Source of the DNA: Candidatus Sulfotelmatobacter sp.
Lineage (GTDB): Bacteria > Acidobacteriota > Terriglobia > Terriglobales > Acidobacteriaceae
Length of the DNA: 34,613 bases
Direction of reading: 5' to 3'
NCBI GenBank assembly: GCA_030039195.1
Contig: JASHQK010000061.1
Location: 1 to 34,613, forward strand
Shown here: positions 1 to 34,613 of the stretch, piece by piece
Layout: each line of letters opens with the position of its first letter
How positions within the stretch are numbered: the first letter of the stretch is position 1
Made by a program: the position numbers and the translations under genes
The notes under the pieces: model-generated
The model's input: only the letters and a program-made list of their open reading frames with translations
Database searches by the model: none
Told to the model about the DNA's origin: nothing

Positions 1-646
1 AAGGATGAATACTGGCGGAAATCGGCGAATCGGACGCCGAGGGAAAATCCGAGGCATGCCGAATGAGACGCCGGACGTTCGAGCGGTGGAAATCGGTGCG
101 TGAATAATCGGCGCTCGAAAAATCGGAGTGTGGGAGATCGGCGGGGCTGGTGTGTGAACCACTCCCCCAGCGGGACGGGCGATGGGGCGCTGCGCCAGCG
201 ATGGCGTTGGGAGACAAAAGCACAGGACACAGGAAACGACAATGAGGAATTTCTCGGCAGTCGAGCGGTGAACCGAGGGCGGCATATTCTCACGCCTTAC
301 AGATGGGGATTGTTCTAACTCGCTACCGACAAGTGTAATCCTCTGAAACGCAGCATCGTCAGAAAAGCGATTCGGGCAAGGCGCACTGCGAACAGACCGC
401 AATCCTGTGGCAATCGCTGATAGCGCAATTGCGGTGGCCAAGGGTTGCTGTTCGGTTTCAGACAGCACGGTTCGCCTCTGGACACCTGTAGACGAGAATG
501 ATCTTCGCTCCTCTCTGTGGCATCAGTGGTTTGAACCATCCCTATATTGGCAAGAGCGTTGCTGAGGAAATCCGGAGCTTTGCAGTGGATATGATCCGTT
601 TTGCCTCTTGGCGAACACGGGTACAAGGCTTCTTCTGCAATAGGTA
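1..646. other. Left-edge region without a supported gene
   Basis: No convincing coding region is visible. A reading frame open at the left edge on the plus strand ends with TGA at 64-66; its 21 residues are basic and polar and could be the tail of a gene starting outside the window, but nothing identifies it. The first 130 bases are unusual in carrying the hexamer AATCGG at 20-25, 28-33, 91-96, 106-111 and 121-126. Longer open frames here on both strands have no good ribosome binding site or recognisable motif. The rest is probably the upstream region of the permease gene that follows. Confidence 0.4.
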
Positions 647-652
647 ATGCCT

Positions 653-3079
653 ATGGACAGATTCCTACAGGACATCCGTTTCGGAGTCCGTTCACTTCTG
701 AAGTCGCCACGCTTCACGATTGCGGCGGTACTCACGCTCGCTCTGGGGATTGGCGCTAACACCGCGATGTTTAGCGTGATTCACTCTGTCCTGCTGAAAG
801 CATGGCCCGTTCGGGATTCCAGTCGTCTGGTGGTCGTTTCGCAACGTCAGGCGAGCGGGAACAACAATCTCTTTTCTACGCAGGATTTCCTGAACTGGAA
901 AGGTCAAGGCGGGTTACTGGCTCAAATGGCAGCCCACGTTTCTTGGGAGTTCAATCTCAGCGGACCCGAAACTCAGCCTGAGCGTGTTCCGGGCGGCGAA
1001 GTCTCTTATGACTGGTTGCCCACGCTTGGCGTTGAACCCGCCCTCGGCCGATTCTTTTCCCAGCAGGAAGATGTGGCGGGATCGGGCAACTTTGTTCTGA
1101 TTAGTTCCGCACTATGGAAGAGCCGCTACAACGCGAACCCTAACATTGTCGGCCAGTCTATTCAGCTAGATGGAGCGCCTTATACCGTGGTCGGTGTTAT
1201 GCCTGACGGATTCAACGGCTTTGATGGTAAAGAGTTGTTGTGGACGCCGCTGCAACTTCGAGTCGGGAGCGGGGTCGGTGCCTCCCCTAATGTGCACTGG
1301 CTGAGTGGCTATATCCGATTGCCGGATGGCGTGACCCTTGAACAGGCACGCAGTGAATTGGACACCGTGGCTGCCCGCCTGCATCGAGAAGACGCAAGCG
1401 GAGACATGGGCTTCGGTGTTTATCTTCAGACGCTCAATGACGCATTCACGGGTGGTGTGCGGCCTGCGCTGCTGATGCTCATGGGCTGCGTCGGTCTCGT
1501 TCTGCTGATTGCCTGCGCCAACGTCGCCAATCTCCTACTTGCCCGTGGGGCAGTTCGGCAGCGCGAAATAGCTGTCCGTACCGCGCTCGGCGCTTCACCG
1601 CTTCGCATCATTCGTCAATTGCTGACTGAAAGCGTGCTGCTCGCGGGAACAGGTTGTGCAATCGGCATAGCAATCGCCCTCCTCCTGCTACACGGGATAC
1701 TTGCCGTCCATCCTCCCGCGGTTCCTCGCATTGATGAAACGGGGGTTGATGGCGCGGTTCTCGCGTACTCGCTTCTGCTTTCCGTGCTGGTTGGCATTCT
1801 GTTTGGACTTGCCCCGGCGATTGAAGCCACACGTGTTGATGTGAACGATGACTTGCGCGAGCATAGCAACTCGGGCAGCCGCGGATTTGGTCGCCATCGT
1901 TCGGTTCTTGTCGTTACTGAGACCGCACTGGCTTGTATGCTTCTGGTCGGCACTGGTCTGACGCTGCGGAGCCTTTGGTCTCTCAGGAGCGTAAAGCTCG
2001 GCTTTGCCCCTGAGCATGTGCTTACATTCCGCATTGCCGCACCTTCGCAACTGACCGGATCGCGGATTTCTGATTTCTACCACGATGTCGTCGAGCGAGT
2101 ACGCGCTCTACCCGGTGTGGAATCGGCAGCAGTGGCTCGTGATTTTCCTCTTAGCGGCACCGATCCCTCCACGCCCATCGAGACAGAAGGCAAAACGCCT
2201 GCTCCGGTTCAGGGAGAGATTGTCACCCGATACAGGGCTGTCGGTGAAGATTATTTCCGCACGCTCGAAATCCCAGTGCTTCAGGGGCGCACGTTCAATG
2301 AACGGGACACGGCAAGTTCTTCGCCTGTGGCCATCGTGAGCGAAAGCCTTGCCCGCAAATACTGGCCGGGAGAAAGTGCGGTTGGCAAGCGAATCAAGCC
2401 CCGCATCGCCGGAAGTTCGTGGTGCATTGTTGTTGGAGTTGTAGCCGATGTCCATCACTGGGGCGCAGGCATGGCTATCGAGCCGACAGCGTATTACGCC
2501 TACACTCAGGTGCCCGAGAGCATTCGCTCTCTCCTCGAAGCAAACATGGGGATCGCAGTGCACAGCCGCCTAGAGCAGGCGGGCCTGCTTCATTCAATTA
2601 AAGCAGCGGTCGCGGAGTTTAATTCGAAAGTCCCTGTCTACGATGTGAAAACGATGGAATCGATGGTGGCAGATTCCGATTCTTTGCGGAATTTTGATCT
2701 CCTGCTTCTGGGCGGATTTTCCCTCCTCGCGCTAACTCTTGCCGCAGTTGGGGTCTACGCGGTCATGGCCTATTCTGTCTCTCGGCGCACCCGCGAAATT
2801 GGCATCCGCATTGCGCTCGGTGCGAGTTCACGCGATGTTCTGCGTCTCATCCTTCGACAGGGAGCAACGTTCGCAATCGTCGGCTCGGTCATCGGGGTTG
2901 TTGGAGCATTTTTTCTGCGGCGGATCATGTCCAGTTTTCTATACGGATTGAGTGCCAACGATCCGCTTGTTCTCTGCCTCGTCCCCTGTCTCATGATTTC
3001 TGTCATTGCATTAGCTTGCTGGCTGCCAGCCCACAAAGCCACAAAGATCGACCCAATGGCGGCGTTGCGTTATGAATGA
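653..3079 (+). CDS. ADOP-type ABC transporter permease (MacB/FtsX-like)
   Basis: Predicted inner-membrane permease of about 808 residues, of the MacB-like class common in Acidobacteriota. The N-terminus carries the family signature DIRFGVRSLLKSPRFT, followed by a first membrane segment (ALTLGIGANTA-like) and a large periplasmic MacB core domain to about residue 270. The first FtsX block follows, with membrane segments near residues 280-420 and the conserved REIAVRTALGAS motif. A second periplasmic domain and a second FtsX block (TREIGIRIALGASS) finish the protein. In this family such permeases work with a separate ATPase in export or envelope processes; no ATPase gene is adjacent, so the substrate is unknown. 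ATG 653 is preferred over ATG 647 because AGG at 642-644 lies 8 nt before it and only 2 nt before the other. It appears monocistronic. Confidence 0.9.
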   Translation: MDRFLQDIRFGVRSLLKSPRFTIAAVLTLALGIGANTAMFSVIHSVLLKAWPVRDSSRLVVVSQRQASGNNNLFSTQDFLNWKGQGGLLAQMAAHVSWEFNLSGPETQPERVPGGEVSYDWLPTLGVEPALGRFFSQQEDVAGSGNFVLISSALWKSRYNANPNIVGQSIQLDGAPYTVVGVMPDGFNGFDGKELLWTPLQLRVGSGVGASPNVHWLSGYIRLPDGVTLEQARSELDTVAARLHREDASGDMGFGVYLQTLNDAFTGGVRPALLMLMGCVGLVLLIACANVANLLLARGAVRQREIAVRTALGASPLRIIRQLLTESVLLAGTGCAIGIAIALLLLHGILAVHPPAVPRIDETGVDGAVLAYSLLLSVLVGILFGLAPAIEATRVDVNDDLREHSNSGSRGFGRHRSVLVVTETALACMLLVGTGLTLRSLWSLRSVKLGFAPEHVLTFRIAAPSQLTGSRISDFYHDVVERVRALPGVESAAVARDFPLSGTDPSTPIETEGKTPAPVQGEIVTRYRAVGEDYFRTLEIPVLQGRTFNERDTASSSPVAIVSESLARKYWPGESAVGKRIKPRIAGSSWCIVVGVVADVHHWGAGMAIEPTAYYAYTQVPESIRSLLEANMGIAVHSRLEQAGLLHSIKAAVAEFNSKVPVYDVKTMESMVADSDSLRNFDLLLLGGFSLLALTLAAVGVYAVMAYSVSRRTREIGIRIALGASSRDVLRLILRQGATFAIVGSVIGVVGAFFLRRIMSSFLYGLSANDPLVLCLVPCLMISVIALACWLPAHKATKIDPMAALRYE

Positions 3080-3293
3080 ATGTTTGCGCAGGGACTACCC
3101 CGCCCGACTTCCTTGAGGACATGTTCCCAGCAGCGACTCAGTTTACCTAGTTTGGCGCTAGGGTGCTCAAAAAGGCTCTACGCGCCTGTGAAACATCTGA
3201 TCCGACCGGAACCTTACCCCGCAGCCAAAAGGCTGTAGAATCGGCTTCCGCAGTTAGTCCGGGCACTCTGAATGTTTTGTTCGCTCGGTAGTT

Positions 3294-3830
3294 CTATCTT
3301 CCGGCAACCGCTGCCGCTGACTCTTCCGCATCTGCGTGCTGTTTGTCAGCACGACTGGGCACGGGCTGGCGCAGAATCATCGCCGCTATCGAATCTCGGT
3401 CGCGGAAGATTAGAACAACGATTCCAACAAGGAAGGCAACAGCGATTGCGAAGAAGGTCCAGAGGTAAAAGCCCGAAACGTCAGGCCAAGCATTCGTCAC
3501 TGGTTTGAAGTCTGCATAGGCGATTGAGGTAATGACGAGGCAAACCAGACTAGCTGCCATGTTTCCGAAACTTGAAACGGCCGCAAAGCGAAGCAACAAA
3601 TAGGCCCGGATTTCGATGGCGAAGCGTACCAAGACGGAAAGCAGCAAAGCATCGACCGCGATTACGACGCCCGCCTGCACCGTCAGCTTATCTTCGACAA
3701 TCCATCCGGCATCGTGAATCATCGGTAGGAACTGGGCGATCAGCCGAACTACGACCAGTCCAACAACGCCAATGGCCAAATTGGTGGCTACTCGTGCAAG
3801 TTGCTTGTCGGATTTTACCTTGACAGACAC
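3294..3830 (-). CDS. Small four-helix membrane protein, function unknown
   Basis: A 178-residue protein with about four hydrophobic segments: one near residues 15-33 (VGLVVVRLIAQF region), one near 50-68 (AGVVIAVDALLLSVLVRF), one near 78-98 (FGNMAASLVCLVITSIAYA) and one near 113-135 (LWTFFAIAVAFLVGIVVLIF). The tail is short, charged and alanine-rich. The frame stays open upstream to 3974, but the GTG at 3828-3830 is chosen because GGAGG on the minus strand (3836-3840) sits 5 nt before it, while ATG 3860 and ATG 3896 have no such site. The upstream in-frame residues look like a decayed neighbouring gene. No family recognised. It is probably an integral inner-membrane protein; its role cannot be inferred from context. 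Confidence 0.65.
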   Translation of the reverse strand: MSVKVKSDKQLARVATNLAIGVVGLVVVRLIAQFLPMIHDAGWIVEDKLTVQAGVVIAVDALLLSVLVRFAIEIRAYLLLRFAAVSSFGNMAASLVCLVITSIAYADFKPVTNAWPDVSGFYLWTFFAIAVAFLVGIVVLIFRDRDSIAAMILRQPVPSRADKQHADAEESAAAVAGR

Positions 3831-3918
3831 ATCGCCCTCCGTCCAACCGTAATTTTTCATTTTCAGGGAATGAATGTAAAGAAACCGTGCGTGCATGTAC
3901 AGTCGTACCCGAACACCC

Positions 3919-4029
3919 CTACCGGAACCTCGGCGGGTGAATGAATTTCTCCCTTGCGGTCTGGCTGAAGCCATAGACGACTATCGTCGCGATTACCAGC
4001 GACATCACAAAGTAAAAGTAATCCCTCAA
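3919..4029 (-). pseudogene. N-terminal remnant of an acidobacterial membrane protein
   Basis: On the minus strand a short frame reads LLRDYFYFVMSLVIATIVVY followed by GFSQTAREKFIHPP, then stops with TAG at 3919-3921. From memory this resembles the first membrane segment of a family of multi-span proteins in Acidobacteriota, in which a histidine-rich helix (LYxHAxxF) follows. A matching LYMHARF occurs just downstream in another frame (around 3885-3905), which suggests a frameshift followed by loss of the rest. A possible start is TTG 4029 with AAGGG 4 nt before it. Family assignment is from recall only; a short real peptide or chance frame cannot be excluded. Confidence 0.35.
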
Positions 4030-4053
4030 TAGACCCTTGCGATTCTTAGCTCC

Positions 4054-4383
4054 TTGCTCAAGCGTCTTGGGCGGATGCGAGATGGTTTTCCCGATCACTG
4101 GGCAGAAATCTTATGGCGGGAGTTGGGGCAAGTCAACGAACGCGTGGAACTTGTGTATCTCCTGGACGGTCAGTCGATGATAAATCCCAATATCGCTCAT
4201 CGACATGTAAAAAGGCGAATGGAAGGCGCAAGTTTGTCGCCTGATGACAGAAGTTTGGAATTCGCGGCGTTGATTTATGAAGCGCTGCCACCAGCATCGC
4301 AGGACAGCCAACCTTCCGAAAAGGTTCATTGCGACTCTTCGCGACCTACAGCATCTCAACGAAAGTGGAAGTAAACCGCAACC
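4054..4383. other. Stretch without a supported gene
   Basis: Open frames of about 100 residues exist on both strands and overlap each other, but neither has a good ribosome binding site, signal peptide or recognisable motif. The stretch lies between two gene remnants and is best read as decayed sequence. Confidence 0.4.
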
Positions 4384-4690
4384 CCCCGATTCCCGTGGGC
4401 TGGTAGAGACCTGACGCAGCGATTGTTGGCGAATGCTCGCTTGTGATACAGCCAATCCACGGATTCCCAGCCATCTTTAGCGCCCGATACAGCTCGAAGT
4501 GCGCCAGTCAACTCACGTCATAGAGATTCAGGGTGTCAGAATTGCCCGTGTCATAAACATCCGTGATGTAGTGACTCGCAAACTCAGCGGCGTGGGCGAA
4601 GTCGCGTTCCGCTCTCAGCCACACGCGAAGTGGATCGCTCTCCTTTCCGGACGTTCCATCTGCTGCCCGTGCATGGGTAGACACGCACCC
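4384..4690 (-). pseudogene. Decayed GH9-like (cellulase family) fragment
   Basis: Minus-strand translation gives DPLRVWLRAERDFAHAAEFA, then SHYITDVYDTGNSDTLNLYD, VS, an in-frame TGA at 4508-4510, and LAHFELYRALKMAGNP. A shift near 4455 brings in LAVSQASIRQQSLRQVS. Together these read like one continuous protein segment interrupted by one stop and one frameshift. The order (AERDFAHAA, then DxS-G-LAHFELYRAL-GNP-LAV) is what I recall from glycoside hydrolase family 9 enzymes of Acidobacteriota, where glycine stands at the stop position (GGA to TGA is one change). No start, signal peptide or catalytic residues survive, so it cannot be functional. The family name is recalled, not searched. Confidence 0.45.
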
Positions 4691-4855
4691 AGACCTTGCT
4701 TGTTATCGCGCTACAGCGGCGCTTGCGACCAGGCTTACGGCTGGTTTGAGCAGTCGACTGCTGGTATTAATCAACTTCCGAAGTGCCCGTCATCGAGGAA
4801 AAAACGACTCACAAAACATGAATCATTTGCGCAACGCCTACTGACGGAATGCCAC

Positions 4856-5191
4856 CTACTTGTCCATATCGGAGAAAGCGAACCGGCCGAGCAGGAATCC
4901 GTGGGACGTAGGTGGACCCGATGTTGCTCCTGGCGCGGGGTAGGGATCTTGCGACAAGGTCGGAAACCCCCAAATATTTCCGTTGCGCAGATCGATAACG
5001 ACCTTCCCCAGCACCTGCTGAGTCCGATCAGGGGCGCGCAACATAGAAACGCCGGGTTCCACATAAAACTCGCCGACCACGCCGGACCCCGCCGCAACCG
5101 GAGGCGGACCGACGAAAGGACGCAATGCGATCACGCTGAGAGAAACGGCGATCACGAGTAGAAGTATTTTCACGGACAAATCAGCTTTCAT
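4856..5191 (-). CDS. Small secreted or membrane-anchored protein, function unknown
   Basis: A 111-residue protein that starts MKADLSVKILLLVIAVSLSV and so has an uncleaved anchor or signal sequence over about residues 7-27. A proline-rich linker (PFVGPPPVAA) follows, then a small domain with EFYVEPGVSMLRAPD, VLGKVVIDLRNGNIWGFPT and a C-terminal SHGFLLGRFAFSDMDK. Similar short anchored proteins with a GNIWGFPT-like motif occur in Acidobacteriota, by recall; no function is known to me. The start at 5191 is set by GGAG (minus strand, 5198-5201) 6 nt upstream; a GTG at 5203 overlaps that site and is less likely. The protein probably faces the periplasm. Confidence 0.75.
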   Translation of the reverse strand: MKADLSVKILLLVIAVSLSVIALRPFVGPPPVAAGSGVVGEFYVEPGVSMLRAPDRTQQVLGKVVIDLRNGNIWGFPTLSQDPYPAPGATSGPPTSHGFLLGRFAFSDMDK

Positions 5192-5227
5192 AGTTGTCTC
5201 CACCTCGGGAAAGCTTCCCGCTCCGCA

Positions 5228-5440
5228 TTATGCCCGAGAGCCCGAGTGATTTGGAACCTTAGTTCGCCGTCGCAACCCGTATGGGGCGCCAAAGTTCGCG
5301 CTGCTCACTTGGCCGTACCGTGTACCCACATCGAGGTATTCCGCAATAGCCGGTTCGTTAAGAAGAAAAATCTTCCTTTCTCCAGATGCGCTGACCAAGA
5401 GCACCTTGGCATAGTGTTTCTCGAAAAACAGATGTGCAAA
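5228..5440 (-). other. Possible small coding remnant upstream of the 111-residue protein
   Basis: Between two divergent genes the minus strand reads KHYAKVLLVSASGERKIFLL then NEPAIAEYLDVGTRYGQ, ending with a stop at 5228-5230, 36 nt before the next start on the same strand. The peptide looks protein-like and the spacing is operon-like, but no start codon with a ribosome binding site is visible unless the frame extends into the antisense of the lipoprotein gene on the plus strand. It may be a gene remnant or a chance frame. Confidence 0.25.
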
Positions 5441-5453
5441 TAAGGTGGACAAA

Positions 5454-6095
5454 ATGAATCCGATGAAACAAAATTTGCGGCGATCGGAGAGGATAGTAAT
5501 GAGTTGCGCCCTATTGGTCTGTATGACAGTTTTCACGGGCTGTGGTGGCTCGTTCTTTGTCGATCCAACAGTCACCGGCATTCAGCTCAGCCCGGCAAAC
5601 CCGTTTGTGCAATCGGGGCGTACGCAGCAAATGAAGGCCATTGCCATCTACAGCGATCGCACCAGCAAGGTCGTCACTGGCAGCGCGAATTGGACGAGCA
5701 ATAACTCAAAGGTTGCTAACGTGAGCAGCAGCGGCATGCTATCTGGACTGATTACGGGCTCCGCAACGATTTCAGTTTCTTACCAGTCGATTACCGGGAG
5801 CACGCTGGTTACGGTGTCTGCGACACCTTTAACCTCGATTGAAGTTTCTCCGGTGACCGCGAGTGTGCGTGCAGGTCAAACACTTCGATATACAGCAACC
5901 GGCACATTTCTAGGGGGTGCAACGCAGAATGTGACGGGGAACGTAATCTGGACTTCGTCGGATACGAGTGTGGCCACGGTGTCCGGAGGCGTAGCTACAA
6001 CGAAATCAGTTCTCACAATAAGTCAGACACAAATCTACGCCAGCTCAGGCAGCATGCGAAGCGAGCCGGTAATGCTGGTTGTATATCCACAATGA
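5454..6095 (+). CDS. Lipoprotein with bacterial Ig-like (BIG2) domains
   Basis: A 213-residue exported protein. The N-terminus has basic residues (NLRRSERI), a hydrophobic segment and a lipobox-like VFTGC, so the mature protein probably begins at that cysteine and is lipid-anchored. Two Ig-like BIG2 repeats follow: one from about residue 37 (VTGIQLSPANPFVQSGRTQQ to a VSYQSITGSTLVTV end) and one from about residue 125 (LTSIEVSPVTASVRAGQTLR to the C-terminus). Each contains the W-x-S-S/N...VATVS core typical of the fold. Such proteins usually mediate surface or matrix contacts; no ligand is predicted. ATG 5454 is chosen because AAGGTGG at 5442-5448 lies 5 nt upstream; ATG 5463 is an alternative. 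It is separated by 147 bp from the efflux operon on the same strand. Confidence 0.8.
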   Translation: MNPMKQNLRRSERIVMSCALLVCMTVFTGCGGSFFVDPTVTGIQLSPANPFVQSGRTQQMKAIAIYSDRTSKVVTGSANWTSNNSKVANVSSSGMLSGLITGSATISVSYQSITGSTLVTVSATPLTSIEVSPVTASVRAGQTLRYTATGTFLGGATQNVTGNVIWTSSDTSVATVSGGVATTKSVLTISQTQIYASSGSMRSEPVMLVVYPQ

Positions 6096-6166
6096 ATTTT
6101 GACTGCGGTTCGACACCGGGTTGTTGATGAGGATCCAGATATTCGCAATGTGGCGCGGAGGTGCGG

Positions 6167-6195
6167 CTGGCAGTGCTCCGGTTCGCTGTTAAAAT
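6167..6195 (+). promoter_or_regulatory. Predicted promoter of the efflux operon
   Basis: CTGGCA at 6167-6172 (four of six matches to TTGACA) and TAAAAT at 6190-6195 are separated by exactly 17 bp. They lie about 50 bp before the first gene of the TolC/adaptor/pump operon. The predicted start of transcription is near 6201-6203. Confidence 0.45.
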
Positions 6196-6198
6196 GCT

Positions 6199-6215
6199 AG
6201 GTCTTAAACAGACCT
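6199..6215. promoter_or_regulatory. Palindromic operator candidate of the efflux operon
   Basis: AGGTCT TAAAC AGACCT is a perfect inverted repeat of two 6-bp arms around 5 bp. It begins 3 bp after the predicted -10 element, so it covers the predicted transcription start. This is where a dimeric repressor of the kind that controls many RND efflux operons would sit. No regulator gene is next to it in this window. Confidence 0.45.
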
Positions 6216-6242
6216 TACACTCGCCAAAGAGCGGAGGACGAT

Positions 6243-7670
6243 ATGGATCCAGGGACGGAAAACAAGCGTCGTTCGCTTTTCTATCCAGTGGTTCCATTGA
6301 CCCTGCGAACACGTGCATATTTGGCTACGGCATTTTTGTTTGTAATGGCTTTGATGACGACTCAGATCAATGCCCAGGGGCAAGCGGCCACACCAGGCTC
6401 TGCAGATGTTCCGACGCTCACACTAGACCAGGCTCTAAGCCTAGCAATTCGAAACAACAGGCAACTGCAAATCAGCGGTCTCGATGTGGTAAAGGCTCGC
6501 GAGAGTCTCGCCGAGGTTAGAACGAATTTTTTCCCTGCCCTGAAATCCTTCGGTCTGGGAGGATTCCCGCTGAGGCCAATGTCATTCACAGTTCCTGCTG
6601 GAGTCCTAGGAGTGTACCCCACGGTTGGACCGATTCCAGCACGGGACTCCACTATCACTACGCCCCAAAGACCGACCGGCCTCATCAACGCATCTGCTGA
6701 TCAGCCGCTGACTCAGCTTTACAAATTGGACTTGGCGACGCATATGGCTGGCATCGGTCTACAGATTGCCCGGGAAGCTGAACGTGCACAACATCAGGAG
6801 ACAACCCGGCAAGTAAAAAGCGCTTACCGACAGCTGGCGCAGGCACAAGCAGAAGTCAGCAGCGCAGAAGCTGCCGAGAAATACCTGACTGAACTGTCGG
6901 AACTTACCGATAAGAGACTAGCGCAGCAAACCGTGCTGCTCTCGGATTCCCTGACCGTTAGCGCGAACCTCAAACAGCAACGCTACCAACTTCTCAAGTT
7001 GCAGGATGCGTTCGAAGTGCAGAAAGAATCGTTTAACCGGCTTCTGGGTCGAGACGTTCAGACTGCCTTTTCTATCGAAGTGCAGCCTGCGCCCGAGTTT
7101 CTTGAAGTCGATCTCGAGGCAGCTCGTAAGCAAGCGCTCGAACAGCGTCCTGAAATCCGGGAGGCGCGCTTGCGGCGCGATTCGGCGAAAGTCGACATTC
7201 GGCGTGAGAGAGCAGAGTACATCCCAGATCTAAGCTTGAACGTCAGTTACTTGTCTTTTCAGAATGTTGTTTTCTTGCCGAGGAACGCAAGCTCCATCGG
7301 CCTGTCGCTGAGCTGGCAACCCTTCGATTGGGGATACAAGAAACATCGCATTGGAGAATTAAAGGCAACCGCGGAGCAGAAGGTTCTTTCCGAACAAGAC
7401 ACAGAGCAACAGGTCATCGTGGAAGTGGACCAAGAGTACCGCGCTCTAAACGAAGCGCGAGTGCTCCTCGACGCCGATGCAGATGCGCGGCATGCTGCAC
7501 AGCAAAAATTGAAGGAGATGACCAATAGTTACGAACAGAAGGCCACTCTTCTTTCCAGTCTGCTGGAGCAACAATCCGCCGTCTCGAAAGCCGAAACGGA
7601 ATATCAGCACGCTCTGGCGTCCTTCTGGACAGCGAAAGCAGACTTCGAACGCGCAATCGGAGAAGACTAG
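6243..7670 (+). CDS. TolC-family outer-membrane efflux channel
   Basis: A 475-residue outer-membrane factor, normal length for the family. Residues 1-45 hold a long basic N-region and a hydrophobic signal ending near INAQG. The two halves typical of TolC then follow: LTLDQALSLAIRNNRQLQIS opens the first, and long coiled-coil stretches rich in Ala, Gln and Glu (residues about 170-260 and 290-470) would build the periplasmic tunnel. It forms the outer exit of a tripartite pump with the next two genes. GGAGG at 6233-6237 lies 5 nt before ATG 6243. Its stop codon directly abuts the next start (TAG-ATG), so the genes are almost certainly co-transcribed. The channel-first order differs from the more usual adaptor, pump, channel order. 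Confidence 0.9.
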   Translation: MDPGTENKRRSLFYPVVPLTLRTRAYLATAFLFVMALMTTQINAQGQAATPGSADVPTLTLDQALSLAIRNNRQLQISGLDVVKARESLAEVRTNFFPALKSFGLGGFPLRPMSFTVPAGVLGVYPTVGPIPARDSTITTPQRPTGLINASADQPLTQLYKLDLATHMAGIGLQIAREAERAQHQETTRQVKSAYRQLAQAQAEVSSAEAAEKYLTELSELTDKRLAQQTVLLSDSLTVSANLKQQRYQLLKLQDAFEVQKESFNRLLGRDVQTAFSIEVQPAPEFLEVDLEAARKQALEQRPEIREARLRRDSAKVDIRRERAEYIPDLSLNVSYLSFQNVVFLPRNASSIGLSLSWQPFDWGYKKHRIGELKATAEQKVLSEQDTEQQVIVEVDQEYRALNEARVLLDADADARHAAQQKLKEMTNSYEQKATLLSSLLEQQSAVSKAETEYQHALASFWTAKADFERAIGED

Positions 7671-8849
7671 ATGAGCATCACAACTGTTGTTTCGTCATAC
7701 CGCTGGTGCGCATTTCTTGCTATCTGGGGAGTCACAGTTGCAAGCGGCGGATGCAGCCGAACACCGGCACCCTCAACGCAGGTTGTAAACGCTGGAACTG
7801 TGCAGCAGTATACGCCAGAAGTCGGACAGAAATTTTCTACGTCCATCACTCCCTTCGCCCAAGTCGATTTGTCATTCAAGTCGGGGGGATTGGTCGAAAG
7901 CATACTCCAACTCAAAGGCGCTGACGGACGCACACGCCCGGTCGGAGTGGGAGACAAGGTGAGCGCTGGAACTGAACTCGCCCGCGTTCGCGTCACCGAT
8001 TACGAGCTACGCGCGCAAGCCGCACAAGCTGCCCTCGACCAAGCGAAGGCGCAACTGGCAGCAGCGCAGGCCAATCAGAAAGATGCAAAGTTCAATTACG
8101 ATCGCGCCACAAATCTCTACCAGACTGCCAGCCTGATCAAGCCAGATTATGACCGCGCAGTTCAACAGTATACTTCGGCGGTCGCGTCAATCCAGTCCGC
8201 TCAGGCGGGCATCGCGAATGCTCAAAGTGACTTGGATGCCGCAAAGCTTGCCCTCCACGATACCGCCATTCGCGCGCCGTTCCCCGGTTGGATCGTTGCG
8301 CGCTATATCGAACTCGGGATGCTCGCGGGGAACAGCACGAAAGCGTTCACTATGGCAGATACGCGGCGCGTGAAAGCGACTTTCGCGGTACCGGACTATA
8401 CACTTTCCGATATCCGCCTTGGACAAAGGCAAGATCTGCGGCTCGACACGGTTCGGGAAACCGTGCACGGCACGGTCACTGCAATTTCCCAGGTAGCCGA
8501 CCCTTCGAGCCGTGTTTTTTCTGTGGAGATCACCATCGCCAACCCAAAAGACACGCTACGCCCAGGCATGATTGGCAGCCTTACCATCGGGCAAGGCCAA
8601 GCTGGCCTACCATGTCTGGTTGTGCCTTTGAGCGCGATTACTTCTTCCAAAAACATCGCAAACGGTTTCGCCGTCTTTCTTCTGGAAGAAAACGCAGGAA
8701 AAACCTATGCACGCAGCCATGACGTGCAAGTCGGCCGAACATACGGCAACTCCATTCAGGTCGTGAGCGGGCTTGCAGAGGGTCAGCGGATCGTTGTGGC
8801 GGGAGGACCATTCCTTACTGATGGACAGGAAGTGCGGGTCACTCCTTGA
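7671..8849 (+). CDS. RND efflux periplasmic adaptor (HlyD/AcrA family)
   Basis: A 392-residue membrane fusion protein. A signal segment (FLAIWGVTVASGGC) ends at Cys28, a probable lipid attachment site although the lipobox has Ser at -3 instead of Leu. The barrel-sandwich half (VDLSFKSGGLVESI, then GVGDKVSAGTELARV) is followed by an alpha hairpin rich in Ala and Gln (about residues 105-195). The returning lipoyl half reads DTAIRAPFPGWIVARYIELG, and beta-barrel and membrane-proximal domains complete the protein. It would bridge the inner-membrane pump and the TolC-like channel. It begins immediately after the stop of the channel gene and ends 12 nt before the pump gene. Confidence 0.92.
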   Translation: MSITTVVSSYRWCAFLAIWGVTVASGGCSRTPAPSTQVVNAGTVQQYTPEVGQKFSTSITPFAQVDLSFKSGGLVESILQLKGADGRTRPVGVGDKVSAGTELARVRVTDYELRAQAAQAALDQAKAQLAAAQANQKDAKFNYDRATNLYQTASLIKPDYDRAVQQYTSAVASIQSAQAGIANAQSDLDAAKLALHDTAIRAPFPGWIVARYIELGMLAGNSTKAFTMADTRRVKATFAVPDYTLSDIRLGQRQDLRLDTVRETVHGTVTAISQVADPSSRVFSVEITIANPKDTLRPGMIGSLTIGQGQAGLPCLVVPLSAITSSKNIANGFAVFLLEENAGKTYARSHDVQVGRTYGNSIQVVSGLAEGQRIVVAGGPFLTDGQEVRVTP

Positions 8850-8861
8850 GCGAGGAAAATC

Positions 8862-11800
8862 ATGGCGATCAAGACTGATGACGAGCACATTCGGCTCACC
8901 CATAACACCTCGCGCTTTTTTGTCGAGCATCGGCCAATCGCATGGGCGAGCCTGATTGCGGTTGTCGTTTGGGGCGTGTACGGATTTCGCCATATGCCCC
9001 AGCGCAAGGATCCTGAAATTGTGGTTCGGGTCGCGGTGGCAGTCTGCCAGTATCCTGGGGCTAGCGCGCAGCAAGTGGAACAACTCGTCACTCGCCCGAT
9101 CGAGGACACTATTGCGCAAAACAAAACCGTGCATCCACCCTCCGCCGCGGACTACGGCATTCGGTCGATCTCTCTGCCCGGCGCTTCGTTCGTCTACGTT
9201 CAGTTGGCCGAAAATGTCTCCGACACGCGGACCCAGTTCAACGACATCAACTTGCGGCTGGCGGCGCTGAACCCGAGATTGCCGCAAGGCGCCGGCCCCA
9301 TACAGTTCCAGAGCGACTTCGGAGATACGGCCGCGATCATGCTTACAATGGCGAGTCCGCCAGCGGGCGATGTCGAAATCGACCTACGCGCGCGTGATAT
9401 CGCGCGTGCCATTGACTCAGCGCGCTCGCGCAATCGGCAACATCCGTCGCCACCATTGAGCCTGGTTCTCAACTATCCGCTGTCTCTGTCACAAGCAGGG
9501 GTCCAAGTAGCCGTCGAGGATTTCCTCCGCTACGCAGAAGAACGGAAAGCTCTGACCAACGCCCAGATCATCACCGGCTCCGGATTTATCGCTATAGATG
9601 GCGAAACCCGACTAGATGACAGACAGGTTCAGGCGGTTCTCGACGACTATCTCGCGAACCGCGTGCAGCAGTCCGACATTCACCCCGACGTATGGTCACC
9701 GATGATTGTTCGCGGTACCAGCACGATCGGAGACAAACTGCGAGCTGTGGCGGGCGCAAAATACAGTTACGCAGAACTTGACGACTATACCGACTTGATC
9801 GCCCGAACGTTGTTGCGAGTGCCACAGACTTCACGGATTGAGCGCAAGGGCGTGTTGCCGCAAACCATTTATCTCGATTACTCACAAGAAAGGCTTGCTG
9901 GATACGGATTTCAGCCCAACAGTCTCGGGAGCATCCTCGCCGCCAGAAATATCACGCTTCCCGGAGGAACGCTGCAGGCGGGAACCAGCAATATCGTCCT
10001 TGACCCATCCGGGGAGTTTCAGACAGCGAGGGAAATCGGCAACGTAATTGTAGGCAAGTCGTCCACGGGGGAAGCTGTCTATCTTCGCGATCTCGTGCAG
10101 ATCAGTCAGGGCTACCAAAGTCCGGCACAGTACCTCAACTATTACACCTGGCAAGACAAAAAAGGTGAATGGCACCGAAACCGAGCGATCACGTTAGCCA
10201 TTTACATGCGCTCGGGTCAGCAGATTCAGGAGTTCGGCCGCAACATTAATGATGAACTGGCACATGTCGTGACATTGCTGCCTCCCGATCTGGTCATCGC
10301 ACGAACTTCCGATCAGCCTCTTCAAGTCAAAGAAAACATCGGGCTTTTCATGGATGCGCTATACGAGGCCATCCTGCTGGTCGTCGTTATTGCCTTGGTC
10401 GGCTTTTGGGAGTGGAGGTCCGCTCTACTAATGGCGCTGTCGATCCCCATAACGCTGGCGATGACATTCGGGATGGCGTTCATGGTACGGATCGATCTGC
10501 AACAGGTTTCGATCGCTACTTTGATCATTGCCCTTGGGCTTCTGGTGGACGATCCGGTGGTCGCGAACGATGCTATCAAACGCGAGTTGGCAGCCGGGCA
10601 ATCTCCGTTGAACGCATCCTGGCTCGGTCCCACCAAGCTCGCCCGCGCGATTCTCTATGCGACCGCGACGAACATCATCGCCTATCTTCCTTTCCTGATG
10701 TTGACCGGAAACACGGGCCAGTTTCTCTACAGCTTGCCGATCGTCATGACCTGCGCTTTGGTTGCTTCTCGAGTTGCGTCCATGACATTCATTCCCCTCC
10801 TCGGCTTCTACCTGCTGAAGCCAGCGAAGAAACCCGAGCCTACGATTGAGGAGCGGCGCACCCGAGGATTCTATGGTTTCTATTACCGTGTCGCAGGCTT
10901 TGCGATCGAGCATCGTTGGCCGGTATTCGCCGGTTCGGTTGCTTTTCTGCTGATAGGGGGCCTGGCAGCGCTCACGCTGAAATCGCAATTCTTCCCTGAC
11001 GATGTTCAGTACTGGTCCTACGTGGACATATGGATGCCGAACAACACTCCATTTTCCGTAACTAACGACACGGCGATGCGGGCGGAACAAATCGTCCGTC
11101 GCGTTGTTGACGATTACGCGCGGCAACATCCCGACTTGGGAAAGAGGCACCCCGGAGACTTGCTGGAGGCTCTAGCCACTTTCGTCGGGGGCGGGGGACC
11201 GCGATTCTGGTTCTCGGTGTCGCCTGAGCAGCAGCAGCCCAACTACGCGCAAATTATCATCCAGCTTCGTAACAAAGAGGCCACGCCCGCTATCATCCAA
11301 CCGCTGCAAGATGCATTGGATCAGGGAATTGCCGGGGCAAACCTCATCGTTCACCAACTTCAGACCAATCCGGTTGATGTGCCTGTGCAGGTGCGGGTCT
11401 TCGGATTTTCTGACGTTGATCCTCAGAACGAGGCCGAAGACAACCAAATTCTGCGTGGAATCGCAAGGCAAACGAAGGGCATCCTGGAAAACGCTCCCGG
11501 TGTGGCACTCGTGCAGGATGACTGGTTTGCCGACAGTCTGGAAGTGAAGTTCCGCATCGATCCAGATCGCGCCAACATGGTAGGGATCTCCAACCGCGAC
11601 GTTGCCAATTCAGCGATGGCCGGGGTGAGCGGGGTTGCGGTCACGTCGCTAAGACTGGGAAACAAACAGATTCCGGTTGTCGCCCGGCTCCGCCCGAGCG
11701 AGCGTGCCAGGTTATCGGATGTTGAAGATCTGTATGTGTATTCTTCGATCAATCAGCAGAAAGTGCCGCTGCTCTCTGTGGCTTCGATCCAGAACACACT

Positions 11801-12506
11801 GGAGACTCAGCGGATTCGTCGCCAGGAACATTTTCGGATGATCTCTGTAAACTGTTATCCGCAGCCGGGTGTGCTGGCGTCGCAGGTCTTGAAAGGTGTA
11901 ATGCCTAAACTCGAAGCGATGGAGCAGACGATTCCTCCTGGCTATCGAATCGAGATCAGCGGAGAACGGGCGAAGCAGCAGCAGGGGTTCACGAACCTGG
12001 TCATAGTCTTGTTGATTTCGATCCTGGGCATTTACGGCGCTCTCCTGTTGCAGTTCGGAAATCCGGTGAAACCGTTGCTGGTATTCGCCGCCACACCTTA
12101 TGGAGTTGTGGGAGCTCTTGTACTACTGGCAATAACTGGAACTCCCTTCGGCTTCATGTCCTTCCTGGGGATCGTAAGCCTAATCGGAGTAATTGTCAGC
12201 CACGTGATCGTTCTATTTGATTTCATCGAAGAGATGCACGAAAAAGGCGAACCTTTGGAGCAAGCACTGCAGGATGCCGGGATCGAACGCTTGCGGCCAG
12301 TGCTTATCACGGTAGGCGCAACCATCCTCGCGCTGTTTCCGCTGGCCAGTCACGGAGGCCCGCTATGGCGTCCTCTGTGTTACGCCCAGATCGGCGGACT
12401 GGCGGTCGCAACTTTCATCACTCTATTGCTCGTGCCAGTTTTGTACTCGATCGCGGTGCTCGATCTGAGGATCATCAAGTGGGGAACCCGGCAGCCCGAA
12501 ACCTAA
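8862..12506 (+). CDS. RND efflux pump, inner-membrane permease
   Basis: A 1,214-residue proton-driven pump, longer than the usual 1,020-1,060. TM1 is near residues 25-45 (PIAWASLIAVVVWGVYGF), and the first porter region begins QRKDPEIVVRVAV. The TM4 motif GLLVDDPVVANDAI keeps the paired aspartates (Asp563, Asp564) that carry protons in AcrB. A second half repeats the fold, with TM7 near 690 and TM8-12 from about 1,045. Two oddities stand out: an extra segment of about 115 residues in the first porter region (about residues 165-280), and Ser1113-His1114 (GVIVSHVIVLFDF) where AcrB has the TM10 Lys-Asn pair. AGGA at 8853-8856 supports ATG 8862. Third gene of the operon; the substrate cannot be told. 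Confidence 0.92.
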   Translation: MAIKTDDEHIRLTHNTSRFFVEHRPIAWASLIAVVVWGVYGFRHMPQRKDPEIVVRVAVAVCQYPGASAQQVEQLVTRPIEDTIAQNKTVHPPSAADYGIRSISLPGASFVYVQLAENVSDTRTQFNDINLRLAALNPRLPQGAGPIQFQSDFGDTAAIMLTMASPPAGDVEIDLRARDIARAIDSARSRNRQHPSPPLSLVLNYPLSLSQAGVQVAVEDFLRYAEERKALTNAQIITGSGFIAIDGETRLDDRQVQAVLDDYLANRVQQSDIHPDVWSPMIVRGTSTIGDKLRAVAGAKYSYAELDDYTDLIARTLLRVPQTSRIERKGVLPQTIYLDYSQERLAGYGFQPNSLGSILAARNITLPGGTLQAGTSNIVLDPSGEFQTAREIGNVIVGKSSTGEAVYLRDLVQISQGYQSPAQYLNYYTWQDKKGEWHRNRAITLAIYMRSGQQIQEFGRNINDELAHVVTLLPPDLVIARTSDQPLQVKENIGLFMDALYEAILLVVVIALVGFWEWRSALLMALSIPITLAMTFGMAFMVRIDLQQVSIATLIIALGLLVDDPVVANDAIKRELAAGQSPLNASWLGPTKLARAILYATATNIIAYLPFLMLTGNTGQFLYSLPIVMTCALVASRVASMTFIPLLGFYLLKPAKKPEPTIEERRTRGFYGFYYRVAGFAIEHRWPVFAGSVAFLLIGGLAALTLKSQFFPDDVQYWSYVDIWMPNNTPFSVTNDTAMRAEQIVRRVVDDYARQHPDLGKRHPGDLLEALATFVGGGGPRFWFSVSPEQQQPNYAQIIIQLRNKEATPAIIQPLQDALDQGIAGANLIVHQLQTNPVDVPVQVRVFGFSDVDPQNEAEDNQILRGIARQTKGILENAPGVALVQDDWFADSLEVKFRIDPDRANMVGISNRDVANSAMAGVSGVAVTSLRLGNKQIPVVARLRPSERARLSDVEDLYVYSSINQQKVPLLSVASIQNTLETQRIRRQEHFRMISVNCYPQPGVLASQVLKGVMPKLEAMEQTIPPGYRIEISGERAKQQQGFTNLVIVLLISILGIYGALLLQFGNPVKPLLVFAATPYGVVGALVLLAITGTPFGFMSFLGIVSLIGVIVSHVIVLFDFIEEMHEKGEPLEQALQDAGIERLRPVLITVGATILALFPLASHGGPLWRPLCYAQIGGLAVATFITLLLVPVLYSIAVLDLRIIKWGTRQPET

Positions 12507-12956
12507 TTGCGCATTCGTACCTCCTGACTCCATGGCTGCATCAACGTGGAAGGCCAACTCTTCGCTCCTAAAAGAGTAGAGGACTCAGCAGTCAGTTGGC
12601 GCCGGCAGCTTGATCAAGAACGTACCCGAAGATGCAGCCGACCGTGGGATGCGCAAAGAGCTCTACTATTTCCGCGATCAGCACCGATCGTGGTGCGAAC
12701 CGATTCAAGGCAGGCTAATCTGCAACGGGAGCAGATCAAATTCGCCGCGCGAGAGTGCGATTCATACGTTGTAAGAATGGCGAGAAACTCGGAATACTCG
12801 CCCTGTCCATGCGTAAGCCGGGACTGCAAGGAGCAGTTCGACTTCTCCATTCACGATGCGAGGTTGCGCATGATGGTATACTCCGAGACGCTTTTTTCGG
12901 TCAAGAACGGGATTCCAGGTATACAACCTTGCCGCCGTACCGGCCGTGGAGGATCT
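12507..12956. other. 450-bp region between efflux operon and Ig-like gene
   Basis: No gene is supported here. A plus-strand frame in phase with the following gene stays open back to 12546, but the GGAGG at 12948-12952 places the real start at 12957. A TATACT at 12885-12890 could be a -10 element for that gene, though no matching -35 is clear. No strong terminator is visible after the efflux operon. Confidence 0.4.
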
Positions 12957-13887
12957 ATGGCGCATTTTTTCAGGCCTCCCAGTGGAGAGCGCGTTTCCCA
13001 AAAAACTGTCAACCTGAACCTCGGCGGAGCCCTCAGCCTCGGCCTCTGGGGACCCTGCGAATCAACGGGCCGCTATCTCGATATCAAGATCGACAATCCC
13101 TCCATCGCCCGGTTCGGTGATTACGCAGCAATTCAAGCTTTATGGGCGGAGCATCGGCACTACGCGCGTCAGCGCCGTTGCCAGCTCAGGGGGAATCTGG
13201 GATTGGATCGATGTCAACGTGCAGGTGGCCCCGCCGGCTCCGCTAACACCGGGTGAGCAACTGTACAAGCAGTATCAGACGGGCCGTCTGCAGTTCAACA
13301 ATCCTGCCGACAAGGCGAACTTTGAGGCCATCTATGCCGGTCATCGCATCAACGGGCGAAGAGTGCAGCTCTCAGACGAATTGATCGAATTCCTCAACTC
13401 CCTGACCAGCGACGGCACGGTCAACGTGCTCAGCCTTTATCGCTACCCCAAAGGATCCATGCATGGCCAGGAAATGGCGAGCGGCCTGGTGGTTTGCCGC
13501 GCCGTGGATATCGCCGCCTACCAAGGTTCGTGGATCAACCTTGAATCGGGCATCGCGCCCATGCACCTTATTCAGACGATCGCCAAGATCATCGATCACC
13601 TGCCCGCTACCAATTGCCAGATCGGGTTTCCCCGGCCTCGCCGCACCTATAACACCGGTGATGCGACGGACTTCATCCCCGAGCTCGACGTCTTCTTTCC
13701 TGTCCCTGACCAGGCCACGGCTCAGAAGTGCCTAGATGGAAGAATAGGGATGGTCCGCGGCCAACTCAAAGAGCCCGCCCGAACCCATATTTCGGAAGCT
13801 CTGGCGCGGGCCGAGGCCCGGGGCACGAAATTTGTCGCCATGTATCCCGACGGCAAGGACCACTGCTGTATCTTCGCTTTAGAGTAA
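12957..13887 (+). pseudogene. Ig-like domain protein with C-terminal unknown domain, frameshifted
   Basis: GGAGG at 12948-12952 precedes ATG 12957 by 4 nt. The first frame reads QKTVNLNLGGALSLGLWGPC, then DIKIDNPSIARFGDYAAIQ up to about 13130. The sequence continues sensibly only in the +1 frame, as GRSIGTTRVSAVASSGGIWD and onward to the stop at 13885-13887. The join makes an Ig-like fold (NPSIA... T-T-R-V-S-A-V) followed by a domain of about 200 residues. That domain contains GSMHGQEM..CRAVDIAAY and a final KDHCCIFAL, which loosely recall the metal-binding His/Asp/His pattern of M15-type peptidases; this is weak. One surplus base between about 13125 and 13145 explains the break; it may be a true mutation or an assembly error. 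Intact, the protein would have about 309 residues. Confidence 0.6.
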
Positions 13888-13888
13888 C

Positions 13889-13903
13889 GGGGAAAGTTGC
13901 CCC
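13889..13903. terminator. Terminator-like hairpin between convergent genes
   Basis: GGGG, a 7-nt loop and CCCC, followed on the plus strand by the T-rich ATTTCTTTAT. It starts 2 nt after the stop of the Ig-like gene. The CCCCA arm can instead pair with TGGGG at 13917-13921, so the same segment could serve the minus-strand gene that ends at 13928. The stem is short, so this is tentative. Confidence 0.35.
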
Positions 13904-13927
13904 ATTTCTTTATGACTGGGGAAGAGA

Positions 13928-14227
13928 TTAGGACTTTTTCTTCGCCACCTTTACCTTAGCCCATCTCGCCCGTTGCGCCGCAGCGATCTTGCGCCGTGCC
14001 GCCGCCGAGAGCACTCTCTTCGGACTTGTCTTCTTAGCTTTTGCCCAGCGCGCTCTTTGGGCAGCCGCGATTCGAGCCCGAGCCGATGTCGAGAGCTTTC
14101 TCCTCGGCGTTGCCTTTGCGTATGTCTGACCAAAGGCTGCCAATGCGGCAGTGATTCCACGCAGCTCCCTGCTCAACCGGTCTTGTTCCTTCTTCAAGAA
14201 CTGGACGACACCATCCAAATTGGACAT
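13928..14227 (-). CDS. Small basic protein with two Ala/Arg/Lys-rich repeats
   Basis: A 99-residue protein. Residues 1-35 form a likely coiled coil (DGVVQFLKKEQDRLSRELRG). The rest is strongly basic and carries two similar 23-residue units at residues 44-66 and 72-94, each with IAAAQRARWAK preceded by a Ser/Ala/Arg segment, with a lysine tail. The repeats recall NUMOD3-like or histone-H1-like DNA-binding tails, so nucleic acid binding is plausible but inferred from composition only. The start at 14227 is supported by GAGGG on the minus strand, 7 nt upstream; longer frames reach 14389 but overlap the end of the upstream gene. It follows the HugZ-like gene by 37 bp and could be co-transcribed. 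Confidence 0.75.
   Translation of the reverse strand: MSNLDGVVQFLKKEQDRLSRELRGITAALAAFGQTYAKATPRRKLSTSARARIAAAQRARWAKAKKTSPKRVLSAAARRKIAAAQRARWAKVKVAKKKS
13946..14098 (-). repeat. Two coding repeats within the basic protein gene
   Basis: Codons 44-66 (14030-14098) and 72-94 (13946-14014) of the minus-strand gene encode near-identical 23-residue units sharing the core IAAAQRARWAK. The unit spacing of 28 codons suggests an internal tandem duplication. Confidence 0.7.
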
Positions 14228-14264
14228 TGATTTTCCCTCAAAATTGATTCTATCCCGAGTAGAC

Positions 14265-15056
14265 TCACGCTCGTCGCGCCCGCTGAACCATTTCCACCAA
14301 CACTTTTCTGGTTTCCCCCGAATCGCGCACTTCTCGTAAGAATGCGATCCGAGCGCCACGCATGCCCTCTTGAGTCTTCGCACGTACATGAAATCCCAGG
14401 CGATCGACGGATGTCATCTCCACCTCTTGTGCTTCGATTCCACCAAAGGCGCGGGCGAGGTGAACGAGCGCATCTTTGTGGTCGGCATTCATGTGTTGAA
14501 CGATTTCAGGAGCAGAGTCGGCTAAGGGGTCCGGTTCCGCGCTGCTGTAATCCCCGGCGTTGACCCAACCCATTACTCCGAAGCCGCCGACATAATAAAC
14601 GTCCACCACATTCATGCGGTAAAAGGAGAAATCCTCAAAGTCTACCCAGTACTTACTGTTCTCATAGCGCGCGAGATAGAGCTTGCGTGCCTCCGCCAAT
14701 TCAGGTGCTGCTATGGGCAAAACGTCTCCCAACAGCGTGACTCGCGACGCACCGAGCACATCGCCGCCTGAATCAGCTTGGGTGACGAGTAGTGAAGCGC
14801 GCGGGTCTGCCCGCAGGTTCTGCGTATGCATGGCCATGGTGCTGATCAGGAAGATCGGGCGCCCGCGATCGTCGAGTCCGTATGGCATGACTGAGCCGAA
14901 AGGGAACCCAGGCTGTTTCAGCGAATGCGTCGACAGGCTACCGACGCGCTCCAAATAGAGCAGTGTGCGTGCTCGCTCACCGAATGAAGGCTCCGGCAGG
15001 ACCGGACCCGCGGTTGAGGGTCCAGCGTGTTTCCTTGCAGAGGGGGGAGTTGTCAT
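14265..15056 (-). CDS. HugZ-type pyridoxamine 5'-phosphate oxidase-fold protein
   Basis: A 263-residue protein with the two-domain plan of the HugZ family. The N-terminal split-barrel domain (about residues 25-160) contains LYLERVGSLSTHS, FPFGSVMPYGLDDRGRPIFL and the LRADPRASLLV motif typical of flavin- or heme-binding split barrels. The C-terminal DUF2470-like domain (about residues 180-260) begins EIVQHMNADHKDALVHLARA and continues with TSVDRLGFHV. Family members act in heme handling or as flavin-linked oxidoreductases in the cytoplasm; which applies here is unknown, and the gene context does not help. No good ribosome binding site precedes ATG 15056 and no other early in-frame start looks better. 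The basic repeat gene follows 37 bp downstream on the same strand. Confidence 0.88.
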   Translation of the reverse strand: MTTPPSARKHAGPSTAGPVLPEPSFGERARTLLYLERVGSLSTHSLKQPGFPFGSVMPYGLDDRGRPIFLISTMAMHTQNLRADPRASLLVTQADSGGDVLGASRVTLLGDVLPIAAPELAEARKLYLARYENSKYWVDFEDFSFYRMNVVDVYYVGGFGVMGWVNAGDYSSAEPDPLADSAPEIVQHMNADHKDALVHLARAFGGIEAQEVEMTSVDRLGFHVRAKTQEGMRGARIAFLREVRDSGETRKVLVEMVQRARRA

Positions 15057-15114
15057 ATTTGTCTAATGCCAGTCTAGTGCAACAACCCGCTTTGCTGACA
15101 CGACGAGACTCGCA

Positions 15115-15300
15115 TTAGTTCAGCGGGCAAGTCGTGATCTCGGTGGCAACACTCACCGGTTTGCCTGATTGTTTTCCGAGGCGACGATTCAACTCTTCAG
15201 GCGGCGCCTTCTCGATGTACCGGCATTCCTTCGCCAACGCTGCACAGCAACGGCTGCAGATTTTGGGAATCTTGTATCTGATAGAAGCGTCGGAGTCAGG
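15115..15300 (-). other. Possible C-terminal gene remnant
   Basis: In the minus-strand frame that ends with TAA at 15115-15117 the sequence reads KECRYIEKAPPEELNRRLGK then QSGKPVSVATEITTCPLN, preceded by a cysteine-rich stretch. The composition looks coding, but the frame is closed immediately upstream by the stop codon of the porin fragment at 15301-15303 and there is no ATG or GTG start. It may be the tail of a lost gene. No family recognised. Confidence 0.25.
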
Positions 15301-15808
15301 TTAAAGTGTCCATTGCGTGTAGCCGGACACGCGCAAGGCATTCGTGTAAAGCTGATCCGCCCAGTAACAGCCGAACCGCGAGCCAACCTCCCAATGAGGG
15401 CTGATTCTCTTGATCTTGTAGGCCAGCTGCCAGTCCAACGCACGGCCGTAGTGGATTCGGTTGCTTTCGGAGTGATAATCGTAGAAAGTCATCGTTTCAG
15501 TGGTCCCGCCCAGAGGACGGATCGCACTGCTCACCGTGCCATAGAGAGCTTCCAGCCCGTGACTGGTCCCGACATTTGGCGTGTTGGCAAACAGTTCCGT
15601 GAAGCCGTTGAAAGGGTTTGCCAGGGGGGTAGTGATCTCGTTGGTCGAGCTGTGGCCTTGAAGCAACGCATATCCAGCTTTGAACCCGACACCACGCCAT
15701 TCTGGCCCGAACTCCGTCAAGGAGTAGTTTGCGTTCACGTAGTTGGGATTGCTGCCAAAGTTCCGCTGGTTGGCGAATTCTGCCGTGTAAAGCAGGTTCC
15801 ATTGCTCT
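15301..15808 (-). pseudogene. 5'-truncated outer-membrane porin (alginate-export-like)
   Basis: The minus strand encodes EQWNLLYTAEFANQRNFGSN, then VNANYSLTEFGPEWRGVGFK and a continuous beta-barrel-like tail that ends at TAA 15301-15303 (about 165 residues). The alternating aromatic and polar pattern, the PEWRGVGFKAGY segment and the ending SGYTQWTL match the last third of alginate-export-type porins as I recall them from Acidobacteriota. There is no start, signal peptide or first two thirds. Homology stops near 15808, where an unrelated gene fragment begins on the opposite strand. The remaining frame has no internal stop, so the truncation is probably recent. An expressed barrel fragment is unlikely. 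Confidence 0.6.
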
Positions 15809-16374
15809 CGTCGTTGTCACAAATGCATCGGGGAGCGGCTTCACCATTGCTGGTACCGCCGTCACCATCAAGGGTGGCGCGACTACGGGAAACACGTCCA
15901 GCATCACAGTGACTTCAGTGGCTGGGTTCGAAGGCGTTGTGACACTGACTGCCACGCTGACTTCCAGCCCGAGCGGCGCCCAAAATCCCCCCCATTCAGC
16001 TTCAGCTCGAGCAACTCGGTGCTCATCGGGCCTGCCCTGGTCGGTACGTCCACGCTCACCATCAACACCACGGCAACTACTGGTTGCACACTGGCACAAA
16101 AAGCCCGTGGCGAGATTCCGTGGCAGAGCGGAGGTGGCGCAGTACTCGCCTGCATGTTGCTCTTCGGCATCCCAACTCGTCGCCGCAACTGGCGAACGGT
16201 CCTCGGCACGCTGACGCTCGTCATGCTTGCTGCCAGTTTCCTGGCGTGCGGAAGTGGTGGCGGGTCAACTTGCGGCGCTGGAGCCGGACTACACCGGGGA
16301 ACTACACCGTCTCCATAAAAGGCACCTCCGCTGTCACCACAGCCACGGGCACAGTCAACCTCACCGTCGACTAA
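15808..16374 (+). pseudogene. 5'-truncated, frameshifted Ig-like surface protein tail
   Basis: The plus strand encodes GFTIAGTAVTIKGGATTGNT followed by SITVTSVAGFEGVVTLTATL, an Ig-like repeat typical of large acidobacterial surface proteins, including the tails of kumamolisin-type peptidases. After SGAQNPP the frame shifts at a run of seven C (15987-15993) into FSFSSSNSVLIG, then IPWQSGGGAVLACMLLFGIP and RRRNWRTVLGTLTL, a membrane anchor with a basic cluster. A second shift near 16275-16290 leads into NYTVSIKGTSAVTTATGTVN and TAA at 16372-16374. Read together this is one recognisable tail: an Ig-like domain, a transmembrane anchor, then a short Ig-like end. The 5' part is missing and the break coincides with the porin fragment. 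Two frameshifts argue for decay, although the first is in a homopolymer. Confidence 0.6.
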
Positions 16375-16686
16375 CGCCTTCGTGGGCGGCATTCGCGCCA
16401 TTCTCGAACTGAAGACTAGAAAGAAAGCAGTCGTTAATTGGTGATAAAGCCCCCGATTACGCTCAAATTCCCCTGCAACCTGGAACTTGAGTGAAATCGC
16501 CGGTGGACGTTGAAAAAGTCCGTGGTAGAAAGTACCTTCTTTGCTGCGGGATAGTTCTGGTGTTGTGCTGCTCAGAACTGGAGATCGATTAAATTCTTCC
16601 CTGAAGTTTGACGCTTCCGAGTGGATCCGCGTTCTCGCGGACACAAGGATCCGAGTGAAGATCGAGCAAATGAGAATGAGGCACCA
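16375..16686. other. 312-bp upstream region of the Tat-exported glycosidase-like gene
   Basis: No gene is supported. The frame of the following gene is open back to 16621, but the extra residues are not signal-like and the GAGG at 16678-16681 marks ATG 16687 as the start. No clear promoter pair or terminator was found. Confidence 0.4.
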
Positions 16687-19038
16687 ATGGATCGAAGACA
16701 GTTTCTGCAGACCGCAGCTCTGACCACCGCCGCCAAACTACTTCCGTCATCACTCAGTGCAGCTGCTGCTAAGACTGCGATTTCGAACGCAGATCCCAAT
16801 CTTTCGCCTGCTGCTAACACCGAGGGCCACACACTCGTGTGCGAATTTACTCACGATTCGACGCCTTGGAAAGTCTACGAAGATCTGCGGACGAGTGAGG
16901 GCGCAATCACGTTCGTGTCGCCATCCGGGTCGTTTGTTCTGACTAAGAGCGCCGAAGCCGCCTTCACGGAAGCTGGAACTCCGTACCTGGGGCTGAATTT
17001 GAAGGACATCGGTTTGTCACCTGCCGACCTGCTCGCCGACAAGCTTCTCCGGTCCGGCGATGATCCTGATCCTGAGCAGGTGAAATCGGCGGCCCCTCCG
17101 CTGGGCTCAGTCCACCACCCTGGCCCGAGCTGGCGACTGCCTTGGGATACGTTCGTCGGCACCAAGGAATGTTTCGACACCATGCCGGTATTTCCCAGCG
17201 GAAGCACGCGAACCTATCATCCGGTCCAGTACTTTCCCGAAGACAACCGGCAGGCAAATCCGAAGCGCTTCGATGGCCTGGTGGGCGGATGGATGCCTGC
17301 GGTTCGCAAAGTGCTCGCCATCTCTGACTCGGTGCATGACGAAGTAATTGTGTTCGGCGATGTTGAGGCCCGCGACCAATTCATTGTGCAAACCTGGCAT
17401 CGCACGGCGCGGATTGAGAACGGCAAGATGCTCAAGGCCGTCTACGGACACAGCTATCCAGCCTTTCCTCCGGCGCGCGTTGATCCTGAGGCCGAAGAGT
17501 TCTACCGGGCATTGTTGGCCTTTGCGGCATATTGGCAAAACTTGCTGGGCGATGTCTCGACGGCTTCACTCCCGCGAAGTGTGTGGATCGACATGTCAAA
17601 GCATGCCTTCGCCAAAGAGTTGATGGTACGGCCGGGCGGAGTCTACCCCAAGTATGGCGCGGTCGATCGCGATTATTACGGTTCTGAGTACGACGGGTTC
17701 CAGGACATCTTCACCAGCTCAGTATGCGCGAATCTGGAGTGGGGCAGGCTGGAGATGGCGCGAGCCGTCATCGATAACTACTTCTCCGAGTTTGTCGACG
17801 CCAAAGGCATGATCAACATGCGTGGCCCGGAAACGGCGCAATTCGGCATGACACTCTCGCTGCTCGCACGCTATTTCAACTACAGCGGAGACGGGGAGCT
17901 TTTGCGCAAGCATGGTGCAAAAATCTCAGCCACGGCTGACCTCTTGCTGGCGATGCATGATGAGAGCCTGCAACGCGCTCACGATGATCCGGGCTATGGA
18001 CTGATTCACGGCTGGAGTGAATCAGATTCCTGTCTCATGTCAAAGCCGTCTCTCTGGTGGCTGCCGTATTACGCGAATAACGCATTCGCGGCTCGAGGCC
18101 TGCGAGACCTGGCGCGCTCGTGGGCGCTCATCAATCCGCACAGCCCCGAGGCGGAAAAGCAGACGGCCACATGGAATGATCGCAGCCGGACCATGCAAGA
18201 CTCGGTCATTGCGAGCATGCGCCAGAATATTCGCCACGATTTAACCCCGCCTTACATCGGAACCTACGCGGGCGCAAAGGAAACCTTTTGGGAATCGATG
18301 AGTAAAGAACGCCCCAGCCCGCAGCAGTGGCCTCATCGCGGATACGCCGAACTGTTGCACGCCGACATCTTGCCGGCAGAGCTTGCGGATCTCGTCATCG
18401 ATTGCATGCGCGCCCACGGTGCCACAACCCTGGGAGTGGTCGCCAACGTCGAGCCGCCGCATGCGGACGGCCGCGATATTCTCGGTTTCATCTCATACGG
18501 CTATGCGCAGATGCTTTTGCGCCTCGACCGCGTCGAAGAGTTTCTGCTTTTCCTGTACTCCCATCGCTATCACGACCACACGCGGGGAAGCTGGGTTGCC
18601 GGCGAAGTTTCGGGAATCGACGGTGACAACGCCCTGTTCTGCATCCCAGCGCAATTGACGATTCCGCCTCTGGTTCGGTGGATGCTTGTGCTCGAAGACT
18701 CCGATGAAGACCGCCTGTATTTTGCGAAGGGGCTGCCACGCGAGTGGGTCGCCTCCGGAGAAGAAATCAGTATTAGCGGTGCTCCTACGCGCTGGGGACG
18801 AGTCCATATGAAAATGAGAACAGATCAGGCAGCGAAGAACGTTCGTGCGGAGATTGAGCTAAGCCGACCAGGATTGCCTAAGGAGATCCAAGTTAAATTC
18901 CGCCTGCCGAAAACGCATCAGCTCCAGACGGCAACGGTGAACGGCCGCCCCACCCAGATCGGAGGCATACATCGCGATACAGTGATAGCATCCACCGGAA
19001 ACGCAACACATTTTGAAGTTGTCGCTGCCTTCAACTAG
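16687..19038 (+). CDS. Tat-exported six-hairpin glycosidase-like protein
   Basis: A 783-residue protein. It starts MDRRQFLQTAALTTAAKLLP, a twin-arginine signal with its hydrophobic stretch, so it is exported folded. A beta-rich N-terminal region (to about residue 260) is followed by an all-helical region of about 400 residues with GMTLSLLARYFNYSGDGELL, YGLIHGWSESDSCLMSKPSL and ILGFISYGYAQMLLRLDR. This pattern suits an (alpha/alpha)6 toroid as in six-hairpin glycosidases. A small beta domain (about 690-783) closes the protein. Acidic residues in the GWSESDS segment could be catalytic, but no family motif fixes the substrate. Start set by GAGG 5 nt upstream. It probably acts on sugars outside the cytoplasm. 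The DUF3592 gene follows 73 bp later on the same strand. Confidence 0.7.
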   Translation: MDRRQFLQTAALTTAAKLLPSSLSAAAAKTAISNADPNLSPAANTEGHTLVCEFTHDSTPWKVYEDLRTSEGAITFVSPSGSFVLTKSAEAAFTEAGTPYLGLNLKDIGLSPADLLADKLLRSGDDPDPEQVKSAAPPLGSVHHPGPSWRLPWDTFVGTKECFDTMPVFPSGSTRTYHPVQYFPEDNRQANPKRFDGLVGGWMPAVRKVLAISDSVHDEVIVFGDVEARDQFIVQTWHRTARIENGKMLKAVYGHSYPAFPPARVDPEAEEFYRALLAFAAYWQNLLGDVSTASLPRSVWIDMSKHAFAKELMVRPGGVYPKYGAVDRDYYGSEYDGFQDIFTSSVCANLEWGRLEMARAVIDNYFSEFVDAKGMINMRGPETAQFGMTLSLLARYFNYSGDGELLRKHGAKISATADLLLAMHDESLQRAHDDPGYGLIHGWSESDSCLMSKPSLWWLPYYANNAFAARGLRDLARSWALINPHSPEAEKQTATWNDRSRTMQDSVIASMRQNIRHDLTPPYIGTYAGAKETFWESMSKERPSPQQWPHRGYAELLHADILPAELADLVIDCMRAHGATTLGVVANVEPPHADGRDILGFISYGYAQMLLRLDRVEEFLLFLYSHRYHDHTRGSWVAGEVSGIDGDNALFCIPAQLTIPPLVRWMLVLEDSDEDRLYFAKGLPREWVASGEEISISGAPTRWGRVHMKMRTDQAAKNVRAEIELSRPGLPKEIQVKFRLPKTHQLQTATVNGRPTQIGGIHRDTVIASTGNATHFEVVAAFN

Positions 19039-19111
19039 GTAGAACCCGGTTTCGCGAGCCACTGGCCACGAAATACTTGTCGGGGCCGGACCCATTCACC
19101 ATAATTCCAGC

Positions 19112-19546
19112 ATGGATGAGGAATTGCTGGTCGTGATCGTCGTCGTTGGGGGTGTTGTTTTCATTGCTATCGGGGCTTGGGTAGCGTCCCAGTATCGGCA
19201 GCGCAAGATAACGCAGAAGGCTGCGCAATGGGTCCCGGTGGAAGCAACGATTGAATCCGGCAGCCTTGAGGGGACGCAGGAGACAGGCAGAATTGTTTTG
19301 CCGACATTTTCGTTCTCCTACAAGGTTTCCGACCAATATTATTCCGGGCGCTTTTCTCTCGAGGCGCGTTTCCCGAAATCACGTGCTGAGTCGTTAATTG
19401 GCCAGATGATCGGTCGTAAACTGCTCCTCCGATATGATCCCGAGCGGCCTGAGAGGTGGTTCATTCCAGATGAGTGCATCGACGGTTACAAAGTTGAGCA
19501 GAAGTTAAGCCCGCATTTCATTCATGACTACTCGCCGAAGGAGTAG
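19112..19546 (+). CDS. DUF3592-like membrane-anchored protein
   Basis: A 144-residue protein with one N-terminal membrane helix (LLVVIVVVGGVVFIAIGAWV, residues 5-24) and a basic turn (QYRQRK). A beta-rich domain follows with WVPVEATIESG, LPTFSFSYKVSDQYYSGRFS and KLLLRYDPERPERWFIPDE. These are the hallmarks of DUF3592: variants of V-x-G-x-I...Y-x-V...G-x-Y...V-x-Y-x-P. The family has no established function; members are small membrane proteins with the domain probably on the far side of the membrane. No strong ribosome binding site precedes ATG 19112. It ends 14 nt before a palindrome. Confidence 0.8.
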   Translation: MDEELLVVIVVVGGVVFIAIGAWVASQYRQRKITQKAAQWVPVEATIESGSLEGTQETGRIVLPTFSFSYKVSDQYYSGRFSLEARFPKSRAESLIGQMIGRKLLLRYDPERPERWFIPDECIDGYKVEQKLSPHFIHDYSPKE

Positions 19547-19560
19547 CATCTCTGCCATTT

Positions 19561-19573
19561 ACTGAAGTTCAGT
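19561..19573. promoter_or_regulatory. Palindrome after the DUF3592 gene
   Basis: ACTGAA-G-TTCAGT is a perfect palindrome with 6-bp arms and one central base, in the gap upstream of the APC permease gene. The one-base centre makes a protein-binding site more likely than a hairpin. No cognate regulator can be named. Confidence 0.35.
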
Positions 19574-19594
19574 GGCGCGATTGCACTCAAGTTC

Positions 19595-19666
19595 GCGTTC
19601 ACGGGGTATTTTGAGGCGACGCGGGTTGGACATCAGGATACAGCTGCACTTGCACCCCGTGAACGC
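19595..19666. repeat. 13-bp inverted repeat enclosing 46 nt
   Basis: GCGTTCACGGGGT at 19595-19607 is the exact reverse complement of ACCCCGTGAACGC at 19654-19666. The 72-bp unit lies wholly between the DUF3592 gene and the APC permease gene, 59 bp before the permease start. It could form a long RNA stem in the permease leader, act as a cruciform, or be a small element with terminal inverted repeats. The flanking bases show no obvious target duplication. Confidence 0.6.
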
Positions 19667-19725
19667 ACGCCTTTGTACGCCGGGTGGTAGAATCCCACGC
19701 CAACCAGACTGTAGGAGAAGCAGCA

Positions 19726-21117
19726 ATGGAGTTCGTGGTGGGGACCGACGCGAGTAGCAATTACGGTTTGCGGCGAGAGATTCTTTCGCCGATGGAGACC
19801 CTGGCGCAGTCGGTTTCGACCATGGCACCGACTACGACTCCGGCTGCGACCATTCCGCTCGTCTGCGCGCTGGCGGGTAACGGCACCTGGCTCGCGTACG
19901 TACTGGCGACGATTGCGATCTTACTCGTCGCGCTATGCATCAGCCGCTTTGCGAAGCATTCTGCCTCTCCCGGATCCCTGTATAACTATGCCTCCATGGT
20001 CTTGCCGCAGTGGCTGCAAGCCACAGTTGCATGGAGCCTCCTGCTGGCGTATGTCGCGACCGGGTCGAGCGTGATTGGCGGCTTTTATCATTACGCGAAT
20101 CTTCTGCTCCGCGATGCGACTGGCCATGTGTTCTCCGCAGTTCTATTGGCCGCGTTTGTCACCGGAATCTCCATCTGGATCGCCTATCGCGACGTCAAAA
20201 TTTCGGCGCGGCTCATGCTTTGGATCGAAGCCGCCTCGGTCACTGTGATCGTCGCCCTCGTGGTCTTGTTGCTGTTGCGGCAGGGTCGGCATTGGGATCT
20301 CGAGCAAATTCATTTGCATGGAATGAGCGGCAGCGGACTGCGGCTGGGATTGGTGCTGGCGCTGTTCAGCTTTGTGGGATTTGAGAGTGCGACCACGCTC
20401 GGAGCCGAGGCGCGAAATCCGTTGAAATCCATTCCGAGGGCGGTGGTCATGAGTTCACTGCTCGGCGGTGCTTTTTTCACCGTGTGCGCCTACGCCCAGG
20501 TGTTGGGATTTCACATGGTCGGTCAGAACCTCGGTGACAGCCAGGCTCCCATGCATGTGCTGGCGCGAATCGGAGGCGTGCCGATTTTCGGGCTTTTGAT
20601 TGATATAGGTGCGCTGATCAGCCTGTTTGCCGGCACGCTGGCGTGCATCACTGCGGCGGCACGACTGTTGCTGCTGATGGCGCACAACGGGCTTGCTCAT
20701 GCCCGCCTGCGCACGACCCACGCGCAAAATCGCACGCCAAGCGCAGCCGTAATCATCACCGGAATTGCGGCGTTGCTTCCCGTCGCTGTTCTGGCCGCGC
20801 GAGGCGATAGCGGACTCGATGTATACGGTTGGATGGGCTCGCTGGCCACGTATGGATTCATTGTCGCCTATGCCCTGGTCTGCGTGGCTCTGCCGCGTTA
20901 TTTGAGAAATCATGGTGTTTACCGCGCAGGAGCGCAAATACTTCCCTGGCTGGCGGCGCTGGTCATGGTGTTGGCGCTTGTCGGGAATCTCTACCCCGTT
21001 CCCGAAGGACCTTACGGGAAATTGCCCTATATCTATCTGGCCTACCTGATCACCGGGCTCGCGTGGTTTGCGGTGCGGCGGCGAATGATGAATAGTCCGG
21101 CAGTTGCCGAGGGCTAA
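19726..21117 (+). CDS. APC-superfamily amino acid permease
   Basis: A 463-residue integral membrane protein with about twelve hydrophobic segments. The first helix region reads SPMETLAQSVSTMAPTTTPA, typical of the substrate-binding unwound TM1 of APC transporters, followed by ALAGNGTWLAYVLATIAILL. GFESATTLGAEARNPLKSIP is the family signature between TM6 and TM7 (F-x-G-F-E...EE/EA-x-NP-x-x-x-IP). It probably imports an amino acid or related amine through the inner membrane by ion coupling; the substrate is not clear. ATG 19726 is chosen because GGAG at 19714-19717 lies 8 nt before it; the frame extends a further 14 codons to 19684 without a site. An inverted-repeat element lies in its leader region. 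It appears to be transcribed alone. Confidence 0.9.
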   Translation: MEFVVGTDASSNYGLRREILSPMETLAQSVSTMAPTTTPAATIPLVCALAGNGTWLAYVLATIAILLVALCISRFAKHSASPGSLYNYASMVLPQWLQATVAWSLLLAYVATGSSVIGGFYHYANLLLRDATGHVFSAVLLAAFVTGISIWIAYRDVKISARLMLWIEAASVTVIVALVVLLLLRQGRHWDLEQIHLHGMSGSGLRLGLVLALFSFVGFESATTLGAEARNPLKSIPRAVVMSSLLGGAFFTVCAYAQVLGFHMVGQNLGDSQAPMHVLARIGGVPIFGLLIDIGALISLFAGTLACITAAARLLLLMAHNGLAHARLRTTHAQNRTPSAAVIITGIAALLPVAVLAARGDSGLDVYGWMGSLATYGFIVAYALVCVALPRYLRNHGVYRAGAQILPWLAALVMVLALVGNLYPVPEGPYGKLPYIYLAYLITGLAWFAVRRRMMNSPAVAEG

Positions 21118-21341
21118 ACCCCGCATTGCAACGGCTATCAGGTAACCGATTGCGGCCTCGGAATAAGAATAAGTAATCGGGGGCAAAAAAACTTTCACTA
21201 GGCTTTGCGCTTTCGTTTCCCTCAAGCTTCGCGTACATTGCTTCGCTAATCCTGAAGCGGAGCAAAACCTGGCTCTCTGCATTTGTGCGGGTGTGGGGCG
21301 GCATCTCTCCCCTAGTTTCCAAATCCGAGGAGGTTACGTCT

Positions 21342-24300
21342 ATGTCGCCGATATTGAATTGGATCAGGCCAGTCGTGTTCGGGGCGGCATGCATGGCTGC
21401 AATCATGCTGGCTTGCGGAAGCCCGCTTCGGGCGCAGCGAACACTTGGCGGAATCACCGGCACGGTTACCGACAAGACTGGAAGCGTGCTGACGGAAACG
21501 AATGTAACCATCGTCGCCGCGGAAACGAAACTGACGCGGACCCAGAAAACAAACGCCAACGGCATTTACGATTTCGTGGACCTCCCCATCGGCACCTACA
21601 CTCTGACCTTCGTCCACCAGGGATTTCAAAGCCAGAAGATTCCCTCGGTCATGGTTCAGGCTGATCGTACTGTGACCGTAAACGCGACTTTACCCGTCGG
21701 ACAAGTCGGCACGGTGGTGGAAGTAGACGCCGTTCCCCTGGTCAACGCCGTCGACACAACGAACGGATACATCCTCGAAAAAAATCAGATTGATGCGGTC
21801 CCGCTGCCAACGGGCAGTTTCACCGGACTGGCGATTCTCTCTCCCGGCGTGAATGCCGAGTTGCCCGGTGGTACTGGCGTCAACAGCGGATTAGGCAATC
21901 AGCCGATCTGGGCCAACGGCCAGCGCGATACCAGCAACAGTTTCCTCGTCAACGGCGTCGATGCCAGCAATCTGTTCAACGGCAAGAGCACCAGCCAGGT
22001 CGCTTCGGCGCGGATCGTAAATAACACCGGTGTGGCCAACGCCGCCAGTACGAGCGCTGCGCCCATCCAAAGCACCGCATCTGTCTATCTCGCGATCGGA
22101 CAAGCCATCCCCACTCCCGCGCCAGAAACGGTAGAGGAAGTCCGCGTCAATACATCCATGTACGACGCCCAGCAAGGCTCGACCAGCGGCGCACACATTG
22201 ATATGAGCACAGCCGGCGGCACCAACGTGATTCATGGCGGAGCATACATCCATCGCGGCACGGACTGGCTCAACGCGGCGCCGTTTTTCTATAAGCAGGA
22301 TCCTAACCTTCCTTCGAACGACAAAGTTCCTCAGATGCACCGCTACACCCTCGGCGGAACCTTGGGCGGCCCGCTGATAAAAGACAAACTGTTCGGCTAT
22401 GTCGCCTTCCAGCACGTGCACGATTCCGATCAGGAGATCGGCCTCGGCCGCCTGCTGGTGCCCGCGGACTTCAATCCTACTTTCCTGACCAATGCACCGG
22501 GTTGCGGCACTACCAACCGAACCGACCCTGTGTTCGCCCAGTGTCTGGCCGCAATTTCCAATGATGAGTGGGGAACTTCCATTAGCGCCGCGAACGTCAG
22601 CCCCGTTGCGCTCTCCCTGTTTCAGGCGCAATTGCCGAATGGTCAATATCTGGTTCCGTTTTCCGATGGCGTGACTCCCACGCCAGTTTTCCCCGAAAAT
22701 GCCATCAGCCCCGGTACGGCCTATTTCACATCGAACCAGGCGGTGGCGAATCTCGATTGGAACCGCAACAGCAAAAACACAATCTCGGCGAAGTATTACT
22801 ACCAGCACGATCCGACGGTCGCGCCCTACGCGTATTCGAGTGTGCCGGGATTTCCCCAATTTCTCGATGCCGGCAGCCAGGTCGCCTCGCTGACTAACAC
22901 GCAGTCGATCCGCCCGAATCTGAGCATCACCGAAGTGATCGGGATTCTAAGGGAGAAAGCCTACAGCACAATCGGACAGCCCTTCACGCCCCAGCAGCTC
23001 GGAATCAACACGTTCGGATCGCCCTACTTCCCGGGCATCACCATCGCCGATCCATTGGGACTAGGCAACCCGGCTGCGAACCCCGAGGGCATCTCTAACC
23101 AGCAATTCCTCAACTTCGGACAGGGATCCGCCTCTCAGGGCGCTTTCACCGGGGTCTTTCAGAACCGCATCATGCCTTCGGCCAATGCAATCTGGATGAA
23201 GGGCCGCAACACGATCACCTTCGGCGGCAGCTACGCCTACACGCAGCTCAATGCTCGCGATCAGAGAACCAATCAAGGCATCGTTTCCACCGCCGACTTC
23301 TCGCAATTCATACAAGGCATCGTCAACACCAACGACGACTTCACCACAACCAAGTTTCTGCAAGGCAACGCCAATCGCTACTTCCGCGCCGGTCAGGTCG
23401 GAATGTACGTTCAGGATAAATTCCAGTTCCGCTCGAACCTGAGCATGACCGCTGGATTGCGCTTCGACTGGAACGGCGGCCTGACCGAAAAATACGGCCG
23501 CATTTTCAACTTCGACCCGTCGCTCTACAACTATGACGGTGCAACCGATACGATCGCTTCCAACGGCTTCATCATCGCCGGCAACAATAAGCTGTTTCCA
23601 ACCAAAGGCGTGAGCGACACTACGCTGACGGGCCGCCAGTGGGGACTGGCGCCTCGTCTCGGCTTGGCGTGGAGTCCGCGAAAGTTCAACGACAAGCTCG
23701 TCGTCCGTACCGGCACAGGACTCTATTACGATCGTGGAGAACTTTTCACCTATCTTTCTCCCGGATACGCCGAGGGCGTCATCAATGGTGGCCCGTTCGG
23801 AGTGAATCAGACGCCGCCCTATGTAAATGCCTATTCCTGCCAAAATGATCCCAACGCCACGATCACGTATTACCTGGGCTACGTCCCCACCTGTCCTGCT
23901 CCCGAGTACTCGCTGTCGAGTCCCTGGGGTCCGACGCCCGGGCCCGTGCCGACCGGAAACCCTGCGGATATCACGAACTACCTGCCGAATGAAGCGGACA
24001 TCGTGAACGGTGCAGAACTGTTCTCATTTGCCACGTACAACCGCGCGAACAAGCTGCCCTACACGATCAACTACACTCTCGACATTCAATGGCAGCCGCG
24101 CAACGATCTGGCATTCGACATCGGCTACGTGGGCAACGTAGGGCGCCACGAAGTGATTCCAATCCCATTTAATCAACCCGGCATCGCAACCCCGACGAAC
24201 ATCATCCATCCGGATGCCCCATACCCCCAGTCGTATACCTACGGCTACACCGTGCAAAGCGGTTCGAACTGCTCGCCGGATTGCCCGATAACCCTTCCCA

Positions 24301-25304
24301 ATGGCCAGCCGATGCTTGCTGACTACGAAGGCGGCAACGTAGATTTGCGCGTTCCCTACATCGGATATTCAGCCGAATCGGAGACCTACAAAGCTGCCGG
24401 AGTTTCTGCCTACAACGCGCTGCAAGCGCATGTCGAAAAACGCTTAAGCTACGGGCTGCAACTGGGATTTTCCTATACCTACTCTCACGCACTCGACGAG
24501 CAGAGCGCCATGGGATTATTTTTCAACGGAAATAATCCGTTGGATCTGCGATCGGCGTACGGCTCATCGGATTTCGACCGCACCCACGTGTTCAATGTCA
24601 GCTATTTGTATGAGCTGCCCGGCACGGCGCAAAAATCTTCTCTGCTGGGGAAAGCCACAAACGGCTGGGCAATCACGGGAGTAGGAGTTTTCCAGAGCGG
24701 CCAACCCTACAGCATCATCGACTATACCGGCGCCGTCGGCAGCATCTACTACAGCGTCTATGACGGAATTACAAATCCCATCGTGCCGTTAGCGCCGGGG
24801 TGCACCGCCAAGAATGCGGTCACGGGTTCCTCGGGAGCGTATTCCAATCCGACCGACCCGAAGTCCTTCGCGCTGCTCTCATCGTGTTTTACGCTGCCGC
24901 TCCTCAGCCCGGGCGATCTGAATGGAGCGATTCCCGCGGGCGACACCTTCGAAACGAATTTCACTACCGGTCAGCGCAACATTTTCCGCCAGGCCTGGCA
25001 AAGGCGTCTTGATCTGTCTGTCGTTAAGACGCTGCAGATCGATGAGCGCGTCTCCCTGAAATACACGCTCGATGTCTTCAACATCACGAATACAGCGAGC
25101 TTCGACATTCCGATTGACGACGTTTCTCAAAACGAGTTCTACAATCAGTTTCCGGTAATCGGCACGACTCCGCTGCCCACCGGTTGCGCGACCGGCAATG
25201 CAACCAACAACTCCTTTTACAACTGCCCTTCAGGACTCGGCGCTGTGAATAAAACCATTGGTAGCCCCAGGCAAATCCAGATGAGTCTGCGCCTGATCTT
25301 CTAA
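21342..25304 (+). CDS. Oar-like TonB-dependent outer-membrane receptor
   Basis: A 1,320-residue outer-membrane protein. A signal peptide (IRPVVFGAACMAAIMLACGS) ends near PLRAQ. A carboxypeptidase-regulatory-like domain covers about residues 30-110 (GGITGTVTDKTGSVLTETNV, ANGIYDFVDLPIGTYTLTF). A plug domain follows (about 115-290, with LVNGVDASNLFNG), then a long beta barrel with many aromatic-ended strands, finishing in QIQMSLRLIF, the terminal aromatic residue expected for barrel assembly. In Acidobacteriota such Oar-like receptors are thought to take up glycans or other large ligands with TonB energy. GAGGAGG at 21327-21333 is 8 nt upstream of ATG 21342, an excellent site. No SusD-like partner is adjacent. 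The neighbouring exported glycosidase-like genes suggest, but do not prove, a sugar ligand. Confidence 0.93.
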   Translation: MSPILNWIRPVVFGAACMAAIMLACGSPLRAQRTLGGITGTVTDKTGSVLTETNVTIVAAETKLTRTQKTNANGIYDFVDLPIGTYTLTFVHQGFQSQKIPSVMVQADRTVTVNATLPVGQVGTVVEVDAVPLVNAVDTTNGYILEKNQIDAVPLPTGSFTGLAILSPGVNAELPGGTGVNSGLGNQPIWANGQRDTSNSFLVNGVDASNLFNGKSTSQVASARIVNNTGVANAASTSAAPIQSTASVYLAIGQAIPTPAPETVEEVRVNTSMYDAQQGSTSGAHIDMSTAGGTNVIHGGAYIHRGTDWLNAAPFFYKQDPNLPSNDKVPQMHRYTLGGTLGGPLIKDKLFGYVAFQHVHDSDQEIGLGRLLVPADFNPTFLTNAPGCGTTNRTDPVFAQCLAAISNDEWGTSISAANVSPVALSLFQAQLPNGQYLVPFSDGVTPTPVFPENAISPGTAYFTSNQAVANLDWNRNSKNTISAKYYYQHDPTVAPYAYSSVPGFPQFLDAGSQVASLTNTQSIRPNLSITEVIGILREKAYSTIGQPFTPQQLGINTFGSPYFPGITIADPLGLGNPAANPEGISNQQFLNFGQGSASQGAFTGVFQNRIMPSANAIWMKGRNTITFGGSYAYTQLNARDQRTNQGIVSTADFSQFIQGIVNTNDDFTTTKFLQGNANRYFRAGQVGMYVQDKFQFRSNLSMTAGLRFDWNGGLTEKYGRIFNFDPSLYNYDGATDTIASNGFIIAGNNKLFPTKGVSDTTLTGRQWGLAPRLGLAWSPRKFNDKLVVRTGTGLYYDRGELFTYLSPGYAEGVINGGPFGVNQTPPYVNAYSCQNDPNATITYYLGYVPTCPAPEYSLSSPWGPTPGPVPTGNPADITNYLPNEADIVNGAELFSFATYNRANKLPYTINYTLDIQWQPRNDLAFDIGYVGNVGRHEVIPIPFNQPGIATPTNIIHPDAPYPQSYTYGYTVQSGSNCSPDCPITLPNGQPMLADYEGGNVDLRVPYIGYSAESETYKAAGVSAYNALQAHVEKRLSYGLQLGFSYTYSHALDEQSAMGLFFNGNNPLDLRSAYGSSDFDRTHVFNVSYLYELPGTAQKSSLLGKATNGWAITGVGVFQSGQPYSIIDYTGAVGSIYYSVYDGITNPIVPLAPGCTAKNAVTGSSGAYSNPTDPKSFALLSSCFTLPLLSPGDLNGAIPAGDTFETNFTTGQRNIFRQAWQRRLDLSVVKTLQIDERVSLKYTLDVFNITNTASFDIPIDDVSQNEFYNQFPVIGTTPLPTGCATGNATNNSFYNCPSGLGAVNKTIGSPRQIQMSLRLIF

Positions 25305-25360
25305 ATGATCGTCTGCGCGGCGGCAGCTAGCAAGAACTGCTCCCAAAACTTCAATCGGGG

Positions 25361-25379
25361 CTGGCGCAAGCGGCGCCGG
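25361..25379. terminator. Hairpin between the TonB receptor and the 87-residue gene
   Basis: CTGGCGC and GCGCCGG pair over 7 bp (one G-T pair) around a 5-nt loop. It lies between two convergent stop codons (25304 plus, 25435 minus) and could serve both. No T-run follows, so it may be Rho-assisted or not a terminator. Confidence 0.3.
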
Positions 25380-25434
25380 CCGATCTATTCTTCAGCTTCC
25401 GCCAACAAAAGAAGGCTAGCTGCTTCAAAGCCCA

Positions 25435-25698
25435 TCATGCCACCTTTTCCTTAGCTGAATGCAGGCAGGCTGCAACCTCACGGATGACCTGCTCATAATC
25501 AGCGGCAACGGCACGCTCTACATGAACACAGGCACCCTTCGCGCCTGCTTCTTGCGCTAACCTCTTGAACTCAACCTGCAGGAAGTTTTCCAACTGCTTC
25601 GGTGTCAAGACGACAATTGGGATCGTAGTGGACCTACCCGTCGCGGTTTCGATCTTGACGGAGTAAGGCGATTCAGACTGGGGTGTTTCCGGGGCCAT
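25435..25698 (-). CDS. Small protein of unknown function
   Basis: An 87-residue soluble protein starting MAPETPQSESPYSVKIETAT. It has a beta-like opening, then IPIVVLTPKQLENFLQVEFK and an alpha-helical second half (VEFKRLAQEAG..., ADYEQVIREVAACLHSAKEK), with two cysteines (GACVHVER and AACLH). No signal peptide or membrane segment. GGAGGG on the minus strand lies 4 nt before the start at 25698, which fixes it against a start 8 codons earlier. I do not recognise the family. It stands alone between the TonB receptor (convergent) and the NlpC/P60 gene (divergent). Confidence 0.65.
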   Translation of the reverse strand: MAPETPQSESPYSVKIETATGRSTTIPIVVLTPKQLENFLQVEFKRLAQEAGAKGACVHVERAVAADYEQVIREVAACLHSAKEKVA

Positions 25699-25970
25699 GC
25701 GACCCTCCTTTTTCAAAACCAAAAGTCCGCAGAAGAGCGACGCGTCCTGAGCTAGGACAAAAGTGGCAGGAAAACCTTACCATTCTAGCGCGTCCGCTGC
25801 ATCATTGGCGTGCTAAACCAAATCACAAACCGGCGACTAGCGCACCGTTCTTTCCAGCTCCCAGGATTCTGCATGTCTACGCTCAGCGTGCCCTCAGAAG
25901 AGACTGGGGGATGGTTCGTGCACAACCGTAATCTCGTCCACGTGGCTTTTTCGCATCAGAATTAAGACCA

Positions 25971-26465
25971 ATGGGGTCGTGGCTGAAATCCGTCGTGGCA
26001 GCGTCATTGTGCGGCCTTGTTTTGTCGGCCTGCGGCTTGCAGGCGACAGCGGTCGCGTCCGCCAAGTCCGGGTCGCGGGCACCCGGAACACATTCTCGAA
26101 CTGGGCACCTGCTTACGCCGGACGATGGGATGGCAGTGATCTCTGCGGCGCTCGATACGCCACGACACTTCGGCTCAAACCGTGACTGTTCACACCTCGT
26201 GCATGCGATTTACGAGCGTGCTGGTTTTCCTTACGTATACGCGAGCGCCGACGATCTCTACGACGGTGTGGAAAGTTTCCGCCGAGTCGCTCACCCGCAG
26301 ACTGGCGATTTGATTGTCTGGCAGGGACATGTGGGGATCGTGGTGAGACCATCACGGCACGTGTTTTTCAGTTTCCTGAGCAGGGGGCCCGGAACGGACG
26401 ACTACCGATCCGCGTACTGGGCCGGGCGAGGGGAAGCCCGCTTCTATCGTTACATTAAGAAATGA
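25971..26465 (+). CDS. NlpC/P60-family lipoprotein
   Basis: A 164-residue exported peptidoglycan hydrolase candidate. The signal ends in the lipobox LSAC, with Cys21 as lipid site, and an unstructured linker follows (to about residue 45). The catalytic domain has NRDCSHLVHAIYERAGFPYV with Cys73 as nucleophile. It continues with TGDLIVWQGHVGIVV, where His120 is the expected catalytic base, and ends near FYRYIKK. The D-C-S-x-L and G-D-L-I...G-H-V-G-I-V motifs are those of NlpC/P60 (CHAP-like) cysteine peptidases, which cut peptide stems of the cell wall. The domain is short (about 115 residues). No strong ribosome binding site precedes ATG 25971. Its gene is convergent with the GH127-like gene. 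Confidence 0.85.
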   Translation: MGSWLKSVVAASLCGLVLSACGLQATAVASAKSGSRAPGTHSRTGHLLTPDDGMAVISAALDTPRHFGSNRDCSHLVHAIYERAGFPYVYASADDLYDGVESFRRVAHPQTGDLIVWQGHVGIVVRPSRHVFFSFLSRGPGTDDYRSAYWAGRGEARFYRYIKK

Positions 26466-26615
26466 TATTTGCGCCACGTTCTCGTTGATCGATTGTGTCT
26501 CGGTCGGTGTTGACCGCATAGGGCCCAACTTCGTCTGACGAGTATATTCAGCGCACATGATTCCCCTTTTTACCTAACTTTGGTTTCCGGACTGCAGACA
26601 AGAATCTCACGGCTG

Positions 26616-26633
26616 TCAAACCGCGTGGTTTGA
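26616..26633. terminator. Bidirectional terminator-like hairpin
   Basis: TCAAACC-GCGT-GGTTTGA is a perfect 7-bp stem with a 4-nt loop, followed on the plus strand by TAATTTC. It lies 7 nt beyond the stop codon of the minus-strand GH127-like gene and 150 nt after the NlpC/P60 gene, between two convergent genes. Confidence 0.5.
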
Positions 26634-26640
26634 TAATTTC

Positions 26641-28473
26641 TCAGGTTAAGTTGAGATACGTCGAGTATTGTTCGTCGGTTATTTCAGTAAAGGGCAGCAA
26701 CTTAATCGTGCTTCCAGATGCAAGTAAGTGCCAGGCAGTTTTGCCTACTCGTGTTGCAGCCAGCAGCTCCGTCCGATTCAGCGGTACCTGGTTGTCTGTG
26801 ATGGCGAAGAGGACAAGTGGGCCATAGAGCAGCGCCGCGATCTGTTGGTGATCGCCGTCGATCGGTTCGAGTCGCAGGGCCATGGGTAGATCGAGTTCAA
26901 TGTGATCGCCATTTTCCCATTTCCGTTCGATCGCAGCAAAAGTTCCTGGAGCCGGCTGAGTCCGCAGACGGCGTCCGTTGATCGAGATTGAGGGAGCATG
27001 AGCCCACGCCGGAATTCGCAATCGAACGGCGAATTTCACCGGCTTTGATGTTTTCAGTTCAAAGCTAACGACCTCGTCGAATGGATAATCGCCTTTCTGT
27101 AAGAAGCAGATGTCGGCTCCATCATCTTTCCATCTGACCGACGAGGGTACGTAAAGATTTACCCATAGCCCTTTTTCATCGCGGAAATAGGTGCTAATGC
27201 GGTAATCTGTGGCAACCTGCGGCAGGGTTCCCGAACAGCAAGCCCAGTGCTGCGTGTCCCGGTATGCCTTGCGTCCATTGAAGTTGTAATCGGAGTAGTA
27301 GAAGGTTCGGCCGTCGGGCATCAGCGGTTTGGCGCCAAGAACGGTGTTGTACATAACGCGTTCCATGCTATCTCCGTAGCCGGAATCGCGCGTGACGCGC
27401 AGCAGGTAGCGGGTCAACTTGAAATGCGCGTATGAGCCGCAGGGAGTCTCGAAGCTGGCATGCGTCTGAGAAAGGCTCCGGTAAAGATCGGGACTGCCGG
27501 GAGCACGAAGTTGCTCGTCGGGTCCCCATCCTCCTGTTGCGAAGCTTTGGTTCGACAGCATTTCAAAACCGTTTCTGGCAGCGCGAAAGTGTTTCTCGCT
27601 GCCGAGCGTCAGATATGCCTGCATCGCCGAACTGAGGGAATTGATGTAGCTGTAGGCGTGGCGACCGGCCAAAACATTTTGGCCCGCGGAGAGCGGATCG
27701 TAGTAGTCATCATCGAGATATTGTTGACCAATTTTGCGATATCTCTCGCCAGCTCCGAGTTGATAGGCGAGAAAGAGATTTTCTGAAATGGTGTACGACT
27801 CGTCCCAAGTCCAGCTTTCGTCCTTGTTCGCACGCCACGATGTGTCGTGTTCTACTGCGTGCGAGGGGAAATGCGGCAAAGCGACATCGGTGGTGCGATC
27901 GAGAATCGAGAAAGCATCCGGATCACCAACATGTTTGTGGGAATCGAGCAGGCCGCAGACGAGTTTGTCATAACAATACGTGGGAAAGCGGTTCTTCTCG
28001 TAGTATTCTCCGGAAATCGTCGCCGCGTAGAGCCGATTCAGTCGCAGAACTTTTTCTCGAATCGCGTCGTCTTTGCGAATCGCATACATGCGCGAGAGGG
28101 CAGAGACCCATTGGCCGAAGGTCGCGGAGGGGGCGAAACCATCCCCGCCCTTGCGGAAGTCAAAATCCGGATTGTAGGTGTACCAGCCTCCCAGATCGTC
28201 ACCCGGAGCAAGCTGACCGCTCATCTGGCGGAACGGCTTGAGCAGACTGTCTTCGTTCAGGCCCATAAGAACGGCACGGGTCTCTTCCAGTTGTTTTTCG
28301 TGCAGTTCGCTGAAAAGTGTGACCTGGCCGTAGTCAAATTGGTCGAGTGGCTTCGCAATGCCGGCGTGCCCTTTCCCGAACAGCCAATGAGTCGCAACTA
28401 AGCTGCCCGCAGCGATGGTGAAGACTGAACGTACGAAGTCTCTACGGGAACTCGCGGCCATGGGAAACATCAT
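26641..28473 (-). CDS. Tat-exported GH127-like (DUF1680) glycosidase
   Basis: A 610-residue protein. The Tat signal is SSRRDFVRSVFTIAAGSLVA (Arg10-Arg11). The mature part has the (alpha/alpha)6 plan of GH127/DUF1680 beta-L-arabinofuranosidases: GGWYTYNPDFDF, FPTYCYDKLVCGLLDSHKH, GGWGPDEQ (Glu320), SFETPCGSYAHFKLTRYLL (Glu342, Cys345), HWACCSGTLPQVATDY (Cys412-Cys413), then C-terminal beta domains with RLRIPAWAH and LLYGPLVLFA. In HypBA1 the zinc site and nucleophile are formed by Glu338, Cys340, Cys417 and Cys418, so the residues are retained but Glu and the first Cys are one residue further apart. It probably removes arabinofuranosyl or related sugars outside the cytoplasm. GAGGTG precedes a double ATG (28473 and 28470). 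Divergent from the TPR module. Confidence 0.85.
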   Translation of the reverse strand: MMFPMAASSRRDFVRSVFTIAAGSLVATHWLFGKGHAGIAKPLDQFDYGQVTLFSELHEKQLEETRAVLMGLNEDSLLKPFRQMSGQLAPGDDLGGWYTYNPDFDFRKGGDGFAPSATFGQWVSALSRMYAIRKDDAIREKVLRLNRLYAATISGEYYEKNRFPTYCYDKLVCGLLDSHKHVGDPDAFSILDRTTDVALPHFPSHAVEHDTSWRANKDESWTWDESYTISENLFLAYQLGAGERYRKIGQQYLDDDYYDPLSAGQNVLAGRHAYSYINSLSSAMQAYLTLGSEKHFRAARNGFEMLSNQSFATGGWGPDEQLRAPGSPDLYRSLSQTHASFETPCGSYAHFKLTRYLLRVTRDSGYGDSMERVMYNTVLGAKPLMPDGRTFYYSDYNFNGRKAYRDTQHWACCSGTLPQVATDYRISTYFRDEKGLWVNLYVPSSVRWKDDGADICFLQKGDYPFDEVVSFELKTSKPVKFAVRLRIPAWAHAPSISINGRRLRTQPAPGTFAAIERKWENGDHIELDLPMALRLEPIDGDHQQIAALLYGPLVLFAITDNQVPLNRTELLAATRVGKTAWHLLASGSTIKLLPFTEITDEQYSTYLNLT

Positions 28474-28495
28474 TTCACCTCGGCAAGCTGCCGCT

Positions 28496-28507
28496 ACAAT
28501 CGATTGT
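28496..28507. promoter_or_regulatory. Perfect 12-bp palindrome at the GH127 gene start
   Basis: ACAATCGATTGT is its own reverse complement and covers the predicted transcription start of the minus-strand GH127-like gene. It is a candidate operator. Confidence 0.4.
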
Positions 28508-28510
28508 GAA

Positions 28511-28540
28511 AATATACGTCCGGTTCGCCATACCTGTCAC
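28511..28540 (-). promoter_or_regulatory. Predicted promoter of the GH127-like gene
   Basis: On the minus strand GTGACA (28535-28540) and TATATT (28511-28516) are 18 bp apart; five of six bases match TTGACA and five match TATAAT. Transcription would start near 28504, inside the palindrome just downstream. Confidence 0.5.
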
Positions 28541-28547
28541 ATCAACG

Positions 28548-28577
28548 GTGACCCGTCCTCGAGATAGGCCATATAAT
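28548..28577 (+). promoter_or_regulatory. Predicted promoter of the 62-residue/TPR pair
   Basis: GTGACC (28548-28553) and a perfect TATAAT (28572-28577) are 18 bp apart. Transcription would begin at about 28584-28586, that is at or beside the ATG of the next gene, so the message is probably leaderless. Confidence 0.5.
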
Positions 28578-28585
28578 CAACCCCA

Positions 28586-28774
28586 ATGAATCGAATGCTT
28601 CGTAGTATTGCGGTAGCAGCGCCTCTGTTGTTGGCCACGTTGTCATTTTCCCAGACTGTAGACAACAAGCAGGCGAGCTTTTCGGCCCACATTCAAAAGG
28701 CGCAGGAATATCTCGCGCAGAAACGTGCCGATCTGGCCATTCCGGAGCTCCAGGCCGCTGAGGTTCACAGTTGA
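28586..28774 (+). CDS. 62-residue exported peptide resembling a truncated TPR protein start
   Basis: A signal peptide (MLRSIAVAAPLLLATLSFSQ) is followed by one helical hairpin-like unit, FSAHIQKAQEYLAQKRADLA then IPELQAAE, and an abrupt VHS-stop. By recall, this is how longer acidobacterial TPR proteins begin (KAQEYL-x-QKR-x-DLAIPELQAA followed by LDPNN and many repeats), so the gene may be a remnant of one. There is no Shine-Dalgarno site; instead a perfect TATAAT lies 8 bp before the ATG, which fits leaderless translation. Its stop codon overlaps the TTG start of the next gene, so even if its product is useless, translating it may drive the TPR protein. Confidence 0.55.
   Translation: MNRMLRSIAVAAPLLLATLSFSQTVDNKQASFSAHIQKAQEYLAQKRADLAIPELQAAEVHS
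28760..28774 (+). promoter_or_regulatory. GAGG-N7-TTGA coupling junction
   Basis: GAGG at 28760-28763, seven bases, then TTG 28771-28773 as start, overlapped by the TGA stop (28772-28774) of the upstream reading frame. This decides the start of the TPR gene: no ATG occurs in frame before its hydrophobic signal segment. The same geometry recurs at 34441-34455. Confidence 0.6.
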
Positions 28775-30423
28775 CAGCCGCATCGCAACAATTCCTGGCG
28801 GCAGCTGTGCTCGCGTTAATTATCTTGCGAGTACCTGCAGTTTTCTCTCAAAGCTCGCCGCCGACGGCCGATCCAACTGTCATGCGGCAGTTGCACCAGG
28901 CGATCAACCTAGCCGATCAAGGGGACCAACAGGGAGCAATGAGACTTACGCTGCAGTTGCTTGAGCGCAATCCGAAATTTGTGCCGGCAATTAAGTTGAA
29001 GGGCGCTTTGCTGGAGGAAGCAGGACAGAGATCCGAGGCAGCGGCAGCGTTTGCAGAAGGCTTGAGGCTCGCGCCCAATGATCCCGATCTGCTGTTGAAG
29101 ACGGGAATTTACAAGTTGGCTGCGGGCAAGCGAGATGAGGCGATCGAATTGTTAGGGCAATGCGCGAAGATTGTTCCGGGTGACGGAGACGCGCAATTTT
29201 ATCTGGCGCAAGCGTACCACTTGAATGGAGAGGACGAACTGGCTTTGTCCGCCATCAAGAAAAGCCTCAAGGCTGAGCCTGACAATCCGTCTGTCTGGCA
29301 AAAGTACGGTGAGCTTCTTTGCAGCACGGGAGACTGCGCAGGGGGTCTCCCCTGGCTTTTGAAAGCTCAACACGCGGATGCGTCACTGCCGCGGCTTGAT
29401 TTCGATCTGGCCGCAACCGCTTACAAGATGATGGACCTGACGGGCGCGGTGCAATTCGCTGCGCGGGCGGTCGAAGCACAACCCAGTGATGTGAATGCAT
29501 GGCAGTTGTTGGCTACGGTCGATGTGAAGCTTGCTCACTGGCAGGAAGCACAGACCGCCTTTGAACATGTCCTTGCAATGAAAAGCGCCGATGTCGATGC
29601 CATGCTGGGGCTCGGGCAATGCGAAGTCGAACTGAAGAATTACGAAAAGGGGGTTGCCACACTTGAAGCCGTCTTACGGCTGGATCCCACCCGGCTGCTG
29701 GCACATTTCTATTTGTCACGCGCGTTTGCCGGCCTTGGCTGGACCGCCGAGGCTCAGCATGAGGCGGCTCTTCATCAGCTAATGATGGAGCAGGCGACAT
29801 TCGTTCGAACGGTTTCCAGCGATGAACGTGAGAGCTCAATCAAAGGTCAGGCTCAGAAGTTGCTAAGTGCGCATCGCGAAGCAGATGCGTTGCAGTTGTA
29901 TCAGCAGCATTTCAAGGGAACGTCTGCCAGTTCCGCCGATGCGTATGTATTCATTGGCAAACTCTATCTATTCATGGGAAGAACCGACGATGGGCTACGC
30001 TGCCTTCGTCATGCGCTGAAGATTCAGCCCACGGTCCGCGGCGCGCATACCTATGAAGGAATTCTGGCGCTCAAGCTGGGCGACCTGAATGGAGCTGAAA
30101 AGGAATTTCAGGCGGAACTGGCGAACGACCCGAATTATCAGGTGGCGATTGCCGAACTGGGCGAAGTCCGTTATCACCAGCAGAGGTGGTCGGAAGCAGC
30201 GGATCTGCTGTCAAAATCGAAAACGATGACTCCGGAATTGCTTTACATGCTCTGCGATGCTGACTTCCATTTAGGCAGAGTGAACGATGCCGACCTGAAT
30301 GCAGAAGCAATGGCAGCCTATGCGCGAAGCAACCCGCAACTGATGGAAGGGCTTTACGACCTTCTGAATCGGAATGGTCAAGCTGACCTCGTCAAGAGAC
30401 TGCAACAGAATCTCGCGGACTGA
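28771..30423 (+). CDS. Exported tetratricopeptide repeat protein
   Basis: A 550-residue protein starting at TTG 28771. A signal peptide (FLAAAVLALIILRVPAVFSQ) is followed by about eleven TPR-like helical pairs from about residue 40 to the end. Clear repeats include AIKLKGALLEEAGQRSEAA, AQFYLAQAYHLNGEDELAL, VWQKYGELLCSTGDCAGGL and AYVFIGKLYLFMGRTDDGL. A non-repeat break lies near residues 330-385. TPR arrays bind other proteins, so it is probably a periplasmic or outer-membrane-associated scaffold. Its signal peptide follows another in the overlapping upstream frame, so two exported products would come from one message. The gene ends 2 bp before the convergent CRTAC1 gene; TPR and CRTAC1 genes are often neighbours in Acidobacteriota by recall, which suggests a shared role. 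Confidence 0.85.
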   Translation: MTAASQQFLAAAVLALIILRVPAVFSQSSPPTADPTVMRQLHQAINLADQGDQQGAMRLTLQLLERNPKFVPAIKLKGALLEEAGQRSEAAAAFAEGLRLAPNDPDLLLKTGIYKLAAGKRDEAIELLGQCAKIVPGDGDAQFYLAQAYHLNGEDELALSAIKKSLKAEPDNPSVWQKYGELLCSTGDCAGGLPWLLKAQHADASLPRLDFDLAATAYKMMDLTGAVQFAARAVEAQPSDVNAWQLLATVDVKLAHWQEAQTAFEHVLAMKSADVDAMLGLGQCEVELKNYEKGVATLEAVLRLDPTRLLAHFYLSRAFAGLGWTAEAQHEAALHQLMMEQATFVRTVSSDERESSIKGQAQKLLSAHREADALQLYQQHFKGTSASSADAYVFIGKLYLFMGRTDDGLRCLRHALKIQPTVRGAHTYEGILALKLGDLNGAEKEFQAELANDPNYQVAIAELGEVRYHQQRWSEAADLLSKSKTMTPELLYMLCDADFHLGRVNDADLNAEAMAAYARSNPQLMEGLYDLLNRNGQADLVKRLQQNLAD

Positions 30424-30425
30424 CA

Positions 30426-32168
30426 TTATTGCGCGGTTTCGGTGACGGTCAGAATCTGATCTGCTTTGACATTCTTTAAGACTTGCTTGATTCCGCTCGG
30501 CCAGGTGAGTTCAATCGAGTCGATCACATTGGCGGATCCCAAGCCGAAGTGCACACGCTTGTCACTGGAAGAGTTGTAACTGAGGGCGGTGGTGGCGTGG
30601 TTGTGCTGCATTCCCAATGAAGTTGTAATCTTCACCTTTGTTCCGAGTCCGTCGCGGTTGGATTTTGTGCCCACCAACTTGAGGATGATCCAGTGATTCT
30701 TGTTTTCAGAGCGATTCATCCAGATTTCCGGGGGGCCATTGAGCACGGTTACAACGGCATCGATTTTTCCATCGTTGTTTAAATCGCCGAACGCAGCGCC
30801 GCGATGAGGCGCCGGAACCTGGAAGGAAGCGCCGCCCCTTGCGCTCACGTCTTCGAACCTGAGATTTCCTTGGTTGCGAAACACACGATTCGGGAGGGCG
30901 AAGGGTCGGTGCGCCAACTCCATGGAATTGTCGAGAATATCAGAGTTTGCAGTGAACAGATCTTTGTTCCCGTCATTGTCGAAATCGAAGACGCCAACCC
31001 CCCAGGCGGTAGAGCGACTGGTTAGCGCCGCTAGTCCGGCGGCGCTGGTGTAATCCTGGAATTGACCTCCGCCAAGATTCTTGTAGAGAGGGAATCCCTC
31101 TCCGAACATTGCGGTCTCAAAAATATCCGGTCGCCCATCGTTGTCGATATCGCGAAAGTCAGCCCCCATACCGGCGATAGCATTGCCGAAGGCGTTGTAG
31201 GAGACGCCTGCTGACAGAGCAACATTCGTGAAAGTCCCGTTTCCATCGTTATGGAGAAGATAGTTCTCGTAGGTGTCATTCGAGACAAAGATGTCTGTGT
31301 ATCCGTCGTTGTCATAATCAGCAAATGCCAGGCCCATACCTTTGCCGACGTACTGAGAGATGTGGGATTGTTCTGAAACATCGGTAAAAGTGCCGTCGCC
31401 ATTGTTGCGATAGAGAATGTTCGGCGTTCCAAGAAAGTCCACGGGCGAGCAATAGGCAGGATGTCCTTGTTGCACGCAGGCGGTCGCGGTGCGGAGACTG
31501 TAGTTGAGATAGTTGACGACAAAAAGGTCCAAGCGCCCGTCGTTGTTGTAATCGAACCAGCCTGCCGTCACCGACCAGGCCTTGCCTAACTTGGGGATCG
31601 TGCCACTCACTCCAGCCTTTGCAGTCACGTCTGTGAATGTGCCATCGCCGTTGTTGTGAAAGAGTTGGTTCCGATTGAAGCCCGTGATGTAAAGATCGAC
31701 GAAACCGTCATTGTCGTAGTCCCCGGCGGCAACTCCCATGGAATAGCCGATGCCCTCAAGGCCCGCTTTCTCAGTTACATCGGTGAAAGTGCCGTCTCCG
31801 TTGTTGCGGAACAGACGATTCCAATACCTGGAGTCAGTCTTTTCCAAGGAAGGGATGGCGGCTCCGTTGGTAAAGAAAATATCGAGCAAGCCATCGTTGT
31901 TGTAGTCGAACAGCGCGACTCCGCCCGTCATCGTTTCTATCGTGTACCGCTTCGGACTCACGCTGTTTCTCAGCACAAACTTGATTCTGGAGGTCGGTGT
32001 GACATTCTCGAACTGGATCGGCGAGATCGATGAAACATGCTTCTTGGAGAGTTGACCTCCGGTTTGAGAGGGACGCGCTGGAATCCACAATAGGAAGGCT
32101 GGCAGTCCTATGAGGAGCACCCGAACTGCGAATCGTCTAAATTTGCATTTTTCCTGACTGCGCGTCAT
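30426..32168 (-). CDS. CRTAC1-family protein: FG-GAP/VCBS repeats with ASPIC/UnbV domain
   Basis: A 580-residue exported protein. The N-terminus has basic residues and a hydrophobic signal (AVRVLLIGLPAFLLWIPA). Seven calcium-binding D-x-[DN]-x-DG-x-x-D motifs mark FG-GAP repeats: DYNNDGLLD, DYDNDGFVD, DYNNDGRLD, DYDNDGYTD, DIDNDGRPD, DFDNDGNKD and DLNNDGKID. Between them recurs NNGDGTFTDVT. Together they should form a beta propeller. The last 90 residues are an ASPIC/UnbV domain (NHWIILKLVGTKSNRDGLG, VHFGLG, ELTWPSG). Family members are secreted or surface proteins thought to bind calcium and other proteins or glycans. No good ribosome binding site precedes ATG 32168. Convergent with the TPR gene with a gap of 2 bp. 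Confidence 0.93.
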   Translation of the reverse strand: MTRSQEKCKFRRFAVRVLLIGLPAFLLWIPARPSQTGGQLSKKHVSSISPIQFENVTPTSRIKFVLRNSVSPKRYTIETMTGGVALFDYNNDGLLDIFFTNGAAIPSLEKTDSRYWNRLFRNNGDGTFTDVTEKAGLEGIGYSMGVAAGDYDNDGFVDLYITGFNRNQLFHNNGDGTFTDVTAKAGVSGTIPKLGKAWSVTAGWFDYNNDGRLDLFVVNYLNYSLRTATACVQQGHPAYCSPVDFLGTPNILYRNNGDGTFTDVSEQSHISQYVGKGMGLAFADYDNDGYTDIFVSNDTYENYLLHNDGNGTFTNVALSAGVSYNAFGNAIAGMGADFRDIDNDGRPDIFETAMFGEGFPLYKNLGGGQFQDYTSAAGLAALTSRSTAWGVGVFDFDNDGNKDLFTANSDILDNSMELAHRPFALPNRVFRNQGNLRFEDVSARGGASFQVPAPHRGAAFGDLNNDGKIDAVVTVLNGPPEIWMNRSENKNHWIILKLVGTKSNRDGLGTKVKITTSLGMQHNHATTALSYNSSSDKRVHFGLGSANVIDSIELTWPSGIKQVLKNVKADQILTVTETAQ

Positions 32169-32355
32169 GCGGGAGACTGCGGTCGAGATCGCTCTATGCG
32201 TTCGCGATTCGTATTATGCAATGCATTGAACCTGAGCATACCAGAATGCCAAAAGTGAGTTCTGTCCGGCGACTGCTGACGATGTCGATGCGGCAAGAAC
32301 GTGGCTGGTTAGCCTTTCATTCGTGCCGCATTTTCGGATAGGCTAGGTCGTCGTC

Positions 32356-34455
32356 ATGCAGAGCTCCATCAGACACACACGGGCTGTCGATCGAACACGC
32401 GCAATGAAGCCTGCCCGCCGATTGGCCGTGGTGTTGCTATATGTTTTCTGTGGGCCAGCATTTTCATGGATCGGTTCGGCTCAGGTGTCGGACCCGTCTC
32501 TGCCGTTGCTGACGCACGCGGACCAGGTGCGGCGGCTTACGCCCGAGCAAGCGGCATCGGGATATCACGTGCGCGTGCGTGGCGTGGTCACGGATGACGT
32601 CCCGTCGCCCGATTTTTTTGTGCAAGATTCGAGTGCCGGAGTCTATGTAGAGGGATCAAAGTCGGCAGCCTTCACCCATCATTTTGGGGATTTGATAGAA
32701 GTCGAGGGAGTCACTGGTCCAGGTAAGTTCGCCCCGGTAATTCGCGAAACGAAATCACGCGTGCTCGGCAAGGGAGCCTTGCCGGCGTCGCGCATCTATT
32801 CGTTCGGCGAGCTGGCCGATGGCCAACTCGACAGTCAATGGGTGCGGGTTCGCGGCATTGTGCGCGCTGTTTCCATTGATCGAACATCATGGCCAGAAAC
32901 CACCGTTGCGCTGCGCGTCGCTTCCGGGGATGGCCAATTGAACGTTCGCATCCCGATTCAGCGTGAACAGGATTTTTCCTCCTGGATCGACAGCGAAGTG
33001 CTCTTAGAGGGAGTCTGCGGAAGTCTATTCAATGCGCAGCGACAATTGACTGCGATACTGCTGTACGTTCCGCGGTTGAATTTCGTCAGTGTGGAGGCAC
33101 ACGCACGCGAAGTACCGCTTTCTTCGTTGTTGACTTTTAATCCCGCGTCTGGAGTTCAGCACCGCGTACGCGTGCGCGGAATTGTAGGGTATCAGCAGCC
33201 GGGAAAGGCGTTGTTTCTGGAGGCGGACGGCCGGGGACTCCGGGTTCTCACCGAGCAAGATACCAAGCTCAACATCGGTGACGTTGTGGAGGCGCTGGGA
33301 TTTCCAGCGGTTGGCGATTCTGCCCCCGTGTTGAAGGATGCCGTGTTCTATCGGATCGGCACAAATGCGCCGCCGACGCCAATTGCATTTGACGTTTCGG
33401 CACCCTGGGAAAGATACGATGGCGCAGTAATTTCAACGGAAGCAAAGCTGTTGGGGCGCAACATGCAGTCGGACGGTTTGCGATTGCTTTTGCAACAGGG
33501 CCAGTTCGCCTTCGATGCGACAATTTCGGCCACCGATTCTGCGGTGCGGCTTTTGTCGGTCCCCTTGAACAGCCAGGTGCGAATTACCGGCATTTGCCTG
33601 GTGCAGAATGGCGGGCTGTGGTCTGTTCCGCAGTCCTTGCGCCTGTTGTTGCGCTCGCCACAGGATCTGGTGGTATTGCGCACTCCATCGTGGTGGAATT
33701 TGAACCGAACGCTCTGGCTACTCGGCGCTACTGTAAGCGTCCTGCTGATTGTGATCGCATGGATACTTGTGTTGGGACGAAGGCTACGCTGGCAAATGGA
33801 ATTAATTCGTCAAAAGATTCGTGGCGGGGCCGTGCTGCAGGAACGAAACCGCATCGCCCGGGAATTGCACGACAACCTCGAGCAGGAACTCGCGGGCATT
33901 ACGATGCAACTCGACCTGGCCGTGGATTGTTTTCAACAAGCACCGAACGTTGCTCGCCAGGCTCTGGAAGCGGCTCGCGACATGAGTCGCCACAGCATGG
34001 TCGATGCACGCCGGTCCGTATGGGATCTCCGCTGTCATCTGCTGGAGGAAGGTGACCTGGTCTCCGCACTGCGTCAGAGCGTGCAAACTTCCGGTTCGCG
34101 AGAAAATGTCCCGGTCGAAGTGAAAGTTCGTGGAACTCCGGTGCGTCTGCCGGCTGGCAACGAGATGAATTTGCTTCGAATCGGCCAAGAAGCAGTTGCG
34201 AACGCAATCAAACATGGGCATGCGCACTCAGTACAGGTCGTTCTGGCATACGAGGCCAGTAACGTGCGTCTCTGCGTCAGCGATGATGGACGAGGGTTCT
34301 GTACGCACGATCCCACGCCAACCGGGCATTTCGGGCTTCTCGATATGCGAGAGCGCGCTCAAGCCATGGGCTGCGTTTTGCAGATTGACAGCGAACCGGG
34401 GCACGGGACGAAAATCACGGTCGAAGTTTCCGCCAAGGTTGAGGTAGCGCGTTGA
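32356..34455 (+). CDS. NarL-type sensor histidine kinase with four OB-like sensor modules
   Basis: A 699-residue membrane sensor. A signal or first helix (RLAVVLLYVFCGPAFSWIGS) is followed by about 400 periplasmic residues. These contain four related beta modules that open with HVRVRGVVTDD, WVRVRGIVRAV, RVRVRGIVGYQ and YDGAVISTEAK, resembling OB folds. A helix at 453-475 crosses the membrane. The cytoplasmic kinase has the HisKA_3 box ERNRIARELHDN with phosphoacceptor His505, an N box starting near Asn602 (NLLRIGQEAVANAIKHG), DDGRGF near 643 and GLLDMRERA. It would phosphorylate the response regulator encoded directly downstream. Translation may begin at ATG 32356 (AGG 8 nt upstream) or at ATG 32404, which sits closer to the signal segment. 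The ligand is unknown. Confidence 0.9.
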   Translation: MQSSIRHTRAVDRTRAMKPARRLAVVLLYVFCGPAFSWIGSAQVSDPSLPLLTHADQVRRLTPEQAASGYHVRVRGVVTDDVPSPDFFVQDSSAGVYVEGSKSAAFTHHFGDLIEVEGVTGPGKFAPVIRETKSRVLGKGALPASRIYSFGELADGQLDSQWVRVRGIVRAVSIDRTSWPETTVALRVASGDGQLNVRIPIQREQDFSSWIDSEVLLEGVCGSLFNAQRQLTAILLYVPRLNFVSVEAHAREVPLSSLLTFNPASGVQHRVRVRGIVGYQQPGKALFLEADGRGLRVLTEQDTKLNIGDVVEALGFPAVGDSAPVLKDAVFYRIGTNAPPTPIAFDVSAPWERYDGAVISTEAKLLGRNMQSDGLRLLLQQGQFAFDATISATDSAVRLLSVPLNSQVRITGICLVQNGGLWSVPQSLRLLLRSPQDLVVLRTPSWWNLNRTLWLLGATVSVLLIVIAWILVLGRRLRWQMELIRQKIRGGAVLQERNRIARELHDNLEQELAGITMQLDLAVDCFQQAPNVARQALEAARDMSRHSMVDARRSVWDLRCHLLEEGDLVSALRQSVQTSGSRENVPVEVKVRGTPVRLPAGNEMNLLRIGQEAVANAIKHGHAHSVQVVLAYEASNVRLCVSDDGRGFCTHDPTPTGHFGLLDMRERAQAMGCVLQIDSEPGHGTKITVEVSAKVEVAR
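34441..34455 (+). promoter_or_regulatory. GAGG-N7-TTGA coupling junction
   Basis: GAGG at 34441-34444, seven bases, then TTG 34452-34454 as start of the response regulator, overlapped by the TGA stop (34453-34455) of the kinase. Identical geometry to 28760-28774, with different spacer sequence. Confidence 0.65.
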
Positions 34456-34613
34456 TTAGCGGTCAAAAGGCCGCGCGAATTCTGGTTGTTGACGAACACT
34501 TCATGGTGCGCATGGGGTTATCGGCGTCGCTTAATGCGGAAGACGATATGGAAGTTATCGCTGAGGCTGCAAACGGGCAAGACGCGATAGAAGCGTATCG
34601 CCAACACCATCCC
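34452..34613 (+). CDS. Response regulator, NarL/FixJ type (partial, cut by window end)
   Basis: The first 54 codons are present. After ISGQKAA the receiver domain starts ARILVVDEHFMVRMGLSASL and continues AEDDMEVIAEAANGQDAIEA, the usual first beta strand, acidic pocket and second strand of NarL-type receivers. The acidic pair is Asp-Glu rather than Asp-Asp. The phosphoacceptor aspartate and any DNA-binding domain lie beyond the window. It starts at TTG inside the kinase stop codon and is the expected partner of that kinase. The NarL/FixJ output type is inferred from the HisKA_3 kinase. Confidence 0.85.
   Translation, partial: MISGQKAARILVVDEHFMVRMGLSASLNAEDDMEVIAEAANGQDAIEAYRQHHP

Follow-up and report, generated by a model that had tools for sequence, protein, structure and literature searches.

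Two GAGG-N7-TTGA stop/start overlaps on one Acidobacteriota contig: a probable chance pairing that includes an apparent gene-loss scar

Two short strings of the form GAGG-N7-TTGA on a contig of Candidatus Sulfotelmatobacter sp. are very probably ordinary stop/start overlaps, unrelated to each other and alike by chance, site 1 being left behind by gene loss and site 2 joining a histidine kinase gene to that of its response regulator. The window, by which we mean the whole stretch of 34,613 nucleotides that was analysed, is the entire contig C161 of a genome of 6.35 Mb in 724 contigs (90.77% complete, contamination 6.11). A string scan of these 34.6 kb found the pattern at 28760-28774 and 34441-34455, both on the plus strand. 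Site 1 consists of GAGG (28760-28763), a 7-base spacer, TTG (28771-28773) and TGA (28772-28774); site 2 has GAGG at 34441-34444, a 7-base spacer, TTG at 34452-34454 and TGA at 34453-34455. At both sites the TGA stop shares two bases with a same-strand NTG start, giving the NTGA (-4 nt) overlap, and GAGG provides a Shine-Dalgarno (SD)-like motif 7 bases 5′ of the TTG, which is the best candidate start codon in each case. The first-pass annotation had described two such strings with differing spacers, and the sequence matches it exactly, the spacers being TTCACAG at site 1 and TAGCGCG at site 2.

An excess of the geometry over chance, which that annotation proposed to look for in related genomes, is not seen in the window itself. 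Two matches were observed where 1.22 were expected from 100 dinucleotide-preserving shuffles, and 35 of the 100 shuffles contained at least two. Two copies in the window are therefore unremarkable.

A wider count covered 1,817,360 bases (1.82 Mb) from a single genus: the window, 20 further contigs or parts of contigs from its genome, and long pieces of four congeners (G004, G012, G014 and G022). A home-made hexamer caller yielded 1542 genes; its start codons are unreliable, and start-codon tallies were not used for any claim. Among these genes 588 ended in TGA, and 579 could be classed; the other nine were set aside, either as the last called gene on their contig or for lying at most 30 bases from its edge. 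For each end we asked whether the base before TGA creates an NTG in frame with the next gene on the same strand, and CTGA served as the non-start control. The count includes site 1 as well as the site 2 orthologue in G022; it leaves out site 2 of the window because the regulator gene there runs off the contig.

In-frame TTGA junctions were no commoner than the control (13/109 against 21/172, 12% each; Fisher P = 1.0). Only ATGA differed from CTGA, at 57 of 147 (39%; P = 5e-8), GTGA standing at 26 of 151 (P = 0.21). There was likewise no peak at a spacer of 7: as a bare string on both strands of the 1.82 Mb, GAGG-Nk-TTGA occurred 37 times at k = 7, within a range of 27-74 for k = 2-14. GAGG lay at 6-8 nt in two of the 13 in-frame TTGA junctions, one of the two being site 1 itself, against one of the 96 other TTGA gene ends. 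With any SD-like motif the figures were 4/13 and 12/96 (P = 0.098). Such motifs were commoner 5′ of in-frame ATGA (26/57 against 11/90 other ATGA ends) and in-frame GTGA (8/26 against 9/125), as expected of closely packed genes generally, and the CTGA control had a similar tendency (7 of 21 in frame, 23 of 151 others). The annotation had itself named the lack of an excess in related genomes as grounds for abandoning its proposal; since same-genus DNA shows no excess of the geometry, the proposal fails on its own terms, within one genus and 1.82 Mb.

A smaller count (1.02 Mb, 897 genes), all of whose DNA is contained in the larger one, lacked the CTGA control and had mildly favoured TTGA. There, 11 of 65 TTGA ends were in frame, and GAGG stood at 6-8 nt in 2 of those 11 against 1 of the 54 others. 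That lead was dropped when the larger count, with CTGA included, gave no TTGA excess.

The upstream member of site 1 is a 62-codon open reading frame (ORF; 28586-28774, plus strand) with a signal-peptide-like start, possibly beginning at its second ATG (28595). By alignment with relatives it is a truncated stump comprising the first ~58 codons of a tetratricopeptide repeat (TPR) gene of about 400 codons, here called TPR400. At E ≤ 1e-5 the ORF was matched in 6 of 45 genomes of the genus, its own and five others. The five others carry open frames of 403-438 codons, and every match stops at query residue 58. Past that codon the five TPR400 sequences continue to agree with one another, and the window diverges beside the motif: after CAGGC(C/T)GC and one further base, all five share GTGGCCATCGATCC, where the window reads GAGGTTCACAGTTGAC. 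The break is best given as a region (28759-28770, plus strand), the window following the five relatives to about 28759 and having departed by 28770. Judged by eye, the GAGG of site 1 may be left over from the TPR400 codons that came next. Because the upstream ORF is a stump, so that the two members are not both intact, site 1 is not classed as a normal gene pair.

Downstream lies TPR550 (28771-30423, plus strand), which encodes a 550-aa TPR protein, identified by Pfam and by alignments, with an N-terminal hydrophobic signal-like stretch and a TTG start. By eye, this TTG falls at the start position of TPR550 in relatives, and an in-frame stop lies four codons upstream of it. The alternative in-frame starts, GTG at codon 13 and TTG at codon 19, would both cut into the signal-like stretch.

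In the five relatives with TPR400 (G019, G004, G016, G064 and G027), the full-length gene always follows a large receptor-like ORF; those of the other four are 66-84% identical to that of G019. We label this receptor 'TonB-type' on the strength of the 24-36% identity that it shares with an outer-membrane beta-barrel protein of the window (21285-25304). A further gene, CRTAC617 (FG-GAP/UnbV-ASPIC), lies between TPR400 and TPR550 in G019, G004, G016 and G064 and is absent from G027. Pfam assignments of the cluster genes were run on the G004 copies. TPR550 starts 1-4 nt past the CRTAC617 stop in those four genomes (by eye), with ATG in G019, G016 and G064 and GTG in G004, so TPR550 usually starts close to the stop of the gene before it, but the particular junction and partner in the window are new. 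After TPR550 comes a convergent FG-GAP/UnbV-ASPIC gene in G019, G004, G027 and G064, the G016 contig ending inside TPR550. The window has its counterpart in CRTAC580 (30426-32168, minus strand), a 580-aa FG-GAP/UnbV-ASPIC protein gene convergent with TPR550 and assigned by Pfam and neighbourhood comparison. In the window's cluster, TPR400 is cut after codon 58 and CRTAC617 is missing at that place.

Other copies and neighbours vary. Set side by side, the relatives' cluster of receptor, TPR400, FG-GAP/UnbV-ASPIC gene (not in G027) and TPR550 (loci L033, L034, L036, L039 and L087) corresponds to the stump and TPR550 at 28586-30423 of the window. A GH127-type beta-L-arabinofuranosidase gene (26641-28473, minus strand) occupies the position that the receptor holds upstream of TPR400 in relatives. 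In the stretches examined, TPR400 is missing immediately upstream of the TPR550 copies in G014, G012, G016 (contig C20) and the window's own genome (G000, contig C333), and the G034 contig stops inside CRTAC617, before TPR550. A further contig search returned four loci, one of them a 31% match in a deltaproteobacterium; another, L049, equals contig C58 of G027 in length and may duplicate it.

These comparisons suggest how site 1 could have arisen. Most of TPR400 would have been lost, through a deletion or some other join of its 5′ end to TPR550. CRTAC617, the intervening gene in four of the five relatives, would have gone together with TPR400 or before it. The outcome would be a 62-codon stump whose end sits on the start of the surviving TPR550. 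The collinear order suggests a deletion, and that is the event we infer. G027 lacks CRTAC617 yet has a whole TPR400, so the two losses in the window need not have been one event. The TPR550 tree (11 rows) did not assign the window's gene to either the operon copies or those without TPR400, so the join may have been of another kind than a simple deletion. The CRTAC580 tree (9 rows, one of which, G016_C62, is really CRTAC617 on a very long branch) gave the window's gene no firm place, and when site 1 was aligned by MAFFT to the CRTAC617/TPR550 junctions of the relatives, the right-hand break was not located to the exact base.

The stump may have become more than debris. One possibility, which we hold only tentatively, is that the 62-codon ORF has been kept as a leader cistron; TPR550 would then be driven from the former promoter and start of TPR400, and the coupling by overlap would be under selection. 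The frame has stayed open with its signal-peptide-like start, it ends exactly on the downstream start, and its last 48 codons scored as a gene by a home-made coding score. A putative promoter is suggested from sequence by TATAAT (28572-28577, plus strand), a possible -10 box 8 bases 5′ of the stump ATG; by eye, a TATATAATC string also precedes the TPR400 start in G016 and G064, two of the five relatives. Against a maintained cistron, the stump occurs in this genome only among the 45 searched (E ≤ 1e-5), and Pfam run on the 62-codon ORF by itself gave no match. It is doubtful that gene loss made a short secreted-peptide leader out of the 5′ end of TPR400, with TPR550 gaining the old promoter and coupling in one step.

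It is improbable that site 1 is an assembly misjoin of the TPR400 5′ end to TPR550, although the genome is fragmented and its contamination value is that given above, its TPR and UnbV-ASPIC genes are multicopy, and a CRTAC617 relative of 83% identity lies on another contig (C59). Among the examined contigs of the genome, none supplies the missing part of a close TPR400. The strongest other match, at 48% identity on contig C235, adjoins a receptor that shares just 42% identity with the G019 one, which gives it the look of a paralogous cluster. As for the CRTAC617 relative on C59, the gene before it there is an unrelated one instead of TPR400. At 90.77% completeness, an intact TPR400 may lie unseen elsewhere in the genome.

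On C59 (locus L086, 2468-5733) the 83% CRTAC617 relative comes after a 481-aa ORF, putatively glycosidase-like; the stop and start share one base (TAATG), and the neighbourhood is a different one. C235 is a short contig with a second receptor/TPR400-like pair (locus L042, 2-3179; 42% and 46-48% identity), probably a paralogous cluster.

Site 2 joins genes of another kind. Upstream is an intact gene for a 699-aa sensor histidine kinase (32356-34455, plus strand; HisKA_3 and HATPase_c by Pfam), and downstream is the 5′ part of a response regulator receiver-domain gene (34452-34613, plus strand), which starts at TTG and is cut by the contig end. The receiver assignment draws on orthologues and on a Pfam score of 27.6 bits for the 54-residue piece, below the Pfam cut-off of 30.2. 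The TTG is the sole in-frame ATG, GTG or TTG within 10 codons on either side. Kinase matches at E ≤ 1e-60 occurred in 14 of 45 genus genomes, the window's own included, and the junction was read in 12 of them, leaving out G034 (where the contig runs out before the C-terminus of the match is reached) and G028 (a partial match of 34% identity).

The annotation's geometry is not conserved at this junction. In 10 of the 12 genomes the codon that follows the position of the window's TTG is an in-frame ATG; in the same ten the kinase reads on to a stop 38 or 41 nt downstream of the TTG position, making a longer overlap. The 4-nt TTGA overlap is confined to the window and G022 among the 12, and the exact GAGG-N7 spacing to the window itself. 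G022, whose kinase frame was missed by the motif script and whose junction was read by hand, is the nearest orthologue (kinase 74% identical). It retains the TTGA overlap, and the motif at the same distance from the TTG reads AGG instead of GAGG. The codon that is ATG in the ten orthologues is ATT in the window and ATC in G022. G016 has a TTG at the window's TTG position (TTGATG), yet the TGA there is not the kinase stop, and G068 has an additional nearby TTG at -30. Start codon and overlap length both vary; the kept feature is the kinase/regulator pairing. Since the ATG codon reads ATT and the kinase C-terminus is shorter than in most orthologues, the codon just before it, TTG, would serve as the regulator's start, and what was a long overlap would now measure 4 nt. 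At this site, as at site 1, the direction of change is one that we infer.

In 3 of the 12 genomes, no more than about 10 kb separates the kinase/regulator pair from the TPR/UnbV-ASPIC cluster: the window (32356-34613), G016 (locus L039, 8671-8998) and G004 (G004:C121:103681-105630), with differing local order. The pair might regulate the cluster.

Translation coupling itself, which the annotation had proposed for both junctions, is plausible at each of them as a consequence of stop/start overlap; what is not supported is a special, recurrent TTG device, there being no TTGA excess over CTGA and no peak at a spacer of 7. Ribosomes terminating on the stump or on the kinase could restart at the overlapping TTG, aided by GAGG. 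If coupled, both sites would most likely be ordinary cases of termination-reinitiation with SD-like assistance. A deliberate arrangement in which weak TTG starts tie downstream output to upstream translation is highly improbable: the geometry fits both sites, G022 has AGG-N7-TTGA at site 2 and GAGG at 6-8 nt precedes 2 of 13 in-frame TTGA junctions against 1 of 96 other TTGA ends, but the counts just cited, the ATG within a longer overlap in most site 2 orthologues and an upstream gene at site 1 that is a stump in a single genome among the 45 searched all tell against it. Nor is it a recurrent arrangement at site 1, where none of the five congeners with TPR400 has the junction.

The pair of sites carries two cautions. 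A short pattern found twice in 34.6 kb is what chance leads one to expect, and site 1 looks to be a scar, not a designed gene pair. Of mild interest is only this scar-like character of site 1, which may show on a small scale how gene loss gives rise to a stop/start overlap in nature; a leader gained together with coupling in one step, if true, would illustrate coupling re-established naturally by a deletion.

Translation coupling through stop/start overlap is a well-known mechanism. According to a review, no other spacing motif of neighbouring ORFs comes near NTGA (-4 nt) in frequency, which it ascribes to the ease with which NTGA evolves (PMC12548453), and a survey of 720 genomes describes stop/start overlaps of which about half or more have SD motifs in 20 of 24 groups (PMC6728339). 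Both sites resemble the NTGA termination-reinitiation overlaps outlined in these two sources, in that TGA and NTG share two bases and an SD-like motif lies in the end of the upstream gene. They differ from the usual example, which uses ATG: both have TTG, coupling is only plausible, and the upstream ORF of site 1 is truncated. Site 2 is like a histidine kinase/response regulator operon pair, a HisKA_3 kinase being followed immediately by a receiver-domain protein; unlike the typical pair, only its 4-nt overlap is notable and its regulator is cut by the contig end. TTGA is listed among the readily formed 4-nt overlaps in a simulation (PMC3887535), and the two sites are like the overlaps it derives from mutation or deletion at gene ends, where a start codon followed by A yields TGA and hence an easy 4-nt overlap. 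In place of a point change, site 1 seems to have lost most of one gene and perhaps a second.
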